Made by a program: the position numbers and the translations under genes. A stretch of DNA of 57,211 nucleotides from Persephonella sp. (GTDB lineage: Bacteria; Aquificota; Aquificia; Aquificales; Hydrogenothermaceae), in assembly GCF_027023985.1 (NCBI RefSeq), contig NZ_JALVTW010000004.1, positions 1 to 57,211 on the forward strand, written 5' to 3'. Positions 1 to 57,211 of the stretch are shown here, one piece after another. The notes below the pieces were generated by a model that did no database searches, was not told the DNA's origin, and was given only the letters and a program-made list of their open reading frames with translations. Positions within the stretch are counted from its first letter, which is position 1, and each line of letters starts with the position of its first letter.

Positions 1-42
1 TGTTATCCTTGACGAAAGAGATACGCTGCAGATTACGGTAGG

Positions 43-150
43 TTAATGTTTTCGTTCTTCTAAATAGTCTTTCATAGTTAAAAATGCCATTGTTCCAAAG
101 ATGAATAGAGCAAAAAGCATTAGTAAGATTAATAAAATTTCTAAAATCAT
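43..150 (-). CDS. 35-aa single-pass membrane protein
   Basis: This short reading frame would encode 35 residues, starting MILEILLILL and ending EERKH. Residues 1-24 are almost entirely hydrophobic and would form one membrane span, followed by a charged tail. A strong ribosome binding site (AAAGGAG) lies 7 nt upstream, inside the 3' end of the preceding gene, and the start follows that gene's stop by 1 nt. It is the last of six tightly packed small genes on this strand. I do not recognise the family. The perfect Shine-Dalgarno spacing and tight packing are the main reasons to believe it is translated. Confidence 0.5.
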   Translation of the reverse strand: MILEILLILLMLFALFIFGTMAFLTMKDYLEERKH

Positions 151-151
151 T

Positions 152-424
152 TTACAACTCCTTTAATTTCTTTCTTATTGTTAACCATAACCAAAAAGCA
201 AAAACTAACACAAAACCATCTATAAAAATTAAAGCTCCGTAGATGTAAGGGTCTAATTTATTTCCTATAATTTTTGGGTTTAAAGCTCCTATTCCTGCTG
301 ATACTGTTAAAACAATAATAACTAATGTTCTAAATAGACCTTCCTTTATTTTCAGCTTCTCAAGTTCTATTTTTGCTTTCTCTATCTCTAACTTCTTAAG
401 TTCAAGTTCTTTTTCTTTAGCCAT
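152..424 (-). CDS. 90-aa protein: charged coiled coil plus two membrane spans
   Basis: Residues 2-28 are a run of alternating Lys, Glu and Leu, typical of an amphipathic coiled coil. Two hydrophobic segments follow, about residues 31-48 and 60-82, with a basic C-terminus, so both ends are probably cytoplasmic. There is no clear Shine-Dalgarno. The start lies 5 nt after the stop of the DUF2283 gene, so it is probably translated by coupling. The function is unknown. It belongs to a leftward operon of very small proteins, most of them predicted to sit in the membrane. Confidence 0.6.
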   Translation of the reverse strand: MAKEKELELKKLEIEKAKIELEKLKIKEGLFRTLVIIVLTVSAGIGALNPKIIGNKLDPYIYGALIFIDGFVLVFAFWLWLTIRKKLKEL

Positions 425-429
425 TTTTG

Positions 430-627
430 TTAAACGGTTTGCAATAACTGCTCTATGTTTTCTTTTTTTACTTCTTTGCTTGCATTTAATATCTCTATTC
501 CTACAGGTTTATCATCTTCAGAATAATCCACGATAATGTTAGGTGTTATTTCTTCTGTATATACAATTTCCTTATCTGTTAGCTTTATATATAAAGCATT
601 TGCTTCTTTATCAAATTTTATTTCCAT
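430..627 (-). CDS. DUF2283 family protein
   Basis: The 65-residue product starts MEIKFDKEANALYIKL and continues with an EEITPNIIVDYSEDDKPVGIEIL segment in two parts; this is the conserved layout of the DUF2283 family, small beta-rich proteins of unknown function. A longer frame exists upstream to 687, but I chose the ATG at 627 because the family begins there and an AAGG box precedes it by 6 nt. It overlaps the end of the upstream 39-aa frame by 17 nt. DUF2283 genes are often found next to toxin-antitoxin or phage genes, which fits the ribbon-helix-helix and antirepressor neighbours; that link is inference. Confidence 0.75.
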   Translation of the reverse strand: MEIKFDKEANALYIKLTDKEIVYTEEITPNIIVDYSEDDKPVGIEILNASKEVKKENIEQLLQTV

Positions 628-730
628 AGTTTGCCTTCTCATCTTTGCCAAATAAAACATACACAATACCAGAAGCAATAAGGACAAATCCCAAAACTAT
701 AAAAATAGCTAATTCACTACTTATCTCCAT
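611..730 (-). CDS. 39-aa single-pass membrane protein
   Basis: The frame reads MEISSELAIFIVLGFVLIAS and ends KANYGNKI. About residues 7-27 form one hydrophobic span with a positively charged C-terminal tail. GGAG lies 6 nt before the ATG, and the start codon sits inside the last codons of the upstream 68-aa gene (14 nt overlap). Its own end overlaps the DUF2283 start. The chained overlaps suggest translational coupling through the whole small operon. There is no recognised family. Confidence 0.5.
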   Translation of the reverse strand: MEISSELAIFIVLGFVLIASGIVYVLFGKDEKANYGNKI

Positions 731-923
731 TGCTTTCTCCTTTACTTATAAAAAACATTCCAAGCACTACAATTAATATATAAACAATTCCAAAAGCAAT
801 CAATTTTAAAAAGTTTACTTTATCACTAATAACAGGTTGCAAGAATGCAAACACAAGAATAGCAACACTAAAATTTAACAGGCTTTTCCCAAATTCTTTA
901 AGAGCTTCTGGATGAGCTTTCAC
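717..923 (-). CDS. 68-aa protein with two membrane spans
   Basis: The product has a short polar N-terminus, then two hydrophobic stretches (about residues 17-33 and 39-59) and a hydrophilic tail ending SNGDK. The start is GTG, 26 nt inside the end of the ribbon-helix-helix gene, with only a weak upstream purine stretch, so it probably depends on coupling. I do not recognise the family. It resembles in size and layout the holin-like or small inner-membrane proteins found in mobile modules, but nothing in the sequence proves such a role. Confidence 0.55.
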   Translation of the reverse strand: MKAHPEALKEFGKSLLNFSVAILVFAFLQPVISDKVNFLKLIAFGIVYILIVVLGMFFISKGESNGDK

Positions 924-1077
924 TCTTATACTTCTCCAACAACAACTTTATCGCTTCTTCTAAGAGCTCGTTATTTTTCCTTCCTTGCTTGACTGCCAAC
1001 ACTTTTAATTCTTTTAGTAATTCCTCGTTTAATGATGTAGTAAATTTTACCCTTTTAGTTTCGGAAATATTGGTCAT
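898..1077 (-). CDS. ribbon-helix-helix DNA-binding protein
   Basis: The 59-residue protein has the pattern of a CopG/Arc-type ribbon-helix-helix repressor: a short strand (KRVKFTTSL), then helix A (NEELLKELKVLAVKQG), a turn (RKNN) and helix B (ELLEEAIKLLLEKY). The start was set at the ATG at 1077, not at the longer frame from 1128, because AAGGAGG lies 8 nt upstream and the fold begins here. It is the first gene of the leftward operon and lies directly beside repeated TACGTA boxes, which are candidate operators for it. Its role as an autorepressor is inferred from position. Confidence 0.75.
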   Translation of the reverse strand: MTNISETKRVKFTTSLNEELLKELKVLAVKQGRKNNELLEEAIKLLLEKYKSESSSRSS

Positions 1078-1099
1078 TACAATTTCCTCCTTGTTTTTA

Positions 1100-1128
1100 A
1101 TTATACGTAAACAAGTAAATATTGACAA
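1100..1128 (-). promoter_or_regulatory. sigma70-type promoter of the leftward micro-operon
   Basis: On the - strand TTGTCA (1123-1128) is followed after exactly 17 nt by a consensus TATAAT (1100-1105). The transcript would start just before the ribbon-helix-helix gene. The -35 box overlaps the -35 of the opposite promoter, so the two probably compete for polymerase. Confidence 0.65.
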
Positions 1129-1180
1129 GTTAAATTTTTTCTATATAATCATACGTATATACGTAATACGTAATTACGTA
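1104..1180. promoter_or_regulatory. array of TACGTA boxes, candidate operators
   Basis: The self-complementary hexamer TACGTA occurs at 1104-1109, 1152-1157, 1160-1165, 1167-1172 and 1175-1180. The first overlaps the -10 of the leftward promoter; the other four, spaced 7-8 nt apart, lie just downstream of the rightward -10. Spacing of less than one helical turn between short palindromic boxes resembles operators bound cooperatively by ribbon-helix-helix proteins. Binding by the adjacent RHH protein is inference. Confidence 0.55.
1122..1149 (+). promoter_or_regulatory. sigma70-type promoter of the antirepressor-like gene
   Basis: TTGACA (1122-1127), a 16-nt spacer and TATAAT (1144-1149) make a near-consensus promoter pointing at the gene at 1205. 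An AAGGAGG ribosome binding site lies at 1191-1197. Confidence 0.75.
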
Positions 1181-1204
1181 AAAAATTTATAAGGAGGTAT
1201 TGTT

Positions 1205-1840
1205 ATGGCAACAAAAATGGTAGAACAGGCTTTAATCCCTGTTGAAGACGCAAAAATTTTGTCTATTTGTGATGAGGAAGGGGAAGTGTGGGCAGCAGTT
1301 CGTCATATTTCTAATTACTTTGGATTGAATTGGGGAAGCCAATGGAGAAAGTTGAAATTTCTTGAACAGAAAGGCGTCGCCTTAAAGGCGATGGAGGTAG
1401 AGGTTGATGGCAACAAGGTAAAGATGATATTCATCAACCTCTACGACCTACCAGTCTATTTATATTCTATCAACATTAACAAAGTCCGTCCAGAACTCCG
1501 AGATAAGATTAAAAAATTCCAAGTAGAAACCACCCACGCCATAAGAGAATACTGGAAAAACAAGATTAAAAAGGAAAGAGAAGAAATAGAAAAACTCAAA
1601 GCCGAATACAACCAGCTTGTGCAAGAACTCCGTCAAATCCCTACTTACGAAGAATACAAGGAACTCAAGATAAAATACGAATTACTATCAACAATGGTGG
1701 ACATGCTTGTAATGGACATGGAGAATGCGAAGCCGTATGTTGACAATCTCTTTGGCAGAATAAAGAAGATAAAAGAAGGGGTCACCATCCTAACCAACGA
1801 AGGCGACCAGTTAGTTAAAAAAATCGTTCAATTTAAATAA
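1205..1840 (+). CDS. phage antirepressor-like protein (P22_AR_N-type N-terminal domain)
   Basis: The N-terminal ~110 residues match the pattern of the phage P22 antirepressor N-terminal domain: a LIPVEDAKILSICD opening, VWAAVRHISNYFGLNW, QWRKLK, a central NLYDLPVYLYSIN, then VRPELRDKIKKFQ and an HAIREYW ending. In phages such proteins act against repressors or carry BRO/Ant-type DNA-binding functions. From about residue 118 to 160 the sequence is a charged coiled coil, followed by a helical C-terminus. An AAGGAGG box 7 nt upstream fixes the start, and a terminator follows directly. It is the only rightward gene of the left-edge module; no integrase or structural phage gene is visible. Confidence 0.75.
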   Translation: MATKMVEQALIPVEDAKILSICDEEGEVWAAVRHISNYFGLNWGSQWRKLKFLEQKGVALKAMEVEVDGNKVKMIFINLYDLPVYLYSININKVRPELRDKIKKFQVETTHAIREYWKNKIKKEREEIEKLKAEYNQLVQELRQIPTYEEYKELKIKYELLSTMVDMLVMDMENAKPYVDNLFGRIKKIKEGVTILTNEGDQLVKKIVQFK

Positions 1841-1844
1841 CTCC

Positions 1845-1868
1845 AGAGGGGCTAATGCCCCTCTTTTT
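1845..1868 (+). terminator. intrinsic terminator of the antirepressor-like gene
   Basis: AGAGGGGC (1845-1852), loop TAAT and GCCCCTCT (1857-1864) form a perfect 8-bp stem followed by a run of T, only 4 nt after the stop codon. Confidence 0.9.
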
Positions 1869-2046
1869 CTGGGTGAAAACTGGGTGCAAAATTAGAGATT
1901 CACTACAACTGCATATTTCTTAATGATATTCTCAAGCTCCACCAAAAGAAAAAATCACCAGATTCTCAAAGATCAATATTTTCCTGTAAATAAATTCTTC
2001 ATACTTCCGATAAATTAATAAAACTGCTTCAAAAGGGGATTTTAGA

Positions 2047-2832
2047 ATGCCTGTAGATACTATTATTTTTTATCAAAAAGAAAAAGTGAATTTTAATAAT
2101 TTACAGATTGTCAAAAATATTGCCTCCAAATTACAAAAAAAGCTGATCCTTCTATTTGTAGATATTCCACAAGAGGAAAAAGAAAAAGCTATTTCCCTAA
2201 TTTCTTCAAATGGAATTAACTTTGAGGTAAAAAACCAGATAGAAGAAGCTCTTATAAAAGAAGAAATTAACAAGGAAAAACCAGACTTACTTATATTAAC
2301 CCGCGAGAAAATATCTCCACTTGAACATATTTTTAAAACCCCTGAAACAGAAAAATTCATAAACTCTATAAAAAATATAGATATCCTTTTGCTTCAGGAA
2401 GACGCTATCAAATTAGAGAAAATTTTGATCAATATAGACAAAGAAACTTCAACACCATTTTATATAAAATCCACATATGAATTTGCAAAAAAACTTGAAG
2501 TTCAGTTTGATTTTGTTACCTCTTTTTATGAAGCTTACTATGAACTATCATTAATGAAAACTCATCCAGAAGAAGAAGCAAAACAAATAGTAGTAGATTT
2601 ATTCAAAGAACATATAGAAATTGTAAAAGATAAAATGGCTAGAGCCTTAGGCAAAGAAAAAGCAGAAGTAATTGTAATAAAAGGAGACCCTAAAAAAGAA
2701 GTGCCTTACTATGCAAGAAGAAAAGAATACGACCTGCTCGTTATTAATGAGAATATCGAAGATAAAGATTCTTACATAGAAAACTCAGAAATGTCTGTTG
2801 GAATATTCAAAGACCAAGAAGAAGGAGAGTAA
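2047..2832 (+). CDS. universal stress protein, two-domain (UspA-like)
   Basis: The 261-residue soluble protein has the layout of a tandem Usp: an N-terminal half (about 1-117) with the strand pattern TIIFYQ / KLILLFVDI / PDLLILTR, and a C-terminal half (about 120-250) with KILINID, QFDFVTSFYEA, AEVIVIKGDPKKEV and YDLLVINE. The GDP-containing stretch before the last strands is typical of the family. A full ATP-binding GxxGx9GS loop is not seen, so nucleotide binding is doubtful. AAAGGGG precedes the start. The stop lies 2 nt before the GTG of the Na+/H+ antiporter, so the two are co-translated; a role sensing or modulating ion stress is inferred. Confidence 0.7.
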   Translation: MPVDTIIFYQKEKVNFNNLQIVKNIASKLQKKLILLFVDIPQEEKEKAISLISSNGINFEVKNQIEEALIKEEINKEKPDLLILTREKISPLEHIFKTPETEKFINSIKNIDILLLQEDAIKLEKILINIDKETSTPFYIKSTYEFAKKLEVQFDFVTSFYEAYYELSLMKTHPEEEAKQIVVDLFKEHIEIVKDKMARALGKEKAEVIVIKGDPKKEVPYYARRKEYDLLVINENIEDKDSYIENSEMSVGIFKDQEEGE

Positions 2833-2834
2833 AG

Positions 2835-4175
2835 GTGGAGCATCATACAACAACTATTCTGGGAATGTTAGGTTTAGGGTCTAAAGAAACTCTTTACTGG
2901 ATATCTATTCTGCTTTTTGTTGGCACTTATGCAATGATTATTCTTGAAAAGTTTTTCCACAGAGTTCCAGCAGCACTTCTGGGAGGAACTCTGGCTATAT
3001 TCTTGGGAGTAGTTACTCCCAAGTCAGCATGGGAATCAATTGACCACAACACAATGTTCCTTCTGATTGGAATGATGATAATTGTTTCTGTGCTTATTGA
3101 AAGTGGATTTTTCTCAATATTATCCTCCGTAGCTTTACGAATAACCAAAGGAGATCCTCTAAAGATTATCCTTACTTTTACAATGCTAACTGCCGTTTTA
3201 TCTGCTTTTTTAGATAACGTAACTACCGTTTTATTCATGGTGCCTATTTTGATATCTATTACAAGAAAACTTAAATTACCTCCTGTTCCTTATATTATTG
3301 CAACGGTTCTGGCCTCAAACATAGGTGGAACGGCAACATTAATCGGTGACCCTCCTAACATCATCATCGGTTCTCTGGGACATTTTACATTTATGGATTT
3401 TATTGTAAATCTTACTCCTATTATTATCATTACCCATATAATTGGAACAATTGTTTTTATAGGTATGATGAAATTTCAAGGACATCTACAGGTAAAAGTA
3501 AAAGATAAAGAAGAACTTAAAAGAATCGTAGAAGAGCAAAAAATAGAATATGACATAAAATTAATGAGAAAAGGTTTAATTGTATTTGGGATTACGATAA
3601 TTCTATTTTTCCTCCACCATATTCTTCACCTTGAAGCAGGAACAATAGCCTTATTTATGGCCTCTGTTTTAATGCTCTGGTCTAAGGAAGACCCTGAAAA
3701 GATATTTGAAAGGGTTGAATGGACAACTTTAATGTTCTTCTTAGGTTTATTTGTTGTTATTGGAGGACTTGAACACTCTGGTGTGTTTGAAGATGCTGCA
3801 AAATTAGTTGCAGGGGTCATAACTGACCCAATGTCAGGAATCCTTGTTTTAGGTGGTTTATCTGCAATTATTTCAGGTATTGTAGATAATATACCATTTA
3901 CAATGGCTATGTCTTATGTTCTTATTGACCTTGGTAAAACAGCTGCTTTTGATACTGAACCTTTATGGTGGGCACTTGCTCTTGGTGCATGTCTTGGAGG
4001 CAACCTGACAATAATAGGTGCTTCAGCAAACGTTGTTGCAGCTGGTCTTTCGGAAAGGGAAGGTTATCCAATAAAATTCTTTGATTTTATTAAACAGGGA
4101 ACACCGGTAACAATAGTTTCCGTGATTGTTGCCCTTGGACTCCTGTGGCTCAAGTATGCTATTTTCGGCGTATAA
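2835..4175 (+). CDS. nhaD: NhaD-type Na+/H+ antiporter (ion transporter superfamily)
   Basis: This 446-residue integral membrane protein has about 11-12 hydrophobic spans in two inverted halves. Family hallmarks include FLDNVTTVLFMVPI and NIGGTATLIGDPPNIIIGS in the first half, and SGIVDNIPFTMAMSYV and CLGGNLTIIGASANVVAAG in the second half. The GDPPN and GASAN loops mark the ArsB/NhaD/CitMHS group, and the conserved Asp-Asn pairs lie in unwound membrane helices. It should exchange cytoplasmic Na+ for H+ in the inner membrane. The start is GTG with GAAGGAG 7 nt upstream, in the end of the Usp gene. It ends in a perfect terminator hairpin. An arsenite or dicarboxylate carrier is less likely given the motif set. 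Confidence 0.85.
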   Translation: MEHHTTTILGMLGLGSKETLYWISILLFVGTYAMIILEKFFHRVPAALLGGTLAIFLGVVTPKSAWESIDHNTMFLLIGMMIIVSVLIESGFFSILSSVALRITKGDPLKIILTFTMLTAVLSAFLDNVTTVLFMVPILISITRKLKLPPVPYIIATVLASNIGGTATLIGDPPNIIIGSLGHFTFMDFIVNLTPIIIITHIIGTIVFIGMMKFQGHLQVKVKDKEELKRIVEEQKIEYDIKLMRKGLIVFGITIILFFLHHILHLEAGTIALFMASVLMLWSKEDPEKIFERVEWTTLMFFLGLFVVIGGLEHSGVFEDAAKLVAGVITDPMSGILVLGGLSAIISGIVDNIPFTMAMSYVLIDLGKTAAFDTEPLWWALALGACLGGNLTIIGASANVVAAGLSEREGYPIKFFDFIKQGTPVTIVSVIVALGLLWLKYAIFGV

Positions 4176-4203
4176 CCTGAGCTTTTTGCTCAGGTTCCTT
4201 TTT
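4174..4203 (+). terminator. intrinsic terminator after nhaD
   Basis: AACCTGAGC (4174-4182), five T and GCTCAGGTT (4188-4196) form a 9-bp stem followed by CC and five T. The left arm begins inside the nhaD stop codon, and the T-run enters the end of the convergent gene, so it may serve mainly nhaD. Confidence 0.85.
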
Positions 4204-4558
4204 ATATCTTTTTATTGATAAAACCTTTTTGCTGTTTTCCTTTTATTGAACCTGTCTGGTCATACTTCTGAGGTTCATCAAAAATCATATCAAATAGTTC
4301 TTCAATAAACTGGGCATTATTTGCTGCAATATTCAGATTTATTCTGCTCATAGATTGGATTTTTTCAAGTTTATCCTGAAACGGTTCAAGTTCTTCAGCT
4401 GAAAACTTTGAAAGTTCTGACAGTATTTTCCTTTTTTCTTCCACTACTTCCATTAATTTTTCAGAGATAGAACTGTCTTTAATACTCTCTATTAGGAGGT
4501 CTTTCTCTTCTTCTAACTTTTCAATAAGTCTATCCAAAAGGTTGCTTATTTTTCCCAT
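4202..4558 (-). CDS. FlgN-like flagellar export chaperone (putative)
   Basis: The 118-residue, highly helical protein has the size and heptad character of FlgN: a long N-terminal helix (LLDRLIEKLEEEKDLLIESI), a middle KRKILSEL segment, and a late IQSMSRINLNIAANNAQFIEELF stretch that recalls the conserved asparagine-rich helix of FlgN where hook-junction proteins FlgK and FlgL are bound. The ATG at 4558 is preferred over the one at 4591 because AGGTG precedes it and the helical domain begins there. It runs against the motility cluster, convergent with nhaD and divergent from cheZ. The FlgN assignment rests on pattern and context only; another small coiled-coil protein is possible. Confidence 0.45.
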   Translation of the reverse strand: MGKISNLLDRLIEKLEEEKDLLIESIKDSSISEKLMEVVEEKRKILSELSKFSAEELEPFQDKLEKIQSMSRINLNIAANNAQFIEELFDMIFDEPQKYDQTGSIKGKQQKGFINKKI

Positions 4559-4723
4559 TTTTACACCTGCTTTTATAAATAATAGACCCATCTATACATA
4601 AAGGCAACAGGTAAAAGTTAATAATATTGCCTAACATCAATGAATTTTCCCAATAAAAAAACCGATAATATCATTAATAATATTTACAAAAAATTACGAT
4701 AATAATTAAAAAGGAGGGTTTAA

Positions 4724-5248
4724 ATGACAGAAGGACTGTATCAGGAGATAAAAAAATTATTTGAAGTTATAGAGCAATACAAGAAAGATATAGAAACACT
4801 TGGAAGCAAAAAAGAAGGATTTAAAAGTGTTAACACCCATATAGAACTGGCAATAAAAGAAAGTGAAGAAGCTACTAAAAAATTAATTGATAATATTATG
4901 GAAACAAGTTCCGAGATAAAGGAAGTTTTATCTTTAGTATCCCAGATAGATAATGAAGAACTGAAAAATAAGATTATTTCTAAACTTGAAAAAGTGCTTT
5001 CTCAATTAACAAACTCTTTAACTCTTCTGGAGTTTCAAGATATTCTTTCACAGAGGTTAATTAAAATATCAAATTTTATTTCCGATGTTGAAAAAGAGAT
5101 ATTAAAAATATTGCTTCTTTTTGGAATTAATGAGGAAAAATCAGAAGATAGGAAAGAAGAGTTAAGAGAAAAACTTGAAGAGCTTGAATGGAAAAAAGAA
5201 GTATCTCAGGAAGATGTTGATGACATTCTAAAACAATTTGGAATGTAA
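4724..5248 (+). CDS. cheZ: CheZ, CheY-phosphate phosphatase
   Basis: The 174-residue all-helical protein carries both CheZ signatures. The active-site helix reads LLEFQDILSQRLIKI, aligning Asp106 and Gln110 with the catalytic D143 and Q147 of the Escherichia coli FQDLTGQ motif. The C-terminal tail SQEDVDDILKQFGM matches the CheY-binding peptide, which typically ends DDLLxSLGF. It should dephosphorylate CheY-P and so end the motor signal. It is shorter than the 214-residue enterobacterial protein, mainly in the hairpin. A strong AGGAGGG box precedes the ATG. It is the first gene of the rightward motility cluster and sits just before cheA. Confidence 0.88.
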   Translation: MTEGLYQEIKKLFEVIEQYKKDIETLGSKKEGFKSVNTHIELAIKESEEATKKLIDNIMETSSEIKEVLSLVSQIDNEELKNKIISKLEKVLSQLTNSLTLLEFQDILSQRLIKISNFISDVEKEILKILLLFGINEEKSEDRKEELREKLEELEWKKEVSQEDVDDILKQFGM

Positions 5249-5267
5249 TAAAAATGAGGGTTCAACC

Positions 5268-7271
5268 ATGAAGTTAAACTTTACAGATGACATGAGGGAA
5301 ATCTTAGAAGAATTTCTCATTGAAGCCGATGAGATACTTGCAAATCTTGACCAGGATTTAATAGAGCTGGAATCAAATCCGGAGGATAAAGAACTCCTTA
5401 ACAAAATCTTTAGAGGAATGCACACTCTTAAAGGTGGAGCCGGTTTTTTAGGTCTTACATCTATTGTAGAAATTGCACACAAAATAGAAGACATATTCAA
5501 CAAGCTCCGCAACGATGAGCTCCATCTGACCTCTGAAATGATGGATGTTATTTTTGAGGGGGTAGATAAATTAAAAGAAGCAATAGATATGTTAAAGGAA
5601 AATGATGAAATTCCTGATGAAGAGGATATAAAGGATCTTTTAAATAAACTTGAGCAAATACTTTCAGGAGAAACAGTTATCGAAGCAGAAGTAGTGTCAG
5701 ACAGTAATAATCAACAAGAAAGTTCAGATGAAAATACGGAATTTGAATTTGTTCCTGGTGTAGATGAAGATATTAAGAAACTTATTCTTCAATATCCCGG
5801 GAAGGATTTAGGAGAAATTTTAGAAGAGCTTATACTCCTCCCTCCCGATGAAAGACCTCCACTTGAAGTTATTGAAAAATTAGAACAATTAATTGCAGAA
5901 GGTAAAGACGTCAAAGATTTAATAGTTCCCAAAACAAAAGGAGAAAAACCTGAAGAAAAAACAGAAGAAACTCCTAAAATTGAAAAACCTGTAGAAGTAG
6001 AAGAAACTCAGCCTAAAGCAGAGCCAAAACCTGCTCCAAAAGAAACAGGTCAAACCAAGAAGAAAAAGTCAGAGAAAAAGGAAGAAGTTATCAGAGTTGA
6101 TGTTGAAAGGGTAGAAACACTAATGAATTTAGTCGGGGAGCTTGTTCTTGATAGAAACAGAATAGTTAAATTAGCTTCAGGGTTAGAAGCAAACTGTAAT
6201 TCCTCTGATACGATAGAAGAGCTAATAGATTCCATAACAGGAATGAGTAGAACTGTCAGCGACCTTCAAGATGCTGTTATGAAACTTAGAATGCAACCTG
6301 TTAAGAAAATATTCAGTAAATTCCCGAGAATTGTTAGAGACCTGGCTAAAAAACTAAACAAAAAAGTAAACCTTATATTAGAAGGAGAAGATACAGAGAT
6401 TGATAGGTCAATTCTTGATAAATTAGAAGATCCTCTTATTCACCTTGTTAGAAATGCGATTGACCATGGAATAGAACCACCAGAAGAAAGAATAAAAGCA
6501 GGAAAGCCAGAAGTTGGAACAATAAAATTATCCGCTTATCAAGAAGGAGATAGAATAATAATCTCTATAGAAGATGATGGAAAAGGCATTGATGTTGAAA
6601 AAGTAAAACAAAAAGCAATAGAAAAAGGTCTTATAACTCCTGAACAGGCAGAAAACATGTCAGATAAAGAGGCTTACGAACTACTGTTTATGCCCGGTTT
6701 CTCCACAGCAGACCAGGTAAGCGAAGTTTCCGGTAGAGGCGTTGGAATGGATGTTGTTGCTTCAACAATTCATTCACTCCGTGGGACAATTGAGGTTGAA
6801 AGTGAACCGGGAAAAGGAACAAAATTCATAATGAAACTGCCTCTTACTGTTGCTATTATCAGGACATTAATGGTTGGTGCAAATGATAGAATATTTGCAA
6901 TTCCATTATATTCTGTGGTGGAGATAGTCAGATATGAACCGGAAAATGTTAAAAAGATTGGCCAGTTCAAATCATTTATGCTTAGAGATGAAGTATATCT
7001 CCTATTTAGCTTAAATGAACTATTTGATATTGAAGATGAAGGGGAGAAACAGTTTATCGTTATAGTCAGGGTAGGCGAAAAGAATATTGCCATCGCAGTT
7101 GAAGAATTATTTGGAGAAGAAGAAATAGTTATAAAACCCCTTGGAAAACTACTTGAAAATGTTCAAGGAATAGCAGGAGCAACAATAACAGGAGATGGAA
7201 GGGTCGTTTTAATAGTAGATACAAATTCATTAATTAATGATAAAAAATCACAACTTATTGGAGTGCTGTGA
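5268..7271 (+). CDS. cheA: CheA, chemotaxis histidine kinase
   Basis: The 667-residue protein has the CheA order. P1/HPt covers about 1-105 with the phospho-accepting His52 in MHTLKGGAGFLG. A helical insert and a Lys/Glu/Pro-rich linker run from about 155 to 280. The P3 dimerisation helices start at VDVERVETLMNLVGELVLDRN. The P4 ATPase has LVRNAIDHGIEPPEER (N box), DDGKGID (G1) and SGRGVGMDVV (G2). The CheW-like P5 domain begins around LPLTVAIIRTLMV. It phosphorylates CheY and CheV in response to receptors. The start was moved to the ATG at 5268 (TGAGGG upstream) rather than the in-frame ATG at 5238, which would overlap cheZ. A standard CheY-binding P2 domain is not evident. Confidence 0.95.
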   Translation: MKLNFTDDMREILEEFLIEADEILANLDQDLIELESNPEDKELLNKIFRGMHTLKGGAGFLGLTSIVEIAHKIEDIFNKLRNDELHLTSEMMDVIFEGVDKLKEAIDMLKENDEIPDEEDIKDLLNKLEQILSGETVIEAEVVSDSNNQQESSDENTEFEFVPGVDEDIKKLILQYPGKDLGEILEELILLPPDERPPLEVIEKLEQLIAEGKDVKDLIVPKTKGEKPEEKTEETPKIEKPVEVEETQPKAEPKPAPKETGQTKKKKSEKKEEVIRVDVERVETLMNLVGELVLDRNRIVKLASGLEANCNSSDTIEELIDSITGMSRTVSDLQDAVMKLRMQPVKKIFSKFPRIVRDLAKKLNKKVNLILEGEDTEIDRSILDKLEDPLIHLVRNAIDHGIEPPEERIKAGKPEVGTIKLSAYQEGDRIIISIEDDGKGIDVEKVKQKAIEKGLITPEQAENMSDKEAYELLFMPGFSTADQVSEVSGRGVGMDVVASTIHSLRGTIEVESEPGKGTKFIMKLPLTVAIIRTLMVGANDRIFAIPLYSVVEIVRYEPENVKKIGQFKSFMLRDEVYLLFSLNELFDIEDEGEKQFIVIVRVGEKNIAIAVEELFGEEEIVIKPLGKLLENVQGIAGATITGDGRVVLIVDTNSLINDKKSQLIGVL

Positions 7272-7762
7272 TGTCAGAGTTAGAAGTCCTTGGATTAAGA
7301 GAAATAGAAACAGAAATTTCAAATGAAGAAAGGCTTATAACATTTAGGCTCGGTGAAGAACTTATAGGGGTAAACATAAAAGATGTGATTAAAATAACAA
7401 AAGATATAGAGATTACCCCTGTTCCCAAAACAAAACCTTATATCCTTGGAGTAATGAACCTAAGGGGAAACATTATTCCTGTGGTTTCTCTGAAAAAGAA
7501 ATTCAATCTCCAAAGTCCAGAAGTAGAAAAACCGACAATAGTAGTGGTTGAAACAGAACTTGGACATATAGGAATAACCGTAGACAAAGTAGAGGGGGCA
7601 ATAAACATAAATCCCAGGGATATCCAGCCACCTCCTATGAACTCAATAGGTATTGACCCGGAATTTATAGATGGTGTTGTGATGATTGAAACAGAAGATG
7701 GACATAAAGAGCTTTTAACACTTTTAAATATAAAAAAAATATTCAGGCCTGAGAACCTGTAA
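7271..7762 (+). CDS. cheW: CheW, receptor-kinase coupling protein
   Basis: The 163-residue protein is a single CheW-like domain. It has RLITFRLGEELIGVNIKDV near residue 18, the PKTKPYILGVMNLRGNIIPVV core motif around residues 54-75, and a VEGAININPRDIQPPP stretch near the end. It links chemoreceptor tips to CheA P5 in the cytoplasmic signalling array. The ATG overlaps the cheA TGA stop (TGATG), so translation is coupled. The length is normal. Confidence 0.93.
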   Translation: MSELEVLGLREIETEISNEERLITFRLGEELIGVNIKDVIKITKDIEITPVPKTKPYILGVMNLRGNIIPVVSLKKKFNLQSPEVEKPTIVVVETELGHIGITVDKVEGAININPRDIQPPPMNSIGIDPEFIDGVVMIETEDGHKELLTLLNIKKIFRPENL

Positions 7763-7779
7763 AGGTTTGGAGGAAATAA

Positions 7780-8742
7780 ATGGCTAAAAAGGATTATCTT
7801 CCAAAAATACTTGAGACAGGAGCTAATGAACTTGAGATAATCGACTTTAGAATGTATGAGCTTCTTGATAACGGAGAAATATATGAATGGGTTTTAGGTG
7901 TAAATGTAGCAAAGGTTCGCGAAGTAACCAGAAGGCCGGAAAATATAGTAAAATCCCCAGGTTCTCCACCGGAAGTTGAAGGAATAGCAAAAATCAGAGG
8001 TGAAATAGTTCCTATAGTGAATCTTGCAAAATGGATGAAAATTAGAGAACCTGAAGGAGCAGGAAAATATGTAATAGTTATGGAATTCCTCAGAGAAATT
8101 GTAGGTGTTATAGTTCACGAGGCAAAAAGAATTAGAAGAATAAAATGGGCTGACATAAAAAAACCTCCTCCAAGCATTGAAGAAAGACTTGGAGGAAAAA
8201 TTGTAGGTGTTATTGAAATAGAAGACGGTCAACTACTACTTTTACTTGATTTTGAAGGAATACTTGATGAACTGGGAATGATTAAGATATTCGGTATTGA
8301 GGAGGAAGTTCCCGAAGAAGAGGTAGAAAGAAAAGGCCATTTCACAATATTAATACTTGATGACAGTCCAGTAGCAAGGAAAATAATAAGAGGAATACTT
8401 GAAAAAGACGGCCATACGGTATTGGAGGCTTCCAGTGGTCTGGAAGGTCTCGACATTCTCAATAAATATCTTGAACAGGCAAAAGCAGAAGGGAAAGATA
8501 TAACAGACTACATACAGCTAATTGTTTCAGATATAGAAATGCCCGGGATGGATGGTCTTACATTTACAAGAAAAATAAAAGAACATCCGGAACTGTCTAA
8601 AATACCTGTTATTATAAATACATCCCTAAGTGATAGAGCAACAGTTGATAAAGCAAAATTTGTTAATGCAGATGCACACCTTGTTAAATTTGATGCACCT
8701 GACCTTTTAAAACTTGTTCATAAATATGCAATAAAAAAATAA
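7780..8742 (+). CDS. cheV: CheV, CheW-receiver fusion coupling protein
   Basis: Residues 20-165 form a CheW-like domain, with PPEVEGIAKIRGEIVPIVNL as its core motif. Residues 187-315 form a response-regulator receiver. The receiver has the acidic pair in LILDDSP, the phosphorylation site Asp251 in VSDIEMPGMDG, Thr280 and Lys302. CheV couples receptors to CheA as CheW does, and its receiver is phosphorylated, usually for adaptation or as a phosphate sink. With no CheR/CheB in this cluster, CheV is a likely adaptation component; that is inference. GGAGG precedes the start. Confidence 0.93.
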   Translation: MAKKDYLPKILETGANELEIIDFRMYELLDNGEIYEWVLGVNVAKVREVTRRPENIVKSPGSPPEVEGIAKIRGEIVPIVNLAKWMKIREPEGAGKYVIVMEFLREIVGVIVHEAKRIRRIKWADIKKPPPSIEERLGGKIVGVIEIEDGQLLLLLDFEGILDELGMIKIFGIEEEVPEEEVERKGHFTILILDDSPVARKIIRGILEKDGHTVLEASSGLEGLDILNKYLEQAKAEGKDITDYIQLIVSDIEMPGMDGLTFTRKIKEHPELSKIPVIINTSLSDRATVDKAKFVNADAHLVKFDAPDLLKLVHKYAIKK

Positions 8743-8754
8743 GGAGGAAAATAA

Positions 8755-9150
8755 ATGGCATTACCTGACCCAAACATAAAAATACTTGTTGTTGACGATA
8801 TGGCAACAATGAGAAGAATTATTAAAGGTCTTCTTGAACAGCTTGGTTTTAAAAATATAGACGAGGCAGAAGACGGAAAAGTTGCACTCCAGAAATTAAA
8901 ATCAGGCAAGTATGATTTTGTAATAACAGACTGGAATATGCCAAATATGACAGGGCTTGAACTTGTTCAGGAAATTAGGAAAGACCCTGAGCTAAAACAT
9001 TTACCTGTGCTTATGGTTACTGCCGAAGCTAAAAAAGAAAACGTTTTAATGGCAATTAAAGCTGGAGTCAACAACTATATCGTAAAACCATTTACAGCAG
9101 AAGTTTTAAAGGAAAAAATAGAAAAAATTTTCTCGGCACTTAAAAAATAG
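8755..9150 (+). CDS. cheY: CheY, chemotaxis response regulator
   Basis: The 131-residue single receiver domain has the acidic pocket Asp14-Asp15 (LVVDDM), phospho-acceptor Asp59 in [11 protein letters not shown], Thr89 in LMVTAEA and Lys111 in IVKPF; the wording of these motifs is that of true CheY rather than a generic receiver. Phosphorylated CheY binds FliM and FliN at the motor and changes rotation. AAGGAGG lies 8 nt before the ATG. It is followed by two chemoreceptor genes. Confidence 0.95.
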
Positions 9151-9170
9151 GAAATCAGGAGGATTAAGAG

Positions 9171-11024
9171 ATGGGTCTCTTTGGATGCAAAGATGCATAC
9201 CGGACTATAGACAGACTGAAGGAGGAAATAGAGAAAAAAGATGAATACATAGCCAAACTTGAGGAGTTATTAAAGGCAAAAGATGATGAAGTAAAAGTTT
9301 TACAAAATGATTTAAAGAAAAAACAACAACAGATTGATGAATTTCAAGAGAAGTTAGAAAGTATTAAGGGGAAATTCGGAGATTTACAAGAATATCTGAG
9401 AAATCAATGGAAAATACTGGACTATTTACAAGAAGAAGGTGTATTTATTGCCAATACAAACTTTAAACCTGGTAAAGAAGGAAATGAGCTGATTTTTGTA
9501 AACCAAAGAGGAAAGCAGATATTAAAAGAACTAGGAGAAGACATTAATAAGGTTTACGGCTTTAATATAGACTGGGAACATCCTGAAGGAATATCTATCC
9601 ATAGATTCCATAAAGACCCAGAAAGGATAAAACAGCTTTTAAAAGCCTTAAAACCAGGCGAAGTTATAAAAAATGCGGATATTGTTGTGGGTAACCACGT
9701 TATAGAATCTTATAGATTTGCTGTTACTGACCCGGATGGAAATATAGTAGGATATGCTTCCACCTGGAAAGATGTAACCAGCGATAGATTCCTTGACAAG
9801 ATTATTCTTGAAACCTCACCTGAAATGGCAATGACCATATATGAAACAGCTCAGATTGGTATTAATACATTCAAACTAAGAGATGAAATGATAACTTTCA
9901 AAAATAATCTTAACCACATTGTTGATTCTGTTTCTGAAATAAGCAATGCATTATCAGAATTGTCAAACTCAATTCAAGAAGTCCAAAGAACACAGGAAGA
10001 TATTAACGAGCTTGTGGAAAAAGGTTCACAATCTATAGAAAAATCTGTTGCAAATATCAGACAGTCTGTTGAGGTTATATCAAAACTTACGGAATCTACA
10101 GCCGAGCTTAGAAAAAGAGTTACAGGTATTGAACATATACTTGATGTAATTCTTGAGATTACAGAGCAAACAAATCTTCTTGCCTTAAATGCTGCTATTG
10201 AAGCTGCAAGGGCAGGTGAAGTAGGAAGAGGATTTGCAGTTGTTGCTGATGAGGTAAGGAAACTTGCTGAAAAAACATCTAAGAGTGCCAATGAGATAAG
10301 AGAAGTTGTAATGGCAATTATGGAAGAAATGGAAAGAACAGAAACAGAAGTAACAAATGTCCGTGATATTATTAATGAAGGTGCTGAATATTCGGAAGAG
10401 ATAGAACGTGTCCTTGAAAAGATTAAAAATGCAAATGAAAAAATAACAAGTATGATAATGAGGCAAACTTCCTCTACAGAAGAACAATCAAATACAATAA
10501 AAGTAGTATCTGAAAAGAGCAGGGAACTACTGGAATCAATTGATGATATTTTAGACATCGGTATAGAACTCGACCAGATCGCGAATGCCACATTTAAAAA
10601 CAGTATGGAAGTATGGAATATGTTCAGACAAATTAGAAAAGTTGGAGAACTTGACCTGCTTACAAGGATACTTGAACATGCAGCATTTGTTGAAAACATA
10701 ATCAAAGCCATAGAAGGGAAAGCTTCGTTTACTCCTATTGACCATACACAGTGCAACCTTGGAAAATGGTATTACACACAAGGGCTTATTGAAGCTGAAA
10801 AATATGGACCTGAAGCTGTAGAACTTATGAAAGAACTTGAAAAACACCATATAGAGTTCCATAATCTCGGAATGGAAATAATGAAACTTCAAGAAGAAGG
10901 AAAAGTGGATGAAGCAATAGATAAGGTTGATATACTTGCCCAAAAATCAAGAGAAATTGCGAATATTCTTGTTAAACTATTTCAAGTAATGGTTATGAAA
11001 AGAAAAGAATCCCAAATACAATAA
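9171..11024 (+). CDS. soluble chemoreceptor with PAS and CZB domains
   Basis: The 617-residue protein has no membrane span. An N-terminal coiled coil (about 10-75) leads to a PAS-like domain (about 85-205, ending [13 protein letters not shown]). The methyl-accepting signalling hairpin has the conserved tip [23 protein letters not shown]-terminal CZB domain has [14 protein letters not shown] and HHIEFHNLG, giving the His/Cys zinc ligand set. CZB receptors such as TlpD sense zinc, oxidants or hypochlorite; the PAS domain suggests redox or energy sensing. Its ligand cannot be told from sequence. GGAGG precedes the start, and the stop overlaps the ATG of the next receptor by 1 nt. Confidence 0.9.
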
Positions 11025-12643
11025 TGAATAAAAAGCTTATTACACTGTTTATTACAGAGATCTTTATTACAGTTATATTCTCTATTTATCTAATCTCCAC
11101 TTCCCAGAAAATACGGGAGATGGAGAGTACCTATCTTCTTACTGGTAGGATTTACGACAAAATTTCAGCAGTTAAAGAAATACAAAAATTTGGAATTACA
11201 ATAAACAAGCATCAAATTTTAAATCAGCTTAAATCTTATCCTTATCCGGAAAATATTTATATTTCGAAACTATCTAAAATAATTAATACCTCTGACTGGG
11301 ATTCCTTAAACTTCCGTTTGTCACAATTTTTAACAGAATTAAAAAAACAGCAAAAAAGACTTACCTATATCCAGAGATTACTAATTGCAATTTTTCCCTT
11401 AATTTTAGCCATTTCCCTGTCCCTTGATTTTTATCTGATATATAAAGTTTTCTCAAACAGAGAAAAACAGATTAAAGATACAATAAGGAAAATAGTAACC
11501 GGTGAACCTCCTGGAAACATAACAATAGATGAACTAAGACTGCTAAATAATTGGCTAAGCTCCACATTTAAAGAAATGATCCAGTCCTCAGATAATGTGA
11601 TTAAAAACTCCTCTGTATTATTTATGGAGTTTGGAAAAACAGAAAATAAAAAGAAAAAAATACAGGAAAATACACTTGAGCTTGCCCTGACATCTGAGAT
11701 AGTTTCCATCTCAATAGAAAATATAAGTAGATATATACACAATATTTATAATGTAGTTCAAGAGCTTGATAAAAGGGCAATTGAAAGTTCAGATATTATT
11801 TTTAAATCAATAGATGAAGTCCAAGCCCTTTCATCTGAGGTAATATCCCTTAAAAGAAATGTAGAAACTCTAATGGAACAATCTGAAAAGATATATGAAG
11901 TTGTAAACACAGTCAAAGAAATAACAGAACAAACAAATCTCCTTGCCTTAAATGCAACAATTGAAGCTGCAAGGGCTGGAGAGGCCGGAAAAGGATTTGC
12001 TGTCGTTGCCGATGAAGTAAGGGCACTGGCAAACAAAACAAAAAGGTCAACTGTTGAGATAACACAAATAATAGATACTATTTCCCAATCTATGAAAGAA
12101 CTTGCTACCCAGCTTTCACAAAAAGCAAACAGAGCAATAAATGTCCAGAAACTTATGGAAAGTTCAGGTGAAAATGTCAGTAAGATGAAAAAAAGTGTTC
12201 AGCTAATAACAGGAATGACAGGTGAGATTTCCCAGCTAATAGATGAAGAGGAAGAAACCCTTAACTTTATGAAAAATGAAATAATTAACCTCAGTAAAGA
12301 GACAGAATCTTTCGACAGATTGTTTAATCTACTCAAAGAAATTTTATATGAAACAGAACAAAACTTTGAAAAAATACTGGAAAATATACCTTTAAACAAT
12401 TCTAAACTTGCGATAGAAGGGAAAATATACTTCCTCTCGTGGATAAGCCTGCTATCAAAAGGAATAAAGCAAGAATTACAGAAAACCCACATTTATGAAT
12501 GGATACAAAATAAACTAATCAAGCATCATCCAGAAGGTTTAGAATTGTTACATTTATTAGAAGAAATTGATAAAAAACCAGAAATAGATAAAAAAGATAT
12601 TTACAGATTTTTTGAAAAATTAGATAAAATCACAGAGCAGTAA
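11024..12643 (+). CDS. membrane chemoreceptor with a divergent C-terminal domain
   Basis: The 539-residue receptor has one N-terminal span (about residues 4-24), a short ~95-residue outside loop, a second span (about 121-143) and a cytoplasmic signalling hairpin with tip [21 protein letters not shown]. No HAMP domain is obvious. After the hairpin, the last ~80 residues align by eye with the CZB domain of the preceding gene ([10 protein letters not shown]...[16 protein letters not shown] against [10 protein letters not shown]...[15 protein letters not shown]) but lack the Cys/His zinc ligands. It probably forms mixed arrays with the soluble receptor. The small outside loop may sense a membrane or small-molecule signal; this is inference. 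Confidence 0.87.
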
Positions 12644-12645
12644 AG

Positions 12646-13293
12646 ATGGAAAAGCTATCAGAAAAAAGAGTTTCAGGAGAAATTTTTATAAAAAGGTTTT
12701 GTGATAAATTCAGGACAGATATGAACTTTAGTTTGATATTCAGTGCAAATGTGGAAGTTACAGGCACAGACACAATTAAGCTGACAAATATAAATCCATA
12801 CCATTTATATAAAATTTTTCCACAGGTTGAAGAAGTATTTATATTTGTAAAATACAACTCTACCCCTTATGTAATAAATGCAAAAATAAAAAAGATAGAT
12901 ACAGACCGAATATACGCTGAAATAAAAAATGAAGAGATACACAAAGACAAAAGAAGATTCCACAGGTTTCATTTTTGTTGTAGAGATCTTGGTGATTTTT
13001 CCATAGAAAAAAATGGAAATATTATTACAAAATCTGCTTGCGTTCAGGAATTAAGTCGTAGCGGTGTAGGTGTTCTTAATCCTGAAATAGACAGTGTTAA
13101 GGAAGGAGATATTATAAGACTGGAAAATTTTAAGGATGAATTATCACTGGAAGTAAAAATCCTTTACAGAAAACCAAAGGGAAAATTTGATATTCTTGGG
13201 GGAGAAATCATAAGCTCAAACAAAAACTTGATTAACTATGTTATAAAGAAATATATTAAAGTATCAAAAGATTTAATTGAAAAAGCAGGATAA
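12646..13293 (+). CDS. PilZ-domain protein, probable c-di-GMP effector of motility
   Basis: The 215-residue soluble protein has an N-terminal ~95-residue beta-rich domain like that of YcgR-type flagellar brakes. A PilZ domain follows, with the RxxxR motif at 103-107 (RRFHR) and a second motif ELSRSGVG at 135-142. The consensus is D/NxSxxG, so Glu replaces the usual Asp or Asn. PilZ proteins of this layout bind cyclic di-GMP and slow or steer the motor. Its place directly before fliG supports a switch-linked role. The start has a weak Shine-Dalgarno and follows the receptor stop by 2 nt. Confidence 0.82.
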   Translation: MEKLSEKRVSGEIFIKRFCDKFRTDMNFSLIFSANVEVTGTDTIKLTNINPYHLYKIFPQVEEVFIFVKYNSTPYVINAKIKKIDTDRIYAEIKNEEIHKDKRRFHRFHFCCRDLGDFSIEKNGNIITKSACVQELSRSGVGVLNPEIDSVKEGDIIRLENFKDELSLEVKILYRKPKGKFDILGGEIISSNKNLINYVIKKYIKVSKDLIEKAG

Positions 13294-13298
13294 AAATA

Positions 13299-14327
13299 GT
13301 GCCGGAAGAAAAAAAACAGGAAAAAAGTCTTAAAGGTTCAGAAAAAGCAGCAATATTACTATCTTTATTACCTGAAGAAGTCACAGTAAATATTTTTAAA
13401 CATTTAAAAGAACATGAAATTGAAAAATTAATAAAACAAATTCTTACAATAGAACCTCCATCAAAAGAAACAGCGAAACAAATTGTTGAAGAAGCCTTTA
13501 ATTCTCTTAAAGAAATAGCACCAATAAAAATAGCACCAGACAATTTAAAGAAAATTCTTGAGCAGGCTTTACCACCTGACAAACTTGAAAAGCTACTGGC
13601 AGATACTTTGACAGTAGAGGAAGGAAAAGCTATATTCAGGGAACTTGAAAAAATGGACCCTAAATTTGTGGCAAATATAATCCAGAATGAACATCCCCAG
13701 GTGATTGCTCTTATACTTTCCCAGCTTAAACCACAAAAGGCAGCTGAGATAATACAGTATTTACCAAAAAGATTAGGAGTAACAAATGTTCAAGAGGAGG
13801 TTATAAAAAGGATTGCATCTATAGAAAAAATATCCAGTGATATGCTTAAGATGGTAGCCGATACACTTGAAGAAGAATTACTCACTGTGGGAGCTGGAAA
13901 AGAAGAAACATTAAGCGGAGTTGATATTGCAGCCGAAATTGTGAATATCCTGCCTAAAGAGCTGGCCCAGGAGATATTAGATGAAATTCGTAAAGAAAAC
14001 GCTTCTCTTGCAGATACGATTGAAGAGAAAATGTTCAAATTTGAAGATATTGTCAAACTGGATAACAGGGCTATTATTGAAATACTTAAAGTTGTTGATA
14101 AAAATGACCTTCTCATTGCCCTTAAAGGAGCTCCACCTGAGATTATGGATAAATTCCTGTCTAATATGTCTAAAAGGGCAGCACAGATGTTCCTTGAAGA
14201 TATGGAAATACTGGGACCAGTTAAAAAATCAGATGTTGAAAAGGCAAGAAAGAAAATCATTGCAACTATCAAGAGCCTGATAGAAAAAGGAGTTATAGAG
14301 TATGGGGCAGGAGAAGAAATGATTTAG
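13299..14327 (+). CDS. fliG: FliG, flagellar motor switch protein
   Basis: The 342-residue protein has an N-terminal domain with SLKGSEKAAILLSLLPEEV, the middle-domain EHPQ motif (NEHPQVIALILSQL) with YLPKR, and a C-terminal domain with an LSNMSKRAAQMFLEDMEILGPVKKSDVE torque-helix region in two parts. It sits on the FliF ring and transmits stator force. The start is GTG with AGGA 8 nt upstream. fliM and fliN follow directly, giving the whole switch complex in order. Confidence 0.95.
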   Translation: MPEEKKQEKSLKGSEKAAILLSLLPEEVTVNIFKHLKEHEIEKLIKQILTIEPPSKETAKQIVEEAFNSLKEIAPIKIAPDNLKKILEQALPPDKLEKLLADTLTVEEGKAIFRELEKMDPKFVANIIQNEHPQVIALILSQLKPQKAAEIIQYLPKRLGVTNVQEEVIKRIASIEKISSDMLKMVADTLEEELLTVGAGKEETLSGVDIAAEIVNILPKELAQEILDEIRKENASLADTIEEKMFKFEDIVKLDNRAIIEILKVVDKNDLLIALKGAPPEIMDKFLSNMSKRAAQMFLEDMEILGPVKKSDVEKARKKIIATIKSLIEKGVIEYGAGEEMI

Positions 14328-14336
14328 AGGTGAGAT

Positions 14337-15302
14337 ATGTCTGATGAGTTCCTGTCTCAAGAAGAGATAGATGCTTTATTAGGTGGTGGTTCGGAAGAGA
14401 AAGAAGAAGAAAAGCCCAAAGAAGATATAGCCCCTTTTGATTTTTCAGAAGTAGAGCATATCAAGAAAGGCGGACTTCCCGGATTTGAACTAATTTTTGA
14501 AAGATGGATAAAACTGTTCAGGGAAGAAGTCAGAAAAATCATGCCCCATATAAATATGATAACCAAAGAAAATATCTATATATCAAGGTTTCAAAATTTC
14601 ATGCTTAAAATTCCCCTTCCTTCCAGTTATACAATATTTTCAATGAGACCCCTTAAAGAAAACGCACTGCTTGTTGTTGATTCAAGACTTGTTTTTACAG
14701 TAATAAGCGTTTTGTTCGGAGGTCCTGCCAAACCATTCAAAGTAGAAGGTAGAGAATTTACAAAACTTGAACTTAGAGTAATACAGGATTTTATAAGCAC
14801 AGCTTTAAAAACATTTGAACAGGTCTGGGATGAATTTTATCCGGTTATGGTTGAAATTAAATCAATAGAACTTAATCCAAGTCTTGCCAGAATAGTCTCT
14901 CCAAATGAGAAAGTAATCATTGTTGAGTGCAAAATGGATATTGATGGATATGAAGCACCGTTTTATTTCTGTTTTCCACAAAGTATGTTTCTTCCAATTA
15001 AGGATATAGTTTATTCACAGGTTGCTTTTTCTGAAGACCCTGTATGGAAAAAAAATATTGAAGAAAAAGTTAGAAAGATAGAACTGAAACTGACCCTTGA
15101 ACTTACAAAGATGAAATTAAAAGTTAAAGATATTCTTGAATGGGAAGAAGGCACAGAATTAAACCTATATGTATCTCCTTCTGAAGAGTTTAAGCTTTAT
15201 GTTGAGGATAAACATAAATTTAATGCAAAACTTGGAAAAATAAATGATAAATACGCTGCAATGATAACAAAACCTATTCTTGAAGAGGAAAAAAATGAGT
15301 GA
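14337..15302 (+). CDS. fliM: FliM, flagellar motor switch protein
   Basis: The 321-residue protein opens with the CheY-binding peptide FLSQEEIDALLGGG, the most diagnostic FliM motif. A CheC-like middle domain follows, containing FGGPAKPFKVEGREFTKLE, and a C-terminal SpoA domain from about residue 245. It docks CheY-P and passes the signal to FliG. AGGTG precedes the ATG. The last 8 nt overlap the fliN start. The middle domain is intact and the length is normal for the family. Confidence 0.95.
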   Translation: MSDEFLSQEEIDALLGGGSEEKEEEKPKEDIAPFDFSEVEHIKKGGLPGFELIFERWIKLFREEVRKIMPHINMITKENIYISRFQNFMLKIPLPSSYTIFSMRPLKENALLVVDSRLVFTVISVLFGGPAKPFKVEGREFTKLELRVIQDFISTALKTFEQVWDEFYPVMVEIKSIELNPSLARIVSPNEKVIIVECKMDIDGYEAPFYFCFPQSMFLPIKDIVYSQVAFSEDPVWKKNIEEKVRKIELKLTLELTKMKLKVKDILEWEEGTELNLYVSPSEEFKLYVEDKHKFNAKLGKINDKYAAMITKPILEEEKNE

Positions 15303-15921
15303 AGAAGAAAAAAAGGAAAACCAATCTGAAGAAGAAGTAGATCAAGAAAAATTAGCAGAGGAATGGGCTAAAATGGCTGAAGCAGGCTCTTCTGAAACAG
15401 GAGAAGGGTCTCAGGAAGAATCTGTAGATCAAGAAAAACTGGCAGAAGAATGGGCAAAGATGGCGGAAAGTGGAGAATCTTCAGAGGCAGAAAGTTCTGA
15501 GGAAGTAGATCAGGAAAAACTTGCAGAGGAATGGGAGCAGATGGCACAGGCTACATCTGAAGAAAAAGAAAGCCAGGAAGAGCTTGCTAAAGAATGGGAA
15601 CAAATGGGAGCCCAGCAGGAAAAGCCTGTTGAAATGGCAGAATTTGAGAAGGAAAAATTAGATTTATTAATGGATATTCCCCTTGAGATTTCTGTTGAGA
15701 TAGGAAGCACTACAATGCCCCTTGAGGAAATCCTTAAACTAAATCCAAATAGCATTGTTGAACTTGATAGATATATTGACCAGCCTGTTGATATCAAAGT
15801 AAATGGTAAGCTTATAGCAAAAGGACAACTTTATACAGTAGAAAATAATTTTGGAATAAAAATAACAAGCATAATAACCGTCCAAGAAAGAATGAAACTT
15901 CTTTCAAACGACGAAATGTAA
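15295..15921 (+). CDS. fliN: FliN (long form), motor switch protein with repeated N-terminal motif
   Basis: The 208-residue protein has a C-terminal SpoA domain (about 123-200: LLMDIPLEISVEIGS through GQLYTVENNFGIKIT) typical of FliN. Its acidic N-terminal half contains four tandem copies of a VDQEKLAEEWAKMAE-like unit at residues 15-29, 44-58, 71-85 and 93-106. Many FliN proteins carry one such L(A/W)xEWA motif near the N-terminus. The ATG at 15295 was chosen over an upstream TTG because GAGG lies 6 nt before it. A second, short FliN is encoded at 36872, so this one may play the FliY-like part. Confidence 0.92.
   Translation: MSEEEKKENQSEEEVDQEKLAEEWAKMAEAGSSETGEGSQEESVDQEKLAEEWAKMAESGESSEAESSEEVDQEKLAEEWEQMAQATSEEKESQEELAKEWEQMGAQQEKPVEMAEFEKEKLDLLMDIPLEISVEIGSTTMPLEEILKLNPNSIVELDRYIDQPVDIKVNGKLIAKGQLYTVENNFGIKITSIITVQERMKLLSNDEM
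15337..15612 (+). repeat. four tandem LAEEW-motif units in fliN
   Basis: The encoded units begin VDQEKLAEEWAKM, VDQEKLAEEWAKM, VDQEKLAEEWEQM and SQEELAKEWEQM. The spacers between them are acidic, rich in Ser, Glu and Gly, and vary in length. The first three are nearly identical at protein level, and their DNA (for example gtagatcaagaaaa) is also very similar, indicating recent internal duplication. Confidence 0.85.
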
Positions 15922-15968
15922 AGATTTTTCTATATCTTCCGAAAAATCTTTCAAACACCCTGAGGTGT
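15920..15968 (+). other. two stem-loops between fliN and flgF
   Basis: AAAGATTTTTC (15920-15930) pairs with GAAAAATCTTT (15941-15951), and ACACC (15955-15959) pairs with GGTGT (15964-15968). The second hairpin contains GAGG, the probable ribosome binding site of flgF, in its loop and right arm. There is no T-run after either, so termination is unlikely; RNA processing or translation control is possible. Confidence 0.5.
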
Positions 15969-15972
15969 AAAA

Positions 15973-16704
15973 ATGGCAATAAATTTCCAACCGATATATG
16001 TTCTGGCAGCAGGTGGAGAAAGGGCACTGGAAAATTTGGACACGACAGCAAATAATCTGGCTAATGTTAACACACCCGGCTTTAAAAAACTACTCCTCAG
16101 GGAAATGAGCCAGTATATTCCGGAAAACAAAGGAGATACTGCACACCTGTTTGTTTTTCCCAGATTTAATGATACACCGGTGATAAACACCCAGGGTAAT
16201 ATTTTCAGAACAGACGCGCCACTTGATTTTGCCATATTTGGAGAAGGATTTTTTGCAGTTGAAACTCCAAACGGTATTCAATACACCCGTAATGGACACT
16301 TTTTCAGAAATCAGGATGGTTATATAGTTGATGCCAATGGAAATTATCTGCTTGATACACAGGGAAAAAGAATTCAAATTAAAAATATGATACAACCGAT
16401 AACAGTTGCAGATGATGGAACCATATATCAGGGAGACCAGCAAGTAGCAAAATTTATGATAAAAAACTTTACAGCTATAAAACCTGTAGGAAATAGCTAT
16501 TACATCCCTGATACACAAAAGGGAGCAACAGAAGTGCCAGCCCAGTATTCAATAAAACAGGGATATCTGGAACACTCAAACGTAAATGCAATTAAAGGCA
16601 TGATAGAACTTATAAATGCCCAGAGAAGATTTGAAATTTACGGAACACTTATGAGAAGTTTAGACCAGATGGAACAAAAAAGTAATGAAATAGGAAGAGC
16701 ATAA
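15973..16704 (+). CDS. flgF: FlgF-like flagellar proximal rod protein
   Basis: The 243-residue protein has the rod/hook family N-terminus (TTANNLANVNTPGFKK, about 24-39), the internal GEGFFAVETPNGIQYTRNGHF motif near residue 90, and the C-terminal helix ending SNVNAIKGMIELINAQRRFEIY. These coiled-coil ends are shared by FlgB, C, F, G and E. Its length and position just before flgG identify FlgF. It is exported by the flagellar type III system without a cleaved signal peptide. Confidence 0.9.
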   Translation: MAINFQPIYVLAAGGERALENLDTTANNLANVNTPGFKKLLLREMSQYIPENKGDTAHLFVFPRFNDTPVINTQGNIFRTDAPLDFAIFGEGFFAVETPNGIQYTRNGHFFRNQDGYIVDANGNYLLDTQGKRIQIKNMIQPITVADDGTIYQGDQQVAKFMIKNFTAIKPVGNSYYIPDTQKGATEVPAQYSIKQGYLEHSNVNAIKGMIELINAQRRFEIYGTLMRSLDQMEQKSNEIGRA

Positions 16705-16714
16705 GGAGATAACA

Positions 16715-17515
16715 ATGATTAGAGCATTATGGACATCAGCTTCAGGAATGGAAGCCCAGCAAACAAATCTTGATGTTATATCCCACAATATTGCTAACGT
16801 TAACACTGTAGGATTTAAAAGAAGCAGGGCAAATTTTGAAGATCTTATATATCAGAATATAAAAGACCCTGGAGTTATGAGTTCAAATGAAACAAGGGTT
16901 CCTTCAGGAATTCAGATTGGTCTTGGGGTAAAACTATCAGATGTATCTAAAATATTTACCCAGGGTAGTTTGATAAAAACAGATAAACAGCTTGATCTCG
17001 CTATACAGGGAGAAGGATTTTTCAAAATAGAACTTCCAGGAGGAGGAGAAGCTTATACAAGAGCCGGTAATTTTCAGTTGGATAATGAAGGTTATGTTGT
17101 AACCCCTAACGGATATAGATTATCTCCCAATATCCAGATATCCTCTCCTGAAACCTTAATCAGCATAGACATCAGCCCAAATGGAAAAGTTTATGCAGTT
17201 AGAAATGAAGGTGGACAGGAAACAGTTGAAGAGCTTACAGATATCAAGCTATACAAATTTATAAATCCAGCCGGTTTAAAAGCAATAGGAGAAAATTTGT
17301 TCGTTCAGACAGAAGCCTCAGGTGAGGCAATAGAAGGTGACCCTAACACAGACGGATTTGGAAAGCTTGCACAGGGATTTCTTGAGGCTTCCAATGTAAA
17401 TATTGTTGAGGAAATGGTTAATCTGATTGTTGCACAGAGGGCTTACGAGATTAACTCAAAAGGTATAATTACAGCAGATGAGATGCTCAGGACAGTTGCA
17501 ACACTTAAAAGTTAA
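16715..17515 (+). CDS. flgG: FlgG, flagellar distal rod protein
   Basis: The 266-residue protein starts MIRALWTSASGMEAQQTNLD, the classic FlgG opening, with HNIANVNTVGFKR and the FlgG-specific DLIYQ segment. Internal GEGFFKIELPGGGEAYTRAG and the C-terminal SNVNIVEEMVNLIVAQRAYE complete the rod-protein pattern. It forms the distal rod. AAGGAG lies 7 nt upstream. The flgA frame starts within its 3' end. Confidence 0.96.
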   Translation: MIRALWTSASGMEAQQTNLDVISHNIANVNTVGFKRSRANFEDLIYQNIKDPGVMSSNETRVPSGIQIGLGVKLSDVSKIFTQGSLIKTDKQLDLAIQGEGFFKIELPGGGEAYTRAGNFQLDNEGYVVTPNGYRLSPNIQISSPETLISIDISPNGKVYAVRNEGGQETVEELTDIKLYKFINPAGLKAIGENLFVQTEASGEAIEGDPNTDGFGKLAQGFLEASNVNIVEEMVNLIVAQRAYEINSKGIITADEMLRTVATLKS

Positions 17516-18428
17516 AATATTTCTGTTTTTCCTGCTGATTTTTCCCTTTAGTTACGGGGAAACCGTTATAACACTGAAAAAATACCTTAATACCAATAAA
17601 AACCAGGTTGAGCTGTCTGATATAGCAACGATAAAAGCAGATACACCAACTTTAAAATCATTTTTGTCACAGATTGTTGTAGTAAATAATCTAACCGGTT
17701 CAGTAAAAATATACCCGGAAACCATAAAACAGATACTCCGCCAAAACTACATAGATACTTCAAAAATCCGTATAATCGGAAACTTCACAGTTATCAGCAA
17801 AAATACCCCTTATATTAATACTCAAAAAATAAAACAAGATATTCTCAACTATATAAGAAATAGATATCCAGACTATCAAATTCAGCAAATAAGAATTCCT
17901 CCCTTTGAAAAAAAATTTCCATATCAGGTTCAAATAAAGATAGTGGAAAGAAATAAAACATCTTCTTATATGTATTTAAGCTATCAGATTCTCAGGAACG
18001 GGCAGTTAATAAAGAGTATAAATGTATCTGTCAAATATATACCATTTGCAAAAGTAGTCGTAGCTGCCAGAGATATTATGAAAGGACAGCTTATATCAAA
18101 AGAAGATATCAGAACTGAGAAAATTAAATTTAGAAGGGGTTATATCACTGACCCAAATATTGTGATAGGTGCTATTGCAAAAGTTTTTATCCAGAAAGAC
18201 AAACCTATAAGGGAAAATATGATTGAACCTGATTATCCGGTAAAGAAAAGAAGTTATGTTAAAGTAGTATATGACCGAAATGGTATAAGGATAGAAATAA
18301 CCGGTTATGCCCTTGAAAATGGCCAGAAAGGACAGGTTATTAAAGTTAAAAATCCATCAACAGGAAAGATACTACCATGCAAGGTAATAGGAGAAAATAC
18401 AGTCTTATTTATAGGTGGTTCCCAGTAA
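17478..18428 (+). CDS. flgA: FlgA, P-ring assembly chaperone
   Basis: The product has a hydrophobic signal peptide (VKIFLFFLLIFPFSYG) after a ~11-residue lead, then a periplasmic domain and a C-terminal SAF-like region (VVVAARDIMKGQLISKEDIRTEKI, in two parts, then GQVIKVKNPSTGKILPCKV). FlgA helps FlgI assemble the P-ring in the periplasm. The start is uncertain: the ATG at 17478 overlaps flgG by 38 nt, while a TTG at 17496 would give a cleaner signal peptide. The length of about 310 is in range. Confidence 0.88.
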   Translation: MRCSGQLQHLKVKIFLFFLLIFPFSYGETVITLKKYLNTNKNQVELSDIATIKADTPTLKSFLSQIVVVNNLTGSVKIYPETIKQILRQNYIDTSKIRIIGNFTVISKNTPYINTQKIKQDILNYIRNRYPDYQIQQIRIPPFEKKFPYQVQIKIVERNKTSSYMYLSYQILRNGQLIKSINVSVKYIPFAKVVVAARDIMKGQLISKEDIRTEKIKFRRGYITDPNIVIGAIAKVFIQKDKPIRENMIEPDYPVKKRSYVKVVYDRNGIRIEITGYALENGQKGQVIKVKNPSTGKILPCKVIGENTVLFIGGSQ

Positions 18429-19075
18429 CTACAATACTTCTGCTATTTTCTTGTAGTGAAAAACAACAGGCATTAAAACCTTTTGAACCTAAACCACCGG
18501 AAGTTGTGTATCAGCAGCCACAAAGGCCTCCCGGTTCCTTATTTACAGGTATAGGAACTACAAATCTATTTTCCGATGATAAAGCATATCAGGTCGGTGA
18601 TGTAATCACAATAAAAGTTGTTGAAAATGTTCAGGGATATGGTAGCGCAAACACCCAATCCAGCAGAGATACAAACGTAGACCTTGATTTTCCTTCGCCA
18701 ACAATTTTAGGTAAACCTTTTCTTAACAAGAACAGTTTGGCTGGAGCTAAAGCAGGTTCAAAAAACAGCTTTAAAGGGAAAGGAAAAACAGATAGAAGAG
18801 TAAGACTTATCGCTAATATAACAGCAAGAGTAGTTAAGGTTTATCCTAACGGGAATTTATTTATAGTTGGTAAGAAAATTATCAAAATAAACAATGATGA
18901 GCAAATTCTAAGAATTTCAGGTATTGTTGACCCAAGTAGCATAGAACAGGATAACTCAATACTATCCTCTAAAATTTCAGATATGTATGTTGAATATAAT
19001 GGAAAAGGATTCATAGCTGATAATCAGCGTCCTGGATGGCTTGCCCAGTTCCTCTCAAAAATCTGGCCGTTCTAA
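18377..19075 (+). CDS. flgH: FlgH, flagellar L-ring lipoprotein
   Basis: The N-terminal segment TTILLLFSC is a lipoprotein signal with the acylated cysteine around residue 26. The mature protein has the FlgH features GSLFTGIGTTNLFSDDKAYQVGD, VGDVITIKVVEN, and the late VYPNGNLFIVGKKIIKINND and RISGIVDP stretches. It forms the outer-membrane L-ring, so the cell is diderm. The frame overlaps flgA by 52 nt; the ATG at 18377 is the only good start before the lipobox. Confidence 0.93.
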   Translation: MQGNRRKYSLIYRWFPVTTILLLFSCSEKQQALKPFEPKPPEVVYQQPQRPPGSLFTGIGTTNLFSDDKAYQVGDVITIKVVENVQGYGSANTQSSRDTNVDLDFPSPTILGKPFLNKNSLAGAKAGSKNSFKGKGKTDRRVRLIANITARVVKVYPNGNLFIVGKKIIKINNDEQILRISGIVDPSSIEQDNSILSSKISDMYVEYNGKGFIADNQRPGWLAQFLSKIWPF

Positions 19076-19087
19076 AGGGGTTGAAGG

Positions 19088-20179
19088 ATGAGATTTGCAA
19101 AAATATTAATCACATTTTTTATCATAAATATCGCATTTGCAGGTAATACAGTAAAGATTAAAGATGAAGTTAATGTAATGGGTGTCAGGCCAAACTACCT
19201 TATCGGATATGGTATTGTCGTTGGACTGAAAGGCACCGGAGACGGAACAACAACAAGATACACCCTTATTAGTATTGCCAATATGCTACGGAAAATGGGT
19301 ATTTATATAGACCCAGCCCAAGTAAAAACAAAAAATGCTGCAGCGGTTATGGTAACTGCAAGTCTCCCTCCATTTGCAAAATCAGGTATGACCTTTGATG
19401 TAACAGTTGCATCAATGGGAGATGCAAAAGATATAGGAAATGGAGTTTTAATAAGAACTCCACTTTTTGGGCCAGATGGAAAGGTTTATGCCTTTGCACA
19501 GGGTCCCGTATCAACAGGCGGCGGATTTTCAGAATCTAATAAAGGGGGAAAAGTCACAAAAAACTTTCCCACAACAGGTGTTGTTGTTAATGGTGGAATT
19601 GTAGAAAGGGATTTACCTTTTAATTACAGAGACATGAAAAATATAGTCCTTACACTTAAAAAACCTGATTTTGATACAGCTTTGCAGATAGAAAACACAA
19701 TAAATCAGCATTTCCATCAAAAAATAGCAACTGCAATAGATGCAACAACCGTTAAAGTAAAACTTATACCGGGAACTGACCCAGTGAAACTAACAGGTCA
19801 AATACTAAATCTATCAATAAAAACAGACAACGAACCTACAATTGTTATATACGAAAGAACAGGCACAGTTATTATGAGTGGTGATATAAAAATCGATGCC
19901 CCTGTGTATGTATCCCACGGAAATATCTATGTATCTGTGGAGAAAAAACCTGTTATATCACAGCCTCCTCCATTATCTGGTGGAGAAACAGTCCAGACTC
20001 AACAAACCCAAACAACTGTGGTAGAAGAAAAAGGCAGAATTTTCTCAATAAATTCCCCAAGATTAAAAGATCTTGTTGAAGCACTTAACGATATGGGAGT
20101 TTCCCCGAGAGACCTTATAGCAATAATTCAGGCACTTAAAAACACCGGAAAATTACACGCTAAAATAGTAATAATGTAA
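19088..20179 (+). CDS. flgI: FlgI, flagellar P-ring protein
   Basis: The 363-residue secreted protein has a short signal peptide (FAKILITFFIINIAFA) and the strongly conserved FlgI start VRPNYLIGYGIVVGLKGTGDG in two parts. NMLRKMGI, VTASLPPFAKSGMTFDVTVAS and the C-terminal LKDLVEALNDMGVSPRDLIAI, IQALKNTGKLHAKIVIM also match. It forms the periplasmic P-ring around the rod. It ends 14 nt before flgJ. Confidence 0.96.
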   Translation: MRFAKILITFFIINIAFAGNTVKIKDEVNVMGVRPNYLIGYGIVVGLKGTGDGTTTRYTLISIANMLRKMGIYIDPAQVKTKNAAAVMVTASLPPFAKSGMTFDVTVASMGDAKDIGNGVLIRTPLFGPDGKVYAFAQGPVSTGGGFSESNKGGKVTKNFPTTGVVVNGGIVERDLPFNYRDMKNIVLTLKKPDFDTALQIENTINQHFHQKIATAIDATTVKVKLIPGTDPVKLTGQILNLSIKTDNEPTIVIYERTGTVIMSGDIKIDAPVYVSHGNIYVSVEKKPVISQPPPLSGGETVQTQQTQTTVVEEKGRIFSINSPRLKDLVEALNDMGVSPRDLIAIIQALKNTGKLHAKIVIM

Positions 20180-20193
20180 AAGGGGAATAAATT

Positions 20194-20490
20194 ATGATAG
20201 ACCCTGATATGAAAATAAGACCTTACTGGGATGTTAAAGATATTTCCCAATTAAAAGAACCTGAAGAGATTGCAAAGGAGTTTGAGGCAATTTTTGTGAG
20301 GATGATTATGAAGGAATTTAGAAAAACATTAAATAACGGTTTATTTTCCAGTTCTTTCCAGTCAAAAATGTATCTGGATATGTTTGATATGCAGATAGCG
20401 GAAGCTGTAGCATCTTCCGGACAACTTGGTTTAAAACAGTATATTTTAGATGCATTACAGACTTATCAGAAATATTCAACTGGAGAATAA
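20194..20490 (+). CDS. flgJ: FlgJ-type rod-binding protein (no muramidase domain)
   Basis: The 98-residue protein contains only the rod-binding domain: IAKEFEAIFVRMIMKEFRKT, then FSSSFQSKMYLDMFDMQIAEAVASSGQLGLKQYIL. Both motifs are the core of the FlgJ N-terminal family. The peptidoglycan hydrolase domain of enterobacterial FlgJ is absent, as in many other phyla. It acts as scaffold cap for rod growth in the periplasm. The stop is directly followed by the flhA ATG. Confidence 0.92.
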   Translation: MIDPDMKIRPYWDVKDISQLKEPEEIAKEFEAIFVRMIMKEFRKTLNNGLFSSSFQSKMYLDMFDMQIAEAVASSGQLGLKQYILDALQTYQKYSTGE

Positions 20491-22581
20491 ATGGGAGAAA
20501 CCCTAAATACATTTTTTAACAAGCTTACCCAATATTCAGACGCAGTTGTAGTTGTTCTTATAATAACAATTCTGGGGGCTATGGTTCTACCTGTGCCTCC
20601 ATTTCTACTGGATATACTTTTAACAGCCAGTATTACATTTTCTATCGTTATTCTTATGACTACCCTTTATGTTCAACATCCACTTCAGCTTTCATCTTTT
20701 CCTTCATTACTGCTTATGGCGACATTATTTAGATTATCTTTGAATGTTGCAACAACAAGAAGAATATTACTTCATGGACATGAGGGACCAGATGCAGCAG
20801 GACATGTAATACAGGCCTTCGGGGAATTTGTTGTAGGTGGAAGTTATATTGTCGGTGCAATAGTTTTCATAATACTTGTAACAATTAACTACATTGTGAT
20901 TACAAAAGGAACAGAGAGAATATCCGAAGTTGCTGCAAGATTTACACTGGACGCAATGCCCGGAAAACAGATGGCTATAGATGCAGACCTGAATGCAGGG
21001 ATAATTGATGAAAAGGAAGCCCAGAGAAGACGTATGCAAATTCAAAAGGAAGCTGATTTTTACGGAGCAATGGATGGTGCCTCCAAGTTTATAAGAGGAG
21101 ATGCTATTGCAGGAATAATTATTGCCATAGTCAATATCTTAGGTGGGCTTGCTATTGGTATTTTCCAACACCATATGGATTTACAAACAGCACTGAAAAA
21201 CTTTACTTTGCTTACTATAGGTGATGGTCTTGTTTCACAGATTCCTTCACTGGTTACCTCAACAGCAGCCGGTCTAATGGTAACAAGAGCAGTATCAGAA
21301 GAAAATCTTGGTAAAGAGGTTTTTGTTCAGTTAACCAGTTTTCCAAAAGCTTTATATATGGCATCAGGTTCAATATTTGCAATGGGTATAGTCCCGGGAA
21401 TGCCATTTATCCCTTTTTCATTGCTGGCTTTACTTATTGGTTTAACTGCTTTCATGATGTCACAACTTCTTAAGAAAAAAGAAGTTGAAATGGCTGAAGA
21501 AAAAGCAAAAGAACTGCTTAAAGGCACGGAAATTGAAGAAGAAACTGTTGAAGAGATGCTACCTCAACCTGAGCTTATCACATTTGAGATAGGATATGCC
21601 CTTATACCTTATGTTGATGAATCACAGAACGGAGAAATAGTCAGAAGGATAAAATCCCTTAGAAAACAGCTATCAAAAGAAATCGGAATAATAATTCCAT
21701 TAATCCATATAAAAGATAATCTTGAACTTAAACCTGGTGAATACAGAATTCTCATAAAAGATATAGAAGTAGGAAGGGGAGAAATATATCCTGATAAACT
21801 ACTTGCCATAGATACAGGAACAACAAAAGGTAAAATAGAAGGAATTCCAACAAAAGAACCGGCATTTGGTCTTGATGCCTACTGGATAGATGAGAAACTG
21901 AAAGATAAGGCCAAAATGTTAGGATATACTGTTGTTGATATCCCAACGGTAATAATTACCCATCTGTCTGAAATTATCAAAAAACACGCCTATGAAATAC
22001 TTGGTAGAAGTGAAACTAAAGAGCTTATTGATGCACTGGCAGAAAAATATCCTGTGGTTAAGGATATTGTTCCTGAACAAGTGCCTCTGAATATTGTCCA
22101 TAGAGTTTTACAAAATCTATTAAAAGAAAATGTACCTGTGAGAGACCTGCTTACAATTGTTGAGACATTATCAGACTACATTACAAAAACAGATGACCCT
22201 GAAGTTCTCACAGAATTTGTCAGGCAAGCATTAAACAGGGTAATAACATCCCAATATGAAAAAGATGGCGTTTTATATGCCGTTACGCTGGGACCAAAAA
22301 CAGAAAACTATATAATGGAAAAAGTCCATGAAAACGGTGGTTCATTACCACCATTTGAGCCAACATTTGTTCAAAAATTTGTTCAGGATTTGACCAATCA
22401 GGCACAGCAGTTCGTATTAAAACAGGCAACTCCTGTATTACTTACCTCCCCTGCAACAAGAAGATTTGTTAGAAAAATAATAGAGCCATATTTACCTGAC
22501 TTTGTGGTATTATCCTATGCAGAAATCAATCCGAAAACAAAAGTTAATGTCTTAGGGGTAGTTGAGCCATATGGAGGTTAA
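20491..22581 (+). CDS. flhA: FlhA, flagellar type III export gate protein
   Basis: The 696-residue protein has eight predicted membrane spans in the first ~320 residues, including LPVPPFLLDILLTASITFSI and the FHIPEP-family motif RFTLDAMPGKQMAIDADLNAG (cytoplasmic loop, in two parts). A large cytoplasmic domain follows from about residue 350, which binds export chaperones. It is the export gate energised by proton motive force. The end overlaps flhF by 11 nt. The length is typical. Confidence 0.97.
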   Translation: MGETLNTFFNKLTQYSDAVVVVLIITILGAMVLPVPPFLLDILLTASITFSIVILMTTLYVQHPLQLSSFPSLLLMATLFRLSLNVATTRRILLHGHEGPDAAGHVIQAFGEFVVGGSYIVGAIVFIILVTINYIVITKGTERISEVAARFTLDAMPGKQMAIDADLNAGIIDEKEAQRRRMQIQKEADFYGAMDGASKFIRGDAIAGIIIAIVNILGGLAIGIFQHHMDLQTALKNFTLLTIGDGLVSQIPSLVTSTAAGLMVTRAVSEENLGKEVFVQLTSFPKALYMASGSIFAMGIVPGMPFIPFSLLALLIGLTAFMMSQLLKKKEVEMAEEKAKELLKGTEIEEETVEEMLPQPELITFEIGYALIPYVDESQNGEIVRRIKSLRKQLSKEIGIIIPLIHIKDNLELKPGEYRILIKDIEVGRGEIYPDKLLAIDTGTTKGKIEGIPTKEPAFGLDAYWIDEKLKDKAKMLGYTVVDIPTVIITHLSEIIKKHAYEILGRSETKELIDALAEKYPVVKDIVPEQVPLNIVHRVLQNLLKENVPVRDLLTIVETLSDYITKTDDPEVLTEFVRQALNRVITSQYEKDGVLYAVTLGPKTENYIMEKVHENGGSLPPFEPTFVQKFVQDLTNQAQQFVLKQATPVLLTSPATRRFVRKIIEPYLPDFVVLSYAEINPKTKVNVLGVVEPYGG

Positions 22582-23722
22582 AGTTTACGAAGGTTACGAC
22601 CTTGAGGAGCTTATTGAAAAGGCAAAAAAAGAACTGGGAGAAGATATAAAAATACTCCATTATGAAACTGTTGAAGAAAAAAGATTTTTCTTTCTAAAAG
22701 GAAAGAAAAAATACAAGCTATTTGTTGAACCTGTAGAAGATGATGAGCCTATAGAGCCTGTAATAAAATTTGAGGAACTTCTGGACAAAATTGAGGATAT
22801 TATAGACAAAAAAATACAGACCACCCTTCCAAAATATGCACAAAACATGGCAACCCCCGGAAATCTACCTCCACATATTTCACCGAATAATGTTGAAGAT
22901 AAGACATCTAAAGCTTTATCCGAGCTCACCGGAGATGCACTTGAATTGGCAAATCTTCTTATTGAAAAAGATGTCCAACCTGAAGTGGCCAAAAAAATCG
23001 TTATGGCTGCCTGTGGTCTTGATATTGATACGAATAAATGGGACTTAAACACCGTTACATATAAAGAAGCATTAATCAAGGGTATAAAGGAAAATATAAA
23101 ATTCACAGGGGCAATAGATAAAATAGCAGAAAAACCGGGAATATTTGCATTTATAGGTCCAACAGGAGTAGGGAAAACCACAAACCTGTTTAAAATAGCA
23201 TCCCAGCTTGTTATAAATAAGAATAAAAAAGTAGCAGTTATCAGCACAGACACATTCAAAGTTGGGGCATCCCAACAAGCAAGAACCTATGCAAATATAC
23301 TTAACATTCCTTTTTATTCAATCTCCGAATCCAAAAAACTAAAAAATATAATTGAAGACCTGAAAGAAATGGATTTTATCCTGATAGATACTGTAGGAAG
23401 AAGTCATTATGATTATTGGCGTCTTGGTGAGATAAAAGAAATTCTAACAGGTATCCAGCAAGAAATAAAAAATATCCTTACAATTAGCTGTAATTTTAAA
23501 AATGAAGATGCATTTGAGGTTGTATATAAATACCAGACCTTCTTCCCGATACACTCCCTATTTTTTACAAAGATAGACGAAACCAAAAGACCGGGACTAC
23601 TACTTAATTTACCTGTAGAAACAAGAATTCCTGTTTCATACCTGAGCACAGGCCAGAGGGTTCCTGAAGACCTGAAAGTTCTTACACCTGAGGTAATTGC
23701 TTCTTACATTCTTGGAGAATAA
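22571..23722 (+). CDS. flhF: FlhF, SRP-type GTPase for flagellar placement
   Basis: The 383-residue protein has a basic/acidic N-terminal B region, an N domain (about 110-180), and a SRP-GTPase G domain with P-loop GPTGVGKTT at 196-204, DTFKVGASQQ, DTVGRSHYD and TKIDE. FlhF recruits the first flagellar components to the cell pole. The ATG at 22571 was chosen over a TTG at 22562. It is followed by flhG, its usual partner, implying polar flagellation. Confidence 0.94.
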   Translation: MEVKVYEGYDLEELIEKAKKELGEDIKILHYETVEEKRFFFLKGKKKYKLFVEPVEDDEPIEPVIKFEELLDKIEDIIDKKIQTTLPKYAQNMATPGNLPPHISPNNVEDKTSKALSELTGDALELANLLIEKDVQPEVAKKIVMAACGLDIDTNKWDLNTVTYKEALIKGIKENIKFTGAIDKIAEKPGIFAFIGPTGVGKTTNLFKIASQLVINKNKKVAVISTDTFKVGASQQARTYANILNIPFYSISESKKLKNIIEDLKEMDFILIDTVGRSHYDYWRLGEIKEILTGIQQEIKNILTISCNFKNEDAFEVVYKYQTFFPIHSLFFTKIDETKRPGLLLNLPVETRIPVSYLSTGQRVPEDLKVLTPEVIASYILGE

Positions 23723-23734
23723 TTGGAGGCTGCC

Positions 23735-24586
23735 ATGGAAGAGCAGGCAAAAGGCCTTTTAAAACTTGTTAACGAGAAACAGATAGAAAAAAATACAAAA
23801 TTCCTTGCTGTTGCCAGTGGAAAAGGAGGTGTGGGAAAAACAAATTTTGCCGTTAATTTTGCCTATATTCTGGCCAATGACTATGACAAAAAAGTGTTAT
23901 TAATTGATGCAGACATTGGGATGGCCAATGTCCATATACTTGTTAATGTAAACACAAAAAAGACCTTAAAGGATATCCTAAATGGTGCAAAGATTGAGGA
24001 AATCATATTTAACACAAGGGGTATTGATATCCTCCCGGGATTTTCAGGAATAGATGCAATCAACGAGGTTGAGGATTCAGCAGTTTTAAGGTTTATACAG
24101 AATCTAAACAGCATTTCAGAAAATTATGATTATATTCTAATAGACACAGCAGCAGGGATAGATAACAAGGTAATATCCTTTATCAGAGCCTCCTCCCAAA
24201 CTTACGTAATAACAACTCCTGAACCAACGGCAATAATGGACGCCTATGCACTTATTAAATCAATGAAAAAACTATATGACTACTCAAATTTTAAAGTAAT
24301 TATAAATATGGCAAAATCAGAAGAAGAAGGATTTGAAACATTTGAAAGGCTTAGAACATCTGTCAAAAAATTTTTAGACATGGAACTTACATTAGGGGGT
24401 ATTTTACCATTTACAAAAAATATTCAAAAAACAGTTAGAAAAAAGCAAATCATCTCAGAAGTATATCCTTCTGATAAATTTGTTCTTCAGCTCAAAAGAA
24501 TAGCTGCCGAAGAATTAAAAGAACCTCCGCCTGAGATAAAACAAAAATTCTGGGAAAAAGTAGTAAGTTTTCTGAGAAAGGGTTGA
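23735..24586 (+). CDS. flhG: FlhG (FleN/YlxH), MinD-like ATPase controlling flagellar number
   Basis: The 283-residue protein has the deviant Walker A SGKGGVGKT at 28-36, switch I/II parts LLIDADIGMANVHI and LIDTAAGID, and a C-terminal amphipathic stretch (KFWEKVVSFLRKG) that could bind membrane. The QAKGLLKLV opening resembles the DQAxxLR motif by which FlhG stimulates FlhF GTPase. The start at 23735 has TTGGAGG 5 nt upstream. It is coupled to fliA by a TGATG overlap. Confidence 0.92.
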   Translation: MEEQAKGLLKLVNEKQIEKNTKFLAVASGKGGVGKTNFAVNFAYILANDYDKKVLLIDADIGMANVHILVNVNTKKTLKDILNGAKIEEIIFNTRGIDILPGFSGIDAINEVEDSAVLRFIQNLNSISENYDYILIDTAAGIDNKVISFIRASSQTYVITTPEPTAIMDAYALIKSMKKLYDYSNFKVIINMAKSEEEGFETFERLRTSVKKFLDMELTLGGILPFTKNIQKTVRKKQIISEVYPSDKFVLQLKRIAAEELKEPPPEIKQKFWEKVVSFLRKG

Positions 24587-25203
24587 TGGACAAAAAAGAA
24601 AGAGAAAAACTAATCTTAGATAACCTCTCCCTTGTTAAAAAAGTAGCAAGTAAAATTTATTATAGGCTTCCAAAGGGAGATATAGAGTTTGATGACCTTG
24701 TGAATGTTGGTGTTATCGGCTTAATGAAAGCCATAGAAAAATATGATAAAGATAAGGCCAAACTTTCAACTTATGCCTATATAAAAATCAGAGGAGAAAT
24801 TCTGGATTATCTGAGAAGTCTGGATATCGTCCCAAGAACCGTAAGGGACAAAATAAAAAAAGAACCCCCTATAGAAGAGGGGCAGCCTGTCCCGTTATCA
24901 AACACAGCTGTAATGGTAAGTATTGAAAAAGCCCTTTCCTCTGATGAAAGCTTTAAGATTATTGATACCCTGACCTCAGAAAAAGCCTCTCCGGAAGAGG
25001 AAGTTATAAAACAAGACCAGAAGGAAAAACTACTAAAAGCCCTTGAACTATTATCAGAAAAAGAGAAAAAAGTCCTTCAGATGATATACTTTGAAGAAAA
25101 AGACCTTAAAACAATAGCTGAAGAGATAAATGTCTCTGTCTCCCGGGTATCACAGATAAAAGCAGAAGCAATAAAAAAACTTAAATCTATTTATATTTAC
25201 TGA
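24586..25203 (+). CDS. fliA: FliA-type sigma factor (sigma28) with short region 3
   Basis: The 205-residue protein has sigma region 2 (FDDLVNVGVIGLMKAIEKYD, STYAYIKIRGEILDYLRSLD, VPRTVRDKI) and region 4 (LSEKEKKVLQMIYFEEKDLKTIAEEINVSVSRVSQIK, in parts). These are the FliA/WhiG pattern. It should transcribe late flagellar genes. At 205 residues it is about 30 shorter than usual FliA proteins: the segment between regions 2 and 4, which should hold region 3, is reduced and Pro/Glu/Gly-rich. The reading frame is intact, with no frameshift seen. It abuts the convergent repeat gene with no gap. Confidence 0.9.
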   Translation: MDKKEREKLILDNLSLVKKVASKIYYRLPKGDIEFDDLVNVGVIGLMKAIEKYDKDKAKLSTYAYIKIRGEILDYLRSLDIVPRTVRDKIKKEPPIEEGQPVPLSNTAVMVSIEKALSSDESFKIIDTLTSEKASPEEEVIKQDQKEKLLKALELLSEKEKKVLQMIYFEEKDLKTIAEEINVSVSRVSQIKAEAIKKLKSIYIY

Positions 25204-25509
25204 TTACCAATTTTCCCTTAAACTTCTCAGCCTTGAAGCCCTATCTGAAGGTTTATTTGAAGGTGGTTTGTAATAATTGGGCATATCTTTAATATCTTTC
25301 TTGTAGTAGTTTTTCATTTTCTTCAATGAGCCTTTATAAAAGTTAGGAGCATTCTCCATTTTGCCTTTATAGTAATTAGGGGTTTTTCTTATGTCACCTT
25401 TATAATAAAGAACCCGATTACTCATAGCCCTTTCATACAGGAGATAAGCAAGACCTCCAATGGTAGCAGCCAAAACAGTAAGCAGAATAATTAATCCGAT
25501 TCTATTCAT
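25204..25509 (-). CDS. membrane-anchored protein with 11-residue YYKG repeats
   Basis: The 101-residue protein has one N-terminal membrane span (residues 4-25, LIILLTVLAATIGGLAYLL). A Tyr/Lys-rich repeat of exactly 11 residues follows: YYKGDIRKTPN, YYKGKMENAPN, FYKGSLKKMKN, YYKKDIKDMPN, then YYKPP, and a basic tail. The span could be an uncleaved signal anchor. ATG 25509 has an AAAGGGG ribosome site; a TTG at 25545 in frame would add one more FYKGD unit before the span but lacks a ribosome site. It interrupts the rightward motility cluster between fliA and fliK. I recognise no family; a role in motility is only positional. Confidence 0.65.
   Translation of the reverse strand: MNRIGLIILLTVLAATIGGLAYLLYERAMSNRVLYYKGDIRKTPNYYKGKMENAPNFYKGSLKKMKNYYKKDIKDMPNYYKPPSNKPSDRASRLRSLRENW
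25267..25407 (-). repeat. 33-nt tandem repeats (four full units plus a partial)
   Basis: Codons for the (Y/F)YK(G/K) core recur every 33 nt at residues 35, 46, 57, 68 and 79 of the gene. The units have diverged outside the core. The 15-nt sequence CCTTTATAAAAGTTA at 25331-25345, within the third unit, recurs exactly at 25517-25531 in the gene's own leader. Confidence 0.75.
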
Positions 25510-25593
25510 AATATCCCCTTTATAAAAGTTAATAACTTTAATCAAATTTTGCCATTTTACGAAAATTAATTTAAATTTATAATCGTTGAAATC

Positions 25594-27498
25594 ATGCAGA
25601 TTTTAAAAGTAGCCGGTTCACAGAAGCTTAACCATAAGGTAAATAGCCATACTCCAAAGGGGGATTTATTTGCCCAAATATTTGAAAATATGATAAAAGC
25701 ATCTTCTCATCTACCTAAAAAATTAGCCACAGTTAAAAATCATCATCCTTCTATTAATCTTATACCTGCAGATAAAGGAATAAACCATCTAACAAACCTA
25801 AAACTATTGAAAAAAATTCCAGTAAAGCAGCTTTCAAAATTCAAAATAGACAAAATATTTTTTGTTAAAAAATATAAACCCAGCACCACCGAAAAAATAA
25901 ACAGGTTTATAGTTGAGCCTGATAATACAACTTTTCCTCAAATAAATAAAACCACTTTCCAAAAGAAAAAGATAGAAGTCAAAAACCCTAAAAATCAGCC
26001 TGTAAATATAAATCCGTTAATAAATGAAAGTAATTTTGTTTTACAAAGCACTCAAAGAACTTCTCAAGGAAATATAAAAGCCAAAGAATTAACCGCAAGG
26101 CAGATAGAAAAAGGAAATATTGCACCGAACATAAAAAACTTAGCCAAATTCCATGATAGAAAAAATTTAACTATCATCTACACCGATAATTTACAAAAAA
26201 CCAAAAATCCAAAAGGAATACCTGTTGAAATTTCTGCTACAAGAGAAAATATTAAAAATATTTTTATTCCTAAAGACAAACACATGCCTGTTAATGAAGA
26301 AAAAGTTCCTGTAAGTAGTATGAAGCATGGGCAAAAAACAGTAGAAAAAATAGAACTGCAGAAATCATCGAAAACATCAAAAGAAAATATCCAAAACATA
26401 AATATTTCTAATCAAATAAAAACTACTGTAGAAAAAATTGTTTCCCATAAAGACAGGCAAATACAGTTTATTCCTGTTAAACCGGATAAAATTTCTGTTA
26501 TCTCTTCTGGGAAGAAATTATCAAAAAGTATTGGTCAAAAAAGACTAAACAAAGCTGATAAAAATATCTTTGACTCTCCAAAATTAACTTCAAAAAACGA
26601 CTGGATTTCAAAATCTACAACACAGGAACCAAAGATATCTTATAAATCTGAAAGAGTAGTGAATCATACAAAAACACTAGAAATAGCTTCTTATGACAAA
26701 GAAAAATCTACTCTAAAAGTTTCTAATTTAACAGAAAAAGTAAACATTCCCCAAAAATTACAACAAAATACATCCCAGCAAACTCAGTTTAAAATAGATA
26801 ATTATTACATCCAAAGTAAAGTGAAAATTTTAGACAAAAATAATTATAAACCTTTAAACGACTTTAAAACTGAACAAAAATTGGTGATAAGTAATAAAAA
26901 TAAACTTAGATATCTTGTAGGAAATAAAATCAAAAAAGTTAAGGTGGAACAGTCAGATAAAGCTATTAAAACTTCTGAACAACTTAACAAAACCGAAAAA
27001 CATGAGGAACTCATAATTGAAAATAATCCTGTTCAACCATTAAATATAGAAAATCCAAAAGATAAGCCTGAAAATACAGTAAAAATTTTAGTATCCCAAA
27101 AAGAGACTGTTACTGTTTCACATAGCACACAAAATGATTTTAAACAGGATAGTTTTTCAGATTTAGATTCCGGAGTGCATCAACACAAAGCAGAATATAC
27201 ACAAGAAGAAGATATTCACGAACACTATTTTCAAAAACAGCTTTCGCTAAATTTAAGATTAGAAAATATTTCCCTTAGAGCTACATATCACAATGGAAAT
27301 CTAAATCTATTTATGTCTGTAAATGGAAGCCAGTTGTTAAACAGCCTTAAAACCGAAATACCGGAAATAATGAAAGAAACAGGAATAAAAGAATACAACC
27401 TGAAAATAAAATCCAAAGAAAAAGAGATTAGAATTTTCTCAAAACAAAAAAATTACAACACCCAATCGGTAAGTAGAGAGATAAATGTCAGGGTTTAG
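25594..27498 (+). CDS. fliK: FliK, flagellar hook-length control protein
   Basis: The 634-residue protein is low-complexity, rich in Lys, Asn, Gln and Ser for its first ~540 residues, as expected for the flexible ruler part of FliK. The C-terminal domain (about 548-625: LSLNLRLENISLRATYHNGNL, then MSVNGSQLLNSLKTEIPEIM and GIKEYNLKIK) matches the Flg_hook domain that contacts FlhB to switch export specificity. No good Shine-Dalgarno is seen. It overlaps the next gene by 14 nt. It is longer than most FliK, which would fit a long hook, but that is speculative. Confidence 0.82.
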   Translation: MQILKVAGSQKLNHKVNSHTPKGDLFAQIFENMIKASSHLPKKLATVKNHHPSINLIPADKGINHLTNLKLLKKIPVKQLSKFKIDKIFFVKKYKPSTTEKINRFIVEPDNTTFPQINKTTFQKKKIEVKNPKNQPVNINPLINESNFVLQSTQRTSQGNIKAKELTARQIEKGNIAPNIKNLAKFHDRKNLTIIYTDNLQKTKNPKGIPVEISATRENIKNIFIPKDKHMPVNEEKVPVSSMKHGQKTVEKIELQKSSKTSKENIQNINISNQIKTTVEKIVSHKDRQIQFIPVKPDKISVISSGKKLSKSIGQKRLNKADKNIFDSPKLTSKNDWISKSTTQEPKISYKSERVVNHTKTLEIASYDKEKSTLKVSNLTEKVNIPQKLQQNTSQQTQFKIDNYYIQSKVKILDKNNYKPLNDFKTEQKLVISNKNKLRYLVGNKIKKVKVEQSDKAIKTSEQLNKTEKHEELIIENNPVQPLNIENPKDKPENTVKILVSQKETVTVSHSTQNDFKQDSFSDLDSGVHQHKAEYTQEEDIHEHYFQKQLSLNLRLENISLRATYHNGNLNLFMSVNGSQLLNSLKTEIPEIMKETGIKEYNLKIKSKEKEIRIFSKQKNYNTQSVSREINVRV

Positions 27499-29443
27499 AA
27501 TAATTCTTTTTCTGCTTTCCTTATTTATATTTTCCTATGCACAGACCACCGAAAAAAAACCTGAGGAGATTAAATATACCCAAAAACAGATAGAAGATTT
27601 TAAGGCTAAATATCAGCTTGCCGTTGAAATGTTTAATCGTGGAGATTACTATTCAGCCCTTAATTTACTTTCAAAAATCATAAAATACCCTAAAAATCCC
27701 TATTATGCAGACGCACTTAAACTTTCGGCAAAGATTTATCTAATCATAGGAAGGAAAACAGGAATAAAAGAGTTTCTACAAAAAGCTCTGTATTACATCA
27801 ATACATATTCTTATACTGCAAAAAATCCATATAACTGGGACTTTTACTACACAAAAGGCAATATCTATGAAAATCTCTTTATGTATGAAAGAGCTCTTGC
27901 TCTTTATAAACTTGCATTTGCGCAGGCAAGAACTCCAAAACAACAGTTTGAAACAGTAATAGCAATTCTCAGAACAGCAGCATGGCTTAAAAGACTTGAT
28001 ATCATCACCAGATACATTGTTCTTGTGAACTTAGAGGAACTATCGGAAAAAGAGAAAAAAGAGTTCGAATTTGTTAAAGGGCTTGTTGAATTTCAGAAAG
28101 GGAATTATCAGGAAGCCTTCAAATATCTAATTCCTGTATATAAGGAATACGAACAATATCTGATTGAAAATCCAGTTTATTACTACATTTTAGGGGAAAA
28201 CGCCTATCGCCTCAAAAAATATACCTTTGCGAAACAAGTTTTTAGAAGAATAATAAGCATAGTAAAAGATGAAAGTATTATCAGGAAATCCCTTTTAAGA
28301 CTTGGGGATATAGCCCATTATGAAGGGGATGATATACAGGCCTTTAATTATTACTACACTATAGTAAAAAAATATCCAAAATCCAAAGAAGCAATTATTG
28401 CAAAGCTAAAAATCCTTGCCCTTGCAGATTTTAATCCGGAAATAAAGAAAAAATTAGTTTTAATCAAAGACGAAGATATCAAAAATCCTTTTGAATTTGT
28501 TCTGAAAACCCTAATATCAAACAGAAACAACTATATTGGCTTTTTTGCACTTGGAAATTTTGGGGAAATGGTTCTTGGAAAAAATTCCGAGAAACTATTT
28601 AAAAAACTCACATGGGAACTTTCTCTTGTAAACACAAATCGCCTAAGATATGAACACAAAGAGTATATAAACCAGCTATGGAGGGACAAACTAAAAAAAC
28701 TTCCACCTATTAAGATATGCGACTTATTTATTTCTAATAAAGATTTCTTTTTCAAAGTATTTGACAGAGATATTTTAAAACTTGTTTATAAAGACCTGAA
28801 AAAATGCGGTAAATATCTACTTGCCCTTGAAGTTGCAAAATTCATATATAACAAATACAAAGATGATGATGCATTACTGCTTCTTGCTGATACATATTAC
28901 TCCCTTAAAAACTATAAAAAATCCCTTGAAATTTTACAAAAGCTCAAAAACAAAAACTGTGAATACTATCTGCTAAAAACAAAAAATCTTATATTCCTAA
29001 GTAAATTTGACCAGATAGATACAGTCCAGATAGAAAATAGCTGCGGTAATAATCCGGAAAAATATGTGGTTCTGGGATATTTGTATCTGAAAAATAATCA
29101 GATTGATAAATTGAATCAGATTATTGACAGGATTAAAGACGTTATTCCGGATATATATGAAGACTCATTACTTGCACGCATTTTTGTCAGGGAACTGACT
29201 TATACTTTGTTTGACAAGAATATGTATCAATCTACCCTAAAGATTTTACTTCCCCTTTCCGAAAGATTTAAGGAAGACTGCGACATTAATAGCTGGGTGG
29301 TAATTGCTTTGATAAGGTCAGATAATACCAAAGAACTCAACAAATACACAGATAGAATAAAAAACTGCAATACAGAATGGAGTATTGTTGCAAAAAATCT
29401 AATTGAAGATTTCCAGCTTATAAGGGGTTTTAAAAATGAGTGA
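27485..29443 (+). CDS. secreted TPR-repeat protein in the flagellar operon
   Basis: The 652-residue protein has a signal peptide (FRIILFLLSLFIFSYAQ) and is then almost entirely helical, with many TPR-like pairs: a YQLAVEMFNRGDYYSALNLL unit near the start, RALALYKLAFAQ, a QAFNYYYTIVKKYPKSKEA unit in the middle, and LLLLADTYYSLKNYKKSLEI. It should reside in the periplasm. Overlap with fliK (14 nt) and flgB (8 nt) makes it part of the flagellar transcript. Its architecture recalls PflA of Campylobacterota, a periplasmic TPR protein of the motor scaffold, but homology is not shown. Confidence 0.75.
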   Translation: MSGFRIILFLLSLFIFSYAQTTEKKPEEIKYTQKQIEDFKAKYQLAVEMFNRGDYYSALNLLSKIIKYPKNPYYADALKLSAKIYLIIGRKTGIKEFLQKALYYINTYSYTAKNPYNWDFYYTKGNIYENLFMYERALALYKLAFAQARTPKQQFETVIAILRTAAWLKRLDIITRYIVLVNLEELSEKEKKEFEFVKGLVEFQKGNYQEAFKYLIPVYKEYEQYLIENPVYYYILGENAYRLKKYTFAKQVFRRIISIVKDESIIRKSLLRLGDIAHYEGDDIQAFNYYYTIVKKYPKSKEAIIAKLKILALADFNPEIKKKLVLIKDEDIKNPFEFVLKTLISNRNNYIGFFALGNFGEMVLGKNSEKLFKKLTWELSLVNTNRLRYEHKEYINQLWRDKLKKLPPIKICDLFISNKDFFFKVFDRDILKLVYKDLKKCGKYLLALEVAKFIYNKYKDDDALLLLADTYYSLKNYKKSLEILQKLKNKNCEYYLLKTKNLIFLSKFDQIDTVQIENSCGNNPEKYVVLGYLYLKNNQIDKLNQIIDRIKDVIPDIYEDSLLARIFVRELTYTLFDKNMYQSTLKILLPLSERFKEDCDINSWVVIALIRSDNTKELNKYTDRIKNCNTEWSIVAKNLIEDFQLIRGFKNE

Positions 29444-29813
29444 GCTATTCTCTCATATAGATACCCTCGAAGAAAAAGCAGCATTTTTTCTACAAAGAAC
29501 AAAAATCATCCAGAGTAATATAGCCAATGCAGATACTCCTTTTTACAAACCTAAAGACCTTAAATTTGAAAAAATAATCACAGAGCAAGTAAAACTAAAA
29601 AAAACAAACCCAAAACATATAGACCCTTTCCCTGAAGTAAAAATAAAGATAGAAGAGGTTACCACTCCCAATTACACCGGATATGATGAAAACAGAGTAA
29701 ATGTTGAGCAGGAATTAGCAAAGCTTGCCGAAAGTTCAATTATGTATAAAACATTACTGGAAAGTATGAGAAAAGAGCTTGCCAAACTAAAATATGCAAT
29801 ATCAGGTAGATAA
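29436..29813 (+). CDS. flgB: FlgB, flagellar proximal rod protein
   Basis: The 125-residue protein contains the rod motif IQSNIANADTPFYKPKDLKF and the C-terminal VNVEQELAKLAESSIMYKTLL, both diagnostic for FlgB. It is exported through the flagellar type III system and builds the proximal rod with FlgC, FlgF and FliE. Its start overlaps the TPR gene by 8 nt; the AAGGGG in that gene's end serves as ribosome site. Confidence 0.95.
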   Translation: MSELFSHIDTLEEKAAFFLQRTKIIQSNIANADTPFYKPKDLKFEKIITEQVKLKKTNPKHIDPFPEVKIKIEEVTTPNYTGYDENRVNVEQELAKLAESSIMYKTLLESMRKELAKLKYAISGR

Positions 29814-29824
29814 AGGAGTCAGCC

Positions 29825-30235
29825 ATGATATTTAAAGGCCTTGAAGTATCAGTAACAGGGATGGCAGCCCAGAGAATAAGGATAGATATTGCCTCATCAA
29901 ACCTTGCAAATGTAAACTCAACAAAAGCTGAAAATGGTCAACCTTACAGAAGAAAAGTTCCTGTTTTTCAGGCAATATTAGATAAAGAAAGCGGTGTTCC
30001 TGTTTATGAAGTTAGAGTTTCTAAGGTAATAGCAGACCCATCTCCATTTAAAATGAAATATGACCCTAAACATCCGGATGCAGATGCAAACGGTTATGTT
30101 CATCTGCCAAATGTTGACCCCCTTAGAGAAATGGTTGATATGATGTCTGCAATAAGGACTTATGAAGCAAATTTAACAGCATTCAATACACATAAAGATA
30201 TGCTACTAAAAAGCATAGAACTACTAAAAGTTTAA
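29825..30235 (+). CDS. flgC: FlgC, flagellar proximal rod protein
   Basis: The 136-residue protein has GLEVSVTGMAAQRIRIDIAS, SSNLANVNSTKAENGQPYRRK, YDPKHPDADANGYVHLPNVD (in parts) and the C-terminal EMVDMMSAIRTYEANLTAFN. All are highly conserved in FlgC. It forms the proximal rod. GGAGT lies 7 nt upstream. It is followed by fliE after 12 nt, the standard flgB-flgC-fliE order. Confidence 0.97.
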   Translation: MIFKGLEVSVTGMAAQRIRIDIASSNLANVNSTKAENGQPYRRKVPVFQAILDKESGVPVYEVRVSKVIADPSPFKMKYDPKHPDADANGYVHLPNVDPLREMVDMMSAIRTYEANLTAFNTHKDMLLKSIELLKV

Positions 30236-30247
30236 TGGGGGCTTAAG

Positions 30248-30529
30248 ATGAGGATTGAAGGACTTCAGGATTTTGGACAACTGACACAGAAGATTGAGAA
30301 AAAGCCAGCAAAAGATTTTGGAGAAGTTTTGCAGGAATTTGTTGCAGATGTAAACAAAGATTTACAAAATGCCAAAAAAGCAGAGCAGTTGATTGTAGAA
30401 GGAAAAGTTGATAATTTAGAAAGTCTGATGTATCAGATATCTAAATCCGACATTTCGCTAAGACTAATTACAGAAATAAGAAACAAAGCTTTAGAAAGCT
30501 ATCAGGAAATAATGAGAATGCAGGTATAA
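30248..30529 (+). CDS. fliE: FliE, MS-ring/rod junction protein
   Basis: The 93-residue protein has the FliE pattern DFGEVLQEFVADVNKDLQNA, then EQLIVEGKVDNLESLMYQIS and the C-terminal RLITEIRNKALESYQEIMRMQV. FliE joins the MS-ring to the rod and is the first substrate of the export apparatus. The length is normal for the family, and it lies between flgC and fliF. Confidence 0.94.
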   Translation: MRIEGLQDFGQLTQKIEKKPAKDFGEVLQEFVADVNKDLQNAKKAEQLIVEGKVDNLESLMYQISKSDISLRLITEIRNKALESYQEIMRMQV

Positions 30530-30532
30530 AAT

Positions 30533-32125
30533 TTGGACATAAATCAGATAAAAGAAAAAGCTTTAAGTTTAGGAAAGAAATATGCAACCCCGAAACATAT
30601 AGCAATTCTTGTGGCAGGTTTACTGCTTTTATCTTTAATTGGAACTATTGCATATAAATCCTTTTCAAATGTTGATTATGCCGTTTTATATACAAATCTC
30701 AGTCCTGATGATGCAGGAAAAATATTAGAAGTTCTACAAGAAGAAAATATTCCTTATAAGGTTGAGGGAAACGGTAGCATCATCCTCGTCCCAAAGGATA
30801 AAGTTTATGACATCAGGCTAAAACTGGCAGCAAAAGGTCTGCCTTCAAGTCAGAATGTTGGGTTTGAGATTTTTGAAGAGCCCAAAATGGGCATAACACG
30901 GTTTCAGGAAAATGTAAACTATCTGCGGGCACTGGAAGGTGAACTTGCACGAACAATAAAACAGCTTGACCCTGTTGAAAATGCAAGGGTAAATATCGCA
31001 CTCCCAAAGGAAAGCATCTTTGTTAGAGAAGAAGAGGAACCAAAAGCATCGGTAGTAGTTAGACTCTGGCCAGGAAGAACTCTAACAAAGGAGCAGGTGA
31101 AAGCGATAGTTTTCCTTGTGTCCCATGCTGTCCCTAAACTCAAACCTGAAAATGTTACAGTTGTAGACAATACAGGAAGAGTCTTATCTGATATGCTGGA
31201 TGAGGAGAGTCAGGAAGCAGCCACAGACAAAACAGTCCAGCTTAAGAAAAAATTAGAAAGACAGATAGAAAAGAATGTCCAATCTATGCTTGCAAAAGCT
31301 CTCGGTTCTGATAAAGTTGTAGTTCGGGCTTCCGTTGAACTTGAACTTGCAAAAGTAAAACAAAAGGACGAGATTGTTGATCCTGACAAAGTTGCAGTTG
31401 TAAGTGAAAGGAAAATTCAGGAAAAGGTTACAGAAAGGGAAAATCCTGCCGTATCCCCTCCAGGAACTTCAACCAATGTCCCTCCTGTAATAACAGGAAC
31501 ACAAACAACAATAATCCGTGATAAAAGCAAAAAAGACCAGACAAAGAATTATGAAGTAACAAAATCATATATAAGCACAGACAAAAATGTATTTAAAATA
31601 AAGAGATTAAGTGTCGGAGTTCTTATAGACGGAAGATACGAAAAACAGAAAGACAAAGAAGGAAAAGAAACTTATAAATTTATCCCAAGGTCAAAAGAAG
31701 AACTGAAAACCTATGAAGAACTGGTTAAAAGTGCAATAGGATTTGACCCAAAAAGAGGAGATCAGGTTACTGTTGTAAGTGTTCCTTTTGAAACAAAAGC
31801 AGAAAGCCTGAAAGCACAGGCAGGAGCTACACCAATTCATAATTACATACTTATGGCAGCAATTGCAATTCTGGTTTTATTAATCCTCGCTGTAGCAGGA
31901 TTTATTGCTCTAAAGGTAATAAAAGGAAAGAAAAAAGAAGAAATCACATTACCTCCTGGAGTTACACCTGAAATGGCAGCAGGTGTTTATGCAGCACATG
32001 AAAAAACAGAAGAATTTCATATAGAAAAAGAGCCTGCATTCCAAAAACTACTTGAAATAGCAGAGGAATCTCCAGAACTTATAGCAGACCTTGTAAGTAA
32101 ATGGCTTAGAGAAGAAGGTAAATAA
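30533..32125 (+). CDS. fliF: FliF, flagellar MS-ring protein
   Basis: The 530-residue protein has two membrane spans (about 22-42 and 440-463) around a large periplasmic domain. The conserved YAVLYTNLSPDDAGKILEVL and GFEIFEEPKMGITRFQENVNYLRALEGELARTI (in parts), ARVNIALPKESIF and ASVVVRLWPG segments are present. The C-terminal tail (EAFQ-like region ending SKWLREEGK) binds FliG. It forms the inner-membrane MS-ring. The start is TTG with CAGG 8 nt upstream, which fits the beginning of the family alignment. Confidence 0.95.
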   Translation: MDINQIKEKALSLGKKYATPKHIAILVAGLLLLSLIGTIAYKSFSNVDYAVLYTNLSPDDAGKILEVLQEENIPYKVEGNGSIILVPKDKVYDIRLKLAAKGLPSSQNVGFEIFEEPKMGITRFQENVNYLRALEGELARTIKQLDPVENARVNIALPKESIFVREEEEPKASVVVRLWPGRTLTKEQVKAIVFLVSHAVPKLKPENVTVVDNTGRVLSDMLDEESQEAATDKTVQLKKKLERQIEKNVQSMLAKALGSDKVVVRASVELELAKVKQKDEIVDPDKVAVVSERKIQEKVTERENPAVSPPGTSTNVPPVITGTQTTIIRDKSKKDQTKNYEVTKSYISTDKNVFKIKRLSVGVLIDGRYEKQKDKEGKETYKFIPRSKEELKTYEELVKSAIGFDPKRGDQVTVVSVPFETKAESLKAQAGATPIHNYILMAAIAILVLLILAVAGFIALKVIKGKKKEEITLPPGVTPEMAAGVYAAHEKTEEFHIEKEPAFQKLLEIAEESPELIADLVSKWLREEGK

Positions 32126-32127
32126 AA

Positions 32128-32805
32128 ATGCCTGACTTAAATATTCAGGATTTTGGAAAACCGCCTGAAGAAGAAATTAATTCTGAAAAATTAACCAAAG
32201 AAGAAATAGAAAATTTTTATAAATCCCAGATAGAAAAATTAAAAAAAGAATACGAAGAAAAAATAAAAAAATCCTATGAAGAAGGATTTAAACAGGGATA
32301 TGAAGAAGCTCAAAAGGAAATAATTCCTAAGCTCCAAAATCAATTTCAATCTCAATTAGAAGAAAAACTCAGACAAAAAGAAGAAGAAATCAGCCTTAAA
32401 TATAATGAGCTTAAACTTGAGTTAAATAAATTCTTGAACGAGATATATCAGAAATACAAGGAACATATTGATTTTATAGATGAACTAATTTTATCTGTAA
32501 TTGAGGAAATTCTTTATTACATGTATGTTGACCAAAACAACGCCCGCTATGTATCTGAGGAAATTTTAAAACTATTGGAAGACTTAAAAAATCCTCCTGA
32601 GGTTATTGTGGAGATATCTCCTCAACTTAAAGAATACATATCTCCGCAACAAAAAAATATCAAAGTTATAGTTAGAAATGAGCTTGAAGGTGGAGATTTT
32701 GTGATTAAAGTTGAAAATGCCCAATTTGAAAATAGATTTAAAGAAAAACTGAAGATTTTAAAAAATGAAATTAAAAGAGAGATTAAAAAGAATTCCCCGT
32801 TATAA
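32128..32805 (+). CDS. fliH: FliH, regulator of the export ATPase
   Basis: The 225-residue, very charged helical protein has the FliH features: a glycine-bearing helix stretch YEEGFKQGYEEAQKE around residues 50-64, a long coiled coil to about 120, and a C-terminal domain (NPPEVIVEISPQLKEYI, GGDFVIKVENAQF). FliH binds FliI and docks it at FliN and FlhA. Its N-terminus (PDLNIQDFGKPPEEE) may bind FliN. The end overlaps fliI by 41 nt. Confidence 0.87.
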   Translation: MPDLNIQDFGKPPEEEINSEKLTKEEIENFYKSQIEKLKKEYEEKIKKSYEEGFKQGYEEAQKEIIPKLQNQFQSQLEEKLRQKEEEISLKYNELKLELNKFLNEIYQKYKEHIDFIDELILSVIEEILYYMYVDQNNARYVSEEILKLLEDLKNPPEVIVEISPQLKEYISPQQKNIKVIVRNELEGGDFVIKVENAQFENRFKEKLKILKNEIKREIKKNSPL

Positions 32806-34090
32806 GGTCAAAGGTAAAATAACAGGTGTCACTGGCCCTATCATAGAAGCGTATCTTCCCCGGGTATCAATCGGAGACAGTTGTATTATTGAAAATGGTA
32901 TAGAAGCAGAAGTTGTCGGATTTAAAGATGGAAAAACGCTGCTTATGGCCTATGATGACACCAAAGGAATTGCTGTTGGAAGTTGGATTGAAGCCCTTCA
33001 AGAACCTGTAAGGGTAGGGGTAGGGAAAGACCTCTTAGGATGTGTTGTTGATGCATTTGGAAAACCTCTTAACAAAGAAAATTTCACTCCGGAATATCTA
33101 TATTACATAAAAAATGAGGTAGTTAATCCATTAAAAAGAGAAAGAATAAGAGAACCGTTAGATACAGGAGTTAGAACAATAAACTCCCTTCTAACAATTG
33201 GCAAAGGTCAGAGAATCGGTATATTTGCAGGTGCAGGTGTAGGCAAAAGCACACTTCTAGGGATGGTTGCTAGATATACAGAAGCCGAAGTAAGTGTAAT
33301 AGCCCTGATAGGTGAAAGAGGTAGAGAAGTCCGAGAATTTATAGAAGATAATTTAGGGGAAGAAGGATTAAAAAAATCCGTTGTTGTTGTTGCTACTTCT
33401 GACCAGCCACCCCTTGCAAAAATAAGAGCTGTTTATACTGCAATAGCTATAGCAAATTATTTTTCAAATCAAGGAAAAAATGTTTTATTTTTGCTTGACT
33501 CATTAACAAGACTGGCTATGGCACAAAGAGAAATTGGCCTTGCAATAGGAGAACCACCTACAACCAAAGGATATACTCCATCAGTTTTTGCATTACTCCC
33601 AAAGTTTATTGAACAGGCAGGAAATTTTGAAGGAAGAGGAAGTATAACAGGTATTTATACAATCTTAGTGGAAGGTGATGATATCTCAATGGATCCTGTT
33701 GCTGATGCAGCTATGGGATTTTTAGACGGACATATAATATTATCAAGAAAGCTTGCCAATAAAAGAATATTCCCTGCCATCGATGTCCTAAAAAGCGTTA
33801 GCAGGTTAATGCCCCAGATAGTAAGTGACGATATATTAAAATACCAGAGCATATTCTTAAATATGGAAGCAACTTATGAAGAAGCAGAAGATATGATTAA
33901 CTTGGGGTTATACAAAAAAGGAACAACCCCAAAGATAGACCTTGCGATTGAAGTTCATCCTGAAATAGAGAACTTCTTAAAGCAGGATATGAACCAAAAG
34001 GTTGACCTTGAGCAAAGTTTTGATCAACTTAAAGAATTAGTAGAGGAAATAAAACAAAGAGGTTTAAGATATGGAATTAAATGGGATTAG
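32765..34090 (+). CDS. fliI: FliI, flagellar export ATPase
   Basis: The 441-residue F1-beta-like ATPase has Walker A GAGVGKST at about 156-163, Walker B VLFLLDSLTR, IGERGREVREFIEDNL and the type III-specific GEPPTTKGYTPSVFALLPK. The N-terminal GKITGVTGPIIEA barrel motif is intact. It energises protein export at the base of the flagellum. The start inside fliH suggests coupling. The 3' end overlaps flgD by 20 nt. Confidence 0.96.
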   Translation: MKLKERLKRIPRYKVKGKITGVTGPIIEAYLPRVSIGDSCIIENGIEAEVVGFKDGKTLLMAYDDTKGIAVGSWIEALQEPVRVGVGKDLLGCVVDAFGKPLNKENFTPEYLYYIKNEVVNPLKRERIREPLDTGVRTINSLLTIGKGQRIGIFAGAGVGKSTLLGMVARYTEAEVSVIALIGERGREVREFIEDNLGEEGLKKSVVVVATSDQPPLAKIRAVYTAIAIANYFSNQGKNVLFLLDSLTRLAMAQREIGLAIGEPPTTKGYTPSVFALLPKFIEQAGNFEGRGSITGIYTILVEGDDISMDPVADAAMGFLDGHIILSRKLANKRIFPAIDVLKSVSRLMPQIVSDDILKYQSIFLNMEATYEEAEDMINLGLYKKGTTPKIDLAIEVHPEIENFLKQDMNQKVDLEQSFDQLKELVEEIKQRGLRYGIKWD

Positions 34091-34715
34091 TGAGTATCTA
34101 AAAAAGCCTCAGATAGTAGATGCCGGATATGATAATGCAAAAATGAAAAATGAGGATTTTCTAAAAGTTCTTCTTGCTGACCTTGCCTGGCAAGATCCTC
34201 TAAATGCAAAGGACATTTCGGATTTTATCAGCAATACAGTCAAACTCAGACAGATGGAAGTTCTGAATGATTTTCAAAAAACTGTTGAACTATTGAAAAA
34301 GGCGAATGAGGCAAATTCCCTTTTATATGCATCAAATCTTATTGGCAAAAAAATATTTTACGAAGGAAATTACACTTATGTAGAAAATGGAAAATCCAGG
34401 GTAAAGTTCAAACTGGAAGATAATGCTGATTTTGTTAAGGTTACAGTTTTAGATAAAAACGGAAAAGTAGTTGAAAGCAAAAGTTTTTCAAATCTTGAAG
34501 GGGGAAAGGAATATCCATTTGAAATAGATAATCCAGACCTTAAAGACGGTTATTACACTGTTTATATTGAGGCTAAAAAAGGTAAACAAGCTGTAAAAGC
34601 TACTTTAATCAGCAAAGGTTATGTCGAAAGTGTATTAAAGTCAAAAGATGGTATAAAAGTTTTAGTCCACAATGATGAAGTAGACTTAAATTCTATTGTT
34701 CAAATAGGAGGTTAA
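34071..34715 (+). CDS. flgD: FlgD, hook-capping scaffold protein
   Basis: The 214-residue protein has the FlgD N-terminal motif EDFLKVLLADLAWQDPLNAKD (in two parts) followed by a glutamine/leucine stretch, LIGKK, and an Ig/Fn-like cap domain (VKVTVLDKNGKVVESK, DGYYTVYIEAKKG). It caps the growing hook and allows FlgE to assemble. Family members usually carry a QDPLxP/N motif, seen here as QDPLN. It is adjacent to flgE as usual. Confidence 0.92.
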   Translation: MELNGISEYLKKPQIVDAGYDNAKMKNEDFLKVLLADLAWQDPLNAKDISDFISNTVKLRQMEVLNDFQKTVELLKKANEANSLLYASNLIGKKIFYEGNYTYVENGKSRVKFKLEDNADFVKVTVLDKNGKVVESKSFSNLEGGKEYPFEIDNPDLKDGYYTVYIEAKKGKQAVKATLISKGYVESVLKSKDGIKVLVHNDEVDLNSIVQIGG

Positions 34716-34720
34716 GAACA

Positions 34721-36322
34721 ATGATTCAATCATTTTACACAGGAAATGCAGGATTAGGCGCAAACAGAGAATGGCTTTCTGTTATATCTGACAATATTGC
34801 AAATGTAAACACAATAGGTTTTAAAGCAGAAAGAGCCAATTTTGAGGATCTAATTTCAAAAAGTATGACAACCTTTGCAAACGGCGCCCCAAAGAATTAT
34901 GAAATTGGCGGAGGAAGTTTTGTAGGTTCTACCACAAAGGATTTCTCACAAGGTTCTCTGATGAACACAAACACACCAACAGACCTTGCATTAGATGGAG
35001 AAGGATTCTTTATGGTTCAGGACAGTCAGGGACTTACATACTACACAAGAGCCGGACAATTTAGAACAAATGCAGAAGGAGACTTGATAAACCTGAACGG
35101 TCAGAAACTTTTAGGATGGACACTGGATAAAAATGGAAATATTTCAGGTGCAATAAAAGCAATAAACGTTCCTAACTCTATGGATCCATCCCAAACAACC
35201 AAAATTGCCTTTAAAGAGCCTACTAACCTTGATTCAAGGGTAAAGGTAATATCGGCAGCCTTTACACCGGGAGATTCAACAACATTTAACTATGTAAACT
35301 CTTTTACAACTTATGATTCCCTTGGAAATCCACATATAACATCTTACTACTTCCAGAGAACAGGAACAAACACATGGAATGTTTATAAACTAATTGATGG
35401 AACCATTGCACCGGTTGAAGTTGATGGAAATTTATACAAATCTGTAAGATTAACTTTTAACTCAGATGGCACTTTAGATGTTAATAATATATATGCAGAC
35501 ACACAAATAAGTATGTCCTCTGATGAACCAGCAAGTGATACAGCGGGAACAGGCAATGATGGGTATTTCGAACTTAGTTATGTTGCAACGAAAGGAAGTA
35601 TCCATATTAAATCATATACAACAGGAGGAAATACATATATAGTAAATTGGCATGATGATGGTGCAGGAAAAATTCTCGATGAAAATGGAAATGTAGTTGG
35701 AACAGTTGAGTATGAATATGGTTCTCCTCCTCAAACTCGTATACGTATACCTATCCTTGAAAATGGCTCAGGTGGAGATGAAATCAAAGTAGATTACCTT
35801 CACAGTGAAGCAGCCGGTTCTGTAGCTGTTGATCCAACTCAGGTAAAATTTGCAGGATATGACCCAAATAACGGTGCAACCAACCCATTACAAACTACAG
35901 AAAACTTTAAGGAAATTAGGCAGGTAGCATCTGATTTTATCTTCTATGCACAGCAGGATGGATATGCAAAAGGAGATTTATTATCTGTTGCTGTCAGCGA
36001 AGATGGTATTGTAAAAGGTGTTTACTCTAATGGACAGGTTAAAGATATAGCACGAATAGCAATTGCAACATTTAAAGACAAAGAAATCCTTGTTAGAAAA
36101 GGAAATAATCTTTATCTCCCAAATAGCCAGACATACACACCAATTATTGTCCCTGGTGGTGTTATATCAAAAGTCAGAAGTGGATTTTTAGAACTTTCTA
36201 ACGTTGATATATCAAGGGAATTTATAAACCTTATAACAGCACAAAGGGCATATCAGGCTAACGCAAGGACAATAACAACATCTGACCAGGTTCTTCAAGA
36301 GACAATGAATATCAAGAGATAA
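34721..36322 (+). CDS. flgE: FlgE, flagellar hook protein
   Basis: The 533-residue protein has the axial-family N-terminus (SDNIANVNTIGFKAERANFEDL, in parts), the GEGFFMVQDSQGLTYYTRAG motif, a variable mid-domain (about 150-400) with several FlgE-type segments such as VNSFTTYDSLGNPH, and the C-terminal LSNVDISREFINLITAQRAYQANARTI helix (in parts). It is longer than the ~400-residue enterobacterial hook protein because of extra outer domains. AGGAGG lies in the flgD end. Confidence 0.95.
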   Translation: MIQSFYTGNAGLGANREWLSVISDNIANVNTIGFKAERANFEDLISKSMTTFANGAPKNYEIGGGSFVGSTTKDFSQGSLMNTNTPTDLALDGEGFFMVQDSQGLTYYTRAGQFRTNAEGDLINLNGQKLLGWTLDKNGNISGAIKAINVPNSMDPSQTTKIAFKEPTNLDSRVKVISAAFTPGDSTTFNYVNSFTTYDSLGNPHITSYYFQRTGTNTWNVYKLIDGTIAPVEVDGNLYKSVRLTFNSDGTLDVNNIYADTQISMSSDEPASDTAGTGNDGYFELSYVATKGSIHIKSYTTGGNTYIVNWHDDGAGKILDENGNVVGTVEYEYGSPPQTRIRIPILENGSGGDEIKVDYLHSEAAGSVAVDPTQVKFAGYDPNNGATNPLQTTENFKEIRQVASDFIFYAQQDGYAKGDLLSVAVSEDGIVKGVYSNGQVKDIARIAIATFKDKEILVRKGNNLYLPNSQTYTPIIVPGGVISKVRSGFLELSNVDISREFINLITAQRAYQANARTITTSDQVLQETMNIKR

Positions 36323-36356
36323 TATAATTTTAAAAACGCCTGATATGGAGATATAA

Positions 36357-36869
36357 ATGGCAGAAGAAAATAAAGAACAGGAAGAACAGCAGCAAGGAGG
36401 AGGTAAGAAAAAACTTATCATCCTCCTTGTTGTTTTACTACTTCTTTTAGGTGGTGGAGGAGGAGCTGCTTATAAATTTTTAGTATTAGATAAACAAGAA
36501 GCCAAAAAAGAAGAGAATAAGGCAGAAAAAATACAGCAAGAAATAAAAAATATAGAAAATCTTGGAATTATGTTTGAGGTTGGCACTTTTGTTGTCAACC
36601 TTGCAGATAAAGATGCAGATAGATACTTAAAGGTAACAATAATTCTGGAACTTGAAAATGAACAGGTAAAACAGGAAGTTGAAAAAAGGCTTCCTCAGAT
36701 AAAGGATAGCATAACAACTTTACTGTTTACAAAAACATCCCGGGAACTAAGGACAGCTGAAGGAGTAGAAAAACTAAAAGAGGAAATACTTCGCAGAGTA
36801 AATGCTATTCTTCCACTTGGCGGTGTTAAAAATGTTTACTTTACAGACTTTGTAATACAAACGGCTTAA
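36357..36869 (+). CDS. fliL: FliL, stator-associated membrane protein
   Basis: The 170-residue protein has a polar N-terminus, one membrane span (about 20-44, with a run of glycines GGGGGAAYKF after it), a coiled linker, and a periplasmic FliL domain (VGTFVVNLADKDADRYLKVTI, in parts, and the late FTKTSRELRTAEGVEKLKEE, VYFTDFVIQTA). FliL stabilises stators around the rotor. TGGAG precedes the start. The stop is 2 nt before the second fliN. Confidence 0.92.
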   Translation: MAEENKEQEEQQQGGGKKKLIILLVVLLLLLGGGGGAAYKFLVLDKQEAKKEENKAEKIQQEIKNIENLGIMFEVGTFVVNLADKDADRYLKVTIILELENEQVKQEVEKRLPQIKDSITTLLFTKTSRELRTAEGVEKLKEEILRRVNAILPLGGVKNVYFTDFVIQTA

Positions 36870-36871
36870 TC

Positions 36872-37153
36872 ATGGAAGAAAAAGACGAAAAGAAAGAGCT
36901 TAATAATGCGGCTGTTGAGGAAGAATTAGATATATCCTTCCTTAAGGATGTAACTGTAAAAGTCACAGGTGAAGTAGGGAAAACCACCAAAAATTTTATA
37001 GATATTCTAAAGTTAAAAGAAGGAGATATTATAAAGTTAGACAAACATATTGAGGATTATATTGAGATTTATATAAGAGGCCAGTTATTTGCCATAGGTG
37101 AACTGGTCGTTGTAAATGATAAATATGCTATAAGGGTTGTTGACCTTGCTTGA
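36872..37153 (+). CDS. fliN: second, short FliN (SpoA-domain switch protein)
   Basis: The 93-residue protein is little more than one SpoA domain: FLKDVTVKVTGEVGKTTKNF, DILKLKEGDIIKLDKHIED and the FliN-type ending GQLFAIGELVVVNDKYAIRVVD. It sits in the usual fliL-fliN-fliO-fliP order, so it is the positional FliN, whereas the longer paralogue at 15295 follows fliM. Two FliN/FliY paralogues co-forming the C-ring are known in Campylobacterota and Firmicutes. The 3' end overlaps the fliO frame. Confidence 0.88.
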   Translation: MEEKDEKKELNNAAVEEELDISFLKDVTVKVTGEVGKTTKNFIDILKLKEGDIIKLDKHIEDYIEIYIRGQLFAIGELVVVNDKYAIRVVDLA

Positions 37154-37460
37154 TTATTCAGATATTCTCAGGGTAATCGCCTCATTTATTATCGTTGTGG
37201 TTCTTATCTACTCTATTTATTATATGATAAATCGTTATGGTAAAGGTATCTTACCGGGACAAAAAGGTCTGATTTCCATTCTGGATATCAAATATTTAGG
37301 GAAAAACAAAGGTCTGGCCATAATAAAGGCAAATCAAAAATATTATTTCGTTTCCTTTGATGAAAAAAATGTGAGTATAATAGAAAAATGGGATAGCTTG
37401 CATGAGATAGAGGGAGAGACTAAAAATAAAAATGAAAAAGAAAGCCCTTCTGAAACTTGA
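37146..37460 (+). CDS. fliO: FliO, export gate assembly protein
   Basis: The small protein has one membrane span near its N-terminus (LRVIASFIIVVVLIYSIYYM) followed by a cytoplasmic SH3-like part with ISILDIKYLGKNKGLAIIKAN and YFVSFD, the typical FliO layout. FliO assists assembly of the FliP-FliQ-FliR pore. Three in-frame TTG codons (37137, 37140, 37146) are possible starts; 37146 has AAGGG at the best distance (9 nt). It overlaps fliN upstream and fliP downstream. Confidence 0.8.
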   Translation: MLDYSDILRVIASFIIVVVLIYSIYYMINRYGKGILPGQKGLISILDIKYLGKNKGLAIIKANQKYYFVSFDEKNVSIIEKWDSLHEIEGETKNKNEKESPSET

Positions 37461-38151
37461 ATTTTTATTGCTTTTTCCTTTTCTTTCTTTTGGGGATGCT
37501 GTTTCCGATACACTTGCCCAATTAAATAATCTGGATATTACCTTAAAAATTCTTTTCCTTATTACAATACTCAGTCTTGTTCCATCTATTTTAATATCAT
37601 TTACATCCTTTGTGAGAATAGTTATTGTTCTTTCTTTATTAAGACATGCCCTTGGTATTCCACAATCTCCTCCTAATCAGGTTATTATTGCTTTATCTTT
37701 GTTTTTAACATTTTTTATTATGAAACCTGTATTTGTGGACATAAACAACAATGCAATTCAGCCATATCTGAATAAAGAAATTGGAGATATGGAGGCTATT
37801 AAAAGAGCACAGATTCCAGTCAAAAAGTTTATGCTTCATAATACACGGAAAGAAGATCTAAAATTATTTCTTGATATTGCAAAGGAAAAGCCTGAAAAAC
37901 CTGAAGATATAAGTATGATAACCTTAATACCTGCATTTATGATTAGTGAGATTAAAACAGCCTTTGAAATCGTATTTATAATATTCCTGCCTTTTTTAAT
38001 TATTGATCTGCTTGTTGCAAGTATTTTGATGTCCATGGGAATGATGATGATACCCCCTATGCTTATATCCTTACCGTTTAAGCTGATATTATTTGTTCTG
38101 GCAGATGGTTTTGAACTGCTTACAAAGGCATTAATAGAAAGTTATAGGTGA
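37432..38151 (+). CDS. fliP: FliP, export gate pore protein
   Basis: The 239-residue protein has a signal-peptide-like N-terminus (LLKLEFLLLFPFLSFGD), then membrane spans with the conserved FTSFVRIVIVLSLLRHALG, PPNQVIIALSLFLTFFIM, LIPAFMISEIKTAFEI and the FliP-type SMGMMMIPPMLISLPFKLILF (in parts). It forms the core of the type III export gate with FliQ and FliR. It is coupled to fliO (overlap) and fliQ. Confidence 0.96.
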   Translation: MKKKALLKLEFLLLFPFLSFGDAVSDTLAQLNNLDITLKILFLITILSLVPSILISFTSFVRIVIVLSLLRHALGIPQSPPNQVIIALSLFLTFFIMKPVFVDINNNAIQPYLNKEIGDMEAIKRAQIPVKKFMLHNTRKEDLKLFLDIAKEKPEKPEDISMITLIPAFMISEIKTAFEIVFIIFLPFLIIDLLVASILMSMGMMMIPPMLISLPFKLILFVLADGFELLTKALIESYR

Positions 38152-38156
38152 TAAAA

Positions 38157-38426
38157 ATGGGATTAGACCAGACAATAAGCCTGATTCAGCAGATGTTATA
38201 TACGGCTTTAATTGTAGGTGCACCGGTAATTCTAATAGCTTTTATTGTAGGTCTTGCAATCAGTATATTTCAGGCTGCAACCCAGATACATGAAATGACA
38301 TTAACATTTATTCCTAAAATTGTTGCCACGATAATAGCACTAATTATATTCGGTTCCTGGATGTTCAGGAAACTGGTTGATTTTACACAGGAACTTTTAA
38401 CAAATTTAATAAACTATATCTCGTGA
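38157..38426 (+). CDS. fliQ: FliQ, export gate protein
   Basis: The 89-residue protein has two spans (about 14-36 and 52-73) with the family residues GLAISIFQAATQIHEMTLTFIPKI in two parts. The ATG at 38157 gives the standard 89 residues and has AGGTG 6 nt upstream; a GTG at 38148 would extend it by 3. Part of the FliPQR pore. Confidence 0.95.
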   Translation: MGLDQTISLIQQMLYTALIVGAPVILIAFIVGLAISIFQAATQIHEMTLTFIPKIVATIIALIIFGSWMFRKLVDFTQELLTNLINYIS

Positions 38427-38432
38427 AAAAAG

Positions 38433-39209
38433 ATGCATCCTCTAATAACTCCTGAAATGTCAGTTGCTTTTGGACTTGTTTTATCCCGTGTTATCGGGGT
38501 TTTTATAGGTTTCCCACTACTTAATACTTCTCTTGTTCCGCTAAATGTTCGTATAATGCTTTCTATAGCTTTTGCCTTTTTCTTTATGTCTATCTTTGAA
38601 CTTAAAATCCCTATAGAAAATTTTTCGCTTCTACATTATTTTATGCTTGTTTTAAGGGAACTACTAATCGGATTTTTACTGGGTCTTCTTGTAAATATTT
38701 TTATTTCCGCCTTTTCTTATGCAGCAGAGCTGATAAGCTATTTTATGGGATTTACAATTGTGAATGTATTTGACCCAACTTTTGGTCAAATTTCTGTTTT
38801 AGATAGATTTTTCATTCTTCTTTTTTATCTACTATTTTTTGTTACAGGGGCTTATCAGTTTGTGATTGGCGGCCTTGTAATGAGTTTTAAAGTGCTACCA
38901 ATTGGGGTGCTATCTTTCAATCCCCAATCTTTTGTTTATCTTTTTAAAGAAGCACCTCTTATATTTTATTTGGGATTTAAGATAGCATTTCCTTTTGTAT
39001 TAATTTTGTTTATGGTAAACGTAGCTCTTGCCTTAATTAACAGGCTCATTCCACAGATAAATGTTTTTATTGTCGGTCTACCCCTCCAGATTTTTGTTGG
39101 CCTTGCTTCCCTTGCCATTGCAACCTCACTTATAATCTACTTCTCAACTTCAGTTATAAATAATTTTTCCGAAAGTTATATAAAACTTATTGGAATTATG
39201 GGTAAATAA
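38433..39209 (+). CDS. fliR: FliR, export gate protein
   Basis: The 258-residue protein has about six membrane spans, with family motifs LVLSRVIGVFIGFPLLN, the central LLLGLLVNIFISAF-like helix, MGFTIVNVFDPTFGQ and the late NRLIPQINVFIVGLPLQIFVG. It completes the FliP5Q4R1 pore. The stop overlaps the flhB ATG (TAATG), so translation is coupled. Confidence 0.95.
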   Translation: MHPLITPEMSVAFGLVLSRVIGVFIGFPLLNTSLVPLNVRIMLSIAFAFFFMSIFELKIPIENFSLLHYFMLVLRELLIGFLLGLLVNIFISAFSYAAELISYFMGFTIVNVFDPTFGQISVLDRFFILLFYLLFFVTGAYQFVIGGLVMSFKVLPIGVLSFNPQSFVYLFKEAPLIFYLGFKIAFPFVLILFMVNVALALINRLIPQINVFIVGLPLQIFVGLASLAIATSLIIYFSTSVINNFSESYIKLIGIMGK

Positions 39210-40264
39210 TGGCAAAAGACCCAAGCAAAACGGAGAAGGCGACTCCCCGGCGTCGCCAAAAGGCAAGGGAAGAGGGGCAGGTTGCACGGAGTCAGGATAT
39301 CCCAATAGCAGCCACGTTAATTGTAACTTTTCTAATTTTAATAGCGTATATTCCCTTTTCCTATCATCTGCTTACAGAATATTTTCACTATACATTTTCA
39401 GACCCGTTATCTCTTATTCCAGAAAGGAATGAGGGGTTTATCCTTTATACAATAAAAATAATATCCCTTTTGATATTGCCTATTTTTGCTGTTTTACTGG
39501 TAACAGGCGTGTTTTCTAATGTATTACAGTTTGGATTTTTATTCTCCACAAAGGCTTTAACTCCCAAATTAGACAGATTAAATGTTATAAAAGGGCTCGG
39601 AAGAATTTTTTCAATGAAAACAGCATTTGAACTGATAAGAAACCTGCTAAAATTAATTTTTGCCTCTGCAGTTGCATATTTTCTTATGGTCAAAATAATG
39701 AATAACTCGTTTAATATGTCATTTATACCATTTAATCATGAAGTGTATTTTATGCTGAAATATACACTGATGCTTGTTCTGGCCTTTGCTATATCCTCAA
39801 TTCCTGTTGCAATAATTGATTTTATATATCGCAAATGGGAGTATGAAGAAAATCTGAAAATGAGTAAAGAAGAAGTAAAAGAAGAAAGAAAAATGTATGA
39901 AGGTAATCCTCAAATAAAAGCAGCCATCAGAAAAAAACAAAGAGAAATAGCAATGATGCGTATGATGGCAGAAGTGCCAAAAGCTGATGTGGTGATTACA
40001 AACCCAGACCACTATGCTGTGGCACTTGTGTATGAAAGGGGTAAAATGAATGCACCTAAGGTAATCGCAAAAGGAAAAAATCTAATTGCTGAAAAAATAA
40101 AAGAAATTGCTAAAAAACATGATATTCCTATTGTGGAAAACCCACCCCTTGCGAGGGCTTTATATTCCTCTGTAGAGGTGGGTCATTTCATACCTGAAAA
40201 ATTTTATGTTGCTGTGGCAAAAATACTCGCAAAAGTATATAAACAGAAAGGTTTACTTTCCTAA
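39209..40264 (+). CDS. flhB: FlhB, export substrate-specificity switch
   Basis: The 351-residue protein opens with the classic KTEKATPRRRQKAREEGQVARSQD stretch (in two parts), has four membrane spans (about 30-200), and a cytoplasmic domain with the autocleavage motif at residues 265-268, here NPDH in place of the common NPTH. Cleavage occurs between Asn265 and Pro266. FliK triggers its switch from rod/hook to filament export. It is the last gene of the rightward cluster and overlaps a convergent gene by 12 nt. Confidence 0.96.
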   Translation: MAKDPSKTEKATPRRRQKAREEGQVARSQDIPIAATLIVTFLILIAYIPFSYHLLTEYFHYTFSDPLSLIPERNEGFILYTIKIISLLILPIFAVLLVTGVFSNVLQFGFLFSTKALTPKLDRLNVIKGLGRIFSMKTAFELIRNLLKLIFASAVAYFLMVKIMNNSFNMSFIPFNHEVYFMLKYTLMLVLAFAISSIPVAIIDFIYRKWEYEENLKMSKEEVKEERKMYEGNPQIKAAIRKKQREIAMMRMMAEVPKADVVITNPDHYAVALVYERGKMNAPKVIAKGKNLIAEKIKEIAKKHDIPIVENPPLARALYSSVEVGHFIPEKFYVAVAKILAKVYKQKGLLS

Positions 40265-40783
40265 ACCAAAGACATTTGAAAGAGTATTAATGTAGTTAAA
40301 ATAAGCTGCTATTGTTACGGCCTCAAAAACCTGACTTGTGGTATATCCAAGATTAAGAACTTTATCTAAATCTTCTTTGGTTATTTTATAGTTATCTTTA
40401 CTTGCTGCTCTAAGGCAAAACCTCAAAAGTTCTTTTTCTTCTTCCGTTGTGTTTATATGGTCAATACCTTTCAATGTTTCTTCTATTTGCTCTTCTGACA
40501 TTCCAAGCATTTTTGCTATATTTTTGTGGACATCAACACACATCGGGCAATTATTTGCCTGTGATACAAGTAAGGCAATTCTTTCTTTTGTTGAGTATGG
40601 AAGTTCTGTTTCGTTTAGAAGCAATGTTTTAACGCAGTTATCTGTCATAAAGTAGATATCTTTTCTAATAGCAAGGAGTTTAAAAATATCCCCAAGTTTT
40701 CCGGTTTTTTCCAGGATTTCTCTGGCGAGTTTTTGAATTTCAGGGTCCATTTCTTCCAGTTCAGGTAATTTAATATACGGCAT
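40253..40783 (-). CDS. carboxymuconolactone decarboxylase / AhpD-like protein
   Basis: The 176-residue helical protein contains the AhpD signature ANNCPMCVDVHKNIAKMLG, with redox Cys79 and Cys82 and His86, and a preceding YSTKERIALLVSQ. AhpD-like proteins reduce peroxiredoxin partners; most genomic members have unknown substrates. It has a perfect GGAGG box, its own promoter (40829-40857), and runs opposite to flhB with a 12-nt 3' overlap, so it is not part of the flagellar operon. A detoxification role for peroxides is plausible. Confidence 0.85.
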   Translation of the reverse strand: MPYIKLPELEEMDPEIQKLAREILEKTGKLGDIFKLLAIRKDIYFMTDNCVKTLLLNETELPYSTKERIALLVSQANNCPMCVDVHKNIAKMLGMSEEQIEETLKGIDHINTTEEEKELLRFCLRAASKDNYKITKEDLDKVLNLGYTTSQVFEAVTIAAYFNYINTLSNVFGLGK

Positions 40784-40828
40784 ATCAATCCTCCATTAAT
40801 ATAATTTTTATGATTAATTATACTGACT

Positions 40829-40857
40829 ATAATAAGGTATATGATAAAAGGTTGCAA
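40829..40857 (-). promoter_or_regulatory. sigma70-type promoter of the AhpD-like gene
   Basis: On the - strand TTGCAA (40852-40857) and TATTAT (40829-40834) are 17 nt apart, lying about 50 nt before the ATG. Confidence 0.5.
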
Positions 40858-40871
40858 GATTATTACAGATA

Positions 40872-41393
40872 TTATTTATTTTCTGTTGTGTTATCCGATT
40901 GATCCTGTTGATTCTGTTTTTTTAAGCTGGATAGTATTCTTACAATTTTGTCGGCTACCTTTGGGTCTATATAATCCATCAAAACACCGGCTTTACTTTC
41001 TTTCATATTAAAGATTATATATGCAGCTTCTTTCGGGTCTTTTATTTTTGATATTCTTTCTGCAGCAAGTTCAGGGTCTTCATCAACAGCTTTTTCAAAT
41101 ACTTTTGCCAGCTTTTTATATTTTTCAGTTTGTAATTTTTTCTGGAATTCTTCTAATTCCTTTTTCTCTTGCTGCAGTTTTTTTCTTTCTTCTTTTATCT
41201 GATTTAAAATTTGCTGGTTTTTCGCAATAAGTCTTTTTATCTCATCCCTAAGTTGCTGTAATCTTTTTATTTCTTTATCTATTTCTGTTTTTGGAGGATT
41301 GGAATTTTTTTGTGGAGAAACTTTTGCATTTTCCTGGGCAAAAGCTACGAAAAACATAAACAAAAAACTAATGCTTACGATTAAAAGCCTCAT
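40872..41393 (-). CDS. MotE/YlxF-like periplasmic flagellar protein
   Basis: The 173-residue protein has a signal peptide (LLIVSISFLFMFFVAFAQ), a Lys/Glu/Gln-rich coiled coil (about 45-100), and a C-terminal MgtE-N/FliG-like helical domain (YKKLAKVFEKAVDEDPELAA, ISKIKDPKEAAYIIFNMKES, MDYIDPKVADKIVRIL). This matches MotE of Rhizobiales and the YlxF-type proteins encoded next to fliJ. It probably acts in the periplasm on stator components. The ATG at 41393 was chosen over a much longer frame from 41537, because only this start gives a signal peptide. It overlaps fliJ by 26 nt. Confidence 0.75.
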   Translation of the reverse strand: MRLLIVSISFLFMFFVAFAQENAKVSPQKNSNPPKTEIDKEIKRLQQLRDEIKRLIAKNQQILNQIKEERKKLQQEKKELEEFQKKLQTEKYKKLAKVFEKAVDEDPELAAERISKIKDPKEAAYIIFNMKESKAGVLMDYIDPKVADKIVRILSSLKKQNQQDQSDNTTENK

Positions 41394-41772
41394 CTGCAAG
41401 CTGGGTCTCCTTTTTAAGCTGGTCTTTTTCTTCAAGTTTACGGAGTTTTTCCTGTTCTTTTTTAATCGCTTTTTTTTCGGCATTTTTTTCCTTGATTTCC
41501 ATTCTAATTTTATCAGCTTTCTTTTCCAAGTCCTCAAGCTTTTGGTCTATAGAGGAAATTTTGTCCATGATTTTTATTAAGGAGTTTATCTTCATCTGTA
41601 TCAGCATAGGTTCAGAATACTCTTCATTTTCTATCTGCGTGTAATTCTGTTTTAATTTTTCCTTTTCCTGAACAAGAAAAACAATTTGATTTTCAATATC
41701 AGAAAGTATTTTTCTTTTCTGGTTTATTTCATATTCAATTTTTTTAATAAAACCTTCAAAAATATCCATCAT
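41368..41772 (-). CDS. fliJ: FliJ-like export chaperone
   Basis: The 134-residue protein is nearly all coiled coil: KRKILSDIENQIVFLVQEKEKL, INSLIKIMDKISSIDQKLEDL, a very charged EIKEKNAEKKAIKKEQEKLR stretch and a LADEAFNRKH tail. Size, heptads and the tail, which recalls the ELDE-x-A-x-RRF end of FliJ, fit the export ATPase stalk protein that couples FliI to FlhA. It is next to a motE-like gene, as in many genomes, but far from fliI here. The start may be either of two adjacent ATG codons (41772 or 41769). Confidence 0.7.
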   Translation of the reverse strand: MMDIFEGFIKKIEYEINQKRKILSDIENQIVFLVQEKEKLKQNYTQIENEEYSEPMLIQMKINSLIKIMDKISSIDQKLEDLEKKADKIRMEIKEKNAEKKAIKKEQEKLRKLEEKDQLKKETQLADEAFNRKH

Positions 41773-41801
41773 TCTATTAATAATAAAAAATCAAACGTTG
41801 T

Positions 41802-41830
41802 TTGACAAAGATTTTCATAAATTATAGACT
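41802..41830 (+). promoter_or_regulatory. candidate promoter of the mdh operon
   Basis: TTGACA (41802-41807) is followed after 17 nt by TAGACT (41825-41830), 29 nt before the mdh ATG, which has a CGGAGG ribosome site. The -10 is weak; a shifted TATAGA at 41823 would give a 15-nt spacer. Confidence 0.45.
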
Positions 41831-41859
41831 AATTTAGTCAGTAATTATCGGAGGTTGCC

Positions 41860-42858
41860 ATGGGAGACTATAAAAGACCTATAGTATCCGTTGTAGGTGC
41901 TGGAAACGTCGGAGAACACGTTGCAAATCTTGTCGCAATAAAGGAACTTGCAAATGTTCGTATGTTTGACCTTGCCAGGAAAGACGGAGACAAAGTCTAT
42001 GAAGTTGTTAAAGGAAAAGCACTTGATATAAAGCAGATGGCGACTGCAATAGGTTGTGATGTTGAAGTAGAAGGTTTCACAGTTACCCCTGATGGAGATG
42101 GATATGAACCATTAAAAGGTTCTGATATAGTTGTTGTTACCGCAGGATTCCCCAGAAGGCCGGGAATGAGCAGGGATGACCTTCTTTCTAAGAATGTGGG
42201 AATTATCAGAACTATTTCTGAAAGAATTGCAAAATATGCACCTGATGCAATAGTCATTGTTGTATCAAATCCTGTTGATGTTCTTACTTATGCAGCTTAT
42301 AAAATAACCGGCTTCCACAAAGACAAAGTTATGGGAATGGCCGGTGTCCTTGATACTGCAAGATTCAAGGCATTCCTATCAATGGAACTAAAGGTGTCTG
42401 TTAAAAATATAAATGCTTATGTTTTAGGTAGTCATGGAGATGATATGGTTCCTCTTCTTTCTGTATCAAATGTTGGCGGAGTTCCATTAACAAAACTTAT
42501 ACCAGAAGAAAGATTGAAAGAGATTGTTGAAAGAACTAAATTTGGTGGTGGAGAGATTGTTTCCCTGATGGGAACTTCTGCATATCATGCTCCTGGAGCT
42601 TCGGTTGTTGAGATGATAGAAGCTATACTTACCGATAAAAAAGAGATTCTCCCTTGTTCTGTATATCTTGAGGGAGAAGATGCTAAACATTACGATGCTG
42701 AGGATATCTGTATAGGAGTGCCTGTTAAATTAGGTGCCCATGGAATAGAAGAAGTTGTAAAACTTGATTTTACAGATGAAGAAAGAAAGCTATGGGCATC
42801 TTCTGTAAAATCTGTAAAATCAGGAATTGAAAGAATTAAAGAATTAGGTCTTATATAG
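41860..42858 (+). CDS. mdh: malate dehydrogenase
   Basis: The 332-residue enzyme of the lactate/malate dehydrogenase family has the NAD site VVGAGNVGEHVA, the substrate loop GFPRRPGMSRDDL whose second Arg favours malate over lactate, VSNPVDVLTY, GVLDTARFKAFL and the catalytic His motif GSHGDDMVPL. It reduces oxaloacetate to malate in the reductive TCA cycle. There is a small ~15-residue insertion near residue 70 (TPDGDGYEPL) compared with common forms. It is the first gene of an operon that ends at sucD. Confidence 0.94.
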   Translation: MGDYKRPIVSVVGAGNVGEHVANLVAIKELANVRMFDLARKDGDKVYEVVKGKALDIKQMATAIGCDVEVEGFTVTPDGDGYEPLKGSDIVVVTAGFPRRPGMSRDDLLSKNVGIIRTISERIAKYAPDAIVIVVSNPVDVLTYAAYKITGFHKDKVMGMAGVLDTARFKAFLSMELKVSVKNINAYVLGSHGDDMVPLLSVSNVGGVPLTKLIPEERLKEIVERTKFGGGEIVSLMGTSAYHAPGASVVEMIEAILTDKKEILPCSVYLEGEDAKHYDAEDICIGVPVKLGAHGIEEVVKLDFTDEERKLWASSVKSVKSGIERIKELGLI

Positions 42859-42867
42859 GAGACAATC

Positions 42868-43713
42868 ATGAGAGAGATAAATGTTTCTGTCATAAAAGAT
42901 AAAGTGAAACAGATGATATTAGATGCAGAGTATAAGCTGCCTGAAGATTTTATAAAAGCTTTAGAAACTGCCAAAGCATTTGAGGAGTCGGAAACAGGAA
43001 AGGAAATACTTGATACTATACTGGAAAATGCAAAAGTAGCAGCAACGGAACAGGTGGCATACTGTCAGGATACAGGATATCCTGTTTTCTTTGTTGAAAT
43101 CGGACAGGATGTTCATATTACCGGCGGAAATATAAGAGATGCTATAAATGAAGCAGTTAGAGAAGCTACAAAAGAAGGATATTTAAGGGCATCTCTTGCT
43201 TATGACCCTATTTTCGACAGAAAAAATACCGGAGATAATACTCCTGCTTTAATCTATTTTGATATTGTTCCTGGAGATAAGATAAAAATTAAATTTGCTG
43301 CCAAAGGAGGCGGTTCTGAAAACCAGAGTAAGCAGGCAATGTTAAAACCTGCAGATGGCATTGAAGGAATTAAAAAATTCGTTCTTAAATCAATAGCAAA
43401 TGCAGGACCAAATGCATGTCCACCGTTTACAGTAGGAGTTGGAATAGGAGGAACTTTTGATTACTCAGCTGTTTTGGCTAAGAAGGCACTTTTCAGGCCT
43501 ATCGGACATAGGCACCCTGACCCAAGAATAGCAATGCTTGAAGAAGAGTTGTTACAACTGGCAAACCAGCTTGGAGTTGGACCCCTCGGTTTCGGAGGAA
43601 CAACAACAGCAGTTGATGTAAAAATAGAAATTGCCCCTGTTCATATAGCATCTTTACCTGTGGCAGTTAATATCCAGTGTCATGCTGCAAGACATACAGA
43701 ATTAGAGATATAA
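42868..43713 (+). CDS. fumA: class I fumarate hydratase, alpha subunit
   Basis: The 281-residue protein is the N-terminal half of the iron-sulfur fumarase family, with cluster cysteines Cys66 (AYCQDTGYP), Cys184 (GPNACPPFTVG) and Cys271 (NIQCHAARH). GGGSENQSKQAML and GFGGTTTAVDVKIE also match. It interconverts fumarate and malate with the beta subunit at 44331. The homologous tartrate dehydratase cannot be excluded by motif alone, but the context (mdh, sucCD) makes fumarase by far more likely. AGGAGA precedes the start. Confidence 0.92.
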   Translation: MREINVSVIKDKVKQMILDAEYKLPEDFIKALETAKAFEESETGKEILDTILENAKVAATEQVAYCQDTGYPVFFVEIGQDVHITGGNIRDAINEAVREATKEGYLRASLAYDPIFDRKNTGDNTPALIYFDIVPGDKIKIKFAAKGGGSENQSKQAMLKPADGIEGIKKFVLKSIANAGPNACPPFTVGVGIGGTFDYSAVLAKKALFRPIGHRHPDPRIAMLEEELLQLANQLGVGPLGFGGTTTAVDVKIEIAPVHIASLPVAVNIQCHAARHTELEI

Positions 43714-43714
43714 A

Positions 43715-44338
43715 ATGGCAACCACCGTAAAAAAAGAGCTTAAAAATAAGAAAAAACCAAGGAAGAAAGTTCCCAGAGCCCTTATATACGAAATGAGGAA
43801 GGGCTCACCTATTTATTATAGGGACTATGATAAAGTTCTAAAGGGGGAGCTTTCATTAGAGGCGGTCATGGGGAGTAGCGGATTACAAGCATGGTTAATT
43901 GACATCATAATTACTTTTTTAAAATCTGTTTTAGACAAAAGCAAGTATATTATCCTGACAAATGAAGTTGGCTATAAGTTTGCTCCACGTAGCTGGTATA
44001 ACCTTGATATAGCCATCTGGGAAAAAGATAAAGTTAAACCATATCTTACACAGGACAAACTTATCCCTGTAGCCCCTGAAGTTGTGATAGAAATTGATAC
44101 TAAGGCTGACCTTAGGAAATTTGAAAATCCCCAGGACTATTTTCATAGAAAAACTCAAGATTTGTTAGATAGCGGAGTAAAAAAAGTTATCTGGATATTT
44201 ACCAAAGACAAAAAAATCTGGATAGCAGAAAACAAAAAACCATGGCTTATAGTAGATTTTGATTATGAAGTTCCTGTGATGGATAAAATTAAGTTTAATC
44301 TTAAAAAATTAATAGAAGAGGAAGGACAAAATGTCTGA
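43715..44338 (+). CDS. Uma2/DUF820 family nuclease-like protein (first copy)
   Basis: The 207-residue protein has a very basic N-terminus (KKELKNKKKPRKKVPR), then the Uma2 restriction-endonuclease-like fold: NLDIAIWEKD, PEVVIEIDTKADL and FHRKTQDLLDSGVKKVIWIF, giving an intact Asp/Glu/Lys set of the PD-(D/E)xK type. The family's activity is unproven; most members are encoded in many copies in Cyanobacteria and other phyla. It starts 1 nt after the fumA stop without a ribosome site and overlaps fumB by 8 nt, so it is co-translated between the fumarase subunits. Confidence 0.8.
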   Translation: MATTVKKELKNKKKPRKKVPRALIYEMRKGSPIYYRDYDKVLKGELSLEAVMGSSGLQAWLIDIIITFLKSVLDKSKYIILTNEVGYKFAPRSWYNLDIAIWEKDKVKPYLTQDKLIPVAPEVVIEIDTKADLRKFENPQDYFHRKTQDLLDSGVKKVIWIFTKDKKIWIAENKKPWLIVDFDYEVPVMDKIKFNLKKLIEEEGQNV

Positions 44339-44900
44339 AGTAAAAAGAATAACAACACCTCTAACAGATGAAATCATTGAAGACCTCAGGGCAGGAGATA
44401 GAGTTTTACTTTCAGGATATGTTTATACAGCAAGAGATGCTGCCCACAAAAGAATGTTAGAAGAATATGAAAAAACAGGGAAACTTCCTTTTGATGTAAA
44501 AGGTCAGGTTATTTATTATGTTGGTCCAACCCCTCCAAAGCCTGGACAGGTTATAGGCTCTGCAGGACCAACCACAGCTTATAGAATGGATAAATATACT
44601 CCCAAATTACACGAACTTGGGCTTGAAGGAACAATAGGGAAAGGATGGAGAGGGCCAGAGGTTAAGGAAGCACTAAAAAAATACAAAGCTGTGTATTTCG
44701 CCGCCTATGGAGGGACGGCGGCACTTTTATCAAAACATATCAAAAGTGTTGAGATAATAGCCTACGAAGATTTAGGCCCTGAAGCTATAAGAAAACTTTA
44801 TTTTGAGGACTTTCCAGTAATTGTTGCAAATGATATTTACGGTGGTGACGTTTTTGAAGAAGGTCAGAAAAAATTTAGAAAATTAGAAATAGACCCATAA
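44331..44900 (+). CDS. fumB: class I fumarate hydratase, beta subunit
   Basis: The 189-residue protein matches the C-terminal half of class I fumarases: [22 protein letters not shown] in parts, [22 protein letters not shown] (in parts), [21 protein letters not shown], and [17 protein letters not shown]. It pairs with the alpha subunit to form the active site. Its ribosome site (AGGAAGG) is inside the Uma2 gene that separates it from fumA. The two-subunit form is common in anaerobic and rTCA organisms. Confidence 0.93.
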
Positions 44901-44911
44901 AGGAGGACAGG

Positions 44912-46081
44912 ATGAAGGTACACGAACATCAGGCCAAAGAAATATTTAGAAAATACGGATTACCTGTTCCTGAAGGATATCCTGCTTTTACTGTTGAAGA
45001 AGCTGTAGAAGCAGCACAACAAATTGGAAGATTTCCAGTTGTTGTAAAGGCACAGATTCATGCAGGAGGTAGAGGAAAAGCCGGCGGTGTTAAACTGGCA
45101 CACAATATTGAAGAAGTTCAGCAGTATGCAGCTGAGCTTTTAGGAAAAACACTTGTAACCTTCCAGACAGGTCCGGAAGGACTTCCGGTAAGCAGGGTTT
45201 ATATAGAAGAAGGAACAAACATAGACAAAGAATACTATGTGGCTATTACACTTGACAGAAGCAAATCAAAACTTATCATAATGGCTTCTGCAGAAGGTGG
45301 AATGGAGATTGAAGAAGTTGCCGCTAAAAATCCAGAAGCTATTATTACTGAAGTAATTGACCCATTCTTAGGCTTAAGACCTTATCAAGCAAGGGAAATT
45401 GCATTAAAACTTGGATTTCCTAAAAATCTAATAAATAAAGTAGCATCTGTATTCGTTAAGCTTTACGAAGTTTATATGAATGAAGATGCATCAATGGTTG
45501 AGATTAACCCTCTGGTGCTAACAAAAGAAGGAAATATTGTTGTTCTTGATGCAAAAGTTGATTTTGATGACAATGCATTATTCAGACATCCTGATATTAT
45601 GGAAATGGAAGACCCAACCCAGGAGTCCGAACTTGAGGTTAAAGCAAAACAATACAACCTGAACTATATCAAACTTGATGGAAATATAGCATGTATGGTT
45701 AACGGTGCAGGTCTTGCGATGGCTACAATGGATACAATTAAACTTGCCGGAGGTGAGCCTGCAAACTTCCTTGATGTTGGTGGTTCTGCAAATGCGGAAC
45801 AGATTGCAAATGCATTCAAGATTATCCTCTCTGACCCAAATGTAAAAGCTATTTTCATTAATATCTTTGGTGGAATTTTAAGATGTGATAGACTTGCAGA
45901 AGGTATTATTGAAGCTTCAAAAGAAGTTAAACCTCATGTTCCTATTGTAGTTAGAATGGAAGGAACAAACGTTGAACTCGGTAAGAAAATGCTTGCAGAA
46001 TCTGGACTTGACCTTATTCCTGCTGATACTATGTGGGAAGGAGCACAAAAAGCAGTAGAACTTGCAAAACAAGCAGGATAA
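44912..46081 (+). CDS. sucC: succinyl-CoA synthetase, beta subunit
   Basis: The 389-residue protein has the ATP-grasp start [38 protein letters not shown] (in parts), the magnesium/nucleotide [11 protein letters not shown] stretch, [14 protein letters not shown] and [15 protein letters not shown]. These are characteristic of the ADP-forming enzyme's beta chain. In the reductive cycle it makes succinyl-CoA from succinate. AGGAGG precedes the start. It is separated from sucD by a Uma2 gene. Confidence 0.95.
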
Positions 46082-46094
46082 TCAGGAAGGTTAT

Positions 46095-46631
46095 ATGGGA
46101 TTAGCTGATAAATACCTACCTTACTATACGGTAGAGGAAAGAAACAAATGGCAAGGAGATTGGGAACTCATTGAAGGAGTTCCTTATGCTTTGGCATCTC
46201 CTTCCATCGAACATCAAAGAGTAGTAAGAAACTTATTGGTTGAATTAGATAAAGAGATTAAAAACTGTGGAACAAAATGCGAAGTTATACCAGATATTGA
46301 TTACTATGTATCCGAAGATACAGTAGTTAGACCTGATGTAATAGTAATTTGTGGAAATTTAAGGGAAAAAGTTACTATAACTCCTAAAATTATATTTGAA
46401 ATAGTATCTCCATCATCTGTAAAGATGGATGAACATGTCAAATATGAACTTTATGAAAGGGAAGGAGTAGAATATTACTGCTTAATTTATCCGGTAGAAG
46501 ATAGAAAGCATGTAAAAATTTTTCATCTGGAAAATAACAGATACAAAAAAATCTTTGAAACTATTGATGGAAATTTTGAATTTATTTTAAATGGTTGTAA
46601 GCTTAGGGTGGACTTTTCAAAGATACTGTAA
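46095..46631 (+). CDS. Uma2/DUF820 family nuclease-like protein (second copy)
   Basis: The 178-residue protein shows the better known Uma2 pattern: [62 protein letters not shown], then a Lys in [20 protein letters not shown]. The Asp, Glu and Lys of a PD-(D/E)xK site are intact. The ATG at 46095 has AGGAAGG 5 nt upstream and was chosen over an ATG at 46062 inside sucC. It is unlike the first copy in sequence except for the core fold, so the two were probably acquired independently. Confidence 0.85.
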
Positions 46632-46655
46632 ATAACAATAAGGAGGATAAGGAGA

Positions 46656-47534
46656 ATGAGCGTATTAGTAAATAAAGATACAAAAGTTATTGTTCAAGGA
46701 ATAACAGGAAGAGAAGGTTCTTTCCATGCAACACAATGCAAAGCCTATGGAACACAGGTTGTAGGCGGGGTTACTCCAGGAAAAGGAGGACAGGAAGTAG
46801 AAGGAATTCCTGTTTTTGATAGTGTAAAAGAAGCTGTTGATAATACAGGGGCAGATTGTTCTCTCATTTTTGTTCCACCTCCATTTGCAGCAGATGCAAT
46901 TCTTGAGGCTGTAGATGCAGGAATTAAAACAGTTATCTGTATAACAGAAGGAATTCCTGTTAATGATATGATACCTGTTAAAAATTATATAAAAACATAC
47001 TATCCTGATACTGTTTTAATCGGGCCAAACTGCCCAGGTGTAATAACACCAGAAGAAGCAAAAATCGGTATTATGCCAGGACATATTTTCAAAAGAGGAA
47101 ATGTTGGAATTGTTTCAAGATCAGGAACTCTTACCTATGAAGCTGCATTCCAGCTTTCAAACAAAGGAATTGGACAATCAACAGTTATTGGAATAGGTGG
47201 TGACCCAGTTCCAGGAACTGTTTTTTCTGATGTTTTAAAATGGTTCCAGGATGACCCTGAAACAGAAGCAATTGTTATGATTGGAGAAATTGGTGGAACA
47301 GCAGAAGAAGAAGCCGCTGAATTTATAAAAGAATATGTAACAAAACCTGTAGTTGCTTATATCGCAGGTGTAACAGCTCCTCCAGGAAAAAGAATGGGAC
47401 ACGCAGGTGCTATTATTGCAGGAGGAAAAGGAACTGCCGAAGAAAAATACAAAGCACTTGAAGCCGCAGGTGCAAAAACAGTTAAGAATATATCATTTAT
47501 CGGAGATGCAGTAGCAGAAGTTTTAAACAAATAA
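46656..47534 (+). CDS. sucD: succinyl-CoA synthetase, alpha subunit
   Basis: The 292-residue protein has the CoA-binding start [42 protein letters not shown] in parts, [25 protein letters not shown], and the phospho-histidine His249 in [12 protein letters not shown]. It carries the covalent phosphate intermediate. A double AAGGAGG/AAGGAG precedes the ATG. A strong terminator follows at once, ending the operon. Confidence 0.95.
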
Positions 47535-47563
47535 AAAAAGGGGGTTTAAAGCCCCCTTTTTAT
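47535..47563 (+). terminator. intrinsic terminator of the mdh-sucD operon
   Basis: AAAAAGGGGG (47535-47544), a 7-nt loop and CCCCCTTTTT (47552-47561) form a long stem with a T-rich end; it starts directly after the sucD stop codon. Confidence 0.92.
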
Positions 47564-47630
47564 TTATTTCAAGTTTTTGATTTCTTTAGAATTATTTAAG
47601 GTTAACAAATTTCACTTAAATAAAAATTTT

Positions 47631-48227
47631 TTACTTCTTTTCTTTTAATAAAATCTTAAATATATTATCCAAAATAAAATCTGTTTCCTCTAAAATAGAA
47701 GTTTTCATTCCATTAACAAACCATTTTAAAGAGCTTGAAAGTATCACTCCCATGATTAATCTAACAGCGAATTCAGGGTCTATATTTTTTATTTCACCAT
47801 TTTTTATTCCAAATTCAATAATTTCTTTTACTTTATTCCAGTAAGATGTAACGATTTCTTCAAGTTTTTTTCTTTTATCTTCATCCACATACAAAACATC
47901 AGAAAAAACAATTTTAGGTAAAGATTTAGTTTCATTAATAAGCTTCATATGTTCAGTAATTATAATTTTTAATTTTTGGCGTGCAGATTCACCATATTCA
48001 GCCTTTTCAGTAATTTTTTCCAGTTCCTGCCTGAGATTTTCAAGGAAATAAATAATCATCTCATCCTTGTTTTTAAAATATTTGTAAATGGCAGGTTGCG
48101 AAACACCTAATCTTTTTGCCACCTCAATGGTGGAAACTTCGGACAAGCCTTTTTCTGCTATAATTTGGCTGATGGTATAAAAGACCTCTTTCTTCCTTTC
48201 CTCAACACTTTTCCTTTTTCTACCCAC
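47631..48227 (-). CDS. TetR-family transcriptional repressor
   Basis: The protein (198 residues) has a basic start (GRKRKSVEERKKEV), the TetR helix-turn-helix SEVSTIEVAKRLGVSQPAIYKYFKNKDEM (in parts) and a helical ligand-binding C-terminal domain. The GTG at 48227 is chosen because GGAAGG is 7 nt upstream; the GTG at 48233 would be only 1 nt from it. It diverges from a TolC-MFP-RND operon and is the likely local repressor of it. The ligand is unknown. Confidence 0.88.
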   Translation of the reverse strand: MGRKRKSVEERKKEVFYTISQIIAEKGLSEVSTIEVAKRLGVSQPAIYKYFKNKDEMIIYFLENLRQELEKITEKAEYGESARQKLKIIITEHMKLINETKSLPKIVFSDVLYVDEDKRKKLEEIVTSYWNKVKEIIEFGIKNGEIKNIDPEFAVRLIMGVILSSSLKWFVNGMKTSILEETDFILDNIFKILLKEKK

Positions 48228-48319
48228 GGCCACACCTTCCTAAAGTTTATTTGCTTAATAACATTTCATATTATTATTAAAACACGGAATTAATATAAAG
48301 TTAAATTTTTTTGTAATCC

Positions 48320-48359
48320 TTGACATAAAGCAATTTTTGATTTATTATTAATTAATAAT
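48320..48359 (+). promoter_or_regulatory. promoter and candidate TetR operator of the efflux operon
   Basis: TTGACA (48320-48325), a 17-nt spacer and TATTAT (48343-48348) form a strong promoter. A perfect 16-bp palindrome, ATTATTAATTAATAAT (48344-48359), covers the -10 and the start region. The layout fits repression by the divergent TetR protein, which is inferred. Confidence 0.7.
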
Positions 48360-48390
48360 TAGTTATTTTAATATAACCAATGGGGTAAAT

Positions 48391-49650
48391 ATGAGATACA
48401 AAGCTTTGCTGCTAACATTAATAACCTGTTATTTTTCCTATGGAACAACTTTAACTGAAGTCATACAGACAGCTAAGGAGAATAGTCCTATCCTGAAGCA
48501 AAAAAGAGTAGAAATCCAGATTAAACATTCAGAAAAAAGTATGGTCAATGCCAAAAGATTTGGTGAAATCAACCTGTTTGGAACATTTCGCAGATATGAA
48601 GATAAAAGAATTCTTTATCCAATCTCTCCACCTATTAATCCGAGAACTATTATAGGAGCACGAAATCAGTTCGTAGCAGGTATATCTTATAATATTCCAT
48701 TGTTTACAGGTTTTGAACTTGAAAGGAAAGTTGATATTCTGGATTTATCAGAAAAAGTCAAAAAGATAGATTACAAACTAACAGAGCAGCAACTAATTTT
48801 CAATATTAAATCCATATATTACAAAATACTTTCCCTCCAAAAACAGAAAAAAGCCCTTGAAGCATACAAAAAATCAATGGAAAAACTGTATGAAAATATA
48901 AATGAAGCATACAAAGTTGGAAGGAAACCTGAAACTGACCTTTTAAAAGTCCAGTATGGTCTTGAAGAAATAAAGGCAAATTTAGAAAAAGTTGAAAACA
49001 GCATAAACTCTCTAAAATCTGTATTAATTGCCCTTATAGGAAAAGATATTGATTTATCAGAACTTGAGGACGTCCAATCCCAATCACAAATTCCACAGCT
49101 TAAAGATGTAAAGCAGCTTAAAAAAGTTCAAAAAATAAACCTTGCTTATGATATATCAGATAAAAAGTTAGACATTGCAAAAAGCCTTTATTTACCAAGA
49201 ATTTACTTTAACTCACAACTCCAGAGAAATATGGGAAATGACGAATATAAAGACCTATGGTTTATAGGTTTTACAGTAAAATATAACCTTTTTGATTTTG
49301 GATACAGGAAAAATCAGTATATAAAAGCAAAATTAGAGAAAGAAAAAGTCCTTTATCAGAAAAAAGCTGTAATCCTAAAACTCAAATCAGAAATTCAAAA
49401 AGCCCTTGATGATATAAAATCTGCAACAGCAAAATTAAATGCTTCTAAAAAACAGCTTGAATATGCAAAACAGGTTGAAGAATCAGAAAAGGCAAAGTAT
49501 GAAGAGGGAGTATCAGACCTTTACGACTACTTATATGCCAAGGCACAAAAATTCATGGCTGAAAGTTACTATTATCAGGCCTTTTATAACAGAGAAACAG
49601 CAATAGCATATCTAAAATATCTGTTAGAGGAGATAGGAGATGAAAGGTAA
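48391..49650 (+). CDS. TolC-family outer-membrane efflux protein
   Basis: The 419-residue protein has a signal peptide (YKALLLTLITCYFSYG), then two repeats of long helical hairpins with short beta strands, typical of outer-membrane efflux proteins: LTEVIQTAKENSPILKQKRVE near the start, the EAYKVGRKPETDLLKVQYGL turn and VSDLYDYLYAKAQKF near the end. It should form the outer-membrane channel of the tripartite pump encoded by the next two genes. TGGGGT lies before the start; its end overlaps the next gene by 11 nt. Confidence 0.9.
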   Translation: MRYKALLLTLITCYFSYGTTLTEVIQTAKENSPILKQKRVEIQIKHSEKSMVNAKRFGEINLFGTFRRYEDKRILYPISPPINPRTIIGARNQFVAGISYNIPLFTGFELERKVDILDLSEKVKKIDYKLTEQQLIFNIKSIYYKILSLQKQKKALEAYKKSMEKLYENINEAYKVGRKPETDLLKVQYGLEEIKANLEKVENSINSLKSVLIALIGKDIDLSELEDVQSQSQIPQLKDVKQLKKVQKINLAYDISDKKLDIAKSLYLPRIYFNSQLQRNMGNDEYKDLWFIGFTVKYNLFDFGYRKNQYIKAKLEKEKVLYQKKAVILKLKSEIQKALDDIKSATAKLNASKKQLEYAKQVEESEKAKYEEGVSDLYDYLYAKAQKFMAESYYYQAFYNRETAIAYLKYLLEEIGDER

Positions 49651-50827
49651 GCTGAAGTTTATAATTATAATTCTGATAGTTATTATTCTTGTTATATCAG
49701 GAATTAGACTAATCAAAAAAAGAAAAGAACATCTTGCTCATCTACAAAAACCTGAAATTCCTGTATATGTTGTAAAAGGAACTTCCGTAAAACAAGGTAG
49801 TATCTTAGTATCAAATGATGTATTAGGCACAATAAGACCTGTGAATACAGTAAAAGTTGCCTCAAAAATTCCAGGATATATAAAGAAAATCAATGTAAAA
49901 ATTGGAGATAAAGTAAAAAAAGGACAACTTCTTGTAAACATAGACCCAACCCAGATAAACAGCCAGATAGAAAACACAAAACTGAATATCTCAAACCTGC
50001 AGGTTCAACTGCAAGCATTAAAAATCAAACAGCAAGCTGCACAAACTAATTTAACAACAAGAAAAAATATCTATGAAAGGGACAAAAAACTTTATGAGAA
50101 AAAAGCAATATCAAAAGAAAAACTGGAAAAAAGCCTAACAGCCTATAAGCTTGCTCAAGCTCAGTATAAAGAAGTCCAATCTGCTATTGAACAGGTTAGT
50201 AACAAAATAAAAGAGCTAAAAAACAATCTTTCATCATTATATGACCAGCTTGCATATCTGAAAATAACATCTCCGGTTAATGGTGTTGTTCAAAATATTA
50301 TTCTTAGAGAAGGAAATCTTGCCCTTCCTGGAAAACCCATTATTTCAATAGAGAGCACAGATAAATATGAAATAGTTGCAGAAATTCCCCACGACCTTAA
50401 AATAACACCTGACACATTTGCTATAGTCTATATAAACGGTAAACCACATCAGTTTAAAATAACAAATATTTATCCTGTGGCAGGTAAACATCACTTAAAA
50501 ATGATAAGAATAGTTCTATCCCAAAAACCTGAAAACCTTGTATCAAACAGCTACATAAACATATCCCTTGCCAGAAAAATTTCCGGATTAGTAGTTCCTG
50601 AAAATGCGGTTCTCCATCTATCAAACGGAGCATTCGTTTTAACCAATCAAAACGGTGTTTTCAAAAAAATTCCAGTTAAAGTTTTAGGAGAAAACGAAAA
50701 ATTTGCAGTTGTCACAGGAAATATATCAGAAGGCACTATAGTTGCCGTTGCTGAAGAAAATAAACTCAGACTTTTATCCCTTGGGAAAAAAGGAAAAATC
50801 CTGACAGCAGAGGCAAAAAATGAGTAA
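49640..50827 (+). CDS. periplasmic adaptor (membrane fusion protein) of an RND pump
   Basis: The 395-residue protein has one N-terminal membrane anchor (FIIIILIVIILVISGIRLI), a lipoyl half-motif (VKVASKIPGYIKKINVKIGDKVKKGQLL in parts), a long helical hairpin (about 110-205), the second lipoyl half (ITSPVNGVVQNIILREGNLALPG, in parts) and a beta-barrel domain. It links the inner-membrane pump to the TolC-like channel. It overlaps both neighbours, so the three are translated together. Confidence 0.9.
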   Translation: MKGKLKFIIIILIVIILVISGIRLIKKRKEHLAHLQKPEIPVYVVKGTSVKQGSILVSNDVLGTIRPVNTVKVASKIPGYIKKINVKIGDKVKKGQLLVNIDPTQINSQIENTKLNISNLQVQLQALKIKQQAAQTNLTTRKNIYERDKKLYEKKAISKEKLEKSLTAYKLAQAQYKEVQSAIEQVSNKIKELKNNLSSLYDQLAYLKITSPVNGVVQNIILREGNLALPGKPIISIESTDKYEIVAEIPHDLKITPDTFAIVYINGKPHQFKITNIYPVAGKHHLKMIRIVLSQKPENLVSNSYINISLARKISGLVVPENAVLHLSNGAFVLTNQNGVFKKIPVKVLGENEKFAVVTGNISEGTIVAVAEENKLRLLSLGKKGKILTAEAKNE

Positions 50828-53800
50828 GAATATAGTTGAATTTGTCCTGAAAAGACCGCATTTTATACTTTCCCTGATACTTTCTCTGTCAATCCTCGGG
50901 GTAATCGGATTTTTTGAGATAAAACAAAAACTTTTCCCAGATGTTAACAGACCTGTCATAGCAGTGGTTGTTTTCCAGCCGGGAGCATCTGCAACAGATA
51001 TGGCAGAAAACGTAGCCATCCCAATAGAAAAAAGATTATTCACGATAGACAAAGTCAGAACAGTATCATCCACGATAAATGATGAGATAGCCGTTATATC
51101 AGCCGAATTTGAGTATGAAAAGGATATAGAACAGGCAACAACAGACGTCCAAAATGAGATAAATAAAGTGAAATCATTGCTTCCCAAAGGTATAAGAGAA
51201 CCCCAAATTTACAAAATCACTGATGCAACCCCGCCTGTATTAGTTCTATCTGTTTCACCCAAAAGCCCTGATATATCCCTATCAGATGTCCGTCAACTTG
51301 CAGAAAATCAGATTAAAAATAGACTTTTAAGACTAAAAGAGGTTGCAAATGTAGATGTATTCGGTGGTTACAAGAAAGAGGTTTTAATCCAGATAGACAA
51401 AAATAAACTTAATAAATACGGACTTTCATACACAGATATAATCAGAAAAATCCAGCAAACAAATGCAGATATACCAATAGGTATTGTTTTAAATAAAAAT
51501 GATGAATTTCTTATAAAATCATTAAACAAGAAAAATGATTTAGATAAACTGAAAAATCTGCAGATTACCCCATCAATTAAACTGTCTGATATAGCAACAG
51601 TTAAATATGGCACATTCCAAAACCGTGTCCTTTACTACGGAAACGGCAAACCTGCAATAGCACTGGCAGTCCAAAGACAACCAACAGGAGATGCACTTAA
51701 AGCAATAGATGCAGTAAAAGCGCTAATCCCAGAGCTTAAAAAAGAATTTCCACAGCTTGACTTTCAAATATCAGATACACAGGAAAAAATTATAAGACTC
51801 AGTAATATTAATATGTTTGAAGCCCTCAGAGACGCTATTATTATCACCGCTATTGTAATTTTCTTCTTCCTTGCAAACATCAGACAGATGATAATAGCAG
51901 GTATCTCTATTCCATTTGTTTATGCAATTACCATAGGAATAATGTGGCTTCTCGGAATGGAGTTTAATATTGTTACCCTTACAGCTATAATTCTTGCCCT
52001 TGGTATGCTTGTTGATGACGCAATTGTTATTCTTGAGAATATAGAAAGACATTTATATGAACTAAAGGAGCCAACCAGACAGGCAGTTATAAACGGGACA
52101 AAAGAAGTTGTTTTTGCAGTTCTGGCAGGAACAATAGCTACATCTGTTGTATTACTCCCACTTCTATTTGTCGGTGATTATCCACAAAGAATATTCCGCC
52201 CCCTTGCTGGAACACTTTTAATAGCAGTAATAGTTTCTTATTTTGTATCAATTACCCTTATTCCTTTACTTGCACCATTTTTACTGAAAAAAACAAATGA
52301 GAAAAATAGATTTGAAGCCATTGTTTACAAAGTATCAGAGTTTATACTAAATCCTCTTAGGAATTTTTACACAGGCGCTGTCAAAAATGTATTCAGGAAA
52401 AAGTTTTTTGCTATCCCTTATTTTGTTTTCATAATAATGATGTTTGTTGTTAGTATGAGGGTCATTATTCCGATAGTCGGTAGAGAAATTATGCCCCCTA
52501 TGGATACAGGTATTGTAAAAGCAACAGTAATAACAGATAGTAACCTTTCAACAAAGCAAGTTGAAGAAGTAATAAAACAGATTAATCAAATATTTAAAAA
52601 TGATAAAAAGGTAGAGATTTATTCAATAGCTGCAGGTTCAGAACCTGGAGTTCTTACCATAGGCAAAGGAAACACACCACAAACAATATCAATCACCGCC
52701 CATTATATAGACAGATTTCACAGAAAAGAGACAATATGGGATATAGAAAGACAGTTAAGGGAAAAAATCTGGCAGATACCAAATATCAAATATGTTGCTG
52801 TTTATGATTATGGAGCAACTCCACTATCAACAATCAAAGGTAATCTTGATGCAAGGCTAAGCGGAGATGATTTTAAAGAATTGGATATTTTAGGAAATAA
52901 AGTCCTGCAAGCTGCATATAATACAGGCGGATTAACATCTGTATTTAGAAAATGGGATTATGACAAAGTTGTTTATAACCTGAAAATAGATTATAAAAAA
53001 GCCTTAACTTACCATCTAACACCGTTTATGATAGCATCCCAGCTTGGAACAAAAATAAGAGGAGGGATTGTTTCCCTATATAGCATTCCAAATGAAAAAA
53101 GCCTTTTCATAAGAGTTAGCTATAATCAGCCTCAAATAAATTCCATAAAAGATTTAGATAATTACTACATAGACACACCTGTAGGAAAAATACCCTTAAA
53201 AGCAATTGCACATGTAGAAAAAAGAATAGAACCTACTCTTATTACCAGACAGGATTTAATGTATACACTTGACGTTCTTGGATATAGAGAAAAAGCAGCG
53301 ATAACACATATAGTCCAGAATTTCCATAAAGCACTTAAACAAGAACACTTCCATCTACCACCAGGATATTATCTGTCAAACGAAGGGGATATAAAGCAAC
53401 TTAAAGATGCAATGTTTAGGATGATAAAAGCTATTGGACTTGGAATTGTATTCTTATTTTTTGCTCTTGCACCAGCGTTCAGGTCTTTTTCTTCTCCAAT
53501 AGCCGTTATATTTGCAATTCCCCTTTCTGTGATTGGAGCAGCATGGGCAATACTGGCAATGGGATATCATCAGTCAATGCCTGGACTTATGGGTATTGTT
53601 TTACTTGCAGGAATAATAACCAAAAACTCTATTCTACTTATAGATTTTATCCAGATGGCACTTGAAGAGGGAAAAAGTATAGAAGAAGCAATCATTGGTA
53701 GTATAAAAGTAAGAACAAGACCTGTTTTAATGACTGCATTTGGAACATCAGCAGGTATGATACCAATTGCTTTAGGCTGGGCACTTGGACTTGAAAGGCT

Positions 53801-53945
53801 GGCACCGCTTGGAACAGTAGCAATAGGAGGTCTTATAGTTGGAACATTCCTGACACTGATATACGTTCCATTGCTTTACTACTTTATGTATTTACTTAGG
53901 CAGAAGCTTTTCAGGAAAAATAAAGAAACAACGAATTTAACTTGA
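50820..53945 (+). CDS. RND-family efflux transporter (AcrB/HAE1-like)
   Basis: The 1041-residue pump has the RND layout: a first span (about 11-31), a large periplasmic loop, spans 2-6, a central cytoplasmic helix, a second loop and six further spans. The start resembles AcrB-type pumps (LKRPHFILSLI, LFPDVNRPVIAVVVFQPGAS in parts, DVFGGYKKEVLIQID). Transmembrane helix 4 has LGMLVDDAIVILENIERH, with the paired Asp of proton-coupled drug pumps rather than the single Asp of CzcA. The substrate is not predictable; hydrophobic compounds are more likely than metals. Confidence 0.9.
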   Translation: MSKNIVEFVLKRPHFILSLILSLSILGVIGFFEIKQKLFPDVNRPVIAVVVFQPGASATDMAENVAIPIEKRLFTIDKVRTVSSTINDEIAVISAEFEYEKDIEQATTDVQNEINKVKSLLPKGIREPQIYKITDATPPVLVLSVSPKSPDISLSDVRQLAENQIKNRLLRLKEVANVDVFGGYKKEVLIQIDKNKLNKYGLSYTDIIRKIQQTNADIPIGIVLNKNDEFLIKSLNKKNDLDKLKNLQITPSIKLSDIATVKYGTFQNRVLYYGNGKPAIALAVQRQPTGDALKAIDAVKALIPELKKEFPQLDFQISDTQEKIIRLSNINMFEALRDAIIITAIVIFFFLANIRQMIIAGISIPFVYAITIGIMWLLGMEFNIVTLTAIILALGMLVDDAIVILENIERHLYELKEPTRQAVINGTKEVVFAVLAGTIATSVVLLPLLFVGDYPQRIFRPLAGTLLIAVIVSYFVSITLIPLLAPFLLKKTNEKNRFEAIVYKVSEFILNPLRNFYTGAVKNVFRKKFFAIPYFVFIIMMFVVSMRVIIPIVGREIMPPMDTGIVKATVITDSNLSTKQVEEVIKQINQIFKNDKKVEIYSIAAGSEPGVLTIGKGNTPQTISITAHYIDRFHRKETIWDIERQLREKIWQIPNIKYVAVYDYGATPLSTIKGNLDARLSGDDFKELDILGNKVLQAAYNTGGLTSVFRKWDYDKVVYNLKIDYKKALTYHLTPFMIASQLGTKIRGGIVSLYSIPNEKSLFIRVSYNQPQINSIKDLDNYYIDTPVGKIPLKAIAHVEKRIEPTLITRQDLMYTLDVLGYREKAAITHIVQNFHKALKQEHFHLPPGYYLSNEGDIKQLKDAMFRMIKAIGLGIVFLFFALAPAFRSFSSPIAVIFAIPLSVIGAAWAILAMGYHQSMPGLMGIVLLAGIITKNSILLIDFIQMALEEGKSIEEAIIGSIKVRTRPVLMTAFGTSAGMIPIALGWALGLERLAPLGTVAIGGLIVGTFLTLIYVPLLYYFMYLLRQKLFRKNKETTNLT

Positions 53946-53958
53946 TTTAAAAAATCAA
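53942..53958 (+). other. AT-rich stem-loop after the RND gene
   Basis: TTGATTT (53942-53948) and AAATCAA (53952-53958) form a 7-bp stem with a 3-nt loop overlapping the stop codon. No T-run follows, so it is a poor terminator. TTGATT and a TATATT at 53966-53971 could also be a korA promoter (18-nt spacer). Confidence 0.35.
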
Positions 53959-54004
53959 ACAGTGTTATATTTTATTAGCCAAACAAAAATAAGGAGGACC
54001 GATT

Positions 54005-55807
54005 ATGGCATTTGATTTAACTATTAAGTATGCCGGTGAAGGTGGTGAAGGTGTTATATCTGCCGGTGATTTCACAATGAGAGCTGCTTCAAATTTAGGT
54101 TATGAAGTTGTTACTTTCAAATCTTTCCCAGCTGAAATTAAAGGTGGTTATGCACTTTCTCAGGTAAGAATGTCTGATGAAAAGATCCTCTCCCAAGGGG
54201 ATGGTTTCGATATACTTGTTGCATTTAACGGTGAAGCTTATGAAGTAAATAAACCACTTCTTCAAAAAGGAAAAGTTTTAATCTGGGACGGACCTGAAGG
54301 TGGTGATTTTGAACCTGATTTAGAAGAATTAGAAAAACTGGGCGTTTTCACATATGCAGTTCCAATGTCAAAACTTGCAAAAGAAGAAGTAGGAGCTTAT
54401 ATCACAAAGAACGTTGTTGCAATGGCTGCTGTTTTTGAGCTTTTCGGCTTCCCTATGGAAGTTCTCAAAGAAGAGATTGTTAAAAAATTCTCTAAAAAAG
54501 GTGAAGATGTAGTTAACCTTAACTTCAAAGCTATTGAAGTTGCACAAAATTATGTAAAAGAACACCTCAAAAAAATAGACCCATACAAAGTTCCGGGACC
54601 ACTGCCAAAGAAAGATGTTATTATTCTTGAAGGTAATCAAGCTATAGCTCTCGGAGCAGCCGTTGCCGGAGTTAAAGTTTACGCTGCATATCCAATTACA
54701 CCTGCTACAACAGTAGGAAACTATCTTGCTCCAATAATTCTAAAAACAGGTGGATATGTTTATCAGGCTGAAGATGAAATTTCTTCTGCTGCAATTGTTC
54801 TTGGTGCTTCATTCTCTGGAGTTAAAGCTATGACAGCAACATCTGGACCAGGTATATCCCTTATGCAAGAGCTTATAGGTCTTGGTTCTATGGCAGAAAT
54901 ACCATCTGTCTTTGTGGACGTTCAAAGAGGTGGCCCATCAACAGGTATGCCAACAAAACACGAACAGGCAGACCTCTTTGCTGCTGCTTTAGGTGGACAC
55001 GGTGAAGGACCAAGGGTCGTTATAGCTCCAACAAACGTAGAAGAAAACTTTTATCTCACAATAGAAGCATTTAACCTTGCAGAAAGATACCAACTTCCTG
55101 TTTTATTCCTAACAGACGGTTCACTTTCACTTAGAGCTGAAGCTATACCAACTCCTAATGTGAAAGAAATCCAATCCAAGCTTATAGAAAGACCGGTAGT
55201 TAAGAAAGATGAAGTTACAGAAGAAGCGTTAGAAAAACTCAACAGATATGCTGTAACAGACACAGGAATTTCACCAATGTTCGTTCCGGAAGTATCACCT
55301 AAGCCATATACAGCTACAGGGCTTGAACACGGTGAAGATTCTTCTCCAAGAACAAACCCTGAAACAAGGGTTAAAATGATGGAAAAAAGATGGAGAAAAG
55401 TCCAGAATATAGAAGAAGAAAATCCACAGCTAATAGAATGGGATTTAGGAGACCTTCAGGAAGGAGAAAAAGCAGATATTGCAGTAATAGCATGGGGATT
55501 AACAGCGTCCATTACAAAAGAAGCTGTTTTAAGACTTAGAAAGAAAGGATATAAAATAGCAGCTTTATATCCAAAACTTTTATTCCCTGTTCCTAAAAAT
55601 GCTATAGAAAAAGTAGTTTCAATGGCAGATAAAGTTCTTGTCCCAGAAACAAGCTATCTTGGTCAATTTGCAAGATTTATAAGAATGTTTACCGATGTTC
55701 CTGCATCTAAAATTGAACAATTAAATGTTTATAGAGGTGAACCATTTATTCCTAAAGAAATAGAGGAAAAAATCATAGAAATTGTTGGAAAAAAAGTTAA
55801 TGCTTAA
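54005..55807 (+). CDS. korA: 2-oxoglutarate:ferredoxin oxidoreductase, fused gamma-alpha subunit
   Basis: The 600-residue protein joins a gamma-type domain (about 1-190: GEGGEGVISAGDFTMRAA, FPAEIKGGYALSQVRMSDE) to an alpha-type pyrimidine-binding domain starting near residue 200 (EGNQAIALGAAVAGVKVYAAYPITPATTVG, in parts; TATSGPGISLMQELIGLGSMAEIPSVFVDVQRGGPSTGMPT, in parts). This is the two-subunit Kor enzyme used for reductive carboxylation of succinyl-CoA to 2-oxoglutarate in Hydrogenobacter. Without testing, a pyruvate or other 2-oxoacid specificity cannot be excluded, but sucCD and fumarase in the same window favour 2-oxoglutarate. AAGGAGG precedes the ATG. Confidence 0.88.
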   Translation: MAFDLTIKYAGEGGEGVISAGDFTMRAASNLGYEVVTFKSFPAEIKGGYALSQVRMSDEKILSQGDGFDILVAFNGEAYEVNKPLLQKGKVLIWDGPEGGDFEPDLEELEKLGVFTYAVPMSKLAKEEVGAYITKNVVAMAAVFELFGFPMEVLKEEIVKKFSKKGEDVVNLNFKAIEVAQNYVKEHLKKIDPYKVPGPLPKKDVIILEGNQAIALGAAVAGVKVYAAYPITPATTVGNYLAPIILKTGGYVYQAEDEISSAAIVLGASFSGVKAMTATSGPGISLMQELIGLGSMAEIPSVFVDVQRGGPSTGMPTKHEQADLFAAALGGHGEGPRVVIAPTNVEENFYLTIEAFNLAERYQLPVLFLTDGSLSLRAEAIPTPNVKEIQSKLIERPVVKKDEVTEEALEKLNRYAVTDTGISPMFVPEVSPKPYTATGLEHGEDSSPRTNPETRVKMMEKRWRKVQNIEEENPQLIEWDLGDLQEGEKADIAVIAWGLTASITKEAVLRLRKKGYKIAALYPKLLFPVPKNAIEKVVSMADKVLVPETSYLGQFARFIRMFTDVPASKIEQLNVYRGEPFIPKEIEEKIIEIVGKKVNA

Positions 55808-55833
55808 TATGGGAGATTTTTCTCCCTTTATAT
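55807..55833 (+). terminator. hairpin between korA and korB
   Basis: GGGAGA (55811-55816), loop TTTT and TCTCCC (55821-55826), flanked by ATAT on each side, form a 6-10 bp stem followed by only three T before ATAT. It lies 4 nt after the korA stop. It could be a partial terminator or a processing site that adjusts the subunit ratio. Confidence 0.5.
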
Positions 55834-55862
55834 AAATCAAATAAACCAAGGAGGTAATTATT

Positions 55863-56792
55863 ATGTCTATACAATTTGTAAGATTAGAGGAAAATCTTCC
55901 ACCTAAAGAATACAGAAGTAATATAGAGCCTACATGGTGTCCAGGATGTGGGGACTTTGGTGTGGTTTCTGCACTAACAAAAGCTTTTTCTGAGGAAAAA
56001 TTTGACCCTACTGCTTTAGAACTTGTTTCAGGAATTGGATGTTCTTCAAGATTGCCGCTTTTTATGAATGCATTTGGTCTTCACACAGCGCACGGAAGAG
56101 CTATACCAGCAGCTGTAGGGGCGAGACTCGCAAAACCTGAAGTTCCAACTGTTGTTACAGCAGGTGATGGTGACCTGTTTTCAATCGGTATGGAGCACTT
56201 CCCCCATGCAGCAAGAAAAAATTTCAATATGACTGTTATCATGATGGATAACAGAATGTATGCTTTGACAAAAAACCAGGTTTCTCCAACCTCAAGAAAA
56301 GGATATAAAGGTTCTTTAACACCTTATGGAAATATTGATGAACCAATGAATGTTCTTTCTTTTGCTATAGCTTCCGGAGCAACTTTTGTTGCTCAGTCAT
56401 ACTCTGGAAATCCAAAACACTTAACAGAAATTATAGAAGCAGCTATTGAACATAAAGGTTTCTCTTTTGTAAATGTTTTATCTCCTTGCCCAACGTTTAA
56501 CAAAATAGATACATTCAAATACTACAAAGGAAGACTCATTGATATAAACAAAGAACTTGGACATGACCCTACAGACACGGCAAGAGGACAGGAATTAGCT
56601 GCCCATGCCCTTGATGCGGACAATCCAGAGCTTGAAAATGCAGAGCCATTCAAAGGAAAAAGACCTATTGGTATTTTCTATAAAGTAGAAAAAGAAACAT
56701 TTGAAGAAAAAGTAGAAGCTCTTAAGGAAAAATACAAACCAGAGAATCCCGAAACAATGTGGGATGAAATCATAAATCAATACAGGCCTTAA
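55863..56792 (+). CDS. korB: 2-oxoglutarate:ferredoxin oxidoreductase, beta subunit
   Basis: The 309-residue thiamine-diphosphate subunit has PTWCPGCGDFGVVSAL (Cys26, Cys29), GIGCSSRLPLF (Cys60), and a later LSPCPTFN cysteine, together the ligands of one [4Fe-4S] cluster. The TPP motif starts GDGDLFSIG and runs to MMDNRMYALTKNQ. HTAHGRAIPAAVGARLA is also typical. It carries the catalytic centre and passes electrons to or from ferredoxin. AAGGAGG precedes the start, and a terminator follows. Confidence 0.93.
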   Translation: MSIQFVRLEENLPPKEYRSNIEPTWCPGCGDFGVVSALTKAFSEEKFDPTALELVSGIGCSSRLPLFMNAFGLHTAHGRAIPAAVGARLAKPEVPTVVTAGDGDLFSIGMEHFPHAARKNFNMTVIMMDNRMYALTKNQVSPTSRKGYKGSLTPYGNIDEPMNVLSFAIASGATFVAQSYSGNPKHLTEIIEAAIEHKGFSFVNVLSPCPTFNKIDTFKYYKGRLIDINKELGHDPTDTARGQELAAHALDADNPELENAEPFKGKRPIGIFYKVEKETFEEKVEALKEKYKPENPETMWDEIINQYRP

Positions 56793-56802
56793 CATCTGAA
56801 AG

Positions 56803-56824
56803 AGGGCGCTTTTGCGCCCTTTTA
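56803..56824 (+). terminator. intrinsic terminator of korAB
   Basis: AGGGCGC (56803-56809), loop TTTT and GCGCCCT (56814-56820) give a 7-bp GC-rich stem followed by TTT-A-TT. It begins 10 nt after the korB stop. Confidence 0.9.
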
Positions 56825-57093
56825 TTCAATTTTTCATTTGTATACTCTATAGATAATTCTCGATAAAGCTCATCAGTAATTTCAAACTGGAAATTTATTG
56901 CTGGACCAGTAAGACATTTACTTTACAAACTAACGACACAAAGCGAAATAAGTAAAGCCTTTAAAGTAAGAAATATCTTACAATAAAGCAGAGAGCCTCA
57001 CATTCAAATATAGAGAGGAAGTCATTGTAAACTCAAAATACACATTGAAAGTTTATCTAAATTATTGTAAATATTAAAAAACTGAAAAAGGGC

Positions 57094-57122
57094 TTGACAA
57101 GAGAAAATAGAGGGTATATATT
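57094..57122 (+). promoter_or_regulatory. sigma70-type promoter P1 at the right edge
   Basis: TTGACA (57094-57099) and TATATT (57117-57122) are 17 nt apart, preceded by AT-rich DNA that could act as an UP element. Confidence 0.65.
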
Positions 57123-57175
57123 GGGTAGTCCTGTTTGGCTACATGGCAGTATGAAAAGAAGAAGTGGAAAAAGGG

Positions 57176-57204
57176 TTGACAAAGGGCGAGATAGATAATA
57201 TACT
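57176..57204 (+). promoter_or_regulatory. sigma70-type promoter P2 at the right edge
   Basis: TTGACA (57176-57181) and TATACT (57199-57204) are 17 nt apart. The context GAAAAAGGG(C)TTGACAA is shared with P1, 82 nt upstream. Confidence 0.7.
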
Positions 57205-57211
57205 GTATATC

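What the first reader, a model, noticed from the sequence alone, without database searches (positions are those of the whole stretch)
1100..1180. Divergent promoters with overlapping -35 boxes and five TACGTA operators
The leftward (TTGTCA-17-TATAAT) and rightward (TTGACA-16-TATAAT) promoters share 5 nt of -35 sequence and so exclude each other. One TACGTA overlaps the leftward -10 and four, spaced 7-8 nt, lie at the rightward start. With an RHH repressor on one side and an antirepressor-type protein on the other, this has the form of a two-state switch.
Basis: partly seen in the sequence, partly recalled or inferred. Interest (0 to 1): 0.62.

Follow-up and report, generated by a model that had tools for sequence, protein, structure and literature searches.

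The report
Prophage antirepressor promoter with operator array
At the edge of a prophage in a heat-loving (Aquificota) bacterium, a tiny repressor gene and an antirepressor gene fire in opposite directions from promoters that share one -35 box, and relatives keep this layout to the base while swapping the repeated binding word together with the repressor's DNA-reading strand, so the array is very probably the repressor's own operator.

Summary
A 12/12 rightward promoter and an 11/12 leftward promoter share 5 nt of -35, with TACGTA at 1104, 1152, 1160, 1167 and 1175. This is the only such array in the 1.9-Mb genome.

The leftward gene is a 59-aa ribbon-helix-helix (RHH) protein. The rightward gene carries the P22 antirepressor domain (P22_AR_N, E=2e-27). 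Two related modules, in another Hydrogenothermaceae prophage and in an IMG/VR phage contig, keep the promoter geometry and array register almost base for base but carry other operator words: TCTTGA and GTTAAC. A third relative has a closely related RHH, the same GTTAAC word and a different divergent gene. Operator and RHH recognition strand therefore change together, which is good comparative evidence that the RHH binds the array.

Best reading: a reduced form of the P22 immI region. One autoregulated RHH repressor silences an antirepressor that probably acts on the phage's main repressor.

"Two-state switch" is not shown. The antirepressor has no predicted action on the RHH gene, and the shared -35 also occurs in a housekeeping transglycosylase/tRNA-Met promoter pair, so it is not in itself a switch signature. 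New variant of a known kind; moderate interest; no binding or expression data.

The parts
901..1077 (-). RHH repressor gene, 59 aa, recognition strand VKFTTSL
   Evidence: Pfam RHH_3 4e-8 over cut-off; phrog_3180 Arc-like repressor 1.7e-11; only family member in the genome
1100..1105 (-). -10 of the leftward (RHH) promoter, TATAAT
   Evidence: at the same -22 offset from TTGACA in three relatives, L005, L006 and L154
1104..1109 (.). single operator TACGTA at the RHH promoter (predicted autoregulation)
   Evidence: relatives carry their own word at -14 (L006, L154) or -10 (L005)
1122..1128 (.). shared -35 heptamer TTGACAA: TTGACA rightward, TTGTCA leftward
   Evidence: identical in L005, L006 and L154
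1144..1149 (+). -10 of the rightward (antirepressor) promoter, TATAAT
1152..1180 (.). four-copy TACGTA operator array over the predicted antirepressor start site
   Evidence: unique in genome
1205..1840 (+). antirepressor gene, 211 aa, P22_AR_N domain plus a long helical C-terminal half
   Evidence: PF10547 2e-27; phrog_524 anti-repressor Ant 5e-21; 31% identical to P22 Ant over residues 6-117; helices 96-143 and 148-191 in a moderate model
1845..1864 (+). intrinsic terminator after the antirepressor gene
155..923 (-). genes downstream of the RHH gene on the same strand: small membrane proteins and a DUF2283 protein, probably co-transcribed with it
   Evidence: ORFs; DUF2283 2e-19; part of the set also lies downstream of the RHH in the G034 prophage

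Best explanation
This is a reduced P22-immI-type control region at the end of a prophage. The leftward promoter makes a small RHH repressor (and probably the small membrane proteins behind it). RHH dimers fill the four-site array over the antirepressor start site, one dimer per 7-8 bp, and shut off the antirepressor promoter. A single site at the RHH promoter limits the RHH's own synthesis. RNA polymerase can use only one promoter at a time because the -35 is shared. After infection, or whenever RHH falls, the consensus antirepressor promoter would fire until RHH builds up and closes it. The antirepressor would meanwhile inactivate the phage's main lysogeny repressor. Shown: anatomy, gene families, conserved geometry, co-variation of operator word with RHH strand. 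Inferred: binding, repression, autoregulation, the pulse, and the antirepressor's target.
For: Promoters and array confirmed and non-random. The module recurs in G034 (L005/L007) and in IMG/VR contig L006 with TTGACAA shared, leftward -10 at -22 in all, and arrays at +30/38/45/53 (window), +30/38/46 (L006) and +31/39/47 (L005). The word differs (TACGTA, GTTAAC/GTTAAA, TCTTGA/TCAAGA), and each locus has essentially only its own word. Register test against shuffles: p = 0.002, 0.001, <0.0001. RHH recognition strands differ likewise: VKFTTSL, IVFGVRV, VKYATSL. A third relative (L154) with strand IFAVRID has the GTTAAC word although its divergent gene is not an antirepressor. P22 has the same plan: divergent mnt, and the Mnt operator just past the -10 of Pant. 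In G034 the module sits beyond late genes at the prophage end. RHH proteins of the omega type bind 7-bp repeats one dimer each with cooperation between neighbours (PMC9499535).
Against: No binding, footprint or transcript data. Only four clear loci, and the two GTTAAC cases have closely related RHH proteins, so they are not independent. The exact-hexamer test alone is not significant for L006 (0.21); only the register test is. The main repressor that the antirepressor would act on was not found. The window starts at a contig edge, and another contig (C2) overlaps it internally, so the left side of the prophage is uncertain.
Confidence: 0.72

Rival explanations
1. A true bistable switch: the antirepressor protein (directly or through another factor) also inhibits the RHH protein or its promoter, so each side shuts off the other.
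For: Shared -35 makes initiation mutually exclusive; antirepressors act by binding repressors, and in P22 Arc is reported to inhibit mnt expression (PMC11016777). Overlapping divergent promoters form a switch in plasmid pLS20 (PMC6540685; PMC4207663).
Against: No second DNA-binding regulator is encoded rightward (no arc equivalent); P22 Ant acts on c2; the single operator at the RHH promoter predicts autorepression; the same promoter geometry serves a housekeeping gene pair.
Confidence: 0.15
2. The array is bound by a different regulator (host factor or the phage's main repressor), and the RHH protein belongs to something else, such as an orphan antitoxin-like regulator.
For: RHH also matches Antitox_RHH just above its cut-off and RelB-like antitoxins weakly; no binding data.
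Against: Operator word and RHH recognition strand change together across loci while the neighbouring gene does not track it; no toxin-like gene was recognised next to it; no other TACGTA array in the genome.
Confidence: 0.1
3. The TACGTA copies are a chance microsatellite-like expansion without function.
For: AT-rich region; palindromic TA-containing words recur easily.
Against: Shuffle tests; a separate fifth copy 43 bp away at the other promoter; homologous positions are occupied by different repeated words in relatives.
Confidence: 0.03

Closest known systems
Phage P22 immI region (mnt / arc / ant)
   Same: RHH repressor gene divergent from an antirepressor gene with the homologous P22_AR_N domain; repressor operator just past the -10 of the ant promoter; overlapping divergent promoters; membrane-protein gene(s) behind the repressor gene (sieA in P22); region near the late genes.
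   Different: One RHH gene instead of two (no arc between promoter and ant); RHH not in Pfam Arc family and without Mnt's tetramer tail; promoters back to back sharing -35 rather than nested; four- and one-copy short-word operators instead of one 17-21 bp palindrome.
Oslo-, Midgardsormr38- and UFJF_PfDIW6-type Arc/Arc/Ant modules
   Same: Arc-family gene divergent from an antirepressor gene.
   Different: They keep a second Arc-like gene in front of ant.
RHH repressors on contiguous short repeats (omega of pSM19035)
   Same: Operator array of short words at 7-8 bp steps overlapping promoters; omega words occur direct or inverted (PMC9499535), as TCTTGA/TCAAGA does in L005.
   Different: Different family members and words; no partition role indicated.
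pLS20 Rco/Rap conjugation switch
   Same: Overlapping divergent promoters for a repressor and a repressed operon, with an anti-repressor (PMC6540685).
   Different: Rco is a tetramer that loops DNA; Rap is controlled by a peptide; no RHH array.

Membership tests
P22 immI-type region | RHH repressor gene divergent from the ant promoter | tested here: met
P22 immI-type region | Antirepressor with P22_AR_N domain | tested here: met
   PF10547 E=2.1e-27; 31% identity to P22 Ant residues 6-117
P22 immI-type region | Second RHH gene (arc) in the ant operon | tested here: not met
   The antirepressor ATG follows the promoter directly
P22 immI-type region | Repressor in Pfam Arc family with Mnt tetramer tail | tested here: not met
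   No PF03869 or PF11423 match at E<=1; P22 Mnt matches both
P22 immI-type region | Nested, nearly coincident Pmnt and Pant | tested here: not met
   P22 14793-14821 versus 14798-14826; here back to back
P22 immI-type region | sar antisense RNA | not tested
   No RNA data
P22 immI-type region | Ant inactivates the main phage repressor | not testable with these tools
   Main repressor of this prophage not identified
RHH transcription factors | RHH domain over curated cut-off | tested here: met
   RHH_3 33.5 bits against 21.6; RHH_1 21.6 against 20.5
Bistable genetic switch | Mutual repression by the two divergent products | not testable with these tools
   No repressor predicted on the rightward side acting leftward

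The most novel reading that the evidence does not exclude
RHH gene plus shared-35 promoter plus register-fixed array is a re-codable cassette: the repressor's ribbon residues and the operator word are exchanged together while promoter geometry and spacing stay fixed, and the cassette can control different cargo (antirepressor or other phage genes). This would give naturally orthogonal repressor-operator pairs and a way for related prophages to escape each other's secondary immunity.
Probability: 0.45. Interest if true: 0.58.

Novelty: new variant of a known kind. Interest (0 to 1): 0.42.

Why it matters
It carries P22-style antirepressor control to prophages of a deep-branching thermophile phylum in a one-repressor form. 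Three matched RHH/operator specificities in one fixed promoter frame are a natural test set for how an RHH ribbon chooses its DNA word, and for how prophages diversify secondary immunity.

Tried and rejected
First genome-contig scan with the single protein found nothing; the second, with A1, only re-found G034. Viral scans with RHH alignments gave only L006 and a distant Bacillus-type RHH, L024, not used. A loose promoter pattern in IMG/VR gave more than 120 hits; in the subset scanned (L024-L105) only L006 and the separately found L024 encoded the RHH, and only L006 the antirepressor, so the pattern alone is not specific. PDB sequence search found no close solved RHH. L167 (RHH between restriction and modification genes, one TACGTA inside its promoter) was judged too distant to count as a module. 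L169 is a different RHH. G114 has a P22_AR_N gene divergent from an HTH gene, not an RHH gene. No fold search of the antirepressor model was run (pTM 0.51). ABMM1 looked like a single-repressor version, but its repressor gives only a weak HTH match, not RHH. Resemblance of the K-x-T strand to MetJ was considered from memory and not tested.

Full report
Observation. The rightward promoter TTGACA(1122-1127)-16-TATAAT(1144-1149) matches 12/12, and the leftward TTGTCA(1128-1123)-17-TATAAT(1105-1100) matches 11/12. No other site in 1-3000 exceeds 9/12. They share 1123-1127. TACGTA is at 1104, 1152, 1160, 1167 and 1175. In 5000 shuffles of the 127-nt intergenic region, five copies of any hexamer were reached once and a four-copy run at 7-8 nt never. 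The genome has no second array.

Genes. Leftward: a 59-aa RHH protein, RHH_3 over its cut-off and PHROG Arc-like repressor, followed on the same strand by small membrane proteins and a DUF2283 protein. Rightward: a 211-aa protein with P22_AR_N (2e-27) and PHROG anti-repressor Ant (5e-21), then a terminator and host-type genes (universal stress protein, CitMHS-type transporter). The window is the start of contig C4 of a 38-contig genome. Relatives are Hydrogenothermaceae. Phage late genes of the same kind lie on contig C2.

Relatives. The antirepressor occurs in 3 of 136 Aquificota genomes and in one IMG/VR contig. In G034 the module ends a prophage that carries tail-type and large late proteins. 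In both close relatives (L005, L006) the RHH gene is divergent from the antirepressor gene, the -35 heptamer is TTGACAA, and the leftward -10 is ATTATA exactly 22 nt before it. The array starts at +30 or +31 with 8-nt steps and one further copy sits between the leftward -10 and the -35, but the word is GTTAAC/GTTAAA in L006 and TCTTGA/TCAAGA in L005. With the promoter held fixed, the register statistic was reached in 0.2%, 0.1% and under 0.01% of shuffles for window, L006 and L005. Cross-counting the words gives an almost block-diagonal table; the one stray is a GTTAAA in the window's promoter spacer.

Who binds. The RHH recognition strands are VKFTTSL (window), VKYATSL (L005) and IVFGVRV (L006). 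A pattern search for the promoter geometry over 136 genomes gave 10 genomes and none for the reversed control. One hit, G025 (L154), has an RHH with strand IFAVRID, close to that of L006, and also GTTAAC at the left site plus GTTAAA and GTTAAC in the array, while its divergent gene is an unrelated 85-aa protein. The operator word therefore follows the RHH, not the cargo. A decayed copy in G011 (L168) also has GTTAAC beside the RHH promoter. The two GTTAAC proteins are closely related, so this is three specificities with one repeated, not four independent cases.

What the shared -35 means. The other seven genomes with this geometry, in genera g8 and g10, have spacers resembling one another. The one read in full (L156) is the intergenic region of a lytic transglycosylase gene and a tRNA-Met gene. 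Sharing a -35 is thus an ordinary compact promoter form in this family and does not itself indicate a switch. It does make initiation mutually exclusive in principle.

Comparison with P22. P22 immI has mnt divergent from arc-ant, the Mnt operator immediately past the -10 of Pant, and an Ant with a homologous N-terminal domain. Here there is one RHH, not in Pfam's Arc family, no arc gene, back-to-back rather than nested promoters, and a short-word array. Other phages checked (Oslo, Midgardsormr38, UFJF_PfDIW6) keep two Arc-like genes. It works like immI but fails several defining features of it. Short contiguous repeats bound one dimer each are known for the RHH protein omega (PMC9499535).

Mechanism proposed. 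The array covers the predicted antirepressor start, so filling it should block that promoter. The single site at the RHH promoter should cap RHH synthesis. On entry into a fresh cell without RHH, the consensus antirepressor promoter should fire first and then be closed: a pulse. In P22, Ant binds the c2 repressor, and deletion of immI lowers lysogeny (PMC11016777); the same target class is assumed here. Anatomy and co-variation are shown; binding, regulation and target are inferred.

Limits. Few loci, no expression data. The prophage layout left of about 640 is uncertain because the last 136 nt of contig C2 match window 635-770 (99%; the last 123 nt, 648-770, exactly).

Noticed in passing
window 635-770 and L016 14019-14154: The right end of phage contig C2 is 99% identical to an internal stretch of the window (last 123 nt exact), so one RHH/antirepressor module has two different left contexts: two related prophages collapsed in assembly, or population variation.
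   Followed up: partly
window 1866-1891; L006 8628-8653: A 26-nt sequence TTTCTGGGTGAAAACTGGGTGCAAAA after the antirepressor terminator is identical in the window and in L006 but not found in L005; possibly part of an attachment or end site.
   Followed up: partly
window 155-424; L022 1894-2148; L023 899-1171: The 90-aa coiled-coil/membrane protein has relatives elsewhere in the host genome, one next to tRNA-Arg(CCT), the same tRNA that borders the L006 phage contig.
   Followed up: partly
L154 1574-2413; L168 1497-2244: In G025 the same RHH cassette precedes a 146-aa and an 89-aa gene without family matches (possibly toxin-antitoxin-like); a degraded copy with stop codons is in G011.
   Followed up: partly
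L167 471-2867: A related RHH gene lies between a type II restriction gene and a methyltransferase gene, with TTACGTAA inside the methyltransferase promoter: possibly an RHH controller of a restriction system.
   Followed up: no
L156 1380-1700 (and L157-L162): Lytic transglycosylase and tRNA-Met genes are divergently transcribed from promoters sharing TTGACAA; matches with similar spacers occur in seven Hydrogenothermaceae genomes, one of which was read in full.
   Followed up: partly
L017 1305-2255 (G114): A P22_AR_N gene divergent from a helix-turn-helix gene, again with TTGACAAG and repeated GTTTAC words in the promoter region.
   Followed up: no
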